Shown: positions 1-64,000 of the stretch, piece after piece
How the letters are laid out: each line of letters starts with the position of its first letter
Numbering within the stretch: position 1 is the first letter of the stretch
Assembly (NCBI RefSeq): GCF_039536245.1
Contig: NZ_BAAAYN010000006.1
Span: 62,001 to 126,000, forward strand
Direction of reading: 5' to 3'
DNA from: Cryptosporangium minutisporangium
GTDB taxonomy: Bacteria > Actinomycetota > Actinomycetes > Mycobacteriales > Cryptosporangiaceae
DNA: 64,000 nucleotides
The notes under the pieces: generated by a model
The model's input: only the letters and a program-made list of their open reading frames with translations
Databases searched by the model: none
Told to the model about the DNA's origin: nothing
Position numbers and translations under genes: made by a program

Positions 1-832
1 CACCCACGTCAAGCCCGAGAGCAGGGGCCAGGCGGGGCGGTGGCAGTCCGACTACCACGACGCGATGGTCGACCACGACAAGCTCGTCGGCGAACTGCTG
101 GGGCTGCTCGACGAGCTCGGCATCGCCGAGAACACCATCGTCGTCTACTCCACCGACAACGGTCCGCACATGAACACGTGGCCGGACGGCGGCATGACGC
201 CGTTCCGCGGGGAGAAGAACTCCAACTGGGAGGGCGCCTACCGGGTACCCGCTGTGGTGCGGTGGCCGGGACGGATCACCCCGGGCACCGTGTTCAACGG
301 GATGGTCAGCCACGCCGACTGGTTCCCGACGCTGCTGGCCGCCGCCGGCGTGCCGGACATCGTCGATCAGCTGAAGGCCGGCGTGGAGCTGAACGGCACC
401 CGGTTCAAGGTGTGCCTCGACGGCCACGATCAGACGGCGTACCTCACCGGGGAAGCCGAGGAGAGCCCACGCCGGCACTTCTTCTACGTCTCCGACGACG
501 GCGACCTGACCGCGGTGCGGTTCGCACACTGGAAGCTGGTCTTCATGGAGCAGCGGGCCCCCGGAACGCTGCGGGTGTGGGCCGAGCCGTTCACCCCACT
601 GCGGGTGCCGAAGATCTTCAACCTGCGCACCGACCCGTACGAGCGGGCCGACATCACCTCGAACACCTACTACGACTGGGTGCTCGACCACGCATGGATC
701 GTGGTGCCGATGCAGTCGTACGTGTTCAACATGCTTCAGAGCTTCGCCGAGTTCCCGCGGAGGCAGGAGCCGGCCAGCTTCAGCCTCGAGCAGGTACTGG
801 CGAAGTTGCAGACCGGGATCGGCAGCGCGTGA
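1..832 (+). CDS. Sulfatase (arylsulfatase family), C-terminal part
   Basis: The gene runs in from the left edge; its reading frame is open from base 2, so the N-terminus with the sulfatase CxPxR motif lies outside the window. What is visible (about 276 residues) has the typical sulfatase second half: a DNGPHMNTWPDGG stretch, the FRGEKNSNWEGAYRVP block that shapes the sulfate-ester site, and a late segment on the downloaded-metal side (DWFPTLLAAAG). These enzymes hydrolyse sulfate esters and need a Cys or Ser converted to formylglycine. The stop codon overlaps the GTG start of the formylglycine-generating enzyme (GTGA), so the pair is almost certainly co-translated and the upstream sulfatase is a likely substrate. 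Whether it is exported cannot be seen. The family is clear; the substrate is unknown. Confidence 0.93.
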   Translation, partial: THVKPESRGQAGRWQSDYHDAMVDHDKLVGELLGLLDELGIAENTIVVYSTDNGPHMNTWPDGGMTPFRGEKNSNWEGAYRVPAVVRWPGRITPGTVFNGMVSHADWFPTLLAAAGVPDIVDQLKAGVELNGTRFKVCLDGHDQTAYLTGEAEESPRRHFFYVSDDGDLTAVRFAHWKLVFMEQRAPGTLRVWAEPFTPLRVPKIFNLRTDPYERADITSNTYYDWVLDHAWIVVPMQSYVFNMLQSFAEFPRRQEPASFSLEQVLAKLQTGIGSA

Positions 833-1788
833 CCGAGGCGACCTTTTCGCTCGGTCATCGACCCCAGCCGGCGGACGACATGGTCTGGGTCCCCGGGGGC
901 ACCTTCCGGATGGGATCCGACGAGCACGGGCCGGAGGAGGCTCCGGCCCGCTCGGTACAGGTGGACGGGGTCTGGGTCTGCCGGACCACGGTGACGAACG
1001 CGGCTTTCACCGCGTTCGTCACCGCGACCGGCTACCGGACGGTCGCCGAGCGGCCGCTGGACCCGGCCGACTTCCCCGGCGCTCCGCCGGAGAACCTGGT
1101 GGCGGGGTCCATGGTGTTCGTCGGCACGGCGGGCCCCGTCGATCTGCGCCACCTCAGCCAGTGGTGGGCGTGGGTTCCGGGCGCCTGCTGGCGGCGTCCG
1201 GAGGGTCCGGGCAGCAATCTCGACGGCCGGGCGCACCATCCGGTGGTGCACGTGGCCTACGAGGACGCCGCGGCGTATGCGGCGTGGATCGGGCTCGCGC
1301 TGCCCACCGAGGCGCAGTGGGAGCACGCGGCGCGCGGCGGCCTCGACGGGGCGCCCTACACCTGGGGCGACGCCCCCGAGACGCCGCAGCAGCGCCGGGC
1401 CAACTACTGGCACGGCGACTTCCCCTGGCGGGCCGAGCCGGGCTACGGGGCGACCACGCCGGTCGGCTCGTTCCCGGCGAACGGCTACGGCCTGGCCGAC
1501 ATGGCTGGCAACGTCTGGGAGTGGACGCAGGACTGGTACGCCGAGCGCCGTTGGGTGGACCTGTCACCCTGTTGCGCGCCTCGTGACCCCCGTGGCGGGA
1601 AGCGGGAGCAGAGCTACGACCCCGCACAGCCACAGATCAGGATCCCCCGCAAAGTCATCAAGGGCGGCTCCTTCCTCTGTGCGGACAGCTACTGCCTGCG
1701 GTACCGGCCGGCGGCGCGGCGGCCCCACATGATCGACACTGGAATGAGCCACATCGGCTTCCGCTGCGTGTCGCGGGCCGCGCACTGA
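829..1788 (+). CDS. Formylglycine-generating enzyme (sulfatase-modifying factor)
   Basis: A 319-residue FGE-sulfatase domain protein that oxidises a sulfatase Cys to formylglycine. The domain opens at about residue 19 with VWVPGGTFRMGS and ends with the signature GGSFLCADSYCLRYR. The two cysteines (about 284 and 289) match the copper-binding, catalytic pair of bona fide aerobic FGEs, which many FGE-like proteins lack. I chose GTG 829 because it overlaps the sulfatase stop (GTGA) and because residues upstream in this frame look like the sulfatase gene read out of frame. Coupling to the sulfatase is strong context for a genuine maturase rather than an ergothioneine-type relative. Confidence 0.93.
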   Translation: MTEATFSLGHRPQPADDMVWVPGGTFRMGSDEHGPEEAPARSVQVDGVWVCRTTVTNAAFTAFVTATGYRTVAERPLDPADFPGAPPENLVAGSMVFVGTAGPVDLRHLSQWWAWVPGACWRRPEGPGSNLDGRAHHPVVHVAYEDAAAYAAWIGLALPTEAQWEHAARGGLDGAPYTWGDAPETPQQRRANYWHGDFPWRAEPGYGATTPVGSFPANGYGLADMAGNVWEWTQDWYAERRWVDLSPCCAPRDPRGGKREQSYDPAQPQIRIPRKVIKGGSFLCADSYCLRYRPAARRPHMIDTGMSHIGFRCVSRAAH

Positions 1789-1840
1789 GATTCGCCGGGC
1801 CCGCGAACTCCGTCGCAGCCACCCGGGAGCGCTGAGGCTT

Positions 1841-1857
1841 TCATCCACGCCGGGTGA
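1841..1857. promoter_or_regulatory. 17-bp palindrome, copy 1 (before the DUF6069 gene)
   Basis: TCATCC-N5-GGGTGA, 63 bp before ATG 1920. It matches six other copies in front of stress-type genes between 3.4 and 11.0 kb (right arm is one base off the perfect GGATGA). Probably an operator or activator site. Confidence 0.6.
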
Positions 1858-1919
1858 GGCGAGGCGGACCGCTGGGCAGGACGCTCGGCCGGTAGCTTCC
1901 CTGCATCTCGGAGGACCAC

Positions 1920-2417
1920 ATGACCGGTATGAATGCGCCGATGACCCCCGCGCCGCGGCCGGCCGTGAACGCCGGCTTGCTCTGGGGCGGCGGCGCCGCG
2001 ACCGCTGCGGTCGCGGCGCTGATCGCGATCGTCGGCATCCTGGTCGGCCGCGGATTGTTCGACGTGGCCGTGCTGGCCCCCGAGGAGAACGGCGTCTGGG
2101 GTGACGCGTCCACCGGCTGGTACGCCGTGATGGCTGCGCTGGCCGCCCTGGTCGCGACCGGGATCGCCCACGTGCTGCTGCTCACCACGCCACGACCGAT
2201 GAGCTTTTTCGGGTGGGTGGTGGGGCTGGCGACGGTGGCCGCCATGCTCGCGCCCTTCGTGACCGACGCGAGCCTCGGCTCGCGGCTGTACACGGCCGGG
2301 CTGAACTTCGTTCTCGGCCTCGCGATCGGGTCGCTGGTCGCCGGGACGGCGAGGAGCGCGGTCGTGCGAGCCCCGGCGCGTCCGGCACCGGGGCAGGCTC
2401 CTTACGGATATCGCTGA
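1920..2417 (+). CDS. DUF6069-like integral membrane protein
   Basis: A 165-residue protein with four hydrophobic segments: residues about 24-46, 60-84, 95-115 and 125-145. The pattern of a conserved LAPEENGVWG loop after helix 1 and a TTPRPMSFFGW loop before helix 3 matches actinobacterial DUF6069 proteins as I remember them. No catalytic motif is visible and the role is unknown. Start ATG 1920 has GGAGG seven bases upstream; a second ATG lies nine bases on. A copy of the 17-bp palindrome sits upstream, linking it to the stress-type genes that follow. A strong hairpin lies just past its stop. Confidence 0.75.
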   Translation: MTGMNAPMTPAPRPAVNAGLLWGGGAATAAVAALIAIVGILVGRGLFDVAVLAPEENGVWGDASTGWYAVMAALAALVATGIAHVLLLTTPRPMSFFGWVVGLATVAAMLAPFVTDASLGSRLYTAGLNFVLGLAIGSLVAGTARSAVVRAPARPAPGQAPYGYR

Positions 2418-2426
2418 TCGGCGGGC

Positions 2427-2454
2427 GGGCCGGCGCACAGCGGTGCGCCGGCCC
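2427..2454. terminator. Strong bidirectional hairpin between convergent genes
   Basis: A perfect 12-bp GC stem (GGGCCGGCGCAC at 2427-2438 pairing with 2443-2454) with a 4-base loop, ten bases after the DUF6069 stop and 40 bases after the end of the convergent SHOCT gene. No T-run follows, as is usual in high-GC actinobacteria. Likely terminates both genes. Confidence 0.7.
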
Positions 2455-2493
2455 CCGTATCGGTGACTGCCCGTACGGAGACCGGCGCGGAAT

Positions 2494-2826
2494 CTAGGAG
2501 GCCAGGATCCGGGCCTTCTGCTGCTCCACCTCAGCGTCGGTGAGCACGCCCTGCGCCTTCAGCTCGCCGAGCTGCTTGAGCTGCTCCAGTTTCGCCGACA
2601 TGGCGTCCGGCGGCGGGGTGGGCTGCGGTGCCGGCTGTGGGGGCGGCGGCGGAGCGTAGTACGGCTGCTGCTGGGGCTGTGCGTACTGCTGCTGCGGCGC
2701 CGGCTGCTGCGCCGCCGCCTGCTGCGACCACCGGCCGGCCTGCCGCCGGGAGACGCGGTTGGACACAGTGGTCGCGGTGCCGGCGACCACCGCGGTACGG
2801 GCAATGCCACGAAGTAGACCCGGCAT
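2494..2826 (-). CDS. SHOCT-domain protein with Gln/Pro-rich linker
   Basis: A 110-residue protein in three parts: an N-terminal basic segment (MPGLLRGIARTAVVAGTATT), a low-complexity Gln/Pro/Tyr linker (about residues 30-72), and a C-terminal SHOCT helix pair with the usual KLEQLKQLGELKAQGVLTD pattern. SHOCT is a short C-terminal oligomerisation or membrane-association domain common in bacterial stress proteins. The start ATG overlaps the DUF6325 stop by one base (TGATG), with a GGGGAG ribosome site, so both genes share one transcript. The longer upstream reading in this frame is just DUF6325 out of frame and was discarded. Confidence 0.85.
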   Translation of the reverse strand: MPGLLRGIARTAVVAGTATTVSNRVSRRQAGRWSQQAAAQQPAPQQQYAQPQQQPYYAPPPPPQPAPQPTPPPDAMSAKLEQLKQLGELKAQGVLTDAEVEQQKARILAS

Positions 2827-3293
2827 CAGACTCCCCTTCCTCCCGCGACGGCCGCGCGTTCGGCGTCCGCCTCGATGTCGTCCAGCGTCGCCAGCAGTTG
2901 CTGGACCGGGATACGGCCACCCGCGACGAGGCGGGCGCCGGAACGGCGCAACGCGACGGCGAGCGGCGCCGCCCACAGGTTCTCGTAGACCAGGATCGCG
3001 GCCGCCGCGCCCGGCTCCAGGATCTCGCCGGCCTCGCGCAGGTCGTCGCCGCCGAGCATGCCCGACGACGCGCCCTGGAACACCCCCAGCCCGCTGAACT
3101 CGACGGCGCTCTCGTCCAGTGCGATGACCGTGCCGTCGACGTTCTTGCGGACGAACATGATGTCGAGGATCCGGACGATTCCCCGGTCCACCAGGTCGAC
3201 CAGGAGCGGCAGCGCAGTGCCGTCGAGGCTGCCCTGGGGGAACTCGATGCAGAGGTAGTCGACCGGACCCATCTCCTGCAGGTCGTCAGCCAT
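2826..3293 (-). CDS. DUF6325 family protein
   Basis: A 155-residue cytosolic protein beginning MADDLQEMGPVDYLCIEFP and containing the DLVDRGIVRILDIMFVRK block typical of actinobacterial DUF6325 proteins (related to DUF1269-type stress proteins). Gly-rich centre, EPGAAAAILVYENLWA near residues 95-110, acidic C-terminus. Function is unknown; homologues usually sit beside SHOCT-domain genes, exactly as here. GGAG lies just before the ATG. A perfect copy of the 17-bp palindrome (3405-3421) lies 111 bp upstream. Confidence 0.85.
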   Translation of the reverse strand: MADDLQEMGPVDYLCIEFPQGSLDGTALPLLVDLVDRGIVRILDIMFVRKNVDGTVIALDESAVEFSGLGVFQGASSGMLGGDDLREAGEILEPGAAAAILVYENLWAAPLAVALRRSGARLVAGGRIPVQQLLATLDDIEADAERAAVAGGRGV

Positions 3294-3404
3294 CGGTTGG
3301 TCTCCTGCCCATGGTTTCTCCTCGGATTCGTCGTGGACGGTGCCGGCCGGGGCGGGGGCAACGCCGGACGAAGTCCAGCGTGCGCTGTCGGGGGAGGGTC
3401 AACG

Positions 3405-3421
3405 TCATCCGCCGGGGATGA
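3405..3421. promoter_or_regulatory. 17-bp palindrome, copy 2 (before DUF6325-SHOCT)
   Basis: TCATCC-N5-GGATGA with perfect arms, 111 bp upstream of the leftward DUF6325 start. It shares the divergent intergenic region with copy 3, 66 bp away, which faces the rightward gene. Confidence 0.65.
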
Positions 3422-3470
3422 ACGGCGGGCCGCGGCAGCGCTCGCGCACGGCACAGCCGTCGCAGGGCGT

Positions 3471-3487
3471 TCATCCCTACCGGATGA
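3471..3487. promoter_or_regulatory. 17-bp palindrome, copy 3 (before the 3574 membrane protein)
   Basis: TCATCC-N5-GGATGA with perfect arms, 86 bp before ATG 3574. One copy per divergent gene in this region is a strong hint that each copy works as a promoter-proximal site. Confidence 0.65.
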
Positions 3488-3573
3488 GGCGACGGTGGCG
3501 GTTGCCGTGGAAGGTCGGCGGGACTTGGCGAGCACCTCAGTGGGGTGCGGCCACCTGGTGCGGAGGAAGAGAC

Positions 3574-5031
3574 ATGACAGCGACTCCCTCGCCCGCGACC
3601 TCACCCGGCGGGCAGCCGACAGCCGGGCAGCCGACAGCGGCGGACCAGAGCCTCGCCCCGGAGCCGCACCACGACGGGGACACCAGGCCGCCCGGGGCCG
3701 TGCCCGACGACGACGAGCTGGTAAGGCTCCGCGCCGAGGTGGCTGCGTTGCGCGAGCGTCTCGCCGCCCCGCCCCGGCAACGAACCGGAATCACGACGGC
3801 GCGTCGCTTCGTCGCCGCGACCCTGGTGGTGATCGCCGCATTCGCGCTCGTCACCAGCGTCGTCGGGCTCTGGGCGGCGCGGACCACGCTGGAGACCGAC
3901 CGCTGGGTCGCCACGGTCGCGCCGCTGCCGCAGGACCCGAAGGTGTCGGCGGCCGTCGCCGAGTACGCCACGACCGAGTTGTTCCGGGTGCTCGACGTCG
4001 ACCAGCGACTGCGCGAGGTGCTGCCGCCGCAGGCCGGGTTCGTGGTCGGACCGCTCACCGGCCAGATGCGTGAGCAGGTCCGCCGGACCGTCGACACCGT
4101 CCTGACGAGCGACCGGTTCCAGGCCATCTGGGTCGGGCTGAACCAGGAGCTCCACCAGCGTCTGCTCGCGGTGATCGAGGGGGAAAGCGACCTGATCACC
4201 GCGCGCGACGACCGCATCCAGATCAACCTGTTGCCGCTGATCAACCAGGTACTGCGAGAGCTCAGCGCCGAGCTGCCCACCCTGTTCGGCAAGCAGATCA
4301 GCCTTCCCGACCTGAGTAGCGGCGAGATCCCAGCGAACCTGCGGGCCCGCGTGGAGTCGGCCCTCGGCGTCGCCCTCCCGGCGAACTTCGCCCAGTTCAC
4401 CGTCTACGACGCCGGTCAGCTCCAGGCGGCCCAGGAGGCGGTGGCGACCGCGAAGCGGGACCTGGCGATCTTCGTCGGTGCCACCATCGTGCTGCTGCTC
4501 GCGGCGTTCGCCATCTCGCCGCTGCGCCGGCGCACCGCGGTCCAACTCGGTATCTGGCTCGTCATCGCGGCGGTGGCGATCACCGCGATCCTGCGCGCGA
4601 TCCGACGGCAGGTCCTGGCCGAGGTGCCGGACGGTGTGTATCGCGACGGCGTGGACGCCGCTCTGACCACCGTGCTCAGTTCGCTCCGGGAGCGTGGGAC
4701 GCAGCTGATCTGGATCGGGATCGCGCTCGCGCTGATCGCCTACCTGGTCGGGCCGGGAGTGCTCCCGGTCTGGCTGCGCCGACAGGTGCGCCGCGGCGCG
4801 GCGGGCGGCGTGCGCTGGACCCGGACCGGAGCCGGTGCGCTGGCCACCCGAGGGCCGGGCTTCGTCGTGCGCTACCTCGACCCGCTGCGCATCGTCGGCT
4901 TGGTGGTGGCCGGCATCCTCGCGCTGGTGTTCTCGTCGTGGACCGCCCTGCTGATCATCCTGGTCGTGCTGGTCGCGTACGAGGTGACGGTCACCCTCAT
5001 CGGCCGCGGGCAGCAGGAGCGCCTCGCCTGA
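3574..5031 (+). CDS. Integral membrane protein, function unknown
   Basis: A 485-residue protein. The N-terminus (about 1-80) is Pro/Gly-rich and cytosolic-looking with a short helical LVRLRAEVAALRERL segment. Helix 1 at about 88-108 is followed by a large extracytoplasmic region (about 110-285) rich in paired hydrophobic helices, then TM segments near 293-313, 322-345, 383-405 and a C-terminal pair at about 440-475. No enzymatic motif is visible. Similar uncharacterised integral membrane proteins are frequent in actinobacteria. GGAGG lies seven bases before ATG 3574. The upstream palindrome copy 3 ties it to the surrounding stress-type regulon. Confidence 0.75.
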   Translation: MTATPSPATSPGGQPTAGQPTAADQSLAPEPHHDGDTRPPGAVPDDDELVRLRAEVAALRERLAAPPRQRTGITTARRFVAATLVVIAAFALVTSVVGLWAARTTLETDRWVATVAPLPQDPKVSAAVAEYATTELFRVLDVDQRLREVLPPQAGFVVGPLTGQMREQVRRTVDTVLTSDRFQAIWVGLNQELHQRLLAVIEGESDLITARDDRIQINLLPLINQVLRELSAELPTLFGKQISLPDLSSGEIPANLRARVESALGVALPANFAQFTVYDAGQLQAAQEAVATAKRDLAIFVGATIVLLLAAFAISPLRRRTAVQLGIWLVIAAVAITAILRAIRRQVLAEVPDGVYRDGVDAALTTVLSSLRERGTQLIWIGIALALIAYLVGPGVLPVWLRRQVRRGAAGGVRWTRTGAGALATRGPGFVVRYLDPLRIVGLVVAGILALVFSSWTALLIILVVLVAYEVTVTLIGRGQQERLA

Positions 5032-5036
5032 CCGCG

Positions 5037-6245
5037 TCAGCGCGCTGAGCCGCGTGGCGGGGGAGACTCCGTCGGGGCGAGCGGCTCGGCCGGCCGACCG
5101 CCTGCCAGCAGTCTGTTCAGCCAGGAGGCGGACGGATCGATGTCGATCAGCAGTCCTTTGGCGAGCAGGCTCAGCGGGATCGCGAGCAGCGCGCCCAGCG
5201 GGCCGAGCATCCAGGCCCAGACCACCAGGGACAGGAACGACACGGTCGCGGACAGACCGACCGCATCGCCGACCACCTTCGGCTGAATCAGCGACTGGAT
5301 GACGAAGTTGACGGCGCAGTAGAGCAGGATCACCGTCACCATCAGGTCGGCGCCGCCCTCCAGCAGGCCCAGCAACGCCGGCGGAACCAGGCCGATCACG
5401 AAGCCGACGTTGGGTACGTAGTTCGTGATGAACGCGAGAAGGCCCCACAGCACGGGTAGCGGTACGCCCAGCGCCCACAGCATCAGGGTGTCGATGATGG
5501 CGACGATCAGTCCGAAGACCGTCGAGACCAGCAAGTACCTTCGCGTGCCGTGAGCGAACGTACGGAGCGCGCTCACCACCTGGGGGCGCTCGGCGATGGC
5601 GGAATGCAGCCGGGCCGGGAAGTGCACCGCGTCGACGCACAGGAAGAACAGCACCGCGAGCAAGAACACCCCGTTCGAGAGGACGCCCGCGAGGCTTCCG
5701 GCTACCGTCCCCACCAGTCCCGCCAGAGCGGTGGGATTGACGCCTGCGACCGCGTCGCGGATCTGCTCGGTGCTGACGCCCAAGCCGCTCAACCCCTCAA
5801 CCATGTCTTCGCGCAGCGTGGCGAATCTGGCGGCGTACTCCGGCAGCAGATCGATCAACTGGGCTGCCGAGACGATCAAAGCGCCGCCGAGGCCGATGAG
5901 GATGAGATAACTCGCGACGATGGTGGCGGTGATCGCCAGCCAGACCGGGGTCCCGTGCCGGCGCAGCCACTGGGTCAGTGGGCTCACGGTGATGGTGAGC
6001 ATCAGCGCGAGAAAGACCGGTGCGACGATGTCGGCGACTCCGCGTACGCCCGCGACGACGACCACCGCGCAGGCCGTTCCCAACAGGACTACGACGCCGC
6101 GCGGTAGTCCGGTGGGCGGGCTGGGGACCGGGGGTCCGTTACCGCGGCTGTCCGGCCACGGCGCGAACCGCTTCCGACCCGGCACCGGCCGCGGCCGTCT
6201 CCGCGGCCGGACCCAGCCGGGCCTGGCTTCCGACGTCCCTGTCAC
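5037..6245 (-). CDS. AI-2E family transporter-like membrane protein
   Basis: A 402-residue polytopic protein of the PerM/AI-2E (UPF0118) family: a double helix near the N-terminus (after about residue 45), a soluble amphipathic insert with [19 protein letters not shown], and the diagnostic [17 protein letters not shown] block followed by [11 protein letters not shown]. Members export small molecules or act as Na+/H+ antiporters. I set the start at GTG 6245, which overlaps the stop of the small gene upstream (GTGA); the much longer upstream reading is Arg/Pro-rich and unlike the family. Transcribed with that small gene, probably from the palindrome at 6554. Confidence 0.9.
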
Positions 6246-6472
6246 GGCCGCACGCGATCCGGGTCGACTGACGCGGCCGATTCGAGGCTCAGGCAGAGCA
6301 CTTCGACTCCGGATCCGTCCAGGCGGGCGAGGAGGCGATCCAGGTCGTCCTCGGTCAGCCGACCGCGGATGGTGCTCTGCCGGGGCAGGGCGCGGCAGCG
6401 CACGTCGCCGAGGGCGAGCCGCAGCACCGGACCGAGGAGGCCGCGTACCCGGACTTCGTAGCGCGCGTGCAT
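6242..6472 (-). CDS. Small protein, paralogue-like to the 10737 gene
   Basis: A 76-residue protein with no membrane segment. It aligns end to end with the 74-residue product at 10737-10961: both start with a short YxxRVxG strand ([12 protein letters not shown] here), have a hydrophobic LxxLxD/V repeat, and a C-terminal (G)LxARLxGxG segment. This looks like a small beta-alpha-beta fold; no function is known to me. GGGAG lies about nine bases before the ATG. Its stop overlaps the GTG start of the AI-2E gene. A copy of the 17-bp palindrome lies 81 bp upstream. Confidence 0.75.
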
Positions 6473-6553
6473 GGCGTGTCTCCCTGTCTGCCGGCGGCCC
6501 GGTCTCCCGGCGGAGTGCGTCCCCGAGACTGCCCGCGGCTGCGGCGCGCGACC

Positions 6554-6570
6554 TCACCCGACAGGAATGA
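6554..6570. promoter_or_regulatory. 17-bp palindrome, copy 4 (divergent region before the LuxR gene)
   Basis: TCACCC-N5-GAATGA, the weakest copy (one change in each arm). It is 81 bp from the leftward small gene and 133 bp before the rightward LuxR regulator, so it could serve either or both. Confidence 0.5.
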
Positions 6571-6703
6571 GCGGGGGAAACCGCCGAGCGCGGAGTGACG
6601 GAAGTGGTACGAGGGGTTACTACTATCCGATCCGGAGGATGCGGTGCGGTGGTGGCGGGCCGAGTCTGAACGCGGAGTGCAACCGGGTCGGCCTCCGAAG
6701 GGA

Positions 6704-9430
6704 ATGGACGTGACGACGGAACTCATCGCCAATCCGCCCGTGGCTTCAGGGGACCAACCGGCTTCCGAGGACCACCCGGACAGTTCGTTGCTCGCCTCCA
6801 AGTTCGCGATACCGGCGGCCCCGCCGTTCATGGTTTCCCGACCGGCTCTGCTGGCCCGGGTGACCGAGGCGGTACGCGGCCCGGTCACGCTCGTCACCGG
6901 TCTGCCCGGAAGCGGCAAGACCCAACTGCTCGCGTCGTGGGTGCGGAATCGCGTCGTCGACTGGCCGATCGCCTGGATCACTCTCGAGGACGGCGACGAG
7001 CACGCGTCGACGTTCTGGACGTACGTCATGGAAGGGCTGCGCCGGGCCGGTGTGCCGGTACCGCTGCTCACCCCGGCGGCGCCGGGGGCGGCGGTCAGCC
7101 GTCCGACGCTCGGGCGGCTCGCCGCCGCGATCGAGGAGCATCCCAGCCCGGTCGTCCTCGTGCTGGACGGGGTGTCGCAGCTTCCCGGCCGGGACTGGGC
7201 CGACGGCCTCGATTTCCTGCTCACCCACACGCCGAAGCTGCGACTCGTCCTCACCGGCCGATGGGACCCGCCGCTTCCGCTCTACCGCTACCGGCTCGCC
7301 GGGGAGCTCCAGGCGCTGCGGACCGCGGATTTGGCGTTCACGGCGGCCGAGGCCGGGCGGCTGATGGAGCTGCACGGCGTCATGCTGGGGAAACGCGAAC
7401 TCGACGCGCTCCTCGAACACACCGAGGGCTGGGCGGCCGGAATCCGGTTCTGCGCCTGCGTACTGCAGGGCAGCGGCGACGCGGAGCGGCTGGTGTCGAC
7501 CATCTCCGGCGGGGAGTCGACCATCGCCGAGTACTTCATCGGAGAGGTGCTCCGGCTCCAGTCGCCGTTGGTGCGACAGTTCCTCCTGGAGACGAGCGTC
7601 CTGGACACCTTCACGCCGGAACTCGCCGCCGCGGTCACCGAACGGCCGGACGCGCACCGCATGCTCGCGACCCTCAGCCGGGAGAACGCGTTCATCCAGC
7701 CGGTCGCCGAGGGTTCGGACGTGTACCGGTACCACCGGCTCTTCGCCGAGTTGTTGCGGGCTCAGCTCGCGTGGACGGAGCCGGAGCAGGTGGCGGTCCT
7801 GCATGCCCGGGCCGCCGAGTGGCTGGCCGAGAACGGTGAGCTCGTCGAGGCGGTCGGTCACGCGATCCGGGCGGGCGACTGGAGCCGGGCAGCCGCGATG
7901 CTGATCGAGGGTTACGCGGTGGGCCGGCTCCTCATCGAGGGCAGCGCCGGACGGCTCGGCGGGCTCTTCGCCGAGATGCCGGACCACCTCGAGCATGCCG
8001 AGGCGGTGATGATCCGCGCCGCACTGGCCTACGGCGACGGTCGGCCCGCCCACGCCGCCGAGCAGCTGGCGTACGCCGGGGATTTGCTCAGCGCAGGGGG
8101 CAGCGACAGCGCCGACGGGCTCACGCTCACCTGCTTCGTCCTCCAGATCCTGCTGCTCGCGGACGGAACGGACGCGGCGCAGGTGGGGGAGTTGCTCCCG
8201 GTCGTGGACGCGTTCCTCGGCATCACCCCGAAGCACCTGCTCGCTCGGCATCCGGAACTGCGGGCGCTGCGGCTCGCGGCCGAGGGAAGGGCACTCAGCG
8301 GGACCGGCGCCGTCGATGCGGCTGCGGACGTTCTCGGCGCCGCCGCGGCGGCCGTTCCGATCGGTAGCGAGTCGCTGAAGATCAGCTGTCTGGGTCACCT
8401 CGCGCTGATCGAGGCCTACCGGGGCCACCTGTCCCGCGCCGAGAGCGCGGCCCTGCAAGCCCTCGACCTGGCCGGTCAGTGCGGCCTGAGAGGACTTGAT
8501 CTCGGGCGCTGGCCGGCCGCCGCGGAGGTCGCGCTCGCCTGGGTAGCGCTCGAACGGTACGACATCGACGCCGCTGACCGGCACCTTCGCGCCGCGCAGC
8601 CGCTGTGTCAATCCGACGCCGACGCGCTCCCTGCTGCGGCGTACGCCCTCGTGAGGGCCCGCCGACTGCAGACCCGGGGAGATGTGCGGACGGCGATGGA
8701 CGTCCTGCGCGCCGGCGTCGAGAGTGGCCTGACTCCGCCGACCTGGCTGGGCCGGGAGATCGTGCTCAGCCGGGTCGGCATGTCGATCGCGGTCGGACAC
8801 CCGGACGAGCCGGCGGTCGAATCGTTCGACCGGTTCCCCGATCCGCACGCGCCCGAGGTGGAAGTCGTGCGTGCGGCACTCCTGCTCCTGCGGGGCGAGC
8901 GGCGGCAGGCGCACGAGATCGCGCGGACCGTCGCCGACGCGGCCGGGGTCTCGGTGCCGGTCTCCCTGGATGCCTGGCTCTTGCTGGCGACCATCGCCGC
9001 GAGTCAGGACGACGCGCCGGGTGCTCGCGAGGCGGTGCGCAGGGCGATGCGCGTCGCCGGGCCCGAGTCGTACCGCCGGCCGTTCCATCAGGTCTGGGGT
9101 GGGCTGCGCCGGGTGCTGCGCGACGACGAGCGGCTCATCCTGGGCAACCGTCCACTCGGAACCGAGCCGACACCGAGCCGCCTGGCGCCGGCCGATCCGG
9201 CACGTACCGATCCGGCGAACGCCGAACCGATGATCGTCGAGGCGCTGAGCAAGCGGGAGCTCGACGTCCTTCGGGGGATGGCGGAGATGCTGCCGACCGA
9301 AGAGATCGCGGCGACCATGTACATCTCGGTGAACACGGTCAAGACGCACGTGCGGAGCATCCTCCGCAAGCTGTCCGCCTCTCGGCGCAACGAGGCGGTA
9401 CGGCGGGCCCGTGCACTCAACCTGATCTGA
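6704..9430 (+). CDS. Large LuxR-family (MalT/LAL-type) ATPase regulator
   Basis: A 908-residue regulator. After a short N-terminus, an NTPase domain opens with KFAIPAAPPFMVSRPALL; Walker A GLPGSGKT is at about residues 66-73 and a Walker B-like PVVLVLDGV near 150. A long helical TPR-like middle follows, and a C-terminal LuxR helix-turn-helix with LSKRELDVLRGMAE and ISVNTVKTHVRSILRKL closes it (about 848-908). Such proteins bind ATP and an inducer, oligomerise and activate promoters. I took ATG 6704 (GAAGGGA just upstream) over an earlier in-frame start at 6644. It sits in the middle of genes carrying the 17-bp palindrome, so it is the best candidate to control them, though that is inference. 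Confidence 0.92.
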   Translation: MDVTTELIANPPVASGDQPASEDHPDSSLLASKFAIPAAPPFMVSRPALLARVTEAVRGPVTLVTGLPGSGKTQLLASWVRNRVVDWPIAWITLEDGDEHASTFWTYVMEGLRRAGVPVPLLTPAAPGAAVSRPTLGRLAAAIEEHPSPVVLVLDGVSQLPGRDWADGLDFLLTHTPKLRLVLTGRWDPPLPLYRYRLAGELQALRTADLAFTAAEAGRLMELHGVMLGKRELDALLEHTEGWAAGIRFCACVLQGSGDAERLVSTISGGESTIAEYFIGEVLRLQSPLVRQFLLETSVLDTFTPELAAAVTERPDAHRMLATLSRENAFIQPVAEGSDVYRYHRLFAELLRAQLAWTEPEQVAVLHARAAEWLAENGELVEAVGHAIRAGDWSRAAAMLIEGYAVGRLLIEGSAGRLGGLFAEMPDHLEHAEAVMIRAALAYGDGRPAHAAEQLAYAGDLLSAGGSDSADGLTLTCFVLQILLLADGTDAAQVGELLPVVDAFLGITPKHLLARHPELRALRLAAEGRALSGTGAVDAAADVLGAAAAAVPIGSESLKISCLGHLALIEAYRGHLSRAESAALQALDLAGQCGLRGLDLGRWPAAAEVALAWVALERYDIDAADRHLRAAQPLCQSDADALPAAAYALVRARRLQTRGDVRTAMDVLRAGVESGLTPPTWLGREIVLSRVGMSIAVGHPDEPAVESFDRFPDPHAPEVEVVRAALLLLRGERRQAHEIARTVADAAGVSVPVSLDAWLLLATIAASQDDAPGAREAVRRAMRVAGPESYRRPFHQVWGGLRRVLRDDERLILGNRPLGTEPTPSRLAPADPARTDPANAEPMIVEALSKRELDVLRGMAEMLPTEEIAATMYISVNTVKTHVRSILRKLSASRRNEAVRRARALNLI

Positions 9431-9443
9431 GGTCGGTGCCGGG

Positions 9444-9959
9444 TCAGTGCAGCAGCGTCTTGAGCGCGATGAAAGCCGCGCCGAAGAGGCCGGCGGTCAC
9501 CGCGGAGGCGAGCCGTTCCATCGGGCTGAGCCGACCGTTCACGCCGATCCGCCAACCCGCGAAACAGAGCAGAACGGTGGTGCAGGTCAGCGAGGCGATC
9601 TCCGCGACGATCAGCCGGGCCCCGGCCAGCCTGGCGACGAGCAGGACCAGGAGGGGCAGGCCGGAGGCGGTCACGAGCTCCCATCCGCTGGTGAGCTGCC
9701 GGCGGACGGTGCGCCAGGCCGGCCGGTGCCCCGCGTGGATGCGTTCGGCCACGATGCGGGCGTAGCGTTCGGCCGCCCAATAGATCACGAGCGTGCCCAG
9801 GACGGCCAGGGCCACGGCCGCGGCCCGCGCCGCGTGGGAGGCGACCAGCACCGCGGCCCCGACGATCAGGCCGTAGATCCCGGCCGCCGTCGCCTCCTCC
9901 GACTCGTGCGTGAGACGTACCCAGAGGGAGCGGCGGGGCCGGGAATCCGCGTCGGTCAT
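9444..9959 (-). CDS. Integral membrane protein, function unknown
   Basis: A 171-residue protein with about five hydrophobic segments (near 27-45, 48-62, 98-112, 118-135 and 150-168) and a basic loop containing AERIHAGHRPAWRTVRRQL. I recognise no family. It starts 23 bp after the stop of the DUF1269-like gene and is probably co-transcribed with it. It runs convergently toward the LuxR gene, with only 13 bp between the stops. Confidence 0.7.
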   Translation of the reverse strand: MTDADSRPRRSLWVRLTHESEEATAAGIYGLIVGAAVLVASHAARAAAVALAVLGTLVIYWAAERYARIVAERIHAGHRPAWRTVRRQLTSGWELVTASGLPLLVLLVARLAGARLIVAEIASLTCTTVLLCFAGWRIGVNGRLSPMERLASAVTAGLFGAAFIALKTLLH

Positions 9960-9982
9960 GCGCGGTAAACCTTTCGCCGCTT

Positions 9983-10480
9983 CTACGACCGCTGTTCCGG
10001 GCCGTGCAGGGCGTCCTGGAGCTCAGCCTCGGCGTCCTTGGACAACGAGGACTTGAGCACGGTGCCGCCGTACCGGCTGAGTGCCTCGACGGCCCGGTCC
10101 GGGGTGACCTTCTCGACGACCAGGAACAGGGCCGACGTACCGGGCTGGAGCATGTCCCGCACCTGCTCCTCGAACTGCTTGCTGACCGCGTTCTTGGTCA
10201 GCTTGCCGGTGAGTGCACCGAGCCCGGCACCGACCGCCATGCCCAGCACAGGGATGAAAAAGAGGATACCGAAGAAGAATCCCCAGAACATGCCCCAGCT
10301 GGTGCCGGTGCGTACCTCCTGATGACTGGTGGTGACGTGGAACTTGCCCTCCTTGTCGCGGATGATCGCTGCGATCGCGTCGGGCTGGATGATGAGGTCT
10401 TTGCTGAGCCGATGCGCCTCCAGTGCCGCAGCTGTCGCGGTGGTCTCGTCCGGATAGCCGATGGCGACAAGTGTTGCCAT
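9983..10480 (-). CDS. DUF1269-type stress membrane protein
   Basis: A 165-residue protein starting MATLVAIGYPDETTATAA, with a ferredoxin-like N-terminal domain, a central Gly-rich membrane hairpin (about 65-98, MFWGFFFGILFFIPVLGMAV) and a C-terminal domain with a VVEKVTPDRAVEAL strand-helix. This layout is that of DUF1269 family proteins, common in actinobacterial stress clusters; the role is unknown. GGAAGGG lies about ten bases before the ATG. A palindrome copy lies 70 bp upstream, and a 23-bp gap separates it from the following membrane gene. Confidence 0.85.
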   Translation of the reverse strand: MATLVAIGYPDETTATAAALEAHRLSKDLIIQPDAIAAIIRDKEGKFHVTTSHQEVRTGTSWGMFWGFFFGILFFIPVLGMAVGAGLGALTGKLTKNAVSKQFEEQVRDMLQPGTSALFLVVEKVTPDRAVEALSRYGGTVLKSSLSKDAEAELQDALHGPEQRS

Positions 10481-10550
10481 GATCCAGGGCCCTTCCCTTC
10501 AGTTCTCGTGCGTCGTGCCCCAAGTCCACCCGTGCCGGGTCGGCACGTCG

Positions 10551-10567
10551 TCACCCCCACCGGATGA
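10551..10567. promoter_or_regulatory. 17-bp palindrome, copy 5 (before DUF1269 gene)
   Basis: TCACCC-N5-GGATGA, 70 bp upstream of the leftward DUF1269-type gene. Copy 6 lies 53 bp away and faces the rightward gene, repeating the two-copy arrangement seen at 3405/3471. Confidence 0.6.
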
Positions 10568-10620
10568 GGCGCAGCCCGGTCGGGCGACCGCCGGCGTCGG
10601 TCACGATGCGGCGTCCGGGC

Positions 10621-10637
10621 TCATCCCCGCGGGATGA
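10621..10637. promoter_or_regulatory. 17-bp palindrome, copy 6 (before the 10737 gene)
   Basis: TCATCCCCGCGGGATGA. This is the most symmetric copy: the arms can be read as 7 bp (TCATCCC/GGGATGA) around CGC. It lies 99 bp before ATG 10737. Confidence 0.65.
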
Positions 10638-10736
10638 CGTGCCCCCGGTGCGATCGGCACAGGCTTAGGCCGGCGGGATCGATCTCCGGGCCGCACTACC
10701 CGGAGGTCGGACGTGGCGGGCGGAGGGAGTGCATCG

Positions 10737-10961
10737 ATGCCTGAGGCGACATATCAGCTCAGGGTCTCCGGGGTGATTCCCCCTGAACTACTGGCTGAGC
10801 TGCGCGACCTCACGGTCAGCGTGGAGCCGCCGGAGACCGTGCTACACGGATCGCTGCCGGACCAGTCGGCCGTAGTGGGACTCATCGCCCGGATCCACGG
10901 CCTCGGGCTGCACCTCGTCGAGGTGCGGCGGCTTCACCCGGACGACGGCCCGGACCAGTGA
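10737..10961 (+). CDS. Small protein, paralogue-like to the 6242 gene
   Basis: A 74-residue soluble protein, MPEATYQLRVSGVIPPELL at the start, matching the 76-residue product of 6242-6472 along its length. The start ATG 10737 has GGAGGGAG eight bases upstream and makes the two N-termini line up; GTG 10713 (GGAGG six bases upstream) is a possible alternative that would add eight residues. Function unknown. It lies between palindrome copies 6 and 7. Confidence 0.72.
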   Translation: MPEATYQLRVSGVIPPELLAELRDLTVSVEPPETVLHGSLPDQSAVVGLIARIHGLGLHLVEVRRLHPDDGPDQ

Positions 10962-10988
10962 CCGGCTCCGTCTCACTTCCCCCCGCGT

Positions 10989-11005
10989 TCGCCCGCCGGG
11001 GATGA
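10989..11005. promoter_or_regulatory. 17-bp palindrome, copy 7 (before the HdeD-like gene)
   Basis: TCGCCC-N5-GGATGA, only 37 bp before ATG 11043, with AAGGAGAG in between. The short spacing suggests a very short leader or that this copy overlaps the promoter itself. Confidence 0.55.
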
Positions 11006-11042
11006 CGCATTCGAGCCGGTCTCGGCTGACAAGGAGAGAGTG

Positions 11043-11624
11043 ATGACGTACGACACCGAGCACCGTGCCGACCGCATCAGCGGAAACTCGGCGGATAGCT
11101 TCCGCGCCTGGAACTGGGTGCAGTTGGCCGCGGGCATCGTGACGATCGTCCTCGGCATCGTCGCGTTCGCCTGGCCCGACGCGACGTTGCGCGTGGTCGC
11201 GTTCCTGTTCGGCCTCAACTTGCTGGCGACCGGGGTGTCGCGGACCGCGCTGATGTTCTTCACCACGGGGACACCGCTGCTGCACCGGATACTCGGCATC
11301 ATCTTCGGCGTCTTCGTCGCCATCGTCGGCATCCTCTGCATGCGCAACGTCACCGGCTCCCTGGCGCTGCTGCTGGTGATCGTCGCGATCGGTTGGCTAC
11401 TCGACGGGCTCGCTGCCATCGTTCTCGCGGTCGGCTCCGGTGGGCCGGCCAAGGGCTGGCGGATCGCTCTGGGCGTGGGTGCCATGATCGCCTCGATCGC
11501 GCTGCTGGTCTGGCCCGGGCTGAGCCTGACCGCGTTCCTCTACATCGGCGCGACGACGCTGATCGTCCTCGGTGTCGGCCTGACGTACGTCGCGATCGCC
11601 GCCCTGCGTACTCGCCCCGCCTGA
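11043..11624 (+). CDS. HdeD family (DUF308) membrane protein
   Basis: A 193-residue protein with six predicted membrane helices in three pairs, starting after about residue 20 (WNWVQLAAGIVTIVLGIVAF) and containing the repeated GILxM/WPGLSLTA motif of the HdeD/DUF308 family. In E. coli HdeD is linked to acid resistance; in actinobacteria the family is widespread and mostly uncharacterised. AAGGAG lies just before the start; I used ATG 11043 rather than the adjoining GTG 11040. Palindrome copy 7 directly precedes it. Confidence 0.88.
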   Translation: MTYDTEHRADRISGNSADSFRAWNWVQLAAGIVTIVLGIVAFAWPDATLRVVAFLFGLNLLATGVSRTALMFFTTGTPLLHRILGIIFGVFVAIVGILCMRNVTGSLALLLVIVAIGWLLDGLAAIVLAVGSGGPAKGWRIALGVGAMIASIALLVWPGLSLTAFLYIGATTLIVLGVGLTYVAIAALRTRPA

Positions 11625-11664
11625 GACACCTGCGCGGCGGACGCCCAGGCCGGAGCCATCGGCC

Positions 11665-12981
11665 TCAGGCAGCACAGCCGGGGGAGGCGAGCAGGTTCAG
11701 GTCGACCGTCTGGGCCATCGCTCGGTACCCGGCCGGGCTGGGGTGCAGGTTGTCGACGGAGGCGTACTCCGCGCGCAGCACGGAGGGGTTCGACGGGTCG
11801 CGCAGCGCGAGATCGAAGTCGACCACACCGTCGGCGAGATCCTGTTGCCGGATCCAGGTGTTGACCTGCTGCCGGTTCCGTTCGCTGTCGGGCGCGAGAA
11901 GGGTGCCGTCGATCAGGGCGTTGGACGCGGGCAGGATGGTGCCGAGCCAGACCTTCACCCCGGCAGCGTGTGCCTGGTCGACCAGGGTGGTGAGCCCCGC
12001 GATCAGGCTGACGGCGGAGCTCCGGGTCAGACCGAGGTCGTTGATTCCTTCGAGGAGCAGGACGCCGGTGACGCCGGGATGCGCCAGAGCGTCCTGACCG
12101 AAGCGCTTCACTCCGCTCGGCCCCAGCATCAGCGGCGTGCCGTCGGTGAGCAGCATGTTGCTGCCGATCCCCGCGTTGACGATCGAGATCGGTGCCCCGG
12201 CGTCGAGAAGACGGCGTTGGAGGAAGTCCGGATACCGCTGGTCGGTGTCGGCGACGGACTTGTCCGCGGGGATGCTCAGCGGGCTTCCTCCAACGAAGCC
12301 GTCGGTGATCGAGTCACCGAACGCGACGACCGCGTGGGTGGAGGTCGGGGCCTCGACGTCGAGGCCCCCGAGGTAGAGCCAGCTACCCGTTCGGGTCGTG
12401 AACGGCGCGCCGCTGGTCTCGGCGGTCCGGTCGCCGCTCAGCGCCGGGGTGAGGTACGACGTGGCGTTGGCGTTCCAGTGCTTGGTGACCGACTCGGCGC
12501 GGCCCGGGACGTACATGCTGACCGCGAGGTGGTCGAAAGCGGCGAAGGTGAACTGCGTGGCGTCGCTGACGAGATCGGATCCCGCCGGGACCGTCACGCT
12601 GGTCTTGCCGCCGAACAGGACCGGAGTAGCAGCCCCGATCGCGGCGCCGCGTTGCTGTTTCGCCACCGTCACCCGGCCGAACGTCACCGGCGACGAGCCG
12701 AACCGGTTCGTGAGCCGGATCCGCAGCGTCGAACCACCCAGGTGCGGGCTGATCATCATCCGCAGCGTCTGGCGTGTGACGCTCGTCGGTGCGGGACCGC
12801 CGCTGGCGTCCACTGGCACCAGCGCGTCGGTGGGGCTGGCCGCCCAACTGGCGACCCAGCCGCTGCCCGTGCACGCCGCCGAGGCGGCGGTACCCGGAGA
12901 GACGAACAACGTTCCGAGGAGGAGCACGGCCGTGAGTGCGGCCCCACCGTGACTGCGGCGGAGCTTTCGCCTACGCGACAT
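11665..12981 (-). CDS. Secreted SGNH/GDSL-type hydrolase
   Basis: A 438-residue exported esterase-like protein. The N-terminus has a Sec signal (MSRRRKLRRSHGG, hydrophobic core, cleavage near AASA-AC at about 33-35). An N-terminal beta-rich domain (about 38-205) precedes the catalytic SGNH domain with VVAFGDSITDG (Ser near 220), a Gly in NAGIGSNM, the GIND block (Asn), and the C-terminal NLHPSPAGY carrying the catalytic Asp/His area (His about 413). AAAGGAG lies seven bases before ATG 12981. Likely acts outside the cell on esters or polysaccharide acetyl groups; the substrate is unknown. Confidence 0.92.
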   Translation of the reverse strand: MSRRRKLRRSHGGAALTAVLLLGTLFVSPGTAASAACTGSGWVASWAASPTDALVPVDASGGPAPTSVTRQTLRMMISPHLGGSTLRIRLTNRFGSSPVTFGRVTVAKQQRGAAIGAATPVLFGGKTSVTVPAGSDLVSDATQFTFAAFDHLAVSMYVPGRAESVTKHWNANATSYLTPALSGDRTAETSGAPFTTRTGSWLYLGGLDVEAPTSTHAVVAFGDSITDGFVGGSPLSIPADKSVADTDQRYPDFLQRRLLDAGAPISIVNAGIGSNMLLTDGTPLMLGPSGVKRFGQDALAHPGVTGVLLLEGINDLGLTRSSAVSLIAGLTTLVDQAHAAGVKVWLGTILPASNALIDGTLLAPDSERNRQQVNTWIRQQDLADGVVDFDLALRDPSNPSVLRAEYASVDNLHPSPAGYRAMAQTVDLNLLASPGCAA

Positions 12982-13076
12982 CTGCGTCTCCTTTGATCCC
13001 AGCGTCGTCCGGCCAGGCACAGGGTAGGGAGATGAAACGAGACAAAAAACCACCCGCGAATCTCGTTGGTGCGCGG

Positions 13077-14273
13077 TCACCCGTCGCGAAGCGTCGGCTT
13101 GCGCCGCCGCAGGAGTTGCCGGACCCGGAGCGCCATCTCCAGCTCCAGGCGGTGCGCCGGGTCGCGCAGCGCTTCCTCGCCCAGGACCGCGCGAGCCTGG
13201 CGAATGCGGTGGTGCACGGTCTGCGGGTGGACGCCGAGCCGGGCTGCTGCCGACGCGACCCGTCCGCCGCAGTTCAGCCAGACGAGCACGGTGTCGACCA
13301 TCCGGTCCTGCTGCTTCGCGGTGAGGCGGGCCAACGGACGCAGGTGCCGATCGACGAGCGGACCGAGCACCGCCTCGTCGCGGAGGAGCAGCACGGCGTC
13401 GAGGTGGTCGGTCGAACGAACGGCGGTGCCGGGCGGCGGCGGAGGCAGTATGCCGCGACGGACCAGCTCCAGGCAGTTCCGCGCCACCCGCAACGACGAG
13501 CGCAGGTTCGCCACCGGTACGGCCGGACCGGCGATCACCAGCCACGAGGGTGGTACCCACCCTCCGGCGTCCGCGGCGCGTTCGGCGGCGTGGGCGCCCG
13601 GCACCACCAGGAAGGCGTCGTCGGTCGGACCACTCAGGACGTCCGGCGGTACGACCGGTTCGTCGGACGGGGCACCGCGGCGGTCGAACGCGACGCCCGC
13701 CGCGGTCTCCGGAATCGGCCAGCGTGCTGCCCGCGCTGCATCGGCCAGCGCGTCGGACGGGGCGTCCGACACGCTGAACAGCAGGTACAACAGACGATTG
13801 CGGGCGCGCACCAGCGGCTCGCCGGCGAGCGCCTGCGCGGAGGCGTAGCCGTCGGCGGCCCAATGGGCGACCTCGCAGGCGTGTGCCAGGACGGCGTCGC
13901 CCAGCCAGTAGACCGCGGGCAGCGGAGTTCCGAGGGTCTGCCCGAGGTCGGTCCAGCGGCGCCAGGACAGCCGGGCGCCGATCCAGTAAGCCGCGTGCAT
14001 GGCGTCGGCGCTCCGGCCGATCCGCTGTTCGCCCCGCCCGACTCGCCGCGACGCCTCGATGACGTCGCAGGCGTGCGCCGGATCGGCGAGGTGCCCGAGA
14101 AAGTCCCCGAGCGTGTGCATCACGACGCGCCGGAGCTCGTCCCGCTGCCAGGTGTCCGCCCCCGACGCGTAGCCCGGGACGGTGGTTTCGATCCCCCAGG
14201 CGATCGCGTCGGCCAGCGCGGGTAAGTCGTCGCGCATCGACGAGGTGAGTACGTCGGGGACTCTGGGTGTCAC
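13077..14273 (-). CDS. PucR-family transcriptional regulator
   Basis: A 398-residue regulator. The N-terminal helical half (about 1-230, with ASRRVGRGEQRIGRSADAMHAAY) resembles the RsbRD-like domain of actinobacterial PucR proteins, and the C-terminus has a HTH_30 helix-turn-helix: LVWLNCGGRVASAAARLGVH and QTVHHRIRQARAVLG. The GTG start overlaps the P450 stop (GTGA), so it is the second gene of a P450-regulator operon. The N-terminal extension in the longer frame is out-of-frame P450 sequence and was dropped. Probably controls its own operon. Confidence 0.88.
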   Translation of the reverse strand: MTPRVPDVLTSSMRDDLPALADAIAWGIETTVPGYASGADTWQRDELRRVVMHTLGDFLGHLADPAHACDVIEASRRVGRGEQRIGRSADAMHAAYWIGARLSWRRWTDLGQTLGTPLPAVYWLGDAVLAHACEVAHWAADGYASAQALAGEPLVRARNRLLYLLFSVSDAPSDALADAARAARWPIPETAAGVAFDRRGAPSDEPVVPPDVLSGPTDDAFLVVPGAHAAERAADAGGWVPPSWLVIAGPAVPVANLRSSLRVARNCLELVRRGILPPPPPGTAVRSTDHLDAVLLLRDEAVLGPLVDRHLRPLARLTAKQQDRMVDTVLVWLNCGGRVASAAARLGVHPQTVHHRIRQARAVLGEEALRDPAHRLELEMALRVRQLLRRRKPTLRDG

Positions 14274-15469
14274 GGCAGGCGGATCGGCAGTGTCTCCCAG
14301 CCGCGCACGGTCGACGTGGGAGACATTCTGGCTGCCGACAGATCCACGTCCCAGGTCGGGAACCGCTTCAACATCTCCTCGAGGACGACCCGCCCCTCCA
14401 GCCGGGCCAGTGCGTTGCCCAGGCAGAAGTGGATGCCACCGCCGAACGAGAGGTGCGCGACCTTGCGCCGGATGTCGAACGTATCCGGGTTCTCGTAACG
14501 CCGCTCGTCGCGGTTGGCTGCCGCCAGGATCGCCATCAGGACGCTGCCGCGCGGAACCGTGGTGCCGTACCACTCGACGTCGCGGGTGACGTAGCGGCAG
14601 AAGAACGGGCCCGGCGGTTCCAGCCGCAGGATCTCCTCGATCGCGCCCGGGATGAGCGAGTGGTCGGCGACCAGCTCGCGTCGTTGTTCGGGGTGCTCGG
14701 CGAGGAGCTTCGTCGCCCAGCCGATCAAGCGTCCGGTCGTCTCGTTGCCGGCGCCGGCGAGCACGGTGACGTAGGTGACGATCTCCTGCCGGGCGAGCCG
14801 CCGGACGGTGCCGGTCTCGTCCTCGATCTCGGCTTGCAGGAGCTGGCTGATGATGTCGTCGGACAGGTGGTCGGCCCGCCAGTCGACGTACTGCGTGAAC
14901 GCCTCACCGTCCACCAGCAATTGGTCCTGGCTCATCGGCTTTCCCGGCTCGGTGCGCAGCGACTCGTCGACCGCGTCGCGCACCGCCTCCTGCTCGGACT
15001 CCGGAATGCCGAGCAACATGCCGATCGCGCGCATCGGCACTTGGGCCCCGAGGTCGGCGATGACGTCGAAACCGCCGGAGCCGACCAGCGGGTCGAGCGC
15101 GCGCACGCAGAAGTCTCGAATCTCCGGTTCGAGCGCGGCGATCCGCTTCGGGGTGAAGATCCGGGACAGGATCCGGCGGTGGATCGGGTGGATCGGGGGG
15201 TCCTCGAAGATGAGCACGCCGGGCGGGTACTCGATATCGGCCTGGATGAGCTCCAGGATGTCGCCCTTCGCGCTGCTGTAGGTCGTGTGGTCCTGCAGGA
15301 CCGCCGACACGTCGTCGTACCGGCTGAGCGCGAAGAAGTCGTGCGTGTCGTTGCGGTAGAGCGGCGCTTCGTTGCGCAGTCGCGCGAAGACCGGATACGG
15401 GTCGGCGACGATCTCGTGGTCGTACGGGTCGAAGTGGACCTGGTTGGTGCCGGTGGTGCTCGCGGTCAT
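14270..15469 (-). CDS. Cytochrome P450 monooxygenase
   Basis: A 399-residue class I soluble P450. Visible motifs: I-helix AGAGNETT, K-helix EEILRLEP (ExxR), and the haem loop FGGGIHFCLGNALARLE with Cys about 349. It starts FDPYDHEIVADPYPVFARLR, as do many actinobacterial CYPs acting on terpenoids or sterol-like substrates. ATG 15469 with GAGGAG five bases upstream was chosen over GTG 15475. No dedicated ferredoxin is adjacent, so it must borrow redox partners. Co-transcribed with the PucR regulator downstream. Substrate unknown. Confidence 0.95.
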   Translation of the reverse strand: MTASTTGTNQVHFDPYDHEIVADPYPVFARLRNEAPLYRNDTHDFFALSRYDDVSAVLQDHTTYSSAKGDILELIQADIEYPPGVLIFEDPPIHPIHRRILSRIFTPKRIAALEPEIRDFCVRALDPLVGSGGFDVIADLGAQVPMRAIGMLLGIPESEQEAVRDAVDESLRTEPGKPMSQDQLLVDGEAFTQYVDWRADHLSDDIISQLLQAEIEDETGTVRRLARQEIVTYVTVLAGAGNETTGRLIGWATKLLAEHPEQRRELVADHSLIPGAIEEILRLEPPGPFFCRYVTRDVEWYGTTVPRGSVLMAILAAANRDERRYENPDTFDIRRKVAHLSFGGGIHFCLGNALARLEGRVVLEEMLKRFPTWDVDLSAARMSPTSTVRGWETLPIRLP

Positions 15470-15616
15470 GACCACTCCTCGGTGAGCGCGGGTGTCATCA
15501 CTGGGGCCTCCGAGGAGCGCCCGAACCCGGGATTTCTCCTACAGGTGTCCGACATCCTGGCACGCGCTCGGGGGGCCCGCAATAGACCAATCCCGGACAA
15601 CCCGGGTTTTCTATAG

Positions 15617-15632
15617 ATAGTTCGTTAACTAT
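15617..15632. promoter_or_regulatory. Palindrome in an AT-rich divergent region
   Basis: The 305-bp gap between the P450 (leftward) and DUF3068 (rightward) genes has no gene that I can support. Within it, ATAGTT-N4-AACTAT is a perfect 6+6 inverted repeat, preceded by CTATAGATAG and followed by TTGAC, in a locally AT-rich patch that stands out in this genome. It is probably a promoter with an operator; the size suits a TetR or MarR-type dimer. Confidence 0.45.
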
Positions 15633-15774
15633 TGACGAGTCGCACGGGCTGCAGCACGCTGTGGTCTCACTCGTGGCGCCGACAGGCCGCTGAGGCGAGC
15701 GATCAGCTCCACGAACCCCCAATCCGCAGAACCAGCCCGGTGAGGGCAGATCGACGGCGATCGGACGGTTCGAC

Positions 15775-16839
15775 ATGTCTGCTGCAGCAAAATCCACTTC
15801 CGCGTCCCATCGGACCAGGCAACTCCCGGTGGCCGACGACGCCGAACCGGCGGCGAGAACCCCGGCTCCGCGACGGCATCGGCGTCGCGGCATCGGGCGC
15901 CATCTGTGCCTCGCCGCCGGCTGTTTCGCGCTCACCGCTGCGGTGCTGCTGCCGCTGCTGGTCTACCCGCGGCTGGCGGTACTTCCCGACGACCCACAGC
16001 AGGGGCAGACGCTCACCGCCTCCGATGCGACGGTGCTCGTCCCGGACGCGAGCGCGCCCGCCGGGGCCCGAGTGCTCCAAGACGTGGACGTGACCGTCGA
16101 GAACTTCATCTCCGGGGCGCCGTCCGGCCGGTCCGGCAACAGCGTCGTCTGGCAGATCGCGACGCGGTTCAACGTGGACGGCCGAGGCATGGTCACTGCG
16201 CGGTTCGAGCGCATCTCGCTGAATCGGCACACGAGCCGGCCCACCAACTGCTGCGGCGACCGGATCGTGACCGCCCTCGAAGACCCCAGTGGCGAACTCC
16301 TCACCCACGACGGATACCTCGCCTGGCCCTTCGACGTGCAGAAACGCTCCTACCGGCTGTGGGACGTCAACCTTCGGCGCGCCAAGACCGCGGAGTACGT
16401 GGGCGAGGAGACCCAGCACGGCCTCCGCACGTACCGGTTCCGCAGTGTCGTACCCCTCCAGAAGGTCGGCACGATGGACCTACCCGGTGCCCTCTTCGGC
16501 AGCACGGCCCCGTCGGTGACGGCCGACGCCCAGTACGCGGATGTCCAGACGTACTGGATCGAGCCGCGGACCGGCGACGTCGTCCGGCTCGAGGATCAGG
16601 TGACGCAGCAGTACGTTCACGCCGGTCGGACGCTGACCGCCTTCGCGGCGCAGCTGGAGACCCCGCCACCCTCCGCTGACCGCTTGAGTGCCGACCGGCA
16701 GGGCTCGATTCTCCTTCCGTTGATCCGGATTCAGGCGACGCTGGTCCTGGTACCGCTCGGACTGCTCCTGATCGCGGCCGGCCTCGTCCTCACTCGACGC
16801 AGCCGACGCGGCGCCGCCGGGGAGCGCGCAACGGCCTAG
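15775..16839 (+). CDS. DUF3068 (PorA-family-like) membrane-anchored protein
   Basis: A 354-residue protein with a signal anchor (about 45-65), a large extracytoplasmic beta-rich domain and a C-terminal helix (about 320-342) followed by a basic tail. Extracellular motifs such as GYLAWPFDVQKRSYRLWD and GLRTYRFRSVVPL match DUF3068, an actinobacterial envelope family sometimes annotated as PorA-like. Function is unknown; a role at the cell envelope is likely from topology. The ribosome site is weak. Its stop codon overlaps that of the convergent methyltransferase within CTAG. Confidence 0.87.
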   Translation: MSAAAKSTSASHRTRQLPVADDAEPAARTPAPRRHRRRGIGRHLCLAAGCFALTAAVLLPLLVYPRLAVLPDDPQQGQTLTASDATVLVPDASAPAGARVLQDVDVTVENFISGAPSGRSGNSVVWQIATRFNVDGRGMVTARFERISLNRHTSRPTNCCGDRIVTALEDPSGELLTHDGYLAWPFDVQKRSYRLWDVNLRRAKTAEYVGEETQHGLRTYRFRSVVPLQKVGTMDLPGALFGSTAPSVTADAQYADVQTYWIEPRTGDVVRLEDQVTQQYVHAGRTLTAFAAQLETPPPSADRLSADRQGSILLPLIRIQATLVLVPLGLLLIAAGLVLTRRSRRGAAGERATA

Positions 16840-17642
16840 GGCCGATGGCCGCTGCCGATCAGGGTGGTGGCGTCGAGTTCGGTCACCCCGTCGGCGCGCA
16901 GCGAGGCCAGGTACCGCTCGCGGACGCCCTCCACGACGTCGGGAGAGAGCTTCACCAGCGCGGCGCGGTAGCCCGACCCGAGGATCACCAGCCACGCCAC
17001 CTCGGGGCTCATCGTCAGGTGCCTTTCCTCGACCGTCACGTCGACGTCGGTGAGGCCACGCTCGGCGAGCCAGGCCGCGTAGCTGTCGGCCTGGTTGATC
17101 CGGTCGATGAGGCTGGGTGGGCGCTGGCCGAGGGCCGGGGTGTTCGTCGCCTCGGCGACGGCACGGCCGAGATGATGTCCGGCGGCCGCCATCGCGTCGC
17201 CTCGCCAGATCGTGAGGGCCACTCGGCCGCCGGGGCGTGCGCGGCTGATCAGGTGCTCGGTGCCGGCGGTCATGTCCGGGAAGAAGAAGATGCCGAGGGC
17301 GCACTGCACGACGTCGTAGTCGGCGCCCGTCCAGGTCGTCACGTCGGCGCGGTGGCCGCGGAGCTGCGGGAGTCCGGTCGACCGTCTCCGCAACTCGTCG
17401 ATCAAGGGCCCGGACACGTCGACCGCGTCGACGGCGCCGTGTGGCCCGACTCTCCGTGCGGCGGGCAGGGCGGAGGCCCCGGTACCGCAACACGCGTCGA
17501 GGACCCGCGCGCCCTCGGCCGGCGCGGCGATCGCGACCATGGCCGCGCCGATGGGGTCCCATAAGTAGGAGCCGAGCGCGGTGAAGTCCGCCGCAGCCGC
17601 GTCGAACCCGCGCCGGAGATCGTCCTGCCGGAGGTCGGTCAA
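16836..17642 (-). CDS. Class I SAM-dependent methyltransferase
   Basis: A 268-residue methyltransferase. Motif I VLDACCGTGASALP is near residue 48, an acidic motif II DAVDVSGPLIDELRRR near 75, and the post-I region ends ISRARPGGRVALTIWRGD, typical of the UbiE/Methyltransf_11 group acting on small molecules. It appears to start at TTG 17642, since MTDLRQDDLRRGFD lines up with the family; no good ribosome site is visible, so the start is uncertain. It overlaps the DUF3068 stop tail to tail. Substrate unknown. Confidence 0.85.
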   Translation of the reverse strand: MTDLRQDDLRRGFDAAAADFTALGSYLWDPIGAAMVAIAAPAEGARVLDACCGTGASALPAARRVGPHGAVDAVDVSGPLIDELRRRSTGLPQLRGHRADVTTWTGADYDVVQCALGIFFFPDMTAGTEHLISRARPGGRVALTIWRGDAMAAAGHHLGRAVAEATNTPALGQRPPSLIDRINQADSYAAWLAERGLTDVDVTVEERHLTMSPEVAWLVILGSGYRAALVKLSPDVVEGVRERYLASLRADGVTELDATTLIGSGHRP

Positions 17643-17683
17643 GGTGTTACCGCCGTTCGGTCGAGGGGCCAGTCATACACGAT

Positions 17684-18679
17684 TCACCGCGAGGCGGTGC
17701 TCAGGGCGGTAGGCGCTGGGTCGTTCAGCGCGGCGGGGCCGAGCACGAAGTCCGGGTCGACCTGCGCGGCCAATTCCAGGCCGGCCGCCTCGTTGCCCCA
17801 GGCCGCGGCGTTGCGGAGATGGAACTCGACGGCCTGGCGCGTGTAGCGCTGCCAGTCCCGGGGCGTCGCGTCGAGGGCCGCCTGAATATCGGCGAGTGCC
17901 CGGTGATCGGTCTCGGGCAGAGCGCTGAACACCAGCGGCTGCCCCCGCTCGGCGGCGCGGATCGCGGGGGAGAGCCCGACGTGCCCGAGTAGGTCGGAAC
18001 CGATCTGGTCACGCAGGAAGCTGGCGTCGCTGTCGTCGACGACCTTGTTGCCCACCACGGAGATGGCCACCTGGTGCTCGGCGGCGTAACTCCGGTACTG
18101 GTGGTAGACGCCGACGCTCTTGCGCGTGGGCTCCACCACGAGCACCGTGCGGTCGAAGCGGGTGAACAGGCCCGACGCGAACGCGTCCGCGCCTGCGGTC
18201 ATGTCGACCACCACGTACTCGCCTGGTCCGTCGACCAGGTGATTGAGCAGGAGCTCCACCGCGCCCACCTTGCTGTGGTAGCAGGCGACGCCGAGGTCGT
18301 CCTCGGTGAAAGGCCCGGTGACGAGCAGCCGGGCACCGTCCACCGGGTAGCCGTAGCGCTCCCACAGCGGCTCGTCGTCCGACACCCGCAGCAGGCGGGA
18401 ACCGCGGCCGGGTGGCGTCGTCTTGATCATCGCCTCCGCCGAGGTGATGAGCGGGTTGTCGCCGCGGAGGTAGTCCTTGAGCGCCGCCAGGTTGTTGCCC
18501 AGCGGGGGCAGGCCCGCGGCAACGTCGTCCGGGAGCCCGAGTGCCGCGCCGAGGTGCTGGTTGATATCCGCGTCGAACGCCAGCACGGGAAGCCGCTGCG
18601 CGGTGAGCGACCGGATGAAGAGTGAACTGAGCGTGGTCTTGCCGCTTCCGCCCTTGCCCACGAACGCAATCTTCACCAC
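17684..18679 (-). CDS. CooC/ArsA-like P-loop ATPase
   Basis: A 331-residue SIMIBI-class NTPase. It opens with the deviant Walker A GKGGSGKTT (residues 8-16), has the switch region FDADINQHLGAALGLP, the VVVDMTAGADAFASG Walker B region, and a VGNKVVDD guanine/adenine-recognition segment. The overall order resembles CooC-type metal-insertion ATPases and MinD relatives, without the MinD membrane helix. It starts at GTG 18679 with AGGGAG upstream and is divergent from a mycofactocin-type SDR with a shared inverted repeat between them. The client protein is not evident. Confidence 0.82.
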   Translation of the reverse strand: MVKIAFVGKGGSGKTTLSSLFIRSLTAQRLPVLAFDADINQHLGAALGLPDDVAAGLPPLGNNLAALKDYLRGDNPLITSAEAMIKTTPPGRGSRLLRVSDDEPLWERYGYPVDGARLLVTGPFTEDDLGVACYHSKVGAVELLLNHLVDGPGEYVVVDMTAGADAFASGLFTRFDRTVLVVEPTRKSVGVYHQYRSYAAEHQVAISVVGNKVVDDSDASFLRDQIGSDLLGHVGLSPAIRAAERGQPLVFSALPETDHRALADIQAALDATPRDWQRYTRQAVEFHLRNAAAWGNEAAGLELAAQVDPDFVLGPAALNDPAPTALSTASR

Positions 18680-18725
18680 TAGGCTCCCTTGATACTTGGC
18701 CGAACCGGACCACTGTTGAAAACGA

Positions 18726-18771
18726 CTACCACAACCAGGTTACTCATCGTGATCCGCTCGTGTCGTGGTAG
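18726..18771. promoter_or_regulatory. Inverted repeat in the ATPase/SDR divergent region
   Basis: CTACCACAAC (18726-18735) is matched in reverse by GTCGTGGTAG (18762-18771), nine of ten positions pairing, 26 bp apart. A TTGAAA element lies just left of it, and AACCAGGTT, a small palindrome, overlaps the left arm. A dimeric regulator may control both divergent genes from here. Confidence 0.4.
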
Positions 18772-18795
18772 GTGGTGTGTGTCGAGAGGACTTCG

Positions 18796-19638
18796 ATGAC
18801 GAACAGCAGCACGGGGCGGGTGGCCGGCAAGGTCGCGTTCATCACCGGCGCCGCCCGGGGGCAGGGGCGCGCTCACGCGTTACGGCTGGCCGAGGAGGGC
18901 GCGGACATCATCGCCGTCGACCTCTGCGGCGACGTCGACACCGTCGGCTACCCGGGCGCGACGGAGGCGGATCTCGCCGAGACCGTCGCCCAGGTCGAGA
19001 AGCTGGACCGGCGGATCGTCGCCGCCAAGGCCGACGTCCGGGATCTCGAGGGACTGCGGGCGGCGCTGGAGCGCGGGGTCGCCGAACTCGGGCGGCTGGA
19101 CATCGTCGTGGGCAACGCCGGCATCGCCGGCGACGGCACGCCCACCGAGGCGCTGGCCGAGCACACCTGGGCCACGATGCTCGACATCAACCTCACCGGC
19201 GTCTGGCACACCGCGAAGGCTGCCATTCCGCACCTGGCCGACGGCGGGGCGATCGTCCTCACCAGCTCGATGCTCGGTCTGCGCGGCGGTGGCTACATGG
19301 CCCACTACGCCTCGGCCAAGCACGGGCTGGTCGGCTTGATGCACGCGCTCGCGAACGAGCTGGCACCACGGTCGATCCGGGTCAACTCCATCCACCCGGG
19401 TAACGTCCGGACCCCGATGGTGGAGAACGAGCACTTCATTCGGTCGATGCGTCCGGACCTGGCCGAGCCGACGCTCGCCGACGTCGGCACCGTGATCGGG
19501 CACTACCACCTGTTGCCGGTGCCGTTCGTCGAGGCGCGTGACATCAGCAACGCGGTGCTGTTCCTCGCCTCCGACGAGGCCCGGTACATCACGGGCGTCG
19601 CGCTCCCGGTCGACGCCGGAGCGGTCGCCAAGTTCTGA
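18796..19638 (+). CDS. Mycofactocin-type SDR oxidoreductase
   Basis: A 280-residue short-chain dehydrogenase. The N-terminus GKVAFITGAARGQGRAHALR and IIAVDLCGDVDTVGYP is the hallmark of the mycofactocin-coupled SDR subfamily, which keeps NAD bound and hands electrons to mycofactocin. NAGIAGDG, the catalytic Ser in LTSSMLG and the YASAKHG (Tyr-x3-Lys) motif are intact, so it should be an active alcohol or carbonyl oxidoreductase. ATG 18796 has GAGAGG upstream; an extension to 18772 adds eight unconserved residues. The mycofactocin biosynthesis genes are not in the window. Confidence 0.93.
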   Translation: MTNSSTGRVAGKVAFITGAARGQGRAHALRLAEEGADIIAVDLCGDVDTVGYPGATEADLAETVAQVEKLDRRIVAAKADVRDLEGLRAALERGVAELGRLDIVVGNAGIAGDGTPTEALAEHTWATMLDINLTGVWHTAKAAIPHLADGGAIVLTSSMLGLRGGGYMAHYASAKHGLVGLMHALANELAPRSIRVNSIHPGNVRTPMVENEHFIRSMRPDLAEPTLADVGTVIGHYHLLPVPFVEARDISNAVLFLASDEARYITGVALPVDAGAVAKF

Positions 19639-19669
19639 CGCGACCTCCCGGACCGCGCCGCCCCCCGGT

Positions 19670-21247
19670 CTACTGGTGCTCGAACCGGTCCGACAGTTCC
19701 CGGAGTCCGTGGGAGAGGCGAGCGAGCTCGACCGCCGCCGCCTCCGTCTGCGTGGCGGCTTCGTGCGTCAGATGGCTGGTCTGCGTCAGCCGGGCAACCG
19801 AACCGGCCACGCCGGCGGACGAGTTCCCGGCTACCCCGACGCTGTCGGCGATCTGCCGGGTCGCGGTGGTCTGGGTGTCGACCGCGCGAGCCACCTGCTG
19901 CTGGAGCTCGTCGATGCGGCCGATCACATCGCTGATCCGGCCGATCGCCTCGGACGCGCGGGAGGTGTCCGCCTGCATCGCCGAGACCTTCGAACCGATG
20001 TCCTCGGTGGCCGTGGCGGTCTCCCGGGAAAGCTCCTTCACCTCCCCGGCGACGACCGCGAACCCCTTCCCCTGCTCACCGGCGCGGGCCGCCTCGATCG
20101 TGGCGTTCAGCGCGAGCAGGTTGGTCTGCTCGGCGATGTCGGTGATCAGGCTGACGACCGTGGACACGTCGGTGCTGGACGTGCCGAGCCGCCCGATCGT
20201 GTCGTGCGTGGCGGCGGCGAGGCGGACCGCCTCCGCGGCGACTGCGGCCGCCTCGGTGACCGCCGTGGTGATCTCGCTGATCGAGGCTTGCAGGCCGTCC
20301 GCGGCTTCGGTCGTCTCCGCCATGCTGGTGGTGACGCGGTCGATGTTCTGGTCGGCTTCCAGCGCCTCGGCCAGCACGGCGCCGGCGCCTTCGGACAGCT
20401 GGCGGCTGGTCGCGGTCAGCTCTTCGGAGGCGGCCGCCACCGACTCCGCGTTCTCCTTGATCTCCGACAGGGCGCCCCGCAGCGATCCGACGATCGCGTT
20501 CAGGCTGGCTCCCAGCTCGGCGAACTCGTCGCTGCCGTCGATCGCCACGGTGCTGCGCAGATCATGGGCCGCGACCTGCCTGGCGGTGCCGAGGCACCGG
20601 TCCATGCGCTGGGCGATCCGGCGGGCGAGCAGCAGCGCGGCACCACCCAGCACCAGCGCGGCGACGAGGCCGGTGATCAGCGTGAGTAGCTTCACCTGGG
20701 TCGCGGCGGTCGCGGCCTGGTCGGAGGATTGTTTCACCCGCTCCCCGATTGCGGCTTCCAGCGTGTCGAGGGCCGTGGAGACCTGCGTGTCGACCTGCTC
20801 GTAGGCGGGTCGGGCGGCCAGCGCCGCCCGGCGACTGGGGTCGGAGGCGACCCGGCTCGCGAGGGTGACCATGCGCTGCCCGGACGCGATCAGCTCGTCG
20901 AAGCGGGCCAGCGCCGCGTCGGCCTGGGGCCGCACCTCGGGCGTGTACCGGATGACGTCGTCGATGCCCGCCCTGGCGCTGGCGACGTTCACGCCGAGAC
21001 GGTCGAGCACTTCTTGACGTTCGGTGGGGTTGTTGGTCACCAGAGCGGCCAGGACGTTCGCACGGTAGGACGCGCGCGCGACGTCGACCGTCTGCGCCGC
21101 ACGGTCCGCGGTGGCCGCACGCCGGGCCGCCGCCTGTTCGTCCGCGAGCTGGGAGACACCTCGGTATCCGATGCCGCCGGCGGTCGTCACCAGCACGAAG
21201 CCGACCACCGCAAGGCCGGCGACCTGGCGTCGAAGTGTGAACCGCAC
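19670..21247 (-). CDS. Methyl-accepting chemotaxis protein
   Basis: A 525-residue chemoreceptor: N-terminal helix (about 8-28), a periplasm-side four-helix sensor region (30-188), second helix (about 190-212), HAMP linker, then a long coiled signalling domain whose hairpin tip contains [20 protein letters not shown] and [15 protein letters not shown]. It signals to CheA/CheW; no che genes are here, so it is an orphan receptor. It starts at GTG 21247 with GAGGGGG upstream. It is divergent from a solute-binding lipoprotein 92 bp away, which might deliver its ligand. Confidence 0.95.
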
Positions 21248-21339
21248 GAAGGCCCCCTCGGCTGTCTCAACTCCGTATCGGCCGGCCGGGACCGGAGTTG
21301 AGCGCTCAGGTCGGTGCGGTCCGTGCCGATGAAGCGGAT

Positions 21340-22209
21340 ATGCGTCCGACCGAGGGTCGTGGGCTGACGGGCAGGAGCGTCAGAGTGCTGGCCGCCCTTC
21401 TGCTCGCCGTCACCAGCGCGTGCTCCTCCGCCTCGCAGTCGATGGGTCGGCCGATCGACCGGATCGCGGAGGCCAAGGAGGCGCTGCCGACCGCGATCCG
21501 CGACTCCGGGCAGCTCGTCGGCGGGACCGATCCGACGTTCGAACCGATGACGTTCCTCAAGGGGGGCGTGCACACCGGCCTGGACGTGGACATCGCCGAG
21601 GCCATCGCGGCCGAGCTCGGGCTGCGGGTGAAGTGGCAGACCGTGTCCTTCGGGGAGCTGCTGAACCAGGTGGAGGGCCACCAGATCGACTTCTCGATCT
21701 CCTCGATGTTCGACCGTGCGGAGCGGCAGAAGAAGGCGGACTTCGTCGACTACCTGAACGCTGGAACCTCCATCGTCGTGCGGAAGGGCGTCGGGGACGT
21801 CGGCGGCATGCCGGGTCTGTGCGGCCGCCGCGTGGCGGTGCAGCCGGACACCGTCTTCGTCGACATGGCCAGCCAGCAGAAGAAGGCGTGCGGCGCTCGG
21901 ACGCTGACCGTCGTGCTCTCCGACACGCCCTCCGCGGCGGTCCGCGACGGCCGGGCGGACGGTGCCCTGAACGACTTCCCGATCGCGGCGCTCGACGTGA
22001 AGAAGATGCCGGCGCTGGAGCTGTCGGGGCCGCAGATCGAGGCGATCCCGTACGGCATCGGCGTCGCCAAGGATCGGAAGACGCTGACCACGGCGTTCCA
22101 GACGGCGCTGTACGCGGTGATCAAGGACGGTACCTACGACGAGCTGCTGAAGAAGTGGGCCGTTACCGAGGGCGCACTGCGCACCGGCGCGATCAACGGC
22201 GGTGCATGA
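21340..22209 (+). CDS. Family 3 extracellular solute-binding lipoprotein
   Basis: A 289-residue amino-acid-type periplasmic binding protein. The lipobox LAVTSAC puts the lipidated Cys at about residue 28. The SBP_bac_3 domain follows: [30 protein letters not shown] split by familiar contacts, then the lobe-2 motif VAVQPDTVF and a C-terminal [10 protein letters not shown]. No permease or ATPase gene is adjacent, so it is either an orphan ABC component or a ligand-presenting partner for the divergent chemoreceptor. ATG 21340 was chosen because it gives a normal lipoprotein signal; the ribosome site is weak. Confidence 0.9.
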
Positions 22210-22336
22210 CGGACTGTTCCGGACATCCGGCCTAGCGCGGCACGAGCCTGCACTCGGAGGCCTGTACGACGCATCGCCCTCATGCCAAGGTAACGATCGA
22301 CCACATGGCTGAGTCGAGCGTGCGGGGGCGCGGGCG

Positions 22337-25056
22337 ATGGCGGGCACCGGGAGCGGTCTGATCGATCGGACGAGCGAGCGCGAATCGCTCGACCGGCTAC
22401 TGAACGACGCGAGTGGCGGCGTGAGCCGCGTCGTGGTGCTGCGCGGGGAGGCCGGCGTCGGCAAGACCGCCCTGCTGCGCCACCTGGTCGACCGCACCCC
22501 GGACTGGTGCGTGCTGACCTCGGTCGGCGTCGAGTCCGAGATGGAGCTCGCCTACAGCGGCCTGCATCAGCTCTGCGCGCCGCTACTGGGTGCCCTCGAC
22601 CGGTTACCGGCCCCGCAGCGTACCGCGCTCGCGACCGTGTTCGGCCTGAGCGACGGCCCGCCGCCGGACCGCTTCCTGGTGGGGTTGGCGACGCTCTCGC
22701 TGCTCGCCGACGCCGCTGACCAGCAACCGTTGCTGTGCCTGGTCGACGACGCGCAGTGGCTGGACCAGGCCAGCGCGCAGATCCTCGCGTTCGTGGCGCG
22801 CCGGGTGCTCGCCGAGCGGCTCGCGCTGGTCTGTGCGGCTCGCACCGGCACCGACGTCCTGCCGGGGCTGCCCGACCTGACCGTCGGCGGGCTCGCCGAC
22901 GCCGACGCCCACGCGCTGCTCGGACTGAGCCTGCCGGGGGTGCTGGATACCGCGGTGCGTGACCGGATCGTGGCGGAAGCCCGCGGGAACCCGCTGGCGC
23001 TGCTCGAACTGCCCCGGACCTGGCGCACGGCCGACCTGGCCGGCGGGTTCGGCGTGCCGGACGGCGCGCCGCTGATCGGCCGGATCCAGGACAGCTACGC
23101 GCGGCGCCTGCGCGAGTTGCCCCCCGAGACCCAGCTGCTCGTGCTGGTCGCCGCGGCGGAACCGCTCGGTGACCCCGGTCTGCTGCACGACGCCGCGCAC
23201 ACGCTCGGCGTCGACCTGGCCGCGACCGCGCCCGCCGTCGACGCCGGGCTGTTGCAGGTCGGGGCGCGGGTCCGGTTCGCGCATCCGCTGGTGCGGTCCG
23301 CCGCCTACCAGATCGCGTCGGCCGCCGAGCGTCAGCGTGCGCACCGGGCACTGGCGGACGCCACCGACGTCGGGACCGATCCGGACCGACGAGCCTGGCA
23401 CCGGGCGCGGGCCGCCCCCGGACCGGACGAGGAAGTCGCCGCGGAGCTGCAGCAGTCGGCGAGCCGTGCGCGGTCGCGCGGCGGATCGGCGGCCGCGGCC
23501 GCGTTCCTGACCCGGGCCACCGAGCTGACGCCGGACCGGTCGACGCGGGCCCGTCGCGCGCTGGACGCGGCGTTCGCCGCGGTCGACGCCGGCGCGTTCG
23601 ACGCCGCCCGCGCGCTCCTGCCCGTGTGCACGGTGGTGCCGGTCGACGCCTGGCACGAGGCACGAATCGACCTGCTGCGGTCGCAGCTGGCGTTCGCGTC
23701 CAGCCGCGGCAAGGAGGCAATCCCGCTGCTCCTCACCGCGGCGCGTCGGCTGGAGCCGCTCGACCTGGAGATGGCCCGCGCCACGTACCTGGACGCGCTG
23801 GTCGCGGCGGTGATCGGATCACGCCTCAACGACGGCGTCGGACCGGCGGAGGTCGCGAAGGCGGTGCGGGCGGCGCCGCGCCCGTCCGGCGGGCCGTCGA
23901 GCGGTGATCTCCTCCTGGACGCGTTCTGCGCGCTGGTCGAGGAGCGCGAGGACGCGGTCGGGACCTGCCGCGACGCGCTGGCCGCACTTCGTAGTGATCC
24001 CGAACCGAAGCTCCGTCACCTGTGGGAGAGCACGATCCTCGCGATCGCGCTGTGGGACGACGAGAGCTGGGACGCCGTGTCCGAGCGGCACATCCGGCTC
24101 GCCCGGGAGACCGGTGCGCTCGGCGAGCTGCCGTTCATGCTCGGCAGCCGCGTCCATTTCCTCGGGTACTGCGGTGATCTGTCCGCCGCCGCCGCGCTGG
24201 TCGCGGAGGAGCATTCGGTGGTCGAGGCGACGGGCTCCGGTGGTCCGGCACCGTACGGCGCGCTGTGCGTCGCCGCGTGGCAGGGCCGGGACCGCGACGC
24301 ACGGGAGCTTCTCGGCATTGCGCGGCGCGTCGCCACCGCCAGCGACGAGGGCACCGGCGTCGCTCTCACCGAGTGCTGGCACGCCCTGCTCCGCAACGGT
24401 CTCGGGGAGTACGAGGCGGCGTTCACCGCGGCGGCCCGGGCCACCGAGGATCCCAGCGAGTTCGCGACCCAGTGCTGGGGCCTTCCCGAGCTGATCGAAG
24501 CGGCTGCCCGGACCGGACGGGCCGACGTCGCCGCCGACGCCCTGGAGCGGCTGACCGAGCGCACCACCGCCAGCGGCAGCCGATGGGCACGCGGCCTGGA
24601 AGCCCGGTGCCGCGCCCTGGTGACCGGGAGCGAGGAGGACTACCGGGGGCGATCGACCAGCTGGGCCGGTCCCGTGCCCGCGCCGACGCGGCTCGCGCCC
24701 ATCTGCTGTATGGGGAGTGGCTGCGCAGGCAGAGCCGCCGGAGCGACGCTCGGCGCGAGCTGACGATCGCGCACGAGACCGCCGCCGCGATGGGCCTCGG
24801 GGGATTCGCCGAACGGGCCCGCCGGGAGCTGCACGCGCTGGGGACGCCGGTGCGGACCCGTACCCCGGAGGCGCGGACCGACCTGACCGCCCAGGAGGCG
24901 CAGATCGCACGGATGGCCCGCGACGGCCTGTCGAACCCGGAGATCGGCGCGCAGTTGTTCCTCAGCCCTCGAACGGTCGAGTGGCACCTGCGAAAGGTGT
25001 TCGGAAAGCTCGGCATCACGTCCCGCCGCCAGCTCCGGAGCGCGCCGACCCTCTAG
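22337..25056 (+). pseudogene. Large LuxR-family AAA regulator, broken by a one-base frameshift
   Basis: Two frames together encode a typical 906-residue AAA-LuxR regulator. The first frame (22337 to about 24650) carries Walker A GEAGVGKT (residues 37-44), Walker B LLCLVDDAQWLD and the long TPR-like middle. The rest, including AHLLYGEWLRRQSRRSDA and the LuxR helix-turn-helix (LTAQEAQIARMARDGLSNPE, SPRTVEWHLRKVFGKLG), is in the -1 frame and ends at 25056. The switch falls at a run of five G (24645-24649); one more G restores EEDYRGAIDQLGRSRA. As given, the protein ends at 24763 after an out-of-frame tail and lacks its DNA-binding domain. It could be real decay or a homopolymer sequencing error. 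Confidence 0.85.
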
Positions 25057-25242
25057 CCGCCCGGGGCAGTGTGCACTGTGGCCGCCTATGGCCCGCCGAA
25101 GTGCACACGGCCCAGCGCCGGCGCCAGGGACACCCCCGGGTAGACCAGTGACTTTCCCTGGGTCGGAGACGGCACCGACGGAGCGACAGTGGACGGGCCG
25201 GCGCCGATCGGGTGCCGGCAACGATCCCACGAGGAGCTGACC

Positions 25243-25692
25243 GTGGCCGTGGACCTGAAACTCGAAGTCGTCGTCATCCCCGTCTCCGACGTCGACAAGG
25301 CCAAAGACTTCTACACCGGTCTGGGCTGGCGCCTGGACGCCGACTTCACCACCGACGAGCACTTCCGCGTGATCCAAGTGACGCCGCCCGGCTCCCCGGC
25401 GTCGGTCATCTTCGGCACCGGCCTCACCACCGCGACGCCCGGCTCGGTCCAGGGCCTGCACCTTGCCGTCGACGACATCGAGGCCGCCCACGCCGAGCTG
25501 TCCGGGCTCGGCGTCGGCATCAGCGAGGTGTTCCACGACGCCGGGGGTGTCTTCCACCACGCCGGCACCGAGGGCCGGGTGCCGGGTCCGGACCCGAAGC
25601 GCGGCAGCTACGCCTCGTTCGCGTCGTTCGCCGACCCGGACGGCAACGAGTGGGTGCTGCAGGAGATCACGACTCGCCTGCCCGGCCGGTGA
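25243..25692 (+). CDS. VOC family (glyoxalase-like) protein
   Basis: A 149-residue vicinal-oxygen-chelate fold: two beta-alpha-beta3 modules, beginning LKLEVVVIPVSDVDKAKDFYTGLGWRLDAD split at the usual place, and ending SFADPDGNEWVLQEI. These proteins are dioxygenases, isomerases or resistance proteins; the metal ligands are not complete enough to say which. Start GTG 25243 has GAGGAG seven bases upstream. It heads a tightly packed run of genes (25.2-30.7 kb). The next small gene encodes what is often a C-terminal extension of this type of protein. Confidence 0.88.
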   Translation: MAVDLKLEVVVIPVSDVDKAKDFYTGLGWRLDADFTTDEHFRVIQVTPPGSPASVIFGTGLTTATPGSVQGLHLAVDDIEAAHAELSGLGVGISEVFHDAGGVFHHAGTEGRVPGPDPKRGSYASFASFADPDGNEWVLQEITTRLPGR

Positions 25693-25696
25693 CCCG

Positions 25697-25885
25697 GTGG
25701 ACGCCAGTACTCTGGCCGCCCTGCTGAAGGAGGCCGAAGAACACCACGGCGCGTACGAAGCGGTCGCGCCGACGCACCACTGGTGGGACTGGTACGCGCC
25801 GTACATCGTCGCCCGCGCCGACGGGCGGACCGTCGACGAGGCGGTCGCCGACGCCGGTCTGCACATGGAAGTCGTACTCCGATGA
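25697..25885 (+). CDS. Small protein resembling a VOC C-terminal extension
   Basis: A 62-residue protein ([18 protein letters not shown] start, then [14 protein letters not shown]). This helix with a WWDWYA core is, as I recall it, found as a C-terminal extension of actinobacterial glyoxalase-like proteins. Here it is separate: the VOC gene stops at 25692 and this frame opens with GTG 25697 in another frame. Its stop overlaps the next ATG (ATGA), so it is probably translated. Alternatively a frameshift has split an ancestral fusion. Confidence 0.6.
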
Positions 25886-27222
25886 CCCTCGATTACGACG
25901 TCATCGTGGTCGGCGGTGGTTCGCCCGGCGAGCACACCGCCGGCGCGCTGGCCGACGGGGGCCTGCGGGTGGCCCTGGTGGAGCGCGAACTGGTCGGCGG
26001 GGAGTGCTCGTACTACGCGTGCATCCCGTCGAAGACGCTGCTGCGCCCGGGGGAGGCCACGCAGGCCGCCCGGGACGCGGCGAGCACCGCCGAGGTCGAC
26101 GTCGAGGCCGCGCTGGCCTGGCGCGACTTCATGGTGTCCAACTACTCCGACGCCGGCCAGGAACGCTGGCTGGCCGGCAAGGGCATCGATCTGCTACGCG
26201 GCACCGGCCGGTTGGCCGGGCCGGGCGCCGTCGAGGTGGGCGGCGTGCGCTACACCGCGCGGGACGTTGTGCTCGCCACCGGCGCGGACCCGATCGTGCC
26301 GCCGATCCCCGGCCTGGCCGGCTTGCCGGGCGTCTGGACCAACCGCGAGGCCACCGGCATGACCGAGGTCCCCCGACGGCTGGTCGTGCTGGGCGGCGGT
26401 CCGGTCGGCGTCGAGATGGCGCAGGCCGTGCGCCGGCTCGGTGGGGAGGTGGTGCTGGTCGCGAACGGGCGTCTGCTCTCCCGGGAACCGGCGCCGCTGG
26501 GTGCGGCGCTCGCGGAGGTGCTACGGCGGGACGGCGTCGAGCTGGTGCTGGACGCCACCGCGACCGCGGCCCGCCGCGAGGACGACGACTACGTCCTCAC
26601 CCTCGGCGACGGGCGCGAGGTGCGAGGCGAGCGGCTGCTGATCGCCACCGGCCGTCGCCCTCGCGTCGACGGTCTCGGTCTGGAGACGGTCGGGATCACC
26701 GCGGACGGCCACGGTGTACCGGTCGACGCGCGCTTGCGCGCGGCCGACCGGCTCTGGGTCGTCGGCGACGCGACCGGCCTGTGGATGCTCACCCACGTCG
26801 GCAAATACCAGGGCGACGTGGTGGCGGCGAACATTCTCGGCGAACCGCGAGAGGCCGACTACACGGCGGTGCCCCGGGTCGTGTTCACCGATCCGGAGGC
26901 CGCCGCGGTCGGGGACGTCGAGGCGCCGTTCGCCGGGACGGCCCGGCTCGCGGACGTGGCGAAGACCGCGACCTACACCCGGGCGTACGCCCAGTCGGTG
27001 GGCTTCCTGACGCTGCTCAGTGACGGGCAGCGGCTGGTCGGCGCCTACGCGGTGGGCCCGGAGGCGGGGGAGTGGCTGCAGCAGGCCACGCTGGCGATCC
27101 GGGCGCGCGTCCCGTTGGACGTGCTCCGCGACACGATCCAACCGTTCCCGTCGTTCTCCGAGATCTTCGTCGCGGCGCTCGGCGCCCTGGATGCGGAGAT
27201 CCGCACCGCGGTGCCGGCATGA
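25882..27222 (+). CDS. FAD-dependent pyridine nucleotide-disulfide oxidoreductase
   Basis: A 446-residue class I flavoprotein of the lipoamide dehydrogenase/mercuric reductase group. N-terminal FAD site [16 protein letters not shown], redox-active disulfide [16 protein letters not shown] (Cys-x4-Cys, about 41 and 46), NAD(P)-binding [18 protein letters not shown] site [13 protein letters not shown], and the C-terminal interface domain. The His-Glu pair usual at the C-terminus of lipoamide dehydrogenase is replaced (the end reads IQPFPSFSE), so a different disulfide or quinone substrate is likely. ATG overlaps the previous stop and its stop overlaps the MFS start (ATGA both sides). Confidence 0.93.
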
Positions 27223-28706
27223 GCACGGTGGTCGCCCCCGACGAACTGGTCGGCTTACGTAGCCCGACCGGGGTCGCGCTGATCGCGGCGACGGTGCTCG
27301 CCTCGATGGTCAGCTTCCTGGACGCCAACGTCGTCAACGTGGCGGTGCCGGCGATCGGCCGCGACCTCGGGGCGGGCGTGTCCGGGCTGCAGTGGACGCT
27401 GACCGGGTACCTGCTGAGCGTCGCGGCGCTGCTGCTGTTGTCCGGGGCGCTGGCCGACCGGTTCGGCCGACGCCGGATCCTGGTGATCGGCCTGCTGGTC
27501 ATGCTGGTCGCCTCGGTGTTCTGCGCGGTGGCTCCGTCGATCGAGACGCTGATCGTGGCGCGGGTCATCCAGGGTGCGGGCTCGGCCCTGGTCGTGCCGA
27601 CCAGCCTGGCGCTGCTCAACGGCTTACTTCGGATCCCGGACCGGGCCCGGGGCATCGGGGTGTGGGCGGCGGTCGCGACGGTCGGCACGACCGTCGGCCC
27701 CTACGCCGGCGGCTGGCTGGTCGACCACGCGTCCTGGCGGTCGGTGTTCCTGCTCAACCTCCCGCTGATCGTCGCCGGTCTGCTGGCGCTGCGCTGGGTG
27801 CCGGAGACGCCGACCGGGCGGCAGCGGCTCTCCCCGGACGTGCTCGGGGCGCTGCTGGCGGTGCTCGGGCTCGGCGGCGTGATCTACGCGCTCACCGAGG
27901 CGTCGTCGGCCGGCTGGGGTGCGGCCTCCGTGCTGGTGCCAGGCGTCCTAGGAGTGATCGCCCTCGGCGGGTTGGTGCCCGTGGAACGACGCCTGCGAGC
28001 ACCGATGCTGCGGTTGTCGCTGTTCGCGTCCCGGCAGTTCACCGCGACCAACGTCACCACGGTCCTGTTCTACGGTGGTCTGGCCGCCGCCGGATACCTC
28101 TTGGTCCTGCAGTGCCAGCTGCAGTTGGGTTACTCGGCCACCGCGGCCGGGGCGGCGCTGATCCCGTCGTCGGTCGTGTTCCTGCTGGTGTCGCCGGTCA
28201 GCGGCGAGCTGGTGGCGCGGCTCGGCCCGCGGTGGTTGATGGTCGCCGGTATCGGAACCGTCGCGGTGTCGGTGGTCTGGCTGTCCTGGGCGCAGCCCGG
28301 CGCGTCCTACCTGCTCGCGATCCTGCCCGCGGCGCTGCTGTGGGGTCTGGGGCTCGGCCTGGCGGTGGCGCCACTGACCGCGGCGGTGCTGGCCGCGGTG
28401 AGCGACGACGACCTCGGCGAGGCGTCGGCGGTGAACGACGCCGCGTCCCGGCTGGGTGGGTTGCTGGCGATCGCGGGAGTGCCGCTCCTGGTCGGCGCAG
28501 GGAGCGGCGACGGGTTGGCGACCGCGCTCGCCGACGGCTACCGGCCGGCGATGTTCGTCCTGGCCGGGCTATGTGGGCTGGCCGCACTGGTCACCGCGGT
28601 TTTTGTTACCGATCGTCCGCCGTCGACGCCGGCCCCGCGGATCGTTCCGGCGGCACCGCACCACGGCTGTGCGCCGGCGATCACTACCGAACGGAGCACC
28701 CCATGA
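27219..28706 (+). CDS. MFS multidrug transporter (DHA2, 14-TM type)
   Basis: A 495-residue exporter with about 14 membrane helices. The motif [17 protein letters not shown] after helix 1, the loop [16 protein letters not shown] (motif A) and the [18 protein letters not shown] (motif B/C region) are typical of the DHA2 drug:H+ antiporters. ATG 27219 overlaps the flavoprotein stop. Its stop overlaps the SDR start. Export of a drug or an endogenous toxic metabolite is likely, and a redox enzyme directly upstream may modify the substrate. Confidence 0.93.
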
Positions 28707-29425
28707 CACTCGTCGGCCAAACCGTCGTCCTACTCGGTGGCAGTTCCGGCATCGGCCTGGAGACCGCCCGCCTGGCCCCCGCCGAGGGCGCGGACGTCGT
28801 CCTGGTCGGACGGAACCCGGATCGCCTCGCGCAGGCTGCGGCGGACGTCGGCGTGGTGGCCACGGCGGCGTTCGACGCCGCGGACCCCGACCGCCTGCGG
28901 GAGTTCTTCGACGGCCTGCCGGAGCCGATCGACCATGTGCTCAACACGACCGGTGGCGCCTACTACGCGCCGGTGGCCGATCTGGACTTCGCCGAGGCTC
29001 GCGACAACGTCGACGAGCATCTGTGGATGCCGCTCCACCTGGCGCAGGCGGCGATCGGGCGAGTCCGGCCGACCGGGTCGCTCCTGTTCATCGGGGGCAC
29101 CGGCGCCCGACGGCCGGCTCCGGGCCTGACGCTGGCCGCCGCGATGACGGCCGCGCTGCCCGCGTTGACGGCGAACCTGGCGCTGGAACTGAGCCCGATC
29201 CGCGTCAACCTGATCGCCGCGGGTTTCGTCGACACGCCGCTGTCGGCTCGGTTGCTCGGCGACGATCTGGACTTCCGGCGTGAGCAGCTGCGCAAGGCCC
29301 TGCCGATCGGCCGGGTCGTCGGACCTACCGACGTCGCCGCGCTCGCCGTCCACCTGATGGCGAACACGGCGCTGACCGGCGCGACCTACGACATCGACGG
29401 CGGCCAGCAGTTCGTACGGGCGTGA
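28703..29425 (+). CDS. SDR-fold protein lacking the Tyr-x3-Lys catalytic motif
   Basis: A 240-residue Rossmann protein. The cofactor site VVLLGGSSGIGLETARLAP and an NTTGGAYY in place of NNAG are visible, and the C-terminal SPIRVNLIAAGFVDTPLSAR and YDIDGGQQFV are classical. Where the catalytic YxxxK should stand the sequence reads LTLAAAMTAALPALTANLALEL, with no Tyr or Lys. It may be a binding or regulatory relative or use a different mechanism. Start ATG 28703 overlaps the MFS stop; co-transcription is likely. Confidence 0.85.
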   Translation: MTLVGQTVVLLGGSSGIGLETARLAPAEGADVVLVGRNPDRLAQAAADVGVVATAAFDAADPDRLREFFDGLPEPIDHVLNTTGGAYYAPVADLDFAEARDNVDEHLWMPLHLAQAAIGRVRPTGSLLFIGGTGARRPAPGLTLAAAMTAALPALTANLALELSPIRVNLIAAGFVDTPLSARLLGDDLDFRREQLRKALPIGRVVGPTDVAALAVHLMANTALTGATYDIDGGQQFVRA

Positions 29426-29429
29426 CCGG

Positions 29430-30131
29430 ATGAACGAGTTGCTGGCCCTGGCCCTCGAGGCCCACGGTGGGCTGCCGCGATGGCAGCGGTTCACCTGGTT
29501 CCGCGCGGAGGTGTCGATCACCGGCGCGCTGTGGGCGTCGCAGGGCTGGGCCGGCAGCCTCGACCCGATCGTCCTGCACGGAGAGACCAGAAACCAGCGG
29601 GTGATCCTCGCTCCGTTCCCGTTCCCCGGCTGGTACGCCACGTGGGAGCCGCACCGGCAGACGATCGAGACCGCGGCCGGGATCGCCACCGCCGAGCGGC
29701 GCGACCCGGCCGCGTCGTTCGGCCGCGGCTCGCCGTCGGACGATTTCCAGGTGGCCTATCTCGCCGCCGAGGCGGTCTGGAACTACCTCGCGGCACCGTT
29801 CGTGCTGGCCCGCACGGACTTTCTCACCGAGGAGATCGCACCCGGCCGGGAGGGGTGGCGCCGCCTGCTCGTGACCTACCCCGACGACCTCGCGACCCAC
29901 TCCCGCCAGCAGATCTTCTCCTTCGACGACACCGGGCTGCTCCGCCGCCTGGACTACACGATCGACCTGCTCGGCGGTGGCCCCGCCGTGCACTACCCGT
30001 CGGACTACCAGAGGTTCGACGGCATCCAGATCCCCACCCGCCGACGCGTCTACGTCGCCGATTCGGACGGCAGGCCGGTCCGCGAGCCGATCTCGGTCGA
30101 GATCGGCGTCGACGACGTCGCCTTCCGCTGA
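29430..30131 (+). CDS. Conserved-looking hypothetical protein
   Basis: A 233-residue soluble protein of alternating beta strands, starting MNELLALALEAHGGLPRWQR. The pattern AHGG-x-W near the N-terminus and long antiparallel strands (ILAPFPFPGWYATWEPHRQT; RRLDYTIDLLGGGPAVHYPS) suggest a single-sheet fold, perhaps LolA-like, but I do not recognise the family. No signal peptide. It begins four bases after the SDR stop and ends eleven before the degenerate SDR start, so it belongs to the same run. Confidence 0.7.
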   Translation: MNELLALALEAHGGLPRWQRFTWFRAEVSITGALWASQGWAGSLDPIVLHGETRNQRVILAPFPFPGWYATWEPHRQTIETAAGIATAERRDPAASFGRGSPSDDFQVAYLAAEAVWNYLAAPFVLARTDFLTEEIAPGREGWRRLLVTYPDDLATHSRQQIFSFDDTGLLRRLDYTIDLLGGGPAVHYPSDYQRFDGIQIPTRRRVYVADSDGRPVREPISVEIGVDDVAFR

Positions 30132-30142
30132 GGAGGTCGGCG

Positions 30143-30691
30143 GTGAAGGGCACGGTCGCGCTGGTCACCGGCGCCAGCGGCGGGATCGGGGTGGCCACCG
30201 CCCGGCGGCTGGCCTCCCTCGGTGCGGCGGTGGCCCTGGTCGCCCGGCGACGCGACCGCCTCGACGAGCTCGTCGCGACGATCGCCGCCGACGGTGGTAC
30301 CGCGCTGGCCGTCCAGGCCGACGTCGCGAACCGGAACGAGGCGGTCAGCGCCGTCGAACGGACGGTCGCCTCGTTCGGCCGCCTCGACACCGTCGTCAAC
30401 AACGCCGGGGAGAAGGGCCTCCTCTACGTCACCCACGCCGCGCTGTTGCCCGTGGTGCGTGCGGCGGCCGACTCGCCCCGGCGCGTCGCCGACCTGGTGA
30501 ACATCGGCCCCACCATCGCGTTCTCCGACGCGATCCGCCGGCAACTGGTCGGGCAAAACGTCCGCGTGAGCGTCGTCGGCTGCGGGAGTCCGGACGACGT
30601 CGCCGCCGCGGTGCTCCGCCTGGTCAGCCGGGAACCGAACGGCGCGAACCCGTCCGACGAGCGGCCCCAACGCGCGGCAGCCCCGCGCTGA
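30143..30691 (+). CDS. Degenerate SDR with internal deletions
   Basis: A 182-residue reading frame with a good ribosome site (AGGAGG) and an intact cofactor end (VALVTGASGGIGVATARRLA, DTVVNNAG). After NNAG the sequence jumps to KGLLYVTHAALLPVVRAA, missing about twenty residues that normally link them. It then runs ADLVNIGPTIAFSDAIRRQL, skipping the Ser-Tyr-x3-Lys active-site segment, and the C-terminal tail is abbreviated. All gaps keep the frame. It cannot be a classical dehydrogenase; it is either a decaying gene still in frame or a binding protein. A full-length SDR of the family has about 245 residues. Confidence 0.7.
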   Translation: MKGTVALVTGASGGIGVATARRLASLGAAVALVARRRDRLDELVATIAADGGTALAVQADVANRNEAVSAVERTVASFGRLDTVVNNAGEKGLLYVTHAALLPVVRAAADSPRRVADLVNIGPTIAFSDAIRRQLVGQNVRVSVVGCGSPDDVAAAVLRLVSREPNGANPSDERPQRAAAPR

Positions 30692-30695
30692 CCGG

Positions 30696-31205
30696 CTACC
30701 GACCGTGCGGGGTGTCGCGGACCATGCGGATCTCCCGCACGCCGTCGTCGATCTGGACCGTCCCGTCGGGAACGAAGCCGTGCTTGCGGTAGAACGCCTG
30801 TGCCCGAGGGTTCGGGTCGGCCACCCACAACGCCGCCGACTCACCCGGGTCGACGACCGCCTCCAGTAGCGCCCGCCCAGCGCCTGTGCCGTGATCGGCG
30901 GCGGACACGTAGAGCACGTACAACTGCCTCGCCCACGTCGCCGCGGCGTCCAGGGGCGGGCCCGACATGGCGATCCCGATCAATCCGCCGTCCCGCTCGG
31001 CGACGGCCACCCGGTTCTCGCGGTAGCGCTCGTCGGTCAGCGCGGCCGTCCAGAACCGTTCCCGGGCAGCCAGGAAGCCCGGGTCGTCGAGGACTGCGTC
31101 CGGCATGAGCCCTCGGTAGGTCTCCCGCCAAGACCGGACGTTCACGCGCGCCATCTGCGCGGCGTCCTCGGGTCGGGCGGGGCGAATCGTCAGCGACGAA
31201 CTCAC
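30696..31205 (-). CDS. GNAT family N-acetyltransferase
   Basis: A 169-residue acetyltransferase: SLTIRPARPEDAAQMARVNV at the start, VAVAERDGGLIGIAM in the core, the acetyl-CoA loop YVSAADHGTGAGRALL (Q/RxxGxG/A variant) and the C-terminal NPRAQAFYRKHGFVPDG. I set the start at GTG 31205 where family similarity begins, though no ribosome site is obvious. ATG 31286 would add 27 unconserved residues. It is convergent with the degenerate SDR, four bases apart. Substrate unknown. Confidence 0.88.
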   Translation of the reverse strand: MSSSLTIRPARPEDAAQMARVNVRSWRETYRGLMPDAVLDDPGFLAARERFWTAALTDERYRENRVAVAERDGGLIGIAMSGPPLDAAATWARQLYVLYVSAADHGTGAGRALLEAVVDPGESAALWVADPNPRAQAFYRKHGFVPDGTVQIDDGVREIRMVRDTPHGR

Positions 31206-31396
31206 CCACGAATCGTAGTGCGGCGCTTCGCGGCTTCGGTCACCGATGCGTGGCGGGCGACCACCGGACCTGGCATTGGACGTCATGCCCCTCGGGCGGC
31301 CATCCTCGCTTCAGGACGGAGCGGATCCGGCTGTAGGGACCGTTTCTGTGCCATCGATGAGAAATAGCCGCCGCGATTATTGAAGGAGCACCTGCC

Positions 31397-32041
31397 GTGT
31401 CACGTGCCCGCGTTCACAATTTCTCCATCTCGCTCGACGGTTTCGGCACCGGCGAAGGCCAGAGCCGCGACGAACCGTTCGGTCACGCCGGCGAAAGGCT
31501 GCACGAATGGATGTTCGCCACCCAGTGGTGGCGCGGGCCCGACGAGCCGGGCGGTAGCAGCGGCGTCGACGACGCCTTCACGCGGTTGTTCGACGTGGGA
31601 ATCGGCGCCGAGATCATGGGGGCGGGGAAATACGGCTACCCCGGATGGCACGAAGACCCGGAGTGGAAGGGCTGGTGGGGGGCCAACCCTCCGTTCCACA
31701 CACCGACCTTCATCCTCACCCACCACACCCGCCCGTCGATCGAGATGGAGGGCGGCACGACCTACCACTTCCTCAACGCGTCGCCCGCCGAGGCCCTGGA
31801 GACGGCGCGCAAGGCCGCGGAGGGCCAGGACGTCCGCATCGGCGGAGGCGCCACCATGATCCGCGATTTCCTGGCCGCCGGGCTCATCGACTACCTGCAC
31901 GTCGTGGTGGTCCCGATCCTGCTCGGCAGGGGTGTACGCCTCTGGGACGGAATCGAGGGACTCGAGAAGGACTACCAGGTCGAGACCACCTCGTCGCCCA
32001 GCGGGGTCACGCACGTGACGTTCACCCGAGCGGGTGCCTGA
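31397..32041 (+). CDS. Dihydrofolate reductase family (RibD C-terminal-like) protein
   Basis: A 214-residue protein of the RibD_C/DHFR-like fold, starting VSRARVHNFSISLDGFGTG, with EIMGAGKYGY and a Gly-rich cofactor segment RIGGGATMIRDFL, then VVVVPILLGRGVRLWDG. This actinobacterial group consists of small NADPH-dependent reductases of unknown substrate rather than true DHFR. GTG 31397 has AAGGAG eight bases upstream. The gene overlaps the last 20 bases of the convergent MEDS-STAS gene. Confidence 0.9.
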   Translation: MSRARVHNFSISLDGFGTGEGQSRDEPFGHAGERLHEWMFATQWWRGPDEPGGSSGVDDAFTRLFDVGIGAEIMGAGKYGYPGWHEDPEWKGWWGANPPFHTPTFILTHHTRPSIEMEGGTTYHFLNASPAEALETARKAAEGQDVRIGGGATMIRDFLAAGLIDYLHVVVVPILLGRGVRLWDGIEGLEKDYQVETTSSPSGVTHVTFTRAGA

Positions 32042-32864
32042 ACTCCAGGTACTCGAAGAGGAGAGCGACGGCACCATGGCAACCGACGAAACGGACGCCG
32101 GCGGGTACTCGTTCGGCCAGACTGACCAGCGAGGCGCCGATCGTCGCGTCGGCGTGCTGGAGACCGGTCAGGTCGACGACCAGCGGACCGCCGCGGTCGG
32201 AGTGCCCGTCGACGGCCGTATCCAACATGCTCTGCACGGCACGCCGGTTGCTGACGTCGGCCTCACCGACGAGAGTGATGCCGTAGGGCTCGCGGGTGCG
32301 CCGGAGCCGCAGCTGAGGCGTGGCTGGTAGGCGCCGTGTGGTGGCGGGATGAGACTGGATGAGCACCCGCATCAGATCGGTGGCGGTAGCGTCCTGGTCG
32401 TAGAGGCAGGCGCCGGAGGCGTGCCCGTCCAACGCCAGCGCGTTGACTGCGGTCTCGTACTCGACCAGGTCGGCGGTGTCGACCTCGCTCGACTGGACCC
32501 AGGTCATGTCCGCGGCCACCTGCAAGCCGGCGTATCCGCGGCGGAGCGCCTCGTCGATGCAGGCAGCCATCGTCGCGCACACCCGAGGATCGAATTGGCC
32601 GCCGGTCAGGTAGATCTCCTGCGCCGGGAGTACGCGCACCTGCCCGCGGTCCAGAGCGGAGGTTGCGCCGGGCACGCGGTCGGCCAAGACGTCAGCCATG
32701 GTCGACGGTGGCGCGGCCGAGGTCAGGACCATCACCAGCTGTCCGCCCGCCAGGCCGTCCGCGACGACCGTGCTGATCGCCGCCGCTCGTTCTTCGTCGC
32801 TGGCGGTCAGCACGCAGAAGTGGTCGCCGAGGTCGACTGAATCGCTCGCGGAAACCCAGCTCAT
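32022..32864 (-). CDS. MEDS-STAS protein (sensor/anti-sigma antagonist type)
   Basis: A 280-residue protein with two domains. The N-terminal MEDS domain (about 8-180) starts with LGDHFCVLTASDEERAAAIS and contains VRVLPAQEIYLTGGQFDP; such domains are found with RsbW-type and STAS partners. The C-terminal STAS-like domain (about 195-275) has PLVVDLTGLQHADATIGASL, although the Ser usually phosphorylated is replaced in this stretch by Thr/Ala. The protein probably transmits a signal in a partner-switching pathway. ATG 32864 follows GGGGTGAG. It overlaps the DHFR-like gene tail to tail. Confidence 0.85.
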   Translation of the reverse strand: MSWVSASDSVDLGDHFCVLTASDEERAAAISTVVADGLAGGQLVMVLTSAAPPSTMADVLADRVPGATSALDRGQVRVLPAQEIYLTGGQFDPRVCATMAACIDEALRRGYAGLQVAADMTWVQSSEVDTADLVEYETAVNALALDGHASGACLYDQDATATDLMRVLIQSHPATTRRLPATPQLRLRRTREPYGITLVGEADVSNRRAVQSMLDTAVDGHSDRGGPLVVDLTGLQHADATIGASLVSLAERVPAGVRFVGCHGAVALLFEYLEFRHPLG

Positions 32865-33095
32865 TTGCTCACCCCTCCGAAGGGATGGGTGCACGCGGTC
32901 GACCGAGCCCGTCGTCGCAGCGGGGGAAGTGACCGAACGCGGGGGACCTCCGGATCGTAGCGAGCCCTCGGTGCTTCAGCAGTCCCGAAACGTTTCGGTC
33001 GCCGCACTCCAACGGGCAGAGTCGATCGGGACACGTCGGTAAGGCCGCGGATCCGTGGCCGCGCGACCGGGGAGGCGCTGAATGGGTGGGGCTGA

Positions 33096-33248
33096 CAACG
33101 TCGCGGGACACGACTCCACACCGAGCCGGACATGCGCGCCGCACACGCGCTCTCCGCGCGCCGCGGCTATCGACGCGAGCAGAACCGGGATTGGCAGGTC
33201 AACGGTTTCCGCATGCTGGTCTACCGAGAGTCCCTGGTCGTTTCGTGA
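33096..33248 (+). pseudogene. Remnant of a GNAT acetyltransferase C-terminus
   Basis: In the 531-bp gap between 32865 and 33395 the only gene-like trace is this frame. It reads about fifty residues ending MRAAHALSARRGYRREQNRD then a short NGFRMLVYR tail, matching the closing helix-strand of GNAT acetyltransferases (usually MRAAHRLYERLGFRR). A stop codon sits just upstream (33093-33095) and no acetyl-CoA loop precedes it. The remainder of the gap holds only the rph control region. Confidence 0.55.
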
Positions 33249-33280
33249 GGGAAGCGTCAGTCCGGGGGGACGACAAAAGT

Positions 33281-33310
33281 AATGGCAAGAAGTTCTCACT
33301 CCTTGCCATT
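33281..33310. promoter_or_regulatory. Perfect hairpin upstream of rph
   Basis: AATGGCAAG (33281-33289) pairs perfectly with CTTGCCATT (33302-33310) across a 12-base loop, 20 bp left of the rifamycin-associated element. The stem core GGCAAG/CTTGCC reuses the same CTTGC/GCAAG unit as the RAE, in reversed order. It could be an extra binding site, or a weak terminator isolating rph. Confidence 0.55.
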
Positions 33311-33330
33311 TTCAACATATAGCGCACCTG

Positions 33331-33349
33331 GGGGCTTGCGGCAAGACCC
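33331..33349. promoter_or_regulatory. Rifamycin-associated element (RAE)
   Basis: GGGGCTTGCGGCAAGACCC. This 19-bp near-palindrome matches the RAE described upstream of rifamycin-inducible genes in actinomycetes, including rph and helR. It lies 46 bp before ATG 33396, following an AT-rich CATATA that may be a -10 element. It strongly supports the identity and rifamycin-inducible control of the next gene. Confidence 0.9.
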
Positions 33350-33395
33350 GGGTCGGGACGCAGAATCGGCGGCCGGACTACGAACGGATGGCCAC

Positions 33396-36023
33396 ATGAT
33401 TCGACCGGCCAGTGCAGAACAACGGAGCACGGCCACCACCGTGTTGGGTCTTCACGCGATCGACGCGACGCAGATCGCGATCGTCGGCGGCAAAGGCGCG
33501 CACCTGGGCGAGCTGTCGCGGATCGACGGCATCCGGGTGCCGGCTGGCTTCTGCGTCACGACGGACGCCTTCCGACGGATGATGGCGGAAGCGCCGTCGA
33601 TCGACGATCGGCTCGATCAGCTGTCGTGCCTGCACCCGGACGACCGGGAGGCGATCCGCACGCTCAGCGCGGAGATCCGCCGGACCCTCGAAGAGGCCGC
33701 CGTCCCGGACGATCTCGCGGCGGCGATCACCGGCGCGCTGGCCCAGCTCGGCGAGAGCGGTGCCTACGCCGTCCGATCCAGCGCGACGGCAGAGGACCTG
33801 CCGACGGCCTCCTTCGCCGGCCAGCAGGACACCTACCTGAACGTCGTGGCCCCGGCCGCCATCCTCCAGCACGTCAGCCGGTGCTGGGCCTCCCTCTTCA
33901 CCGAGCGGGCCGTGGCCTACCGCCAGCGGAGGGGTATCGACCACCGTTCGGTGCAGATGGCCGTGGTCGTGCAGCAGATGGTCTTCCCGCAGGCGGCCGG
34001 CATCCTGTTCACGGCCGACCCGGTCACGTCCAACCGCAAGGTCGCCACCGTGGAGGCGAGCTTCGGCCTCGGCGAGGCCCTGGTCTCCGGCCTGGTGAAC
34101 GGGGACGTCTACACGGTGCGCGACGGCGAGGTCGTCGAGAGGGCGGTCGGCACCAAGCAGCTCGCCGTCGACGCCTCCCCGGCGGGCGGGACGCAGGAAC
34201 GGGCGATCGACCCGGAGCTCCAGGCCCAGCCTGCGCTGACGGATGCTCAGGTCGTACGGCTCGTGCAGCTCGGCCGCCGGATCGAAGCGCACTTCGGCCG
34301 GCCCCAAGACATCGAATGGTGCCTCGTCGACGACGACTTCCAGATCGTCCAGAGCCGGCCGATCACCACGCTGTTCCCCGTCCCGGGGCCCGCCGACGGG
34401 GAGAACCACGTCTACCTCTCCGTCGGTCACCAGCAGATGATGACCGACCCCATGAAGCCCCTCGGGCTGTCCTTCTGGCAGCTGACGACCCCCGCGGCCA
34501 TGGCCGAGGCCGGCGGCCGTCTGTTCGTCGACGTCACCCGGAGGCTGGCCTCGCCGGCCAGCCGCGCCGGACTCCTGGAGGCCCTCGGGAGATCCGATCC
34601 GCTGACCGGGGACGCGCTGCAGACGATCCTCGAGCGCGACGGCTTCCTCCGGCCGCTCCCGGACGAAGGTCCCCCGCGCCCACTGTTCGGCGGTACGCCG
34701 GCTCCGATCGAAGCCGATCCCGCGCTCGTCACCGAGCTGATCGAGCGCAGCCAGGCGTCGGTCGCCGCCGCGGAACGCGACATCCGGACGAAGTCCGGAG
34801 AGGCGCTGCTCGACTTCATCGAGGCGGACCTGCAGGAGCTGAAGCGGATCCTGTTCGATCCGCGGAGCCACCAGGTGTTCATGTCGGCGATGGAGGCCGC
34901 GTGGTGGCTCAACGATCGGCTGCAGGAGTGGCTGGGGGAGAAGAACGCAGCTGACACGCTCACGCAGTCCGTCCCCCACAACGTCACGTCGGAGATGGGG
35001 CTGGCGCTCCTGGACGTCGCCGACGTGATCCGCCCGTACCCGGACGTGGTCGCGTTCCTGCACCGGGTCGAAGACGAGAGGTTCCTGGACGAGCTGCCCA
35101 GGCTGCCGGGTGGACGGGAAGCGCGAGACGCCATCGAGGCGTGGCTGGCGAAGTACGGCATGCGCTGCGTCGGCGAGATCGACCTCACGCGGCCGCGGTG
35201 GAGCGAGCGCCCTTCCACGCTCCTGCCCGTGATCCTCGGCAACATCAAGAACTTCGAGCCGGGTGCCGGCGCGCGGCGCTTCGAGGAAGGGCTGCGGGAA
35301 GCCGGGGCGAAGGAACGGGACGTGCTGGCGCGCCTGCGGGCGCTGCCGGACGGGAAGGCGAAGTCCGAAGAGGCCAAGCGGATGATCGACCGGGTGCGGA
35401 CGTTCATCGGGTACCGGGAGTACCCGAAGTACGGCATGATCAGCCGCTACTTCGTGTACAAGCAGGCCCTGCTGCGGGAGGCCGAGCGGCTCGTGCAGGA
35501 CCAGGTGCTTCGCGAGAAGGAAGACATCTTCTACCTGCGGTTCTCCGAGCTCCGCGACGTCACGCGCACGAACCGCGTGGACGACCAGCTCGTTCGCCGA
35601 CGCAAGGACGCGTTCACCTCGTACCAAGCACTCACGCCGCCCCGGGTGCTCACCTCGGACGGCGAGGTCCTCACCGGAACGTACCGACGCGACGACGTGC
35701 CGACCGGTGCCCTGGCCGGCCTGCCGGTCTCCGCCGGGGTCGCCGAAGGACGGGCCCGCGTCATCCTGGACATGGCGCAGGCCGATCTCGAAGCGGGCGA
35801 CATCCTGGTCACGGCATACACGGATCCGAGTTGGACGCCGCTGTTCGTGGCGATCGCGGGGGTGGTCACGGAGGTGGGGGGCCTGATGACCCACGGCGCG
35901 GTGATCGCCCGGGAGTACGGCTTGCCTGCCGTCGTCGGCGTGGTCGATGCGACCCGGCTGATCCCCGACGGGCAGCGGATCCGCGTGCACGGAACCGACG
36001 GGTACGTCGAGTTCCTGCCGTGA
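33396..36023 (+). CDS. rph: Rifampin phosphotransferase (rifamycin resistance)
   Basis: An 875-residue three-domain dikinase-like enzyme that inactivates rifamycins by transferring the beta-phosphate of ATP to the ansa-bridge hydroxyl at C21. The N-terminal ATP-grasp domain has VGGKGAHLGELSRI and SSATAEDLPTASFAGQQDTY; the middle (about 360-760) is the rifamycin-binding domain; the C-terminal swivelling His domain has GGLMTHGAVIAREYGLPAVV with catalytic His about 833. Length fits RPH (about 865) better than PEP synthase (about 790). ATG 33396 is the first start after the RAE. Resistance is intrinsic in many soil actinomycetes, so this does not by itself imply recent transfer. Confidence 0.93.
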   Translation: MIRPASAEQRSTATTVLGLHAIDATQIAIVGGKGAHLGELSRIDGIRVPAGFCVTTDAFRRMMAEAPSIDDRLDQLSCLHPDDREAIRTLSAEIRRTLEEAAVPDDLAAAITGALAQLGESGAYAVRSSATAEDLPTASFAGQQDTYLNVVAPAAILQHVSRCWASLFTERAVAYRQRRGIDHRSVQMAVVVQQMVFPQAAGILFTADPVTSNRKVATVEASFGLGEALVSGLVNGDVYTVRDGEVVERAVGTKQLAVDASPAGGTQERAIDPELQAQPALTDAQVVRLVQLGRRIEAHFGRPQDIEWCLVDDDFQIVQSRPITTLFPVPGPADGENHVYLSVGHQQMMTDPMKPLGLSFWQLTTPAAMAEAGGRLFVDVTRRLASPASRAGLLEALGRSDPLTGDALQTILERDGFLRPLPDEGPPRPLFGGTPAPIEADPALVTELIERSQASVAAAERDIRTKSGEALLDFIEADLQELKRILFDPRSHQVFMSAMEAAWWLNDRLQEWLGEKNAADTLTQSVPHNVTSEMGLALLDVADVIRPYPDVVAFLHRVEDERFLDELPRLPGGREARDAIEAWLAKYGMRCVGEIDLTRPRWSERPSTLLPVILGNIKNFEPGAGARRFEEGLREAGAKERDVLARLRALPDGKAKSEEAKRMIDRVRTFIGYREYPKYGMISRYFVYKQALLREAERLVQDQVLREKEDIFYLRFSELRDVTRTNRVDDQLVRRRKDAFTSYQALTPPRVLTSDGEVLTGTYRRDDVPTGALAGLPVSAGVAEGRARVILDMAQADLEAGDILVTAYTDPSWTPLFVAIAGVVTEVGGLMTHGAVIAREYGLPAVVGVVDATRLIPDGQRIRVHGTDGYVEFLP

Positions 36024-36030
36024 CCGTGCG

Positions 36031-36045
36031 GCCGCTCTGAGCGGC
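36031..36045. terminator. Small hairpin between convergent rph and SnoaL genes
   Basis: GCCGCT-CTG-AGCGGC, a 6-bp stem with a 3-base loop, eight bases past the rph stop and touching the stop of the leftward SnoaL remnant. Too short to be certain, but well placed to end both transcripts. Confidence 0.4.
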
Positions 36046-36454
36046 TAGGAAGCCGCGGCGGCGAGGGCGGCCGCGATCGCGGTCGTGTCCTGGTACTCCC
36101 GCCAGCGGACCACGTGACCGTCGCGGGCTCGGAGCACGCCGATGAACGGCGCGGACCTTCGTGAACCGTCCGGAAGGCTTCCGCCGAGCCGGTACTCGAC
36201 GACGATCACCTCTGGATCGGCGGTCTCGTGCACGACGACGTCACTGAGCTCGTCGAGCCGGAGCGGAAGGCGGCGCGCCCCGCCGTGGTGTACGCGAGCA
36301 CGTTCTCGCGCCCCTCGAACCGGGCCGGTTGGCCGGGTGGGGCGAACGGCATCTCGAGAACGGCGTCCTCAGCGAGCAGAGCGCCGTTCGGTGCGGAACG
36401 GCTGAGCCACTCCTGAGCCATGCGGTCGAAGACGTCGCGAGGGGTATTGGGCAC
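36045..36454 (-). pseudogene. SnoaL-like (NTF2 fold) protein, frameshifted
   Basis: Read across one missing base, this encodes a 136-residue NTF2-like protein. The first frame gives VPNTPRDVFDRMAQEWLSRS and EMPFAPPGQPARFEGRENVL. The second frame gives FRLDELSDVVVHETADPEVI-type residues and ends FIGVLRARDGHVVRWREYQD. The frame changes near 36265 (CGGAAGG on the + strand), where one extra base restores F-P/R-L-R-L-D-E-L. GTG 36454 has GGAGGA just upstream. The gene is divergent from a TetR regulator and behind its operator, as a typical TetR target would be. Either true inactivation or a sequencing slip. Confidence 0.75.
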
Positions 36455-36484
36455 AGCTCCTCCATGGGCATAAAGTGAGTGGAG

Positions 36485-36506
36485 ACTCATGATGAGTATC
36501 ATGAGT
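36485..36506. promoter_or_regulatory. TetR-type operator
   Basis: Perfect 9-bp arms ACTCATGAT (36485-36493) and ATCATGAGT (36498-36506) around GAGT. It sits between the divergent SnoaL remnant (start 36454) and the TetR gene (start 36535). The inner ACTCATGATGAGT is itself a palindrome, and ACTCA recurs at 36511, so two overlapping dimers may bind. Confidence 0.75.
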
Positions 36507-36534
36507 GCTGACTCAGGTTGTCAATGGAGGCTGG

Positions 36535-37083
36535 ATGAGCGCGATGCGGGCCGACGCCCGGCGCAACCGCGAGAAGATCCTGGCGGCGGCCGCGGCGGTC
36601 GTCGCCGAACAAGGCCACGCCGCCTCCACCGAAGAGGTCGCAGCGCGGGCCGGAGTCGCGGTCGGCACCGTCTTTCGGCACTTTCCCACCAAGAAGGACC
36701 TGCTCGCGGCGCTGCTGAAGGACCTGTCGACGCAGCTGATGACGCAGGCCACGACACTCGCCGACGACCCCGGAGGGCTGTTCGAGTTCTTCACCGCGGT
36801 GGTCGAGCGCGCCGCCGGACAGCGCACGGTCGTCGAACTGCTCTCCGCAGCCGGGATGGACGTCGACGCGGGCCGGTCGCTCGAACCCCTGCGCGACGCC
36901 GTGGCGGTCCTGACCACCCGCGGCCAGGCCGCCGGTCTGGTCCGGAGCGACGTCGATGTGGACGAGGTGCTCGCGATGCTGACGCTGGCCACCCACAGCG
37001 TTCTCCAGCAGCACTGGGACGACGCGTTGCGCCGCCGCACGACCGCCCTGATGCTCGACGGCCTCCGCGCCGCACCAGTCTGA
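36535..37083 (+). CDS. TetR-family repressor
   Basis: A 182-residue regulator. The N-terminal TetR helix-turn-helix is clear: ADARRNREKILAAAAAVVAE, then EEVAARAGVAVGTVFRHFPT and KKDLLAALL. The ligand domain is helical with a SetR/TetR_C-type end, LATHSVLQQHWDDALRRR. ATG 36535 is preceded by GGAGG at a proper distance. It likely represses itself and the divergent SnoaL gene through the perfect operator 29 bp upstream. Inducer unknown. Confidence 0.93.
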   Translation: MSAMRADARRNREKILAAAAAVVAEQGHAASTEEVAARAGVAVGTVFRHFPTKKDLLAALLKDLSTQLMTQATTLADDPGGLFEFFTAVVERAAGQRTVVELLSAAGMDVDAGRSLEPLRDAVAVLTTRGQAAGLVRSDVDVDEVLAMLTLATHSVLQQHWDDALRRRTTALMLDGLRAAPV

Positions 37084-37290
37084 GACGGACGCCTTCCTTG
37101 CCGGGCACCGGTAACGAGGGCGTCGCTGGATTGGCCGGTCGTTGCCCTTCTCGGGTCCAGGGCGCCGGGGCACGCTGGAGGCAGGCACCTAACGCCCGTT
37201 CGGCTGACGGCACCGCACCGCGTGTGCCACGAGCCGACCTACGCGCGTCCCGTTCCGCGGGACGCGTTCTGCTTTCTGAGGGAGATGACC

Positions 37291-37623
37291 ATGTCTGCAG
37301 TTGCTGCTACCGCGAGCGTTTCCTGCGGCTCGGAGGCCCGAGGGGAATCGTTCCGGGCCCTTTTGGTGGCTCAGCGCGAGGACTGTGTTCGGCAGCGGCA
37401 GCTGACGGTGGCCGAGGACACCGCTTCTCCCGGTGACCCGGTCGTCGCCGGCCGGGCCGCGGATCTCCTGCGCACGATCGAGGAGATCGACGCAGCCCTC
37501 GAACGCATCGAAGCGGGCACCTATGGACGGTGCGTGCGCTGCGGCGGCTCGATCCCGGACGAGCGTCTGGAGTTCCGTCCGCACGCCGCCGGCTGTGTCG
37601 CCTGCGCGCGGTCCGGACGCTGA
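37291..37623 (+). CDS. DksA/TraR-type zinc finger protein
   Basis: A 110-residue protein with an N-terminal helical arm (about 18-75, RALLVAQREDCVRQRQLTVA) and a C-terminal zinc finger with Cys-x2-Cys-x17-Cys-x2-Cys (CVRCGGSIPDERLEF, then CVAC). DksA/TraR proteins reach into the RNA polymerase secondary channel; many actinobacterial members are uncharacterised. GAGGGAG lies just before ATG 37291. It is ten bases from the next gene and probably shares its transcript. Confidence 0.87.
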   Translation: MSAVAATASVSCGSEARGESFRALLVAQREDCVRQRQLTVAEDTASPGDPVVAGRAADLLRTIEEIDAALERIEAGTYGRCVRCGGSIPDERLEFRPHAAGCVACARSGR

Positions 37624-37632
37624 GGAGGCCGA

Positions 37633-38910
37633 ATGTCTTCCCAGCCGAACGGTCCGGCGCTGTCCGCCGGAATGCCACACGATGTCGCGGTGGTGGGCGC
37701 CGGGATGGTGGGCCTAGCCACCGCCTGGTTCCTGCAGGAATCCGGTGTGAAGGTCACCGTCTACGAGCGGCGCCACGTCGCCGGGGGCGCCTCCTGGGGC
37801 AACGCGGGATGGCTGACCCCTGATCTGACCGCGCCGCTGCCCGAACCGGCGGTTCTTCGTTACGGGCTGCGGGCGGTGCTCAGCCCGGCCTCCCCGGTGT
37901 ATCTGCCGCTGCGAGCCGACGCCAGCCTGCTGCGTTTCCTCAGCGGGTTCGTCGCGCACAGCACGAGCCGGCGGTGGCGGCGCGGAATGGCTGCCTACGT
38001 TCCGATGAACCAGCGCGCACTGGAGGCGTTCGACGCCCTGGCCGCCGGTGGGGTCAGCGTGCAGACGCGCCGCGCGGACACCTTCCTGGCGTGCTTCCGC
38101 ACCCGGCGGGAGGCCCGGGGACTGCTGGCGGAGTTGACCGCGATCCGCGAGGCCGGTCAGGACCCGAGCTACCGAACCCTGGCGGGTCGGCACGCACGGG
38201 CGCTGGAGCCAGCCCTGACCGACCGGGTGGGCGCCGCGGTGGCGATCGAAGGCCAGCGTTACCTGGACCCTCCGGAGTTCGTGCGTGCGCTGGGCCTGGC
38301 GGTCACCGCCCGCGGCGGCGAGATCCTCGAGGCCGTCGAGGTGACCGAGGTGCAGCCCGGCGTCGCGGGAGCGACCGTCGTCCGCGCCACTGGGGAGCGG
38401 CAGGTGCACGGCGCGGTCGTGATCGCGACCGGCGCGGCGCTGACCCGGTTGGCCGGGCGGTTCGGCGTGCGCCAGCCGGTGCAGGCCGGCCGCGGCTACA
38501 GCTTCAGCGTGCCCGCCGATCCGCTGCCCACCGGACCGCTCTACTTCCCGAGGCAACGGGTCGCGTGCACGCCGCTGCGCGGTCGACTGCGGGTGGCCGG
38601 GATGATGGAGTTCCGCCGTCCCGACGATCCGCTCGACCCCCGACGGATCAACGCGATCGTCGAGGCCGTCCGCCCCTTCCTGACCGGAGTGGACCTGGAG
38701 GACCGGGCGGACGAATGGGTCGGCTCGCGGCCGTGCACCTCCGACGGGTTGCCGGTCATCGGAGCAACCGCCGCGTCGCGGGTCTTCGTCGCTGGGGGGC
38801 ACGGGATGTGGGGCATCGCGCTCGGCCCGATCACCGGACAGCTACTGGCCCAGGCCGTACTCAAGGGCGAGACGCCGACGGAACTCGCCCCCTTCGATCC
38901 GCTCCGCTGA
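37633..38910 (+). CDS. FAD-dependent oxidoreductase, D-amino acid dehydrogenase (DadA)-like
   Basis: A 425-residue DAO-fold flavoprotein. Dinucleotide-binding DVAVVGAGMVGLATAWFLQ and GGASWGNAGWLTPDL at the N-terminus match the DadA group, as does the C-terminal SRPCTSDGLPVIGATAASR and GGHGMWGIALGPITGQLLA flavin site. It should oxidise a D-amino or imino acid and pass electrons to a quinone or other acceptor. AGGAGG lies nine bases before ATG 37633. Directly follows the DksA-like gene. Confidence 0.92.
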   Translation: MSSQPNGPALSAGMPHDVAVVGAGMVGLATAWFLQESGVKVTVYERRHVAGGASWGNAGWLTPDLTAPLPEPAVLRYGLRAVLSPASPVYLPLRADASLLRFLSGFVAHSTSRRWRRGMAAYVPMNQRALEAFDALAAGGVSVQTRRADTFLACFRTRREARGLLAELTAIREAGQDPSYRTLAGRHARALEPALTDRVGAAVAIEGQRYLDPPEFVRALGLAVTARGGEILEAVEVTEVQPGVAGATVVRATGERQVHGAVVIATGAALTRLAGRFGVRQPVQAGRGYSFSVPADPLPTGPLYFPRQRVACTPLRGRLRVAGMMEFRRPDDPLDPRRINAIVEAVRPFLTGVDLEDRADEWVGSRPCTSDGLPVIGATAASRVFVAGGHGMWGIALGPITGQLLAQAVLKGETPTELAPFDPLR

Positions 38911-38963
38911 GCCGGCGCGGCAATCGACAAGGCCGGTTCCTGTCTCGCTGAAAGGAGCACACC

Positions 38964-39296
38964 GTGGCGAACCATCCCGCCGCCGCTCGTGACCCGGAGC
39001 ACCGGCAGCTCCTGTCGATCACCCCACGCTCCGGCCGGCTGCCCGGCTGTGCGGTGCTCGACGTCGTCGGCCGCGTCGATCGGTCCACCGTGCCGCTTCT
39101 GCAGGTCTGCCTACAGACCCAGCTCGGCCGTGCAGACGTCCAGGAACTGATCGTCGATCTGCGACGAGTCACCGAATTCAGCACCGCAGCCAGCGATGCG
39201 CTGATCCGGTGCCACCGGCTGAGCCGCTTGAGGGGCATCCGGTTGATCGTCCGCCCGGTTCGCCGACCGTCGCTGCGAGGGTCGCAGGCCGGATGA
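38964..39296 (+). CDS. STAS-domain anti-sigma factor antagonist
   Basis: A 110-residue single STAS domain: VLDVVGRVDRSTVPLLQVCL, then VQELIVDLRRVTEFSTAASD with Ser at the position phosphorylated in SpoIIAA/RsbV, and IRLIVRPVRRPSL. It likely binds an RsbW-type kinase; a degenerate RsbW-like protein lies 1.3 kb downstream. GTG 38964 has AAAGGAG seven bases upstream. Confidence 0.85.
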   Translation: MANHPAAARDPEHRQLLSITPRSGRLPGCAVLDVVGRVDRSTVPLLQVCLQTQLGRADVQELIVDLRRVTEFSTAASDALIRCHRLSRLRGIRLIVRPVRRPSLRGSQAG

Positions 39297-39445
39297 CGGC
39301 CCAGCCGCAGTGCGTCGGCGACGTGCCGAGGAGGGGTCGAACAGGGACAAGATCCGCCGGAACGGGGAGGCTGAGGTTGCCGACCATCGGCAGCGAACGA
39401 TCCAAAGACCGAGTCGCATCGTGGCGCGGCCGCAAGGAGGAGTAG

Positions 39446-40642
39446 ATGGTACGCCGACCGGAGCCCGTCGCCACGCCGGCGCCGACCGACGAGTGGCTGG
39501 AGTCGGTCTCCGTCGCCGCGGCGGCCGCGTGCCGGGCACCTGCCGACCTGCTCGGGGAGTACCTGCCGATGCTCGCCGACGCCGCGATTCACGGCCGCCG
39601 CCCCGCGTCCTGGCAACTCGACGCGATCCGCGCGCTCGGGCGACGAGCCGCCGAATCGGAGGTCGACGCCGGGCGAGCCGTCGACCTCTACCTCTCGGCC
39701 ACCTGGCGACTCTGGCGCGAGCTGCCCACTGTCGCTCGCTCCTCCGACCCGGAGAAGGTCCGTAACGCCGCCACTGCGGTCCTGCGTGTTCTCGACGACG
39801 CCATCGGCGTCCTCGTCGACGGGCACCAGTCCCAACGACGCGACATGATCCGCCGCGAAGAGGCGCAACGAGCAGCCTTCGTCGACGACCTGCTGCGCGG
39901 TGACGCCGACGTGTCGAGCCTGGTCGAGCGCGCCGAGCCCTTCGGCATCGACCTGGGCAAACGGCACTCGGTCACGCTCATCACCGCAGGCGAGCCCGGC
40001 AGCAAGGTAGAGCAGACCGCCGCGGCGCTGGAACGGATCGTCGTCGAGGCGTTCGGTGACCGGGAGGTTCTGGTCGCTATCAAGGACGGGCGAATCGTCG
40101 CGATCGTGCCCGCCGGATCGAACGACGGCGAGGTGGGATCGACGCTCAAGCAAGGGCTCGCACGGCGTCGGATCACCGGACGATGGCGGCTGGCGACCGG
40201 ACGAGGCTTCCCCGGCGCCTACGGCATCGCTCGGTCCTACGAGGAAGCCCGCGAAGCCCTCGAGTACGCCGACCGGCTGAACCTGGACGACGACCTCGTG
40301 CACGCCCGCGACCTCCTCGTCTACCGAGTCCTCGGGCGCGACCAGGCCGCCATCGTCGACCTCGTCCGCGACGTCCTCGGCCCACTTCACCAGATGCGTG
40401 GCGGCGCAACGATCGCGCTGGAGACCTTGCAGGAGTACTTCGCCACCGGCGCCGTCGCCACCGACACCGCCCGACGGCTGCACGTCTCCGTCCGCACCGT
40501 GACCTACCGTCTCGCACGCATCGCTCAGCTGACCGGCTACCACGCCGCGCACGCCGACCAGCGCTTCACCCTCCAGGCCGCCGTACTCGGCGCACGTCTC
40601 CTGGACTGGCCCACCGTTCCGTTGCCGTCCGACACCGAGTAG
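39446..40642 (+). CDS. PucR-family (CdaR-like) transcriptional regulator
   Basis: A 398-residue regulator with an N-terminal helical sensory region (RsbRD-like, to about 150), a GGDEF-like CdaR middle domain (about 155-290, HSVTLITAGEPGSKVEQT; ATGRGFPGAYGIARSYEEAR) and a C-terminal helix-turn-helix ATDTARRLHVSVRTVTYRLA. AAGGAGG lies before ATG 39446. It is followed two bases later by a small RsbW-like gene, so the two are co-translated. It may control the DadA-like or STAS genes upstream. Confidence 0.9.
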   Translation: MVRRPEPVATPAPTDEWLESVSVAAAAACRAPADLLGEYLPMLADAAIHGRRPASWQLDAIRALGRRAAESEVDAGRAVDLYLSATWRLWRELPTVARSSDPEKVRNAATAVLRVLDDAIGVLVDGHQSQRRDMIRREEAQRAAFVDDLLRGDADVSSLVERAEPFGIDLGKRHSVTLITAGEPGSKVEQTAAALERIVVEAFGDREVLVAIKDGRIVAIVPAGSNDGEVGSTLKQGLARRRITGRWRLATGRGFPGAYGIARSYEEAREALEYADRLNLDDDLVHARDLLVYRVLGRDQAAIVDLVRDVLGPLHQMRGGATIALETLQEYFATGAVATDTARRLHVSVRTVTYRLARIAQLTGYHAAHADQRFTLQAAVLGARLLDWPTVPLPSDTE

Positions 40643-40644
40643 AC

Positions 40645-41001
40645 ATGGGCTCGCTGTGGATCACGCTCTCCGGTGCAGTCGCGAGTTCCACGGCTGTGGA
40701 GGCCGTCCGGAGCTATGTAGACGGCACTCTCCCGCCGGCTTCTGCCGTCGACGTCACCGCGATCGTTGCCGAGGTCGCCGAGCAGGTCATCGGACCCACC
40801 GCCCGGGGCGGGGAACTGATCCTCAGCTGCCGTGACGGCATGCTGCTGATCGAAATCCTCAGCGACGGCCCACCGCCCGCGCCGATGAACACTCGGCGGT
40901 CGGCTTCGGCCTGCACCTGGGGGAGTCACCGCGTCAGCGGCGGCACCGTCACCTGGATACAGGTGCCGCTGGCAGGAGTCGATTCACCGGACCGGGTCTA
41001 A
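40645..41001 (+). CDS. Small degenerate RsbW/HATPase-like protein
   Basis: A 118-residue protein that starts two bases after the PucR stop. Its middle (DVTAIVAEVAEQVIGPTARG and ELILSCRDGMLLIEILSDGP) follows the N-box-to-G1 layout of RsbW-type GHKL ATPases (ELVTNA... then VRVEVxDxG), but the catalytic Asn and the Gly-rich G2 region are missing. It could be a non-catalytic partner in the STAS pathway. The stop overlaps that of the convergent RyR gene. Confidence in the family is modest. Confidence 0.6.
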   Translation: MGSLWITLSGAVASSTAVEAVRSYVDGTLPPASAVDVTAIVAEVAEQVIGPTARGGELILSCRDGMLLIEILSDGPPPAPMNTRRSASACTWGSHRVSGGTVTWIQVPLAGVDSPDRV

Positions 41002-42809
41002 GCCGGGGTGGCGTGGCCGTCCTCGTTCCGGACCGGGGTCAGGCGGACCACCTGCAGCCCGACCGAGGCGAGCAACGCCGGAATGGTCCGGACGGCGTTG
41101 CGGTCGGCCTCGCGGCTCTCTTCGGTGAGGTTCCGCCAGTCGACGAGATCGGGATGCTGCTTGTGATCCGGATCGCGTCGCGGCCCCCACGTCCACCCGT
41201 CGTCGAGGAGCCGTTTCATCCATCGGGTGTGCTCGCGCTGGGCGAGCTGGGTGATCTCCACATCGGTGAACGCGAACGGCTCGGCGTCGCCCGTGGTGGG
41301 CGTCATCACGCAGCCGATCGCCCGTAGCTTGACGCCGATGTCCTCGGCCTGGGCTCGGTTGCTCTCCTTCAGCTCGTCGGACAGCTCGTCCCAGGACCGT
41401 ATCGACGCGTTGGTCTGCGGTGTGTCGCCCTGCCGCTGACGAAGAGCGACGTACTGCGCGTGGATCTCCCGCGCCAGACGCTCGTTCGTCCCTAACCGGA
41501 GTTCGCCGATGTCGTACACCTCCTCGGTGACGTTGATCGTCGTCAATCCGGCGGGGCCCAGTATGGCAGCGGTCTGATCGGGGGCGGCCGTAGCCGTGCT
41601 GCCGAACCCGCTCCACCGCGTCACCGCGACCACGACGCGCGGCGCCGGCTGGAGCGGGGCACGGAATTCGTGGAGCAGACGGAAGCCGGCCTTGAGAGCG
41701 TCCGTATCGCGATCGACGCAGACGTAGACGTGCGGCGGCGGGGCACCGACCGCGGGTAAGGCGTTGACGCGGGCGGCGATGCCGCCCTCCACCGTGTCGA
41801 CGGCGAGGCGGATGGCCGAGCGGTCGTGTGTGGGCAGCGTCGTTTTCTCGTCCTCGTCGGGCACCAGGACGAGCACGTCCAGCGGGGGTAGGTCGTCGCT
41901 GGCTCCGCCGGGCCTGGTCGCGGTCCACCAGCGGGCGATCTCCGACAGCAGCGCCTCGGCCAGTTCCGTGCGGCCGACGACCACGATCTCCGGAGGGCCC
42001 GCCGTCGCCGCAGGCGGGTGCTGCGCGACGATTCGCCGGGCCGCCCGGTCGTGCCGGTTGAACAGCTCCAGCCGCGCCCCGGCGCTCCCGGCGGCGCTGA
42101 GCTCCTGCGCGATCAGTGCGCTGAGCAGGGCCCAATCGTCGACGTGGACCTGGCAGCGCAGCGCAGCGCCGTGGCGCGGCGTGGTCTGCATCAACCTCAG
42201 CACGCTGACCGCAACCTGCGCGTTCGTCGCCGTGTCACCACCGACCGCGAACACCTCGCGCGCCCGGGGCACCCCGGCCCGGCGCAGCACCGGCACGTCG
42301 CGGGGATCGCCGGTCACCCGGTACACGTTGCGGGCGGGCAGTAGCGCCGACGGTGCTTCGCTCTGCACGATCACGACCCGCCGCCGCTCGCGGAGCACCT
42401 GGCGGACCAGCTCGGAGACGGCCGGACCGTCGCCGACGACCACCGTGTGGTCCTTCGCCCGGCGGGCACGGACCTGCTCGACTTGCCGTGCCAGGACGGC
42501 TTGGGCGGTCAGGACGATCGCGTACGCCGCCGTCGCCGGCGCCAGGAACCGGGCCACCTGCAACGTCCACGGCAGCGAACTGCCGGAGCCGACGGGATCG
42601 GAGTCCAGGACGAACAGCTGGAGGTCGTAGTAGATGATGTCGGCGACACCGGAACCGAAGTGGACGCCGGCCGCCCGGTTCAGCGCGTCGACGTGATCGC
42701 GCAGCCCGAGGTAGCCGAGCACCAGCGCCGCACCGGCCGCAATCACGACCAGAGCGAGCCCTCGCGCCGAGACCACACCGGACCTCGACGAACCTTCTTC
42801 CGACGCCAT
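40998..42809 (-). CDS. Membrane TrkA-N / RyR-domain protein
   Basis: A 603-residue protein. Two membrane helices (about 17-36 and 87-107) flank a loop that has no K+ selectivity filter. A Rossmann-type TrkA-N domain follows (HTVVVGDGPAVSELVRQVL near 120; a second IVVVGRTELAEALLSEI near 285). The C-terminal RyR domain (about 510-585) has the repeat signature HTRWMKRLLDDGWTWGPRRD, a KQHPDLVDW segment and DRNAVRTIPALL. Such proteins may couple nucleotide or NAD-derived ligand sensing to the membrane. I used ATG 42809 (GGGGGGCGG upstream); ATG 42926 would collide with the divergent gene start. It lies beside a TIR-domain operon. Confidence 0.82.
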   Translation of the reverse strand: MASEEGSSRSGVVSARGLALVVIAAGAALVLGYLGLRDHVDALNRAAGVHFGSGVADIIYYDLQLFVLDSDPVGSGSSLPWTLQVARFLAPATAAYAIVLTAQAVLARQVEQVRARRAKDHTVVVGDGPAVSELVRQVLRERRRVVIVQSEAPSALLPARNVYRVTGDPRDVPVLRRAGVPRAREVFAVGGDTATNAQVAVSVLRLMQTTPRHGAALRCQVHVDDWALLSALIAQELSAAGSAGARLELFNRHDRAARRIVAQHPPAATAGPPEIVVVGRTELAEALLSEIARWWTATRPGGASDDLPPLDVLVLVPDEDEKTTLPTHDRSAIRLAVDTVEGGIAARVNALPAVGAPPPHVYVCVDRDTDALKAGFRLLHEFRAPLQPAPRVVVAVTRWSGFGSTATAAPDQTAAILGPAGLTTINVTEEVYDIGELRLGTNERLAREIHAQYVALRQRQGDTPQTNASIRSWDELSDELKESNRAQAEDIGVKLRAIGCVMTPTTGDAEPFAFTDVEITQLAQREHTRWMKRLLDDGWTWGPRRDPDHKQHPDLVDWRNLTEESREADRNAVRTIPALLASVGLQVVRLTPVRNEDGHATPA

Positions 42810-42924
42810 GACCGCCCCCCGGTCCGTGGTGCCGACCGAGCGGGCTGCCCGGCCGTCGTCCATCGTCGCATCCGGACGCGCGCCTGCGACCCGAGTTGGA
42901 GACGCTCCACTACTGTCGTCGCTC

Positions 42925-44043
42925 ATGGCTGCGCCGCGGATCGTCGTCGTCGGCGGTACCGGCTTCTACGGTCGGTATCTGATCGCCGACGTGCTGGCCC
43001 ACTCCGACGCGGAGGTGCGGGTGGTCGCGCGCGGCCCGGCCCAGCCGCCGTTCCCGGACCCCCGGGTCGAGGTCGTCGCGGCCGATCACACCGACGTCGC
43101 GGCGCTGGCCCGGCTAGTGGCGGGCGCCGCCGCGGTGGTGCACTGCGCCGGCCCCTACCAGGCGATGCCGGGGCGCGGCCTGCCGCTCGGGCCGGCTCTC
43201 GCGGCGATCAACGCCGGCGTGCCCTACGTCGATCTCGCCGAGGACGGGCCGTTCCGGCGGGCGGTGCTCGACGTGGCGACCGGTGCCACCGCTCCGGTCC
43301 TCACCGGCGCTTCGGTGGTGCCGGGGCTGCAGGTCATCGCCGTGGCCGAGCTGGCAGCCGGCCTCGACCGGGTGGACGAGATCCGCTGCGCGGCCGCGCC
43401 GGACACCCGACGGCACCGCGGTCCGGCGATGTTCCGGGCGATGCTGCACGGCCTCGGTGCACCCTTCGACGCACCGCGCGGCGGCCGACCGACGAGGGTG
43501 TACGGCTGGTCGGAGCCGGAGTGGGTGCGCTTTCCGCCGCCGGTCGGGCGTCGCCTGGTGTACCAGGTCTACGAGATGGCCGACCTCGCGGTGCTGGCTG
43601 AGCTGTACGGCGCCGGCACGATCAGCTTCAAGGCGGGCACCGAGCATGCCGGGCTCAACCGGCTACTCGGGTGGGCCGCCGCGGCGCGGGCGCGCACCGG
43701 CAAGCCACGCCGCGCCGAGCGGTTCACACCGGTGGTGCGGGGCCTCTCCTGGCTGGCCGGACGGGTCGGGAACGAGGCGGGCGGCTTCCTCGTCGAGGTA
43801 CGCGGAGCGCGGGCGGAGCGACCGGTGCGGTGCGCGCTGGGGATGACCGCCGCCGTCGGCGGCGGTCGCATGCCGTCGCTGCTCGCCGGTATCGCGGTCA
43901 CGGAACTGCTCGCCGGGCGGCTCACGGCGCCGGGTCCGGTAGCGCTCGACGCCTGGCTGTCGCCGGAGCGCGCCTGGGCGGAGCTGGCCGCGCGAGGTGT
44001 CGCCCTCTGGCGCGACGACGGATCCGGCTGGCAGCCGCTGTGA
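42925..44043 (+). CDS. Saccharopine dehydrogenase-like NAD(P)-binding reductase
   Basis: A 372-residue protein. The N-terminal Rossmann motif IVVVGGTGFYGRYLIADVL, the GAAAVVHCAGPYQAMPG loop and VPYVDLAEDGPF identify the saccharopine dehydrogenase-like/trans-acting enoyl reductase superfamily. The C-terminal half is unlike true saccharopine dehydrogenase. ATG 42925 has no ribosome site, so translation may be leaderless; an in-frame ATG at 42808 exists but lies inside the neighbour's N-terminus. It is the first of four co-directional genes ending in TIR, NUDIX and lectin products. Confidence 0.82.
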   Translation: MAAPRIVVVGGTGFYGRYLIADVLAHSDAEVRVVARGPAQPPFPDPRVEVVAADHTDVAALARLVAGAAAVVHCAGPYQAMPGRGLPLGPALAAINAGVPYVDLAEDGPFRRAVLDVATGATAPVLTGASVVPGLQVIAVAELAAGLDRVDEIRCAAAPDTRRHRGPAMFRAMLHGLGAPFDAPRGGRPTRVYGWSEPEWVRFPPPVGRRLVYQVYEMADLAVLAELYGAGTISFKAGTEHAGLNRLLGWAAAARARTGKPRRAERFTPVVRGLSWLAGRVGNEAGGFLVEVRGARAERPVRCALGMTAAVGGGRMPSLLAGIAVTELLAGRLTAPGPVALDAWLSPERAWAELAARGVALWRDDGSGWQPL

Positions 44044-44162
44044 CGCCGGAGCCCGAGCCGCTGCCGGCGGCTGGTGCGGGCGCCGCAGGCCTTGAGGACG
44101 GCGCCCGAGTGCCGATAGACAACACCGGCGAGGAGTCGCCAGGGGGACAGGGGCGGGGACCA

Positions 44163-45311
44163 ATGGGCCAGTTCGTCTTTCTCAGTTACAGCCGTGCGGA
44201 TCGTGCGTATGTCCAGCGGCTCGCCGCCTACCTCGCCCAGGCCGGAATTCCGGTCTGGTGGGACCGCGACCTGGCCGTGGGCGACCGCTTTCCCGCGGAG
44301 ATCCAGGACCGCATCGACGAGTGCGCCGCCTTCGTCGTGGTGCTCTCCCCGTCCGCGGTCGGTTCCCACTGGGTCCTCGACGAACTCGAGTACGCCGTGC
44401 ATCAGAACAGGCCGGTCCTTCCATTACAGCTGGCGCCATGCCGGCTGCCGCTGCGCGCGGTCAGCCTCCAGGTTCTGGAGATCCGGGGCGGCGCCATGCC
44501 CGGCGACGGGTTCGTGGCACGGCTGCGCTCTGCGTCGGGGCTTCCCCCACCGAGCCGTCCCGAGGCGGTCCGGAGCGACGACGCGCCGACGGTCGTCTCG
44601 AGTGGGCAAAAGCCGGACGCTTCCGCGGTGCTGCGGTTCCTGGAAGGGCTGGAGCAGCGCCAGAGCGGCTATCGCGCGGCGGACGTCGTGGCTGGAATGG
44701 GCGCGCTGCTGGAGCGGATCAGTGACCCGGACGCGTGCATCGGCCTGATTCCCCCCTATTTCCGCGCTGTCCGGTGGCCAGGGCAGGGCTATCCGCGCGC
44801 GGAGGTCGATGCGTTCGTGCTCGGGCACCGCCCCGCTCCGGCAGATTTTGATCACGCCCTGCGGCTTTACCTCGCCGATCAACGTTTGCTCCTCCCGGAC
44901 GACGTCGGGGCGTTCCCGCGCTGGGCTCGCAAGGGCCAGGAGGCGACCCTGACGTACAGCAGTCATCCGCGCGCCCTGCTCCGGATCCCGAACGGTTGGC
45001 TGGCTGTCACCGACTCCGACCTCCGCTTCCGGATCGGTGGATCCTCCGTCACCGTGCCGTTCGCCGATCTCGACCATCTGCGGTTGGATGTCGAGTGCCG
45101 CGAGGAGGGCTGGGCCTACGACGGAGCCGCTGCCGGGAGCACAACCATGGGGCGGCTCTTGGTCTCGTATCGCGGCCGCGACGTCTGGACCGGGGATTTC
45201 AACTATCACGCCAGCGACATCCAGAACCTCGTGATGTCCCGGGTCAGCTACCTGGGGCGACTGTGGCGCGCCTTCGCGACCCGGAACGCCAACACCGCAC
45301 CCACAGCCTGA
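44163..45311 (+). CDS. TIR-domain protein with unusual C-terminus
   Basis: A 382-residue protein. The N-terminal TIR domain (about 1-135) has FVFLSYSRADRAYVQRLAAY, VWWDRDLAVGDRF and SPSAVGSHWVLDELEYAV. The Glu at W+4 in this last motif is where the catalytic Glu of TIR NADases lies, so NAD cleavage is plausible. Residues about 190-265 include IPPYFRAVRW and GYPRAEVDAF, which resembles a DivIVA-type motif. The last 120 residues are beta-rich (WLAVTDSDLRFRIGGSSVTV), perhaps PH-like. Start ATG 44163 follows GGGGCGGGG; upstream GTG 44040, overlapping the previous stop, is an alternative adding 41 residues. A NUDIX gene follows after 24 bp. Confidence 0.85.
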   Translation: MGQFVFLSYSRADRAYVQRLAAYLAQAGIPVWWDRDLAVGDRFPAEIQDRIDECAAFVVVLSPSAVGSHWVLDELEYAVHQNRPVLPLQLAPCRLPLRAVSLQVLEIRGGAMPGDGFVARLRSASGLPPPSRPEAVRSDDAPTVVSSGQKPDASAVLRFLEGLEQRQSGYRAADVVAGMGALLERISDPDACIGLIPPYFRAVRWPGQGYPRAEVDAFVLGHRPAPADFDHALRLYLADQRLLLPDDVGAFPRWARKGQEATLTYSSHPRALLRIPNGWLAVTDSDLRFRIGGSSVTVPFADLDHLRLDVECREEGWAYDGAAAGSTTMGRLLVSYRGRDVWTGDFNYHASDIQNLVMSRVSYLGRLWRAFATRNANTAPTA

Positions 45312-45335
45312 CCGACCGGTGGAAGGTGGCACCAG

Positions 45336-45761
45336 ATGCAGCAACCGGAGCGCCCACGGGGGCGCGTGTCGGTGAAGGGTGTGGTGTTCCAGCGAGGACG
45401 GGTCCTGCTGCTGCGCAACGAGCGGCAGGAGTGGGAGCTGCCCGGAGGCGGCTTGGAGCTGGGTGAGACACCGGAAGAGTGCGTCGTGAGGGAGATCCGC
45501 GAAGAGACCGGCTGGTCGGTGCGGTGCGGGCGGCTCCTCGACACCTGGATCTACCACGTGTCCCCGTCAGACGGTGAGGTTCTGATCGTCACCTACGCCT
45601 GTGGGTTGCTCGACCCGGAAGCCGTGCCCGTCCTCTCCGACGAACACGCCGAAGTCGGGCTCTTCGGCCCGGACGAGATCGACGATCTGCCGCTGCCCGA
45701 TGGCTACCGGGCGTCGATCCGGGCGGCAACCGCCGGCTCCTCTGTGGACGTCGGCAACTAG
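45336..45761 (+). CDS. NUDIX hydrolase
   Basis: A 141-residue NUDIX protein. The full NUDIX box GX5EX7REUXEEXGU is present (GGLELGETPEE then REIREETG). It hydrolyses a nucleoside diphosphate linked to a side group; candidates include ADP-ribose and related NAD products. It begins 24 bp after the TIR stop, with AGGTGG upstream of ATG 45336, so the pair is probably one operon: a TIR that may cleave NAD and a NUDIX that could clear the product. Confidence 0.92.
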   Translation: MQQPERPRGRVSVKGVVFQRGRVLLLRNERQEWELPGGGLELGETPEECVVREIREETGWSVRCGRLLDTWIYHVSPSDGEVLIVTYACGLLDPEAVPVLSDEHAEVGLFGPDEIDDLPLPDGYRASIRAATAGSSVDVGN

Positions 45762-45797
45762 GGTGTGCCGGACCGGACCGTCACGGGGGCGTCCGGT

Positions 45798-46214
45798 GTG
45801 AAGAGAGGAACGCGCACGTTCCGACGTGCCACCACGGCGCTGTTACTGACCACCCTCGCGGTCGTCTCCACGCTGGTCGCGGCCAGCCCGGCCCATGCTT
45901 TCCCGCGCGGGGCGTGCGACAGCACGCTCGCCCCCGAGGGGCGGCCGGGGAGGTACTTCGACGGACCCAGCCCTCTCAACCGCAGCGTCTGGACGCACAA
46001 CATGAACGCCACCCAGATGCTGTGGCAGCAGGACGGCAACCTCGTCCTCTACACCGCCGGGTACGCGCGGGCGGTCTGGTCGAGCCGCACGCACAACAAG
46101 TGCACCGGCAGCAGGTTCCCGTACTTGACGACGCAGAGCGACAACAACCTGGTCATCTACTGCGGCGCCGAAGGAACGAACGCGCTCTGGGCCAGCAACA
46201 CCGCGGGAATCTAG
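45798..46214 (+). CDS. Secreted bulb-type mannose-binding lectin domain protein
   Basis: A 138-residue exported protein. The Sec signal (KRGTRTFRRATTALLLTTLA, cleavage near AHA-FP) precedes a B-lectin domain with two QxDxNxVxY sites: QQDGNLVLY and QSDNNLVIY. These bind mannose-type sugars outside the cell. GTG 45798 gives a normal signal; GTG 45765 would add eleven residues. It follows the NUDIX gene on the same strand. Confidence 0.85.
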   Translation: MKRGTRTFRRATTALLLTTLAVVSTLVAASPAHAFPRGACDSTLAPEGRPGRYFDGPSPLNRSVWTHNMNATQMLWQQDGNLVLYTAGYARAVWSSRTHNKCTGSRFPYLTTQSDNNLVIYCGAEGTNALWASNTAGI

Positions 46215-46255
46215 GCGCTACTTCGCCGGCCGGCCCGGGCGCGCGAGCGAGGGGG

Positions 46256-46924
46256 TCAGGGAGACGGGCTCAGCGGGGCGCGGCGCGTGCTGGGGGAGTA
46301 CCGGTCCAGTATCGCGCGAACCTCGGCGGCGTCGGTGTTGGCGCCGAACAGCTCGGTGCCGGGCTGCATCCGGACGCCGTCGGCGAGCGGCCCGGCGACG
46401 ACCGGATCGAAGCCCAGCGCGTCGACGAGGGCCCCGACCGTGGTGAGGGCATCCGGATCGTCGCCGGCGACGGCGATGGCCTTCCGCTCGGGTGAGCCGA
46501 CCGGCCGCGCGCCGTCCTCGAGATCGTGGTAGCCCATGTGGTTGAAGGCCTTGACGACCCGCGACCGCGGGAGGAAGGCCTGCACGATCTCGCTGGACGA
46601 GGTGCGCGGATCGGTGAGGTCGTCCCGGACCCCGTCCACCTCCCACCAGTAGTTCATCGCGTCGACGACGAGCTTGCCCGCCAGCGCCGACGCCGGCACC
46701 GTCCGGTACTTGCCGAGCGGCAGCGCCAGGACGACGACGTCGGCGCGTTCGGCGGCCTCGGCGGCGGTCACCGCGACCGCACCGGGCGCCAGGACGTCGA
46801 TGATCAGCGCGATCTTCGCCGGGTCACCGGAGCCGGCGATCAGGACGTCGTACCCGGCGGCGACCGCCAGCCTGGCCAGCACGGTGCCGACCTTGCCCGC
46901 CCCGAGGATGCCGACGACGCTCAT
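46256..46924 (-). CDS. NADPH-dependent F420 reductase-like protein
   Basis: A 222-residue Rossmann protein of the F420_oxidored (NpdG/Fno-like) group: [20 protein letters not shown], an acidic-free NADP-friendly GSGDPAK loop, [20 protein letters not shown] and MNYWWEVDG. It could transfer hydride between NADP and F420. ATG 46924 overlaps the LLM stop (ATGA), so the two are co-translated. The pairing of an F420/NADP-type reductase with an LLM flavin/F420 enzyme suggests one redox module. Confidence 0.87.
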
Positions 46925-47952
46925 CGCGTCACCATCTCGCGGACCATCGGCGCGACCTTCGCGCCGAACAGCTCGACCGCACGCAGCCGGGCGCTGACCG
47001 GCTGGGCGCCAGCGGTGTAGATCAGGTCGAAGCGGCCCACGCCGAGACCGGTGATCGCGGCGGCGATCCGGCGAGCGACGGTCTCGGGCGCGCCGACGTA
47101 CATCGAACCGTGCTCGACCTCGGCGTCGAACTCTTCCCGGCGGAGCGGCGGCCACCCGCGGAGGGCCCCGATCCGGTCCCGGATCACCTTGTAGCTCGGG
47201 TAGAACATCTCCTTGGCCTCTTCGTCGGTGTCGGCGACGAAGCCGGGCGAGTGCATCCCGACCGGGTGCGCGACCGTGCCGAGTTGGTCGGCGGCCCGGC
47301 GGTAGAGATCGATGTAGGGCCGGAACCGCGTCGGGGCTCCACCGATGATCGCCAGCATGAGCGGCAGCCCGTGCCGCGCTGTACGCACGACCGACTGGGG
47401 CGAGCCGCCCACGCCGACCCAGGCGTCCAGGCGGCCGGACTCGGTCTTCGGGAAGACGTCGGCGTCCTCGAGCGCGGCGCGGGTGGTGCCGCTCCACGTC
47501 ACCGGCTTCTCGTCGAGGAGCTTCACGAAGAGCTCCAGCTTCTCTTCGAAGAGGACGTCGTAGTCGCTCAGGTCGTAGCCGAACAGCGGGAAGGACTCGG
47601 TGAACGATCCGCGGCCGAGGATCGCCTGGGCGCGGCCGTTCGACAGCGCGTCGACCGTCGCGAAGCGCTGGAACACGCGGACCGGGTCGTCGGAGCTGAG
47701 GACCGTCACGCCGGAGGCGAGCTTGATGCGCGAGGTTCGGCTCGCGATGCCGGCCAGGACCGTCTCCGGGGTGGAGATCGAGTACTCCGGGCGGTGGTGT
47801 TCGCCGAGTGCGATCACGTCGACGCCGAGTTCGTCGGCGATCACGGCCTCGTCGACGACCTGCCGGATCGCGGCGGCGTGGGGAACCGGGACGCCCGTGT
47901 CGTCGACGGGGACGTCGCCGAAGGTGTCGAGACCGAGCACGAGATCTGTCAT
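46921..47952 (-). CDS. LLM-class flavin/F420-dependent oxidoreductase
   Basis: A 343-residue luciferase-like barrel: [40 protein letters not shown], then [20 protein letters not shown]. This group (TIGR03858-like) is close to flavin-dependent members with a EHHRP signature. GGAGG lies six bases before ATG 47952. It is controlled from the divergent region that contains two MarR-type operators and leads the F420 reductase-like gene. Confidence 0.9.
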
Positions 47953-47971
47953 GGCGCTGTCCTCCGAGTGA

Positions 47972-48011
47972 TTGACACGTCAACTATGCATCAATATGAT
48001 TGACGTGTCAA
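47972..48011. promoter_or_regulatory. Paired MarR-type operators
   Basis: Two 12-bp palindromes, TTGACACGTCAA (47972-47983) and TTGACGTGTCAA (48000-48011), centres 28 bp apart. They are also inverted copies of each other, so ATTGACACGTCAA and its mirror form a large inverted repeat. They lie between the LLM and MarR starts and suit binding of two repressor dimers. Confidence 0.8.
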
Positions 48012-48025
48012 TCAAAGGAGTGGTC

Positions 48026-48505
48026 ATGGCCGGGTCACGCAAGCTGCCGACGCGCGATGAGCTCCGGACCTGGCGGGAGTTCGTCGAGACGACCGAGGCG
48101 CTGCGCACGGTGCTCGCCGCCCGGCTCTCCAGCGACACCGGACTCTCGCCAGGCGACTACGTCGTACTGCTCGCGCTCAGCGAAGCCGAGGGCGCCAGGC
48201 TCCGCTCGTCCGAACTCGCCGCCGCCGTCGGCTGGGAGCGCAGCCGTCTCTCCCACCACCTCGGCCGGATGGAACGTCGCGGGCTGATTCGCCGCGAGGA
48301 CTGCCCTACCGACAGCCGCGGCGCGGAGATCGTGCTGGACGCCGCCGGAGCAGCCGCGTTCCGGGCCGCCACCGTTCCGCACCTGGGCGCAGTCCGCGAA
48401 CTGTTCGTCGACGCACTCACCCCGGAGCAACTCGCCGCCGCCGGCGAGATCGCCGCGGCGCTCCGGAAGCACCTCGACCTGTCCCCGCCGGCCGATCGGA
48501 CGTAG
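48026..48505 (+). CDS. MarR-family regulator
   Basis: A 159-residue winged-helix regulator: SPGDYVVLLALSEAEGARLR, SSELAAAVGWERSRLSHHLG and MERRGLIRREDCPTDSRGAE form the MarR HTH and wing. AAAGGAG lies just before ATG 48026; an earlier in-frame ATG (47996) would place the start inside the operator and was rejected. It probably represses itself and the divergent LLM-F420 reductase operon through the paired palindromes. Confidence 0.93.
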   Translation: MAGSRKLPTRDELRTWREFVETTEALRTVLAARLSSDTGLSPGDYVVLLALSEAEGARLRSSELAAAVGWERSRLSHHLGRMERRGLIRREDCPTDSRGAEIVLDAAGAAAFRAATVPHLGAVRELFVDALTPEQLAAAGEIAAALRKHLDLSPPADRT

Positions 48506-48612
48506 GCCGGACGCGATTCGTCCGGCCGAGGCCGCCGGCCAGGTGCAGGGCGGGAGCAAGCCGGGTTTGTTCGGTTCCGGTTCCTTTTGTCGGCTTCCGA
48601 TCCACCGAGTGC

Positions 48613-50046
48613 ATGGGCATGAGCGCCCGAAGAGTCTCCGTGTTCCTCGTCCTCGCCTTTATCGGCGTGGCGATCAGCGTGGCTGCGTACAACACCACGG
48701 CGGGTGCCGTCGGCTACCTGGTCGGCTACGCCGTCGTCGCCGGACTGAGCTGGTGGGCCGCTCTCCGACCGAACCGGCAAGACCGGGGCCCGGGCGTCCT
48801 GATCGCGGTCGCCGTCTCGCTGTGGTTCACCGGCGACCTGATCGAGGTCGTGCAGTACTACTACTTCACGGTGCCCGACGTCGGCGTGGCTGACATCTGC
48901 TGGCTCGGTGGCTACCCACTCGTGGCGATCGCGCTGATCCAGATGGCACGTCGGCGCGCGCCCGGCCAGCTCCTCGGCGCGGTGCTCGACGGGCTCACCC
49001 TGTCGCTGGCCGCTGCCACGCTGAGCTGGCAATTCTTCATCGAACCGACGTTCGATCTGGGGTACGGCGTGCTCGCGTCGGTGGTGCCCGCGCTCTACCC
49101 GGTGGCCGACGTGGTGCTGCTCACCGGCATCCTCATCATCGTGCTCTCACCGGGCGGCCGAACCACCCCGACCCGGTACCTGCTCGCCGGCGTCACCGTC
49201 TTCCTGGCGGTGGACCTCGGTTACAACCTCCTGCCGTACGTCGTGCACGGCGACTGGGTGAGCCGGCTCGGCCCGTTCGTGCTCGCCGGCAACGCACTGC
49301 TCGTCGCGTCCGGACTGCACCCGGCGAGCGCCGAGCTGACCCGGCCGGGTACACAGCTGCGCACGCTGCACGCGGCGCGCGTGCTCTTCCTCGGCTGCGC
49401 GCTGATGACCGCACCCACCCTGACGATCCTGCGCTCGGGTCCGGACGGCACGGAGGTGGCGGCGCTGCTCGCCACCGGCGCCTGCGCCGCGTTCGTCCTC
49501 GTCCGGTTCACCGCGGCGGTGCGCGAGCAGGAGCGTGCGCAGGCCCAGCTGGCGTTCCAGGCCAGCCACGACCCGCTGACCGGGCTGGCGAACCGGTCGG
49601 TACTCGGCGACCGGCTCGGCGAGATCCGGTCCCTGGTCAACTCCCCGGTGGCGGTGCTCTACCTCGACCTCGACGGCTTCAAGCAGGTCAACGACCGGCT
49701 CGGGCACGAGGCCGGCGACGCAGTGCTCCGGGCGGTCGCCGCCCGTCTCTCGGCGGCGGTCCGGCAGTCCGACGTGGTGGCCCGGCTGGGTGGCGACGAG
49801 TTCGTCGTGCTGTGCCCCGGTGCGTCGCAGGACGAGGCGATCGGCCTGGCCGAGCGGATCCTCGCCGAGGTCGCCGCGCCCGTGCCCTACCGGGAGGAAC
49901 TGCTCCAGGTGGCCGCCAGCATCGGCATCGCGTCCCGGGCCGACTCGGCGGACGCGTCCCCGGCGACGTTGCTGCGCTCGGCCGACATGGCGATGTACGA
50001 CGCCAAGCGGGCCGGCCGCGGTCGGTGGGTACTGGCCGACGCCTGA
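48613..50046 (+). CDS. Membrane-bound GGDEF diguanylate cyclase
   Basis: A 477-residue protein with an N-terminal eight-to-ten-helix membrane sensor (about 8-300) and a C-terminal GGDEF domain (about 315-477). The active site is LGGDEFVVL near residue 393, preceded by an RQSD inhibitory I-site five residues upstream. It should synthesise c-di-GMP under product feedback in response to a membrane signal. No EAL domain is fused. It stands alone, with a weak ribosome site at ATG 48613 (ATG 48619 is equally possible). Confidence 0.93.
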   Translation: MGMSARRVSVFLVLAFIGVAISVAAYNTTAGAVGYLVGYAVVAGLSWWAALRPNRQDRGPGVLIAVAVSLWFTGDLIEVVQYYYFTVPDVGVADICWLGGYPLVAIALIQMARRRAPGQLLGAVLDGLTLSLAAATLSWQFFIEPTFDLGYGVLASVVPALYPVADVVLLTGILIIVLSPGGRTTPTRYLLAGVTVFLAVDLGYNLLPYVVHGDWVSRLGPFVLAGNALLVASGLHPASAELTRPGTQLRTLHAARVLFLGCALMTAPTLTILRSGPDGTEVAALLATGACAAFVLVRFTAAVREQERAQAQLAFQASHDPLTGLANRSVLGDRLGEIRSLVNSPVAVLYLDLDGFKQVNDRLGHEAGDAVLRAVAARLSAAVRQSDVVARLGGDEFVVLCPGASQDEAIGLAERILAEVAAPVPYREELLQVAASIGIASRADSADASPATLLRSADMAMYDAKRAGRGRWVLADA

Positions 50047-50130
50047 GGCCGTGCGGCGCGCTACGGAACGAGGAGTGTTCCCGCGCCTTCGAGGCGGCGC
50101 ACGACCGGCGCGGTCTCCGTGCGGGACACT

Positions 50131-52032
50131 TCAGGTGAGCGCCCGTTCGCTCACCCGGCAGCAGCACATGCCGTCCTCGAGGCACGCCTTCCCTCGCTCG
50201 GAACTGAACCCCTGCACCAGTGCAACAGCAGGTTCGGCGTCCCGCGCGGCGGACGTCGTGCGGTCGTAGACGACCTCGCCACCGACGATCGTGGTGCTGA
50301 CGGCCAGACCGGGGAGCGCTTCGGGGGCCGTGCCGAGGACATCACCGTCGACGACGCAGAGGTCGCCGACGAATCCTTCCTGCAGCGTGCCTTTCCATCC
50401 GTCGGCGTGGTCCTGCCAGGCCGGCGTGCGGGTGTAGGTGACCAGGCTCTCCTCGACGGAGATGCGCTCAGCCGCACCGGCGACCGCGTCACCGAACTGG
50501 CTCTTCCGGGTGACGGCTCCGGCGACGCCCTGGAGCCAGCTCGCCGGGGTGACGGGCGCGTCCGAGGCACTGGCGACCTTGACGCCGAGGTCGAGCGCCG
50601 TGCGGTAGGGCCACTGATAATCCGTCCGTTCCTTTCCGAGCACCGGGTAGAGGTCGGTGCCGAGCAGGTACTTGATCGTCGCGTTGAAGTTGGCGCCGAT
50701 GCCGTGCGCAGCCATGGTCCGCAGCGTCGCCTCGGGCGTCAGGTCGGCGTGGATCACGTAGTTCCGCAGAGCGGCGCGGCGGGAGTTCCGTCCCATCGCG
50801 GCAAGGTAGCCCTGCACGACGGTGTCGATCGCAGCATCGCCGGTGGCGTGGGTGCCGACCTGAAAGCCGGCCTGGATCGCCGTTCGGATCATCGTGTGCA
50901 GGTTGCGGATCTGCTCCTCGATCGTGGCTCCGTCGAGGGTCAGGGAACCGCGAGTGTTCGTGCCTTCGTAAGGCTCGTGCAGGTACGCGGTGCGGGCGGC
51001 GGTGGGTACACCGTCGGCGAAGAGTTTGACCTGCCCGACCCGGATCCAACGGGGGTCGATCCCGCGCAGCGGTGAGAACCCGTCGAGGGCGGCCCGGAGC
51101 GCCTTCGGGTTCCGGCCGCCGCCGAGCATGAGGTTCACGCGGAGCGGCAGCTTGCCGGCGCGGTACCTGTCGGCGTAGATCGCGACCATGGCGGCGTCCA
51201 CACCGGGGTCGGTGACGCTGGTGATGCCGAGGGAGTGCACGGCCGCGATGGCGGCGTCCAGACTGCCGGCGACCTCCGCCGGGGTCCACGGTGGCGCCAC
51301 GCTGACCAGGCTCATCGCACCCTCCCGGAACACGCCGGTGAGTTCGCCGTTCGCGTCCCGCTCGATGTACGGCACCAACTCGGGGGAGGCGGTGGCGATC
51401 CGCTCCTTCACCTCGGGCAGGTCCAACACCGCGCTGTTGACGATCAGCGCGTGGTACGAGAACTCCGGGGCGATGATCTTGTAGCCGTCGGACACCGCGT
51501 CGAGGTGTGCGCGGGTGAGTTTCTGGCCGACCTGGTTGAGTCGGCTCTCGTTCCAGCCGCTCGCGCGGACGAACGTCGTCTCGACGGGCTTGCCCGCGGC
51601 TCGGGCGTCGGCGACGGCGCGGCGGAGGACGTCCTGAATCGCGACGATCGATTCCGTGCCCGCGAGCGAGTACGTGTAGGGCGGGATCGCGAGACCGGAG
51701 TTCCCGAAGTGGAAGTGCGAGTCGTTGATACCGGGAAGAACGGTGCCGCCACCAGCGTCGACCACCTGGGTGCCGCCAGCGGTGAGACGGGTGATCTCGC
51801 GGTTGCTACCGATCGCGAGGATCTTGCCGTCCTTGATCGCGACCGCCTCGGCGCGGCGACGCCGGCGGTCCATGACCAGGACCTTGCCGTTCATCACGAC
51901 GGTGTCGGCGGCGCCGCGCGGTCCGCGGGCGTGCGCCGGACCGGCGGCCGCGACCACCGAGACGCCGGCGGCCGCGGCGGCGACGACAGCGCCCTTGAGC
52001 ACGCTGCGGCGGCTCATTCCCTGTTCGATCAT
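50131..52032 (-). CDS. Tat-exported amidohydrolase (YtcJ-like)
   Basis: A 633-residue metal-dependent hydrolase. The Tat signal SRRSVLKGA followed by a hydrophobic stretch ends near AGPAHA. The amidohydrolase 3 fold has LPGINDSHFHFGN (metal His pair), GWNESRLNQV, GTHATGDAAIDTVVQGYLA and the C-terminal ASDAPVTPASWLQGVAG. An unusual tail after about residue 605 is Cys-rich (KACLEDGMCCCRVSERALT) and may hold a metal or be an oddity of this lineage. The substrate is unknown. It is divergent from the AraC gene, and one palindrome of the 52-59 kb regulon lies between them. Confidence 0.9.
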   Translation of the reverse strand: MIEQGMSRRSVLKGAVVAAAAAGVSVVAAAGPAHARGPRGAADTVVMNGKVLVMDRRRRRAEAVAIKDGKILAIGSNREITRLTAGGTQVVDAGGGTVLPGINDSHFHFGNSGLAIPPYTYSLAGTESIVAIQDVLRRAVADARAAGKPVETTFVRASGWNESRLNQVGQKLTRAHLDAVSDGYKIIAPEFSYHALIVNSAVLDLPEVKERIATASPELVPYIERDANGELTGVFREGAMSLVSVAPPWTPAEVAGSLDAAIAAVHSLGITSVTDPGVDAAMVAIYADRYRAGKLPLRVNLMLGGGRNPKALRAALDGFSPLRGIDPRWIRVGQVKLFADGVPTAARTAYLHEPYEGTNTRGSLTLDGATIEEQIRNLHTMIRTAIQAGFQVGTHATGDAAIDTVVQGYLAAMGRNSRRAALRNYVIHADLTPEATLRTMAAHGIGANFNATIKYLLGTDLYPVLGKERTDYQWPYRTALDLGVKVASASDAPVTPASWLQGVAGAVTRKSQFGDAVAGAAERISVEESLVTYTRTPAWQDHADGWKGTLQEGFVGDLCVVDGDVLGTAPEALPGLAVSTTIVGGEVVYDRTTSAARDAEPAVALVQGFSSERGKACLEDGMCCCRVSERALT

Positions 52033-52095
52033 CAGGCCCTCTCAGTGTTCGGCGTCCGAGACCCGCGGACTCGCCGTCGGGCGGTCACATGGCTA

Positions 52096-52113
52096 TCGTT
52101 CGTATCCGAAAGA
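52096..52113. promoter_or_regulatory. 18-bp palindrome, site A (amidohydrolase/AraC divergent region)
   Basis: TCGTTCGTATCCGAAAGA, 17 bp of 18 identical to site C. It lies 63 bp from the amidohydrolase start and 68 bp from the AraC start. Confidence 0.65.
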
Positions 52114-52181
52114 CATGCGGCGTGGGTCACACTGTGCCGCCACGGTCGAGGACAGTGCCGTCCCGGTCAGGAGTCGACGAG

Positions 52182-53132
52182 ATGAACGCAGCGGCCCCCG
52201 CCGGTCGGGTGTTGGAGGGCTATATCGGCTCGCGTCCAGGCGACCCGGAACCCGTGCGCGACCGCATCCTGCTGCGTTCCCAGGGAACGTTTCCGGCGAT
52301 CAGCCGACGACTGCGCCTCGGCGACGTCGATCTTTGTCTCTTCGAGGGTGCAGACGTCGACGTGACGCCCTGCGCCCCGGCGTCGGCCGACCGCTCGTGG
52401 ACGGACGCGCGCGGAATGGTGCTGGGTCACGTCGTGTCCGGGGAGGTCCAGATCGCCCAGGACGGTCGGGAAGTGGTCCTCGCCCCGGGACAGGTGGCGC
52501 TGTACGACGCGGTCACTCCGTACCGCATTCGCGCAGCGTGGCAGCACCGATATCTGATCGCGCACATCCGCGGCCGCGCGCTGCGGATGCGCCGGGAAGA
52601 CCGCGATGCGCTGGTCGCCCGGGACCTCTCGGCGTTCTGCGCCGCCGCTGCACTCGCCGGGCTGGTCGGCGGTCTGATCGTCGACGACCGTCGCAGGCCG
52701 GTACAGGCAGCCGGCCAGTACCTGGGCGACGCGATCGTGGCCTGCGTGCACGCGATCGTCGCCGAGGCGCGCGGCACCGGAGGAGGTCCGCGGTCCGCGC
52801 TGCTCTTCGCCGAGCTCGTCGGCTGGCTCGAGACCCATCTGGCCGATCCGGGACTGACCACGGAGCGTCTCGCGGCGGCCCACTATCTCTCGCCCCGCTA
52901 CGTGCGGAAACTCTTCGCGCACCACGACACGACGGTCACGGGCTACCTCCGGCTACGGAGGCTCGAACGCATTCGCGACGAACTGTTGCAGCCGGGCAGC
53001 GCCGACGTCCCGGTCTCCGCGATCGCGGCTCGCTGGGGCTTCGCGGAGCCGAGCGTTTTCTCGCGCGCGTTCACGCGGCAGTTCGGCCGAGGGCCGCAGC
53101 GGTTCCGGAAGGACGCGATCGGGCCGGAGTAA
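52182..53132 (+). CDS. AraC-family transcriptional regulator
   Basis: A 316-residue regulator. The N-terminal sensor (about 25-175) resembles AraC_binding_2: RRLRLGDVDLCLFEGADVDV, LGHVVSGEVQIAQDGREVVL. The C-terminal AraC/XylS DNA-binding half (about 215-316) has TTERLAAAHYLSPRYVRKLF and VSAIAARWGFAEPSVFSRAF. This type usually controls oxidation of aromatic or amine substrates. ATG 52182 has AGGAG nine bases upstream. It starts the catabolic region and may be an activator alongside the MarR repressor. Confidence 0.92.
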   Translation: MNAAAPAGRVLEGYIGSRPGDPEPVRDRILLRSQGTFPAISRRLRLGDVDLCLFEGADVDVTPCAPASADRSWTDARGMVLGHVVSGEVQIAQDGREVVLAPGQVALYDAVTPYRIRAAWQHRYLIAHIRGRALRMRREDRDALVARDLSAFCAAAALAGLVGGLIVDDRRRPVQAAGQYLGDAIVACVHAIVAEARGTGGGPRSALLFAELVGWLETHLADPGLTTERLAAAHYLSPRYVRKLFAHHDTTVTGYLRLRRLERIRDELLQPGSADVPVSAIAARWGFAEPSVFSRAFTRQFGRGPQRFRKDAIGPE

Positions 53133-53146
53133 TCGGCATGGGTAGC

Positions 53147-53164
53147 TCGTTTGGATCCGTATGA
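53147..53164. promoter_or_regulatory. 18-bp palindrome, site B (at the LLM start)
   Basis: TCGTTTGGATCCGTATGA ends eight bases before ATG 53172. Its right part overlaps TATGAT (53160-53165), a good -10 box, and no ribosome site lies between, so the message is probably leaderless and a bound protein would block the promoter directly. Confidence 0.65.
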
Positions 53165-53171
53165 TCTCGCC

Positions 53172-54101
53172 ATGACTAGGCCGCGAATGCTGATGATCCT
53201 CACCGAGAACGGCACCACGTCGGGTGGGAACGATCTGCCGACGCTGGTGCGGTGGGCTCGTTGTGCGGAGGACGCGGGCTTCGACGCGGTGATGGCGAGC
53301 GAGCACGTGGTCCTCGGGCCGGATGCCGGCGCGAACGGAATCATGGGCAACCCCCGAGCGTACGCGCTCCCGGGCAACCAGGATCCGTTCACGCCGTGGC
53401 CGAACTCGATCGTGCTGCTGTCCGCGATCGCTTCGGTGACCGAGGCTCTGCGCTTGGTGGCGGGCGCAATTCTCGCGCCGCTGCGCCACCCGTTGTTGCT
53501 CGCGCGTGAACTGGGCACGCTCGATCTGGTCAGCGAGGGCCGGCTGGTGGTGCAGCCGACGGTGAGCTGGAGCCGGGACGAGTACGCCGCGCTGAGTGTG
53601 CCGTTCGACCGCCGGGGTCGAATCCTCGACGAGCAGTTGGACGTGCTGCGCCGGTGCTGGGGGCCGTCGCCGGTGAGCTTCCAGGGGGAGTTCTTCCAAT
53701 TCGACGACGTGTACTTCGAGCCGAAGGCGTACCGGCCGGACGGCCCGCGATTGTGGTTCGGCGGACAGCGTCTGCACGCTTCGGTCCTGCGTCGGCTGGT
53801 CGAGTACGGGCACGGCTTCCACCCGTTGGGTGCACCGTCCGACGAGGATCTCCAGACCCTGCGGACCGGTCTCGCCGCGTCCGGCCGAAGTCCGGACGAG
53901 CTGGAGTTGATCGGCGGCGTCCGCGCGGTCTTCCCCGACGACCGCAGTTGTGCCGATCTGGGGCAGGCCATGTCCGCCATCCCGGCCCAGGTGGAGCAGG
54001 GCTATACGACGTTCTGCCTGAAGCCCTCCCAGTTCATTGATGACGGTGCGCGGATCGGTGCGTTCTGCGCGGAGGTGATGCGCCGCGTCGACAGCATATG
54101 A
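53172..54101 (+). CDS. LLM-class F420/flavin-dependent oxidoreductase
   Basis: A 309-residue luciferase-like protein: MLMILTENGTTSGGNDLPTL, CAEDAGFDAVMASEHVVLGP, LAPLRHPLLLARELGTLDLV, VQPTVSWSRDEYAALSVPFD. The layout fits the TIGR03619-type actinobacterial subfamily of F420-dependent oxidoreductases. ATG 53172 lacks a ribosome site and sits just after a TATGAT box, so it is probably leaderless. It is the first enzyme of the catabolic region and is under site B. Confidence 0.9.
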   Translation: MTRPRMLMILTENGTTSGGNDLPTLVRWARCAEDAGFDAVMASEHVVLGPDAGANGIMGNPRAYALPGNQDPFTPWPNSIVLLSAIASVTEALRLVAGAILAPLRHPLLLARELGTLDLVSEGRLVVQPTVSWSRDEYAALSVPFDRRGRILDEQLDVLRRCWGPSPVSFQGEFFQFDDVYFEPKAYRPDGPRLWFGGQRLHASVLRRLVEYGHGFHPLGAPSDEDLQTLRTGLAASGRSPDELELIGGVRAVFPDDRSCADLGQAMSAIPAQVEQGYTTFCLKPSQFIDDGARIGAFCAEVMRRVDSI

Positions 54102-54204
54102 GGTGGACGGCTCCCGGATCGTGGCCTTCGTTCGTTCACGAATGACTCATCGGTGAGGCCGAATATGCGCGGTGGCAGCTTGCAAGGAGGGGTGACGATC
54201 CGTA

Positions 54205-54222
54205 TCGTTCGTATCCGAACGA
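54205..54222. promoter_or_regulatory. 18-bp palindrome, site C (before ferredoxin reductase)
   Basis: TCGTTCGTATCCGAACGA, arms TCGTTCG/CGAACGA perfect around TATC; the best copy. It is 31 bp before GTG 54254. A degenerate copy (14 of 18 matches) lies at 54128-54145. Confidence 0.7.
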
Positions 54223-54253
54223 TCTGCCGAAGATCCGCCGAACAGGAGCACCC

Positions 54254-55219
54254 GTGACTGTCACGCAGACGGTCGTGCGCGAAATCGAGACCGAGCTGGT
54301 CGTCCGGAGCGCCGAGCAGGAGGCCGACGGCGTGGTGGCATTGACGCTGAGCCGACCTGACGCCGGTGACCTGCCGGACTGGACGCCCGGGGCGCATATC
54401 GACCTGGTTCTCGACGACGGGTTGGTCCGCCAGTACTCACTGTGCGGCCGGAGCGGCGACGCCGCTTCCTGGCGTATCGCCGTTCTCCGGGCCCCGGAGA
54501 GCCGCGGTGGCTCCCTTCGGGTCCACGAGCTGAAGGCGGGCAGCGTCGTGTGCGTCCGCGGCCCGCGCAACCATTTCCCCGTTGCGGCGTCCCGGCGTTA
54601 TCTCTTCATCGCCGGCGGCATCGGCATCACCCCGCTGCTCGCGATGATCAACGCGGTCGACGCCGCCGGAGCCGAGTGGGAACTCCACTACGGAGGCAGG
54701 CAGCGGAAGTCCATGGCCTTCACGGCCGAGCTGGCCCGGTTCGGTGACCGCGTCCGGATCGTGCCCGAGGACGAGCGCGGACTCCTGGACCTCGACGCGC
54801 TCCTCGGGAGGCCCCGAGCCGACACGCTCGTCTACGCGTGTGGACCCGAGGGACTCTTGAGCGCCGTGGAAGAGCGCTGCGCCTCCTGGCCGCCCGGAAG
54901 CTTGCACGTGGAGCGGTTCGCGGCGCGCCCGGCCGAGTCGGTCGGTGCGGAGAGCTCGTTCGAGGTGGTGCTGCAGCACTCCGGCACGACGGTGGAGGTG
55001 CCGCCGGGCAGGTCCGTCTTCGACGCGGTCCGCGAGGCCGGGGTGAGCGTTCTCGGCTCCTGCCTGGAGGGCATCTGCGGAACCTGTGAAACCGAGGTCG
55101 TCGACGGCGAGGTCGACCACCGCGACTCGGTGCTGAGCGACGCCGAGCGGGACGCGAACGACGTGATGATGATCTGCGTGTCCCGCTGCAAGGGCCCACG
55201 TCTCACCCTCGCCCTGTGA
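54254..55219 (+). CDS. PDR-type 2Fe-2S ferredoxin reductase
   Basis: A 321-residue reductase: an FMN/FAD-binding front (WTPGAHIDLVLDDGLVRQYS, SLCG flavin motif), an NAD-binding centre (FIAGGIGITPLLAMINAV, YACGPEGL), and a C-terminal plant-type ferredoxin with CLEGICGTCETEV plus a distal Cys in MICVSRCKG. This is the vanillate demethylase/phthalate oxygenase reductase class, which feeds electrons to Rieske oxygenases or P450s. GTG 54254 has AGGAG six bases upstream. It is the natural redox partner for the P450 at 56540 (no Rieske subunit is in the window). Site C precedes it. Confidence 0.93.
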   Translation: MTVTQTVVREIETELVVRSAEQEADGVVALTLSRPDAGDLPDWTPGAHIDLVLDDGLVRQYSLCGRSGDAASWRIAVLRAPESRGGSLRVHELKAGSVVCVRGPRNHFPVAASRRYLFIAGGIGITPLLAMINAVDAAGAEWELHYGGRQRKSMAFTAELARFGDRVRIVPEDERGLLDLDALLGRPRADTLVYACGPEGLLSAVEERCASWPPGSLHVERFAARPAESVGAESSFEVVLQHSGTTVEVPPGRSVFDAVREAGVSVLGSCLEGICGTCETEVVDGEVDHRDSVLSDAERDANDVMMICVSRCKGPRLTLAL

Positions 55220-55232
55220 CGGCCGGACGCTC

Positions 55233-55940
55233 ATGAGCCGGCTACTCGTCATCCAGCACGACCACCTCTCCCCACTGGGACCCGTCGCCGACCGGTTCGT
55301 CGAGCACGGCTACGACCTCGACTACCACCTGGTCGTTCCCGCCCTCCGCTTCCACACCCCCGGGGTGAGCGCGCGATTCCCGGACTTCACCGCGTTCGAC
55401 GCGGTGCTCGCCATGGGCGCGCCGTGGTCGACCTACGACCGCCCGCTGATCGGCGGCTGGGTGGCGCCCGAGCTGGAGCAGTTGCGACGCGCCGACCGGG
55501 CCGGGGTCCCGGTGCTGGGTATCTGTTTCGGCGGTCAACTCCTCGCGACCGCGCACGGCGGCAGCGTCGCCGCGTCGCCGCGGCCCGAGATCGGCTGGGC
55601 CGACGTCCAGAGCGACCACGAGGCCATCGTTCCCGCCGGGCCGTGGTTCCAGTGGCACTTCGACCGGTGGTCACTCCCTCCGGGCGCGGTGGAGCTGGCG
55701 CGCAACGCTGCTGCCTCCCAGGTGTTCGTCCTCCGCCGCAACCTCGCAGTCCAGTTCCATCCCGAGCTCACCAGCGCCATGCTGGCCGGCTGGCTGGGCA
55801 ACGGCGGCGCCGTCAACGCGCGGAACCACGGAATCGACGTGGACACGCTGGTGGTGCGGACGCGCGCCGTCGAGGACGAGGCGAGGCGGCGCACGCACGG
55901 CCTCGTCGACGGCTTCCTCGAACACGTCGTCCGAGCATGA
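55233..55940 (+). CDS. Class I glutamine amidotransferase-like protein
   Basis: A 235-residue GATase1: nucleophile elbow GICFGGQLLA (Cys about 100) and QFHPELTSAML with His/Glu complete the triad. It lies 13 bp after the ferredoxin reductase, so it is co-transcribed. Stand-alone GATases of this type hydrolyse gamma-glutamyl bonds or supply ammonia; near a GS-like ligase the first role is likelier. Confidence 0.85.
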   Translation: MSRLLVIQHDHLSPLGPVADRFVEHGYDLDYHLVVPALRFHTPGVSARFPDFTAFDAVLAMGAPWSTYDRPLIGGWVAPELEQLRRADRAGVPVLGICFGGQLLATAHGGSVAASPRPEIGWADVQSDHEAIVPAGPWFQWHFDRWSLPPGAVELARNAAASQVFVLRRNLAVQFHPELTSAMLAGWLGNGGAVNARNHGIDVDTLVVRTRAVEDEARRRTHGLVDGFLEHVVRA

Positions 55941-56025
55941 CGGGGCAGCGCGACGTCGGGGCCGCGACCGACCACATCTAGACTCGTTGGGAGAACCGGT
56001 ACCGGCGGAAGGTGATGGCGAACCG

Positions 56026-56556
56026 ATGACGGGATCGCACACGCTGCGGGCGACCGAGCAGGCAGTCGAAGAACGATTGGCCGGCATGTCGCTGGACACC
56101 AGCGCGATGTGGGCGGTCTCGAACATCTATCGAGCCACCACGGCCATTCGCAACCATCTCGAACAGACGGTTCTGCGGGACACCGGCTTGACCTGGACCG
56201 GCTTCGTCGTCCTCTGGGTGGTGTGGATCTGGGGTGAGATCGAGACCGCCCAGGCCGCGGCCGAGGCCGGCATCTCGAAGGGCACCCTGACCGGCGTCGT
56301 AAAGACGCTGGAGTCCTATCGGCACATCAAGCGGGTGCGGCACGAGACCGACAAGCGTCGGGTGGTGCTCTCGATGACTCCGTCGGGCCGCAAATTGATG
56401 GAAGGCCTCTTTCCGCAGTTCAACCGGGAAGAGGCCTTCGTGGTCCGCGGTCTGTCCGAGGCTCAGCGCAAGGACCTCGCCAACTCGCTCAGGACGATCG
56501 TCGAAGAGCTCGAGCAGGCGCCGTCCCGCGGCGAAGCGGTCAAGCGGCCGCGCTGA
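56026..56556 (+). CDS. MarR-family regulator of the catabolic region (candidate)
   Basis: A 176-residue winged-helix protein: LTWTGFVVLWVVWIWGEIET, AAEAGISKGTLTGVVKTLE, and the wing KRVRHETDKRRVVLSMTPSG. ATG 56026 is preceded by a loose GGAAGGTGATGG. It sits within a region where five 18-bp palindromes precede the surrounding operons, and a MarR dimer suits such a site. No strong copy lies before its own gene. It overlaps the end of the convergent P450 by 17 bp. Confidence 0.85.
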   Translation: MTGSHTLRATEQAVEERLAGMSLDTSAMWAVSNIYRATTAIRNHLEQTVLRDTGLTWTGFVVLWVVWIWGEIETAQAAAEAGISKGTLTGVVKTLESYRHIKRVRHETDKRRVVLSMTPSGRKLMEGLFPQFNREEAFVVRGLSEAQRKDLANSLRTIVEELEQAPSRGEAVKRPR

Positions 56557-57820
56557 TCCGCACCGGGAACGCCTTGATGCCGTTGACGAAGTTGCTGCGG
56601 ATCCGGCGCACCTCACCCACCAGCTCGATCCGCTCGAGTCGGGGGAGGAGTTCCTCGAACATCAGGCGGATCTCCATCCGCGCTAGGTTGCTGCCCATGC
56701 ACAGGTGGGGGCTCCCCTTGCCGAACGTCATGTGGTCGACGTTGGTGCGGGTGACGTCGATCGAGTAGGGATCCTCGAAGACCGCCTCGTCGCGGTTGCC
56801 GGAGGCGAACCACATCACGACCTTGTCGTCCTTCTTGATCTGCTTCCCGCCGAGTTCGACGTCGCGGGTGGCCGTCCGGCGGAAGTGGTAGACCGGGGAC
56901 GCCCAGCGCAGCAGCTCCTCGACCGCCGTCGTGAGTAACTCGGGCCGCTGCTGCAGGAGCCGCAGCTGCTCGGGCTGCTCCATCAGGCCGAGCATCGAGT
57001 TGCTGATCGCGTGCCGGGTGGTCTCGTTGCCCGCGATCACCAGGAGCGAGAAGTAGTTGTTGAAGTCCTGCTGGCTGAGGGGCACTCCGTCGTCCGGGAG
57101 TTTGTTCGCCAGGATCGAGACGAGGTCGGTGCCGTGGCCACCGACTCGCGCGTCCTTGAGACTGTTGCCGTAGTCCCACACCTCCTGCACGCTCGGCGAG
57201 CGGAAAGGCAAGTGCCGGTACCTCTCCGACTCGGCCAGGTCCGCCCGCACCTTCGCGTAGTCGGGGTCGGTGTTGGCGACCATCTCGTTGCCCCATGCGA
57301 TCAGCTGCGGGGTGTCCTCCGGCGGGACGTCGAGCAGGCGGGCGAGCACCTGGATCGGGAAGTCGGCGCTGATCTCCTTGACGAAGTCGATCCTGCCGTC
57401 GTTCGCCGCGGCCGTCGCGAGCGCGCGGTCGACGGTCTGCCTGGTGAGCTGGCGCAGAAAACTCTCGTAGTTCTTCAGGAGATTGCGCGGCGTGAACTCG
57501 CGCTGGATCAGCCGGCGCAGCGCCTGGTGCCGGCTGCCGTCGGTCTCCAGCAGCGATCGCCGGAAGTCGCGGAGGTCGTCGTCGACGTCTTCGAGGTTGA
57601 CGAACTTCTCCGACGTGAACGTCTCGACGTCGCGATCGACGGCCCAGATATCCGCATATCGGGTCACCGCCCAGAATCCCGCGCCGTCTTTCTCGTCGTT
57701 CCAGTGCACGGGGTCCTCGGCGCGCAGGGTGTCGAACTGGGCGTAGCCGCGCAGGTCGGCGAAGCCGTCGATGTCGGAGAGGTCGACGTCGGAGAGCGGA
57801 ACTGGGGCGTGGGGGGGCAT
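56540..57820 (-). CDS. Cytochrome P450 monooxygenase
   Basis: A 426-residue P450. I-helix VIAGNETTRHAI, ExxR in EELLRWASP, and haem loop FGKGSPHLCMGSNLARME with Cys about 374. The loop has one residue more than the common FGxGxHxCxG, as in CYP125-like sterol/cholesterol P450s; the closing motif is otherwise normal. GAGGAG lies seven bases before ATG 57820. It follows the GS-like gene by 65 bp on the same strand, so they probably form one operon; the ferredoxin reductase at 54254 could feed it. Confidence 0.95.
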   Translation of the reverse strand: MPPHAPVPLSDVDLSDIDGFADLRGYAQFDTLRAEDPVHWNDEKDGAGFWAVTRYADIWAVDRDVETFTSEKFVNLEDVDDDLRDFRRSLLETDGSRHQALRRLIQREFTPRNLLKNYESFLRQLTRQTVDRALATAAANDGRIDFVKEISADFPIQVLARLLDVPPEDTPQLIAWGNEMVANTDPDYAKVRADLAESERYRHLPFRSPSVQEVWDYGNSLKDARVGGHGTDLVSILANKLPDDGVPLSQQDFNNYFSLLVIAGNETTRHAISNSMLGLMEQPEQLRLLQQRPELLTTAVEELLRWASPVYHFRRTATRDVELGGKQIKKDDKVVMWFASGNRDEAVFEDPYSIDVTRTNVDHMTFGKGSPHLCMGSNLARMEIRLMFEELLPRLERIELVGEVRRIRSNFVNGIKAFPVRISAAA

Positions 57821-57885
57821 GGGGGAGCTCCTCGTGTGCTGGACCGGCTCCGGTACGGGACGGCGGTGCCGGGCGGTCCGGAATG

Positions 57886-59238
57886 TCAGATGTGGTACGT
57901 GTATTCCTGGAACTCCCAGTCGGTGATCCAGGTGCGGAACCGCTCGATCTCGTCGCGCTTGTAGGCGAGGAACGCATTGACGAACGGGCGTCCCAGCAGG
58001 TCGACGATCTCGTCGTCGGCTTCGAGGGCGTCGAGGGCTTCCGACAAGCTCTGCGGCAGCTTGGCCGCGCGTGAGGTGTCGTAGCCGTAGCCGACCAGGA
58101 CTTCCGGCGGCTCGGTCTTGTCGCGAATACCCAGGAGTGCGCCCGCGAGCATGCCGGCGATCGCGAGGTAGGAATTGGCGCTGGCATCGCCCAGACGCAG
58201 TTCCAGGCGAGCCGCGGACCCTCGCTCGGGCGGGATCCGCACCATCGCACTGCGGTTGTCCAGGCCCCAGTCGATCAACCACGGGGCCAGCGTGTCCGGG
58301 CCGAACCTCTTGTACGAGTTGATCGTGGGGTTGGCGACCGCGGCGATGGCGGGGGCGTGCGCCAGGATTCCGCCGATCACGTGGTGAGCCACCGGGGAGA
58401 GCCCGTCCGGCGCGGACGGCTCGTCGAAGAGCGAGGCGCCGTCGGAATCCTGGAGCGAGAGGTGTAGGTGGTAGCCGGAGCCGCCCTCGTCGTTGAACGG
58501 CTTCGGCATGAAGGTGGCCAGATGCCCCCGCCGACGGGCTAGTTCCTTGACGGCGTCCTTGAAGCGGTGGGCGCGGTCCGCGGCGTCCAGGGCGTTGCCG
58601 TGCCAGAGGTTGATCTCGAACTGCCCGGACGAGAACTCGTGGTTGGCCGCCACCACGTCGATTCCGTAGTCGCCCAACTGGCGCAGCGACTCGAGCAGGA
58701 CGTTCTCCGGATCGCCCTTGCGTCCCGAGGTGTAGACGTTGCCCGTGCCCTCGCCGTAGCGCTGCCATCCGGAGGGGGACGCCGGGTTCTCCGCCAGCAG
58801 GTAGAACTCCAGCTCGGGCCCGACGACGGGGGTGATCGACTCGGTCGCGAACTGCTCGCACAGCTGGCGCAGGACCTGGCGCGGGCTCTCCAGCGCCGGC
58901 GTACCGTCGGGGTTGAAGACGTCGGCAATGCAGTGCGCGACGCCGGGCTCCCAGGGCAGTGGACGCAAGGTGCTCAGGTCGGGGAAGGCGACGACGTCGG
59001 GCAGGCCCGCGGACAGGCCCCCTTCGAAGTCGACGACACCTCCGCGCGGCGTCGTGCCGAACACCGAGCGGCAGAAGGCCACACCGCCCCCGACGGTCCG
59101 CGGGAAGTGGTTGACCAAGACGTCGCGCCCGCGATCGACGCCGATCAGGTCCGCGTAACCGAGCCGGACGACGTCGATGCCCTCGGCGACGAGCCGTTCC
59201 TGAGCCGGCTGGAGTCCCGACGTGTCGAAGTGAGCCAC
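57886..59238 (-). CDS. Glutamine-synthetase-like gamma-glutamyl ligase
   Basis: A 450-residue GS-fold ligase. The ATP/metal site VVGPELEFYLLAENPAS, the NHEFSSGQFEINLWHG loop, the ATFMPKPFNDEGGSGYHLHL block and AMVRIPPERGSAARLELRLG are intact. Its length and lack of the adenylylation loop separate it from true GlnA and group it with ligases that join glutamate to amines (PuuA, GlnA3, aniline and isopropylamine enzymes). I took GTG 59238 (AAGGGA upstream); a frame-compatible ATG at 59274 lies inside operator E. It heads the leftward GS-P450 operon. Confidence 0.9.
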   Translation of the reverse strand: MAHFDTSGLQPAQERLVAEGIDVVRLGYADLIGVDRGRDVLVNHFPRTVGGGVAFCRSVFGTTPRGGVVDFEGGLSAGLPDVVAFPDLSTLRPLPWEPGVAHCIADVFNPDGTPALESPRQVLRQLCEQFATESITPVVGPELEFYLLAENPASPSGWQRYGEGTGNVYTSGRKGDPENVLLESLRQLGDYGIDVVAANHEFSSGQFEINLWHGNALDAADRAHRFKDAVKELARRRGHLATFMPKPFNDEGGSGYHLHLSLQDSDGASLFDEPSAPDGLSPVAHHVIGGILAHAPAIAAVANPTINSYKRFGPDTLAPWLIDWGLDNRSAMVRIPPERGSAARLELRLGDASANSYLAIAGMLAGALLGIRDKTEPPEVLVGYGYDTSRAAKLPQSLSEALDALEADDEIVDLLGRPFVNAFLAYKRDEIERFRTWITDWEFQEYTYHI

Positions 59239-59256
59239 GACGCGCGTCCCTTCATG

Positions 59257-59274
59257 TCGTTTGGGCCCAAACAT
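59257..59274. promoter_or_regulatory. 18-bp palindrome, site E (before GS-like gene)
   Basis: TCGTTTGGGCCCAAACAT; left arm TCGTTTGGG, mirrored CCCAAAC. It is 18 bp upstream of the leftward GTG 59238, a position that would overlap the promoter or leader. Confidence 0.65.
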
Positions 59275-59327
59275 TATCGAGGCAGTGCCAGGCTGGCAAG
59301 ACTTTCCCGGGAGGTCGATTCGGCATA

Positions 59328-59345
59328 TCGTACGGACCCAAACGA
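59328..59345. promoter_or_regulatory. 18-bp palindrome, site D (before acetoacetate decarboxylase-like gene)
   Basis: TCGTACGGACCCAAACGA, 13 bp before ATG 59359 and 53 bp from site E. The divergent genes thus each have their own copy. Confidence 0.65.
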
Positions 59346-59358
59346 GTCTGGAGTGTCA

Positions 59359-60150
59359 ATGTCTGCGATGAACGGTTTCCTGTACCCCCGGACGGCGTCC
59401 GGCGCGGCGTCGCTGATCCCGGCGCCCCCGTGGTACTACTCCGGCGACCTCTTGACGGTCGAGTACCGCACCGATCCGGCGAACGTCGCGGCGCTTCTGC
59501 CCGAGCCGCTGGAGCCGGCGCCCGAGGACCCGGGCGCCGTCGCGTTCATCTGGGCGGACTGGCAGTCGTGCTCCGCCGGCCGCGAGGAGTTGCTGGATCC
59601 CGCCCGGTCCCAGTACAAGGAGGCCTTTGTCGTCGTGCGGTGCTCCTTCCGGGGCGTCACCTACTCGCGCTGCGTCTTCATCTGGGTGGACAAGGACTTC
59701 GCGATCGCGCGTGGCCTGCACCAGGGTTATCCGAAGAAGCTCGGGTCGATGTGGCAGACCCGGCCGCATCCGTTCGCTCACGGCGCCCCGCAGATCGGCC
59801 CCGGCGGCGTCTTCGGGGCCACCCTCGCGTCCTACGACCGGCGCCTCGCCGAGGCCGTGGTGACGCTCCGGGAGGAGTCGGAGAGCAACGGCTTCGTCAA
59901 CGGGCACCCGATGGCACATCATCGCATCTACCCGGATATTTCCGGTGAAGGTGACGCCTATGCCGAGCTGATCTCCTCGGGTGCCAGCGCCTTCTCGGGC
60001 GGTCAGGCGTGGCGGGGCGACGCCGAGCTCCGGCTCTTCGAGGCGCCGACCGAGGAGCTGGCGCGGCTCGAGGTCGACGAGATCATCGGCGGCTACTACC
60101 GCCAGGTGGGCGCGGAGTGGAACGGCGGGTCGACCCTGGCCCGTCTCTAG
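59359..60150 (+). CDS. Acetoacetate decarboxylase-like protein
   Basis: A 263-residue ADC-fold protein: PAPPWYYSGDLLTVEYRTDP, the lid VRCSFRGVTYSRCVFIWVDK and GYPKKLGSMWQ, with a Lys-rich stretch where the Schiff-base Lys of true decarboxylases lies. Many such proteins are hydratases, aldolases or decarboxylases in aromatic breakdown. GGAG lies seven bases before ATG 59359. Site D directly upstream ties it to the regulon, and its neighbours make a role in processing the ring-cleavage or amine-derived product likely. Confidence 0.87.
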   Translation: MSAMNGFLYPRTASGAASLIPAPPWYYSGDLLTVEYRTDPANVAALLPEPLEPAPEDPGAVAFIWADWQSCSAGREELLDPARSQYKEAFVVVRCSFRGVTYSRCVFIWVDKDFAIARGLHQGYPKKLGSMWQTRPHPFAHGAPQIGPGGVFGATLASYDRRLAEAVVTLREESESNGFVNGHPMAHHRIYPDISGEGDAYAELISSGASAFSGGQAWRGDAELRLFEAPTEELARLEVDEIIGGYYRQVGAEWNGGSTLARL

Positions 60151-60183
60151 GTGCCGCGCTCGTGCAGACGGCAGTGCCGCCCG

Positions 60184-60894
60184 TCAGGCGCGGGCGGCCG
60201 CGACCAACGCCTGGAACACGGCGGGCTGTGCCGTGTCTTCCGGATGCCACTGCAGCCCGAGGAACCAGCCAGGAAGCGCGTCGATCTCGACGGCCTCGAT
60301 CACGCCGTCCTCCGAGCGGGCCACTGCCCGCATGCCGCTCCCGAGTTCGGCGATGCACTGGTGGTGGTAGCAGGACACCTCGATCTTCTCGCCCACCAGC
60401 TCCGCGAGTCGGGACCAGGGCTCGGTGGCGACGACGTGCCTGCGGTGGCGGTGGTGCGACGGACCGGCGGGCTCGTCGTCCATGTCCTGGATCAAGCGAC
60501 CGCCACGCACCGCGTTGACCACCTGCAAGCCTCGGCAGATCGCCAGCAGGGGCACGCCCAGACCCAGGCAGTGCCGGGCCACGGCGAGATCGAAGGCGTC
60601 CTGCTCCTCGTCCACGTCGTAGAGGGTGGGGTGCGGATCCTGGCCGGTCCAGCGTGCGGCCAGGTCACCACCGCCCGGTAACAAGACGCCGTCGGCGAAC
60701 GACAGGCGCGCTGCCACCTCGGCCGAGTCGACCAGTCGTCCCGGCGCGTGCGGATGGATCGTCAGAGGTTCACCACCGGCGGCGAACACCGCTTCGGCGA
60801 GCGCCCGCGCCGTCACCTCGGCGGCGAACCGTAGCGCCGAGGCGGACACGGAGAAGCGGGCCGGAATAGCGATCAGGGGCCGGTGCTCAGCCAT
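60184..60894 (-). CDS. Gamma-glutamyl-GABA hydrolase-type (PuuD-like) peptidase C26
   Basis: A 236-residue class I amidotransferase-like hydrolase: LLPGGGDLAARW, nucleophile LLAICRGLQVVNAVRGG (Cys about 118), YHHQCIAEL and LGLQWHPEDTAQ. PuuD-type enzymes release glutamate from gamma-glutamylated amine products. It overlaps the ALDH stop by eight bases and ends the operon that starts beyond the right edge. With the GS-like ligase it forms a glutamylation-deglutamylation pair. Confidence 0.9.
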   Translation of the reverse strand: MAEHRPLIAIPARFSVSASALRFAAEVTARALAEAVFAAGGEPLTIHPHAPGRLVDSAEVAARLSFADGVLLPGGGDLAARWTGQDPHPTLYDVDEEQDAFDLAVARHCLGLGVPLLAICRGLQVVNAVRGGRLIQDMDDEPAGPSHHRHRRHVVATEPWSRLAELVGEKIEVSCYHHQCIAELGSGMRAVARSEDGVIEAVEIDALPGWFLGLQWHPEDTAQPAVFQALVAAARA

Positions 60895-62371
60895 GCCTGA
60901 TCCAGGTGGTCTTCAGATCGGTGTACTCGGCCAGCGCGTGCCGGGACTTGTCCCGCCCGAAGCCGGAGAGCTTGACCCCTCCGAACGGGACGCTCAGGTC
61001 GCCCTCTTCATAGCAGTTCACCCAGACCGTGCCGGCTTTGAGCCGACGGGAGACCCGATGCGCGGTGCCGAGGTCGGACGTCCACACGGCCGCCGCGAGC
61101 CCGTAGGCCGTGTTGCCTGCCACGCGCACCGCCTCGTCCTCGTCGTCGACCACGAGGACCGCGAGTACGGGTGCGAACAACTCGTCGCGCACGAGCGGAT
61201 TGCCGGCGGCCAGTCCCGTCACCACGGTCGGCTCCAGGTACGGTCCCGGCACGTCGACCCGGGCTCCGCCGGCCCGGAGCGTGCCCCCGGCTGCCAGCCC
61301 GTCACCCAGCTGGGTCAGGATGCGCTGGAGTGACCGTTCGTCGACGATCGGGCCCATCCGGGTCGACGGGTCGAGCGGGTCGCCCGGCGCCCAGGAGCCG
61401 CACGCCGCGACGATGCGATCCACCACCTGTTCCGCCACGTCCCGGTGCACGATGAGCCGGGATCCGGCCGTGCACATCTCACCGCTGTTGAAGAAGATGG
61501 CCCAGGCAGCGGTGTCGGCGGCGGCGTCGAGATCCGGGGCGTCGGGCAGGACGATGTTCGGCGACTTGCCCCCGAGCTCGAGGAGGACTCGCTTGAGGTT
61601 GCTGTCGGCCGAGTAGCGCAGGAAGTGTCGGCCGACGTTCGTCGAGCCGGTGAACGTCAGGATGTCCACCTGCGGGTGCTCACCCAGGGCCCGGCCGACG
61701 CTCGGGCCGTCGCCGTTGAGCACGTTGAGGACGCCGGCCGGTAATCCGGCCTCGGTGCCGATCTCGGCGACGCGCTGCATCGACAGCGGTGATTGCTCGG
61801 CGGTCTTCACGACCACCGTGCATCCGGCGGCGAGCGCCGGAGCGATCTTCCACCCGGCCAGCGTGAGCGGGAAGTTCCACGGCACCACGGCCGCGACCAC
61901 GCCGGCGGGCTCGCGCGTCACCAGCGACAGCTCACCGTCGACGGTGGGTGTGATCTCGCCGTGCTCCTTGTCGGCCAGCTCCCCGTAGTAGCGCAGCGTG
62001 CGGACCAAGGCGCGCAGCTCGACGTCGTACGCGACCCGGATTGGCTTGCCCATCTCGAGGCTGACCAGAAGGGCCAACTCGTCGCGGCGGGCGTCGACCA
62101 GAGCGGCGAACCGTTGCAGGATCTCCCCGCGCTCACGCGCGTGCAGACGGGGCCAGGGGCCGTGGTCGAACGCCCGGCGAGCCTGCGCGACCGCGGCGTC
62201 GGCGTCCTCCACCCCCGCCCAGGGGAGCTCACCCAGGGTGCTGCCGTCGCGGGGGGTGACGACGGTGCGGGTCCCGGCGGTCTCGCGGTACTCGCCGCCG
62301 ACGAAGACGCCCGGCGGAAGCGCGAGTCTCGCGGCGCGGGCCGCCCAGTCGACGGAGTCCGGGAAGCCCAT
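60887..62371 (-). CDS. Aldehyde dehydrogenase
   Basis: A 494-residue NAD(P)-dependent ALDH: PWNFPLTLAGWKIAPALAAG, FTGSTNVGRHFLR, general base LLELGGKSPNI, catalytic GEMCTAGSRLIV, and C-terminal FGGVKLSGFGRDKSRHALAE. The PuuC/HpaE-like class fits both amine catabolism (gamma-glutamyl aldehyde) and homoprotocatechuate semialdehyde oxidation; I cannot decide between them. ATG 62371 shares its A with the FAH stop (TGATG), and its stop overlaps the PuuD-like start. Confidence 0.93.
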   Translation of the reverse strand: MGFPDSVDWAARAARLALPPGVFVGGEYRETAGTRTVVTPRDGSTLGELPWAGVEDADAAVAQARRAFDHGPWPRLHARERGEILQRFAALVDARRDELALLVSLEMGKPIRVAYDVELRALVRTLRYYGELADKEHGEITPTVDGELSLVTREPAGVVAAVVPWNFPLTLAGWKIAPALAAGCTVVVKTAEQSPLSMQRVAEIGTEAGLPAGVLNVLNGDGPSVGRALGEHPQVDILTFTGSTNVGRHFLRYSADSNLKRVLLELGGKSPNIVLPDAPDLDAAADTAAWAIFFNSGEMCTAGSRLIVHRDVAEQVVDRIVAACGSWAPGDPLDPSTRMGPIVDERSLQRILTQLGDGLAAGGTLRAGGARVDVPGPYLEPTVVTGLAAGNPLVRDELFAPVLAVLVVDDEDEAVRVAGNTAYGLAAAVWTSDLGTAHRVSRRLKAGTVWVNCYEEGDLSVPFGGVKLSGFGRDKSRHALAEYTDLKTTWIRHG

Positions 62372-63231
62372 CAATGCGCCGCGGGGAGAGGCTTACGGAC
62401 GCCCCGGAACTCCCAGTCGCCGCCCTGCGCCGTGGAGAGCACCTCTTCGGACTCGGTGGGCTGGGCCCCGACGTCCGTCCGGATCGGCGTCGGGCCGCTG
62501 ACGACGTGGTTGCGCAGCACGCCCAGGCCTTCGACCTCCACCTCGACCACGTCGCCCGGGTAGACCGTGCGGGAGATGGCGGGTGTGCCGGACAGCAGGA
62601 GGTCGCCGGGTTGCAGCGTGATCGTGCGCGCGATGTCGGCGACGAGGTAGTGCATGTCCCACTTCATCTCGTCGGTGCTGCCGTCCTGGCGTACTTCACC
62701 GTTGACGAGCGTGCGGATCCGCTTGCCCCGGAAGTCCCATCCTTCGACCACGCCGGGGCCGATCGGGCACAGCGTGTCGGCGCCCTTGACCCGGAGCATC
62801 GACCCGGCGTCGGTGTCTCGGAAGTCGTGCAACCCGTAGTCGTTGGCGACGGTGTAACCGCGGATGTAGTCGCCGGCGTCGTGGGGGGCGATGTTTCGGC
62901 AGGTGCGACCGATGACGATGGCGACCTCACCCTCGTAGTTGAGCCACTTGCAACCCTCCGGACGCACCACGGCGGCGTCGTGCGAGTTCAGCGCGGACAC
63001 CGGTTTGTGGAAGTAGGTGGGGGCGGGCGGGAGGGCCGTCATCAGCTCTTCGACCCGGCTGAGGTAGTTCAGGTGGACGCAGACGATCTTGGTCGGAGTG
63101 ACCGGCGGCAGGTGCTGGGCGTCGGCGATCGCGACGACGCGGCCGTCACCGGCCACCAGGTCGTCACCGCGGCGGACGACGTCGACCGGGTTGCCGTCGA
63201 GAAGGATGCGGCGGGTCTCACGGGTGGTCAC
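62371..63231 (-). CDS. Fumarylacetoacetate hydrolase-family protein
   Basis: A 286-residue FAH-fold hydrolase/isomerase. Motifs: KIVCVHLNYLSRVEEL, FHKPVSALNSHDAAVV, WLNYEGEVAIVIG (metal Glu pair) and QPGDLLLSGTPAISRTVYPG. It may hydrolyse or decarboxylate a ring-cleavage product (HpaG-like). GTG 63231 has GAGGAG eight bases upstream. The gene overlaps the ALDH gene and starts 11 bp after the dioxygenase stop, giving a clear operon. Confidence 0.92.
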   Translation of the reverse strand: MTTRETRRILLDGNPVDVVRRGDDLVAGDGRVVAIADAQHLPPVTPTKIVCVHLNYLSRVEELMTALPPAPTYFHKPVSALNSHDAAVVRPEGCKWLNYEGEVAIVIGRTCRNIAPHDAGDYIRGYTVANDYGLHDFRDTDAGSMLRVKGADTLCPIGPGVVEGWDFRGKRIRTLVNGEVRQDGSTDEMKWDMHYLVADIARTITLQPGDLLLSGTPAISRTVYPGDVVEVEVEGLGVLRNHVVSGPTPIRTDVGAQPTESEEVLSTAQGGDWEFRGVRKPLPAAH

Positions 63232-63242
63232 GAGCTGGCTCC

Positions 63243-64000
63243 TCAGCCTGCGGCGGGTAGGTCGGGACCGCCGCTCTGGCGGACGAAGTCGGGATCGACG
63301 GGCGTCGCCTTGGGGGAGGGGAAGCCACCGTCGGGCCGGTCGAACCACAGGTGGACCTGCCCGGTGCCGACCGAGTTCTCGTACTCGCCGTACTGGCGGG
63401 CCGGTGCGGTGCACTGCTCCTCGCCGAGTGCGCCGATCATCATCTGGTAGTGCATGAACTTCGCTTCGGGGCGGACGCGGAGGAACTCGGGCATCGTGTC
63501 GATGACCCGTTTGTGGTCTCCGGCTTCGAGCCACTCGATCCGCTCGAGATCGGCGGCGAGGGCTTCCCGTGAATGGATGTGCTCGCGCCCCGCGGCCTCG
63601 TGGTCGCGGAGCTGGCGTAGCGGCCAGAACGTGTGCGACATGGCGCCGGAGGCGATGAGGACGGCCTTGCGGTCGGAGTCGGCGATCGCATCACCCAGCG
63701 CCCGGCCCAGCCGGTAGGCGTCTTCGCCGTCCGCGGTCTGGCAGACGCCGATCGAGATCCATCGCTTCTCGGGCAGTCCCTGGCCGAGGAACTCCCAGAG
63801 GTTGGTGGTGGCGTAGAAGATCGGCAGCGAGTGGTCGTCGATCGCGGTGATCCAGGTGGAGTGCTTCTCCGCCTTGCTCGCGATCAGGTGTGCGAGGTCC
63901 GGGTCGCCGGGGAAGTCGTACGGCCGGCGCTGCATGCCCCGGGGAAGTTCCTCGGACGTGAAGAGCCCGCTGCGGCGGTCCTGGGCCGTCACCACGAACT
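63243..64000 (-). CDS. LigB-type class III extradiol dioxygenase (partial)
   Basis: The C-terminal 250 or so residues of a class III extradiol ring-cleavage dioxygenase; the frame is still open at the right edge, so the N-terminal metal-binding His is outside. Visible: HSLPIFYATTNLWEFLGQG, ISIGVCQTADGEDAYRLGRA, LIASGAMSHTFWPLRQLRDH with His near the family position, and MPEFLRVRPEAKFMHYQMMI. The fold fits 3,4-dihydroxyphenylacetate or similar catechol cleavage. It leads the leftward operon with FAH, ALDH and PuuD-like genes; it supports an aromatic substrate for the region. Confidence 0.87.
   Translation of the reverse strand, partial: FVVTAQDRRSGLFTSEELPRGMQRRPYDFPGDPDLAHLIASKAEKHSTWITAIDDHSLPIFYATTNLWEFLGQGLPEKRWISIGVCQTADGEDAYRLGRALGDAIADSDRKAVLIASGAMSHTFWPLRQLRDHEAAGREHIHSREALAADLERIEWLEAGDHKRVIDTMPEFLRVRPEAKFMHYQMMIGALGEEQCTAPARQYGEYENSVGTGQVHLWFDRPDGGFPSPKATPVDPDFVRQSGGPDLPAAG

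Follow-up and report, generated by a model that had tools for sequence, protein, structure and literature searches.

A 17-bp palindrome that recurs across a gene cluster of Cryptosporangium minutisporangium very probably marks the activator boxes of a MalT-type regulator encoded among its copies, a protein that probably corresponds to ACSP50_3915 of Actinoplanes sp. SE50/110. The copies lie in a 64-kb window of contig NZ_BAAAYN010000006.1 (the window being the whole stretch of DNA that was analysed), where the sites, their geometry, the clade of the regulator and the clustering can all be read directly. The motif itself is already in print: 5′-TCATCC-N5-GGATGA-3′ was given as the inferred MalT (ACSP50_3915) site by Droste et al. 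2020 (PMC7567727), and the window appears to be a further case of the Actinoplanes-type MalT regulon. In that paper, deletion and overexpression of malT back the dependence of this regulon, named ‘MRLGR’, on MalT; it responds to maltose versus glucose, and its transcripts climb during growth (PMC7567727). No other paper linking the motif to a MalT-like regulator was among the best matches listed in our literature searches. What was an anonymous repeat can now be presented as a regulon prediction: its regulator has a name and has been studied genetically, and its promoters are predicted exactly. The findings also suggest that this kind of system, described for Micromonosporaceae, extends to several other actinobacterial families. 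To the published system, the sequences would add a −10 element 24–25 nt past the site, a conserved autoregulatory box and a variant half-site.

The first-pass annotation reported seven copies of the palindrome, and all seven were found where it had placed them (starting at 1841, 3405, 3471, 6554, 10551, 10621 and 10989; table 1). As it had stated, the copies at 3405, 3471 and 10621 are perfect; the remaining four comprise two with one mismatch and two with two mismatches. Independent gene calls on the window confirm that every copy lies between genes, 37–111 bp from the start that it faces. With at most one mismatch, 5 sites were counted against 0.10 expected, and with at most two mismatches, 7 against 1.67, counts reached in 0/100 shuffles in either case; at 3 mismatches the window count is uninformative, being not above chance (18 versus 21.16 expected). 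A scoring matrix trained only on other genomes, with the host genome left out, recovered the seven copies together with an eighth site at 6623–6639. The earlier statement that the motif occurs nowhere else in the window had missed this site, but is correct in that no further site scores at least 12. The pattern of two copies per divergent pair, also noted at first pass, extends to a third pair (6472/6704), but only when 6623 is added; the 6554 copy belongs to the leftward 76-aa/AI-2E unit. The description of all targets as small membrane or unknown proteins proved too narrow, as the predicted targets also include the regulator and a protein of 485 aa. The cluster continues beyond the window from the nearest outside site (C6:61241), approximately 760 bases left of window position 1. 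Neither the window nor locus L016 yielded a tRNA of the kind that marks an island.

Table 1. Palindromic sites, predicted −10 elements, and regulator and predicted target genes in the window.
Position	Strand	Feature	Details
1841..1857	+	MalT-type site, TCATCC-N5-GGGTGA then GG	62 bp before DUF6069 gene 1920-2417
1880-1885	+	Predicted −10 of 1841 site	GACGCT
1920..2417	+	Predicted target gene, DUF6069 protein	Pfam PF19545
2494..3293	-	Predicted target unit, DUF6325 protein (2826-3293) then SHOCT-like protein (2494-2826)	Pfam PF19850
3377-3382	-	Predicted −10 of 3405 site	CACGCT
3405..3421	-	Perfect site, faces left	111 bp from 3293 start
3471..3487	+	Perfect site then GG, faces right	86 bp from 3574 start
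3510-3515	+	Predicted −10 of 3471 site	GAAGGT
3574..5031	+	Predicted target gene, 485-aa protein	No Pfam family
5037..6472	-	Predicted target unit, 76-aa protein (6242-6472) then AI-2E family transporter (from 5037)	Pfam PF01594
6526-6531	-	Predicted −10 of 6554 site	CAGTCT
6554..6570	-	Site TCATTC-N5-GGGTGA then GG, faces left	
6623..6639	+	Eighth site, degenerate CTATCC-N5-GGAGGA, predicted autoregulatory box CTATCCGATCCGGAGGA, faces regulator	Score 17.9
6662-6667	+	Predicted −10 of 6623 box	GAGTCT
6704..9430	+	Regulator, MalT-type large ATP-binding LuxR-family activator	908 aa
9444..9959	-	171-aa protein, downstream of DUF1269 gene on same strand	No Pfam family
9983..10480	-	Predicted target gene, DUF1269 protein	Pfam PF06897
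10551..10567	-	Site facing DUF1269 gene	Score 23.1
10621..10637	+	Perfect site, faces right	
10660-10665	+	Predicted −10 of 10621 site	CAGGCT
10737..10961	+	Predicted target gene, 74-aa protein	
10989..11005	+	Site TCGCCC-N5-GGATGA, faces HdeD-like gene	Score 14.8
11043..11624	+	Predicted target gene, DUF308 (HdeD-like) protein	Pfam PF03729

Homologues of the window proteins were traced in 34 Micromonosporaceae loci. DUF6069 homologues occur in 10 of these, each with an upstream site scoring at least 15 (10/10); the 76-aa protein has a homologue in 18/34, with a site in 18/18, and DUF1269 homologues in 22/34 have a site in 21/22. The 485-aa protein is represented in 15/34 loci, with a site directly upstream in only 3/15, and the 171-aa protein in 16/34, with its own site in 5/16; in the window, the gene for the latter is possibly an operon member with the DUF1269 gene. 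Homologues of the 74-aa protein are present in 4/34 Micromonosporaceae loci (1 with a site) and in 20/45 other loci (15 with a site). The SHOCT match of the 2494–2826 protein scores 26.1 bits, just below the cut-off of 27, and no mention of DUF6325 was found in the literature searched.

The regulator carries a GerE domain at residues 847–902, and its closest named relatives are Actinoplanes/Paractinoplanes proteins with 62–70% identity. In the tree, for which rows L081, L088, L100, L102, L118, L125, L129 and L132 were taken from gene-call proteins, its place is inside a 15-row Actinoplanes clade (support 100), and a grouping with its own genus is rejected. In 13 of the 15 loci of this group a second MalT-like gene directly follows the first, as with ACSP50_3915 and 3917; the window protein matches the first of the tandem genes, whereas no second gene directly follows it in the window. 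The protein is therefore likely the orthologue or counterpart of ACSP50_3915, as judged by clade and gene order only. The first-pass annotation had favoured the 6704–9430 ATPase as the probable binder and had lacked a named regulator for the site; its candidate is well supported at the sequence level by the Actinoplanes clade and a motif tied genetically to MalT, which supplies the missing name (PMC7567727). The regulator gene is itself a predicted target, given the box at 6623 and similar boxes in Actinoplanes, found 67–72 bp upstream of the regulator in 11/15 close Actinoplanes-type loci. A distinctive weak box before the regulator's own gene has thus been kept in many such loci.

The regulon had been described as local, which does not hold: strict sites also occur on contigs C4, C9, C19, C23 and three more, and of the 19 strict sites in the genome, 13 have a MalT-like paralogue no more than 25 kb away, these 13 being distributed over four contigs. 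The accompanying stress label finds neither support nor contradiction in the sequences, and the trigger seen in Actinoplanes is maltose versus glucose (PMC7567727). With at most one mismatch the whole genome holds 26 sites, 7 of them exact, while a control with an N6 spacer gives 29, of which 1 is exact; a reversed-pattern control, which is lenient, gives 0 in the same genome. Since the raw count is not enriched over the N6 control, the case for function rests on where the sites are placed. Random placement across the genome, named beforehand as the outcome that would refute the proposal, was not seen, as the 2.3% of the genome that is at most 25 kb from a MalT-like gene holds 17/26 sites, compared with 1/29 for the N6 control. 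One GH15 glycosidase gene on C19 has a site scoring 18.7. A single regulon is supported, predicted to comprise the window block, the stretch to its left and regions on other contigs.

Binding by another regulator was the other refuting outcome named at first pass. A paralogue on C23 or C9 might be the main reader, or two to three MalT-like regulators with different sensors might share the sites, so that one box would integrate several inputs; we consider this possible, if rather doubtful. The recognition helices of the C23 and C9 paralogues (THVRSIFRKL and THVRSILRKL, respectively) follow the same pattern as that of the window regulator, the C23 gene is also preceded by a similar box, and the C19 sites have TCATCC-type halves despite the other helix type of the MalT-like gene there. 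Against a paralogue as main reader, the window sites are grouped around the window regulator, just as the homologous Actinoplanes units are around its closest relatives, an arrangement with which sharing is still compatible.

The co-occurrence of motif and regulator speaks for regulation by the window protein within the host's own family, where 3/5 genomes contain both the exact motif and a relative of the regulator (E up to 1e-60) and 2/5 contain neither. Counting against it, the link is modest when 199 genomes of the order are compared: 39 have the exact motif, 48 the regulator gene and 16 both (p 0.007, uncorrected for kinship), and 23 have the motif without the regulator gene. Further afield, sites stand beside MalT-like genes in all loci examined from Geodermatophilaceae (3/3), Kutzneria (3/3), Nocardiopsis (3/3) and Nocardioides (1/1), and in some from Kribbella (1/3) and Georgenia (1/2). 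A variant, TCACC[CT]-N5-[AG]GGTGA, has the same geometry and lies beside Streptomyces-type relatives with a different recognition helix. On balance, we lean slightly towards an architecture shared by MalT-type regulators of Actinomycetota (a 17-bp inverted repeat, a strict 5-base spacer and a fixed −10) in which the half-site depends on a few residues of the recognition helix, TH[VI]R..[LF] pairing with TCA[TC]CC and THL[RK]..Y with TCACC[CT]. If true, shared architecture and helix code would permit general target prediction in a regulator family that is large and has been little mapped. The helix/half-site link largely tracks deep splits in the tree and so gives no evidence of repeated coevolution. 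There are exceptions: loci L127, L134 and L104 of class TH[VI]R..L have no site with at most one mismatch, Nocardiopsis loci L107, L111 and L119 of the other helix class have 1, 1 and 2 sites, 9/45 loci of class TH[VI]R..L have no intergenic site fitting the degenerate pattern, and 5/79 loci belong to neither helix class.

In Actinoplanes, the motif overlaps the −35 and its 3′ end lies approximately 34 nt (34.4 ± 1.0) before the transcription start (PMC7567727). A −10 pair was found at offset 24 or 25 in 165/219 foreign oriented sites (216 distinct sequences) and 24/31 oriented sites of the host; by prediction it is at offset 24 in five of the seven reported window sites and also at 6623. Counting against the reading, the 10551 site lacks the A24/T28 pair, and the 10989 site has A24 and not T28. 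An offset of 24–25 would put the start near +35, in agreement with the published distance (PMC7567727). As to the spacing within the palindrome, near 79 MalT-like genes spacer 5 yields 149 sites with at most one mismatch, whereas spacers 3, 4, 6 and 7 yield 3, 2, 9 and 0.

A second alternative binder is a BldM-like orphan response regulator, the DNA-binding domain of BldM being of the LuxR/NarL type. The BldM group I site of Streptomyces, TCACcC-gnnc-GgGTGA, is a palindrome with nearly identical half-sites, but its spacer is 4 bases compared with 5 in the window, and BldM is an atypical response regulator, unlike the MalT-type protein (PMC4125116). Strict N4 matches (TCATCC, TCAYCC, TCACCC, TCACCT and TCACCY forms) number 0 in the loci examined (65 of the 79), where N5 is frequent; BldM, very improbable as the binder, was set aside by spacer length. 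That the palindromes arise by chance or composition and lack function is scarcely credible: the unenriched genome-wide count would allow it, but the clustering near MalT-like genes, the fixed −10 offset, the retention of sites before homologous genes and an excess of intergenic over coding sites (260 versus 63, although 90% of the sequence is coding, in loci picked after motif counts were known) all argue against it.

With the 6704–9430 protein as the preferred binder, we propose that the regulator, ATP-bound and inducer-loaded, would multimerise, and that its C-terminal helix-turn-helix would read both inverted GGATGA half-sites. The site would overlap the −35, with the A of a NANNNT −10 element 24–25 nt past it, and from this arrangement the bound regulator is proposed to recruit RNA polymerase and switch on each unit. 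The regulator would also activate its own gene through the weaker 6623 box. Direct binding, activation in the host and the inducer are elements of the scheme that we infer.

The E. coli maltose regulon offers one comparison. The ATPase part of E. coli MalT matches residues 29–394 of the window regulator (27% identity over 29–392) and its helix-turn-helix residues 848–905 (34% identity), with similar recognition helices, while its maltotriose sensor domain has no significant BLASTP match in the window regulator. E. coli MalT boxes have the core GGA(T/G)GA and overlap the −35, as quoted in PMC7567727, and the half-site described here fits this core; unlike those boxes, the host sites are inverted repeats separated by 5 bases. 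The window units include no genes for maltose uptake or breakdown. The closest parallel is the Actinoplanes MRLGR. Host units differ from it in being spread over C6, C9, C19, C23 and C4, four of these beside MalT-like paralogues. The two systems have in common the 17-bp motif, the predicted promoter position, the regulator group and a region in which genes for membrane and unknown proteins abound, and both the MRLGR and, by prediction, the host genome include targets of the class II glutamine amidotransferase, amino-acid permease, arginine deiminase and peptidase kinds (PMC7567727).

The palindromes of the window are real and well placed and, as judged from sequence comparison, are largely already known, representing a further case of the MalT-type regulon of Actinoplanes. 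All seven copies listed by the first-pass annotation were found, and independent gene calls place each in an intergenic region, 37-111 bp from the start it faces. The first-pass annotation reported no copy elsewhere in the window; a matrix built from 216 sites, drawn from other genomes only and covering the site, the next three bases and the -10 region, recovered the seven together with an eighth that faces the regulator gene, and zero further sites at a score of at least 12 in the whole 64-kb window. Five sites have at most one mismatch (0.10 expected) and seven at most two (1.67 expected), while score 14 is reached by 14 site-orientations against 0.7 expected in resampled sequence.

Coordinates of sites and genes (window positions unless a contig or locus is named)
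Feature	Position	A/T pair at offset 24 or 25
Site before sulfatase gene	C6:61241	
Region of the sulfatase gene (with CTAGR, starting just left of the window) and the formylglycine-generating-enzyme gene	1-1788; L016:17330-18000	
Formylglycine-generating-enzyme gene, overlapping the sulfatase gene	829-1788	
Site	1841	yes
Site	3405	yes
Site	3471	yes
Site	6554	yes
Site facing regulator gene (new)	6623-6639	yes
Regulator gene (+)	6704-9430	
Site	10551	no
Site	10621	yes
Small-protein gene	10737-10961	
Site	10989	no
808-aa gene call	22337-24763	
Site preceding a 59-aa DUF1269-like gene call, amino-acid permease, arginine deiminase (contig C9)	L021:9578-12602	

Promoter geometry was read from a stack of 250 oriented intergenic sites that have at most two mismatches and come from this genome's own regions and 40 named loci; those loci were selected with the motif counts and helix types already known. 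Guanine follows the site at frequencies of 0.58 (+1) and 0.82 (+2) among 125 sites with at most one mismatch. A -10 A/T pair lies at offset 24 or 25 in 24/31 own and 165/219 foreign sites, against counts of 0-8 at other offsets and 53/249 when the same sites are read away from the gene; part of this last number will be sites serving divergent genes.

The window regulator carries a GerE domain, and both the ATPase part (8bob, E 5.6e-31) and the helix-turn-helix of E. coli MalT match it; the E. coli sensor part is without a significant BLASTP match in the window protein. Its nearest named relatives are Actinoplanes and Paractinoplanes proteins (62-70% identity), other species of the two genera having a relative at about 50-55% only. 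In a tree computed without the helix-turn-helix, it falls in a 15-row clade with 14 Actinoplanes/Paractinoplanes proteins (support 100), the paralogue on contig C23 pairs with a congener's protein, and grouping the window protein with these two is rejected (AU p 1e-6). An Actinoplanes-like donor is therefore the probable origin of the window copy. Among the 15 loci of this group (14 clade loci plus L095, which is cut off), 13 have another MalT-like gene, with a different helix, next on the same strand; the window protein matches the first of the pair. The second gene's recognition helix is HMR..Y (L073-L083, L085 and L116; Actinoplanes and Paractinoplanes), and its product probably reads a different site. 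The 808-aa gene call in the window, starting MAGTGSGLIDRTSERESL, looks by eye like another large ATP-binding regulator; the matrix scan found no site of score at least 12 before it.

The new box (CTATCCGATCCGGAGGA ... GAGTCTGAA) would be autoregulatory. Close counterparts lie 67-72 bp before the regulator in 11/15 loci of its group and at 150 bp in L074; L081 and L085 have weaker boxes at 35 bp, and in L109 the 300 bp before the called start contain none. Boxes of this type precede the C23 paralogue and its congener; the C9 paralogue has only a weak candidate (score 14.1), and own paralogues of the other helix type (L034-L038) have zero. A site of score at least 15 precedes the regulator in 28/34 Micromonosporaceae and 8/45 other loci, but 272/637 and 171/788 genes, respectively, reach a score of 15 within 300 bp upstream, so that the score by itself is a lenient filter in such regions.

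Genome-wide, 26 sites have at most one mismatch, which is not in excess of the 29 for an N6 spacer control; strict TCAYCC-N5-GGRTGA sites number 19, and there are seven exact copies against one. The random placement named beforehand as the refuting outcome was not seen: the stretches up to 25 kb from a MalT-like gene make up 2.3% of the genome and contain 17/26 sites (13/19 strict) but 1/29 control sites. Seven of 15 own-genome stretches (L016-L022) hold the bulk of gene-facing sites. Predicted targets there include DUF1269, DUF7144, DUF6325 and DUF6069 families, two BrkB proteins, a SulP transporter, an NhaA-type antiporter, a class II glutamine amidotransferase, M20 and M24 peptidases, the C9 permease and arginine deiminase, and the sulfatase followed by its formylglycine-generating enzyme. 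The CTAGR of this sulfatase corresponds to the sulfatase active-site signature, and enzyme and activator form one predicted MalT-type unit. The targets suggest membrane, ion and amino-acid functions that operate in some nutritional state; a stress role is a guess.

Around 79 named MalT-like genes, 149 sites with at most one mismatch occur in 46 loci, against 3, 2, 9 and 0 for spacers of 3, 4, 6 and 7. The loci with a site break down as Micromonosporaceae (33/34), Geodermatophilaceae, Kutzneria and Nocardiopsis (3/3 each), Nocardioides (1/1), Kribbella (1/3), Georgenia (1/2), Streptomycetaceae (1/25), Actinomadura (0/3) and unplaced (0/2). Among 199 genomes of the order, 39 have the exact motif, 48 the regulator (E <=1e-60) and 16 both (p 0.007, ignoring kinship); of 63 exact sites, 17 have such a regulator no more than 40 kb away, or 11/56 with the own genome removed. 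Of the 79 loci, 29 have a THL..Y helix (22 Streptomycetaceae, three Nocardiopsis, three Actinomadura, one unplaced) and carry instead the strict variant TCACC[CT]-N5-[AG]GGTGA, with 48 intergenic sites, 47 orientable, of which 38 have the -10 pair at offset 24 or 25. Half-sites with T at position 4 or A at 14 make up 93/182 in 45 TH[VI]R..L loci versus 4/104 in the 29 THL..Y loci, a difference that largely tracks the tree. Streptomyces loci among L096-L150 have, near the MalT-like gene, a gene for a ~65-90-aa protein related to the window's small protein, in many cases with a TCACCT-N5-GGGTGA-like box.

In Actinoplanes sp. SE50/110, a region of 51 genes has 17 transcription starts preceded by 5'-TCATCC-5 nt-GGATGA-3', with 34.4 +/- 1.0 nt between the 3' end of the motif and the start; 42/51 genes fall on deletion of malT (ACSP50_3915) and 39/51 rise on its overexpression (Droste et al. 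2020, PMC7567727). That paper relates its motif to the box of E. coli MalT, with MalT binding inferred, and already contains the same motif; the window finding is therefore an independent rediscovery. The start predicted here, about 35 nt past the site, fits the measured one, several target kinds recur in Table 1 of that paper, the C9 permease and arginine deiminase are the same pair as ACSP50_3920/3921, and ACSP50_3917 adjoins ACSP50_3915, like the paired regulator genes.
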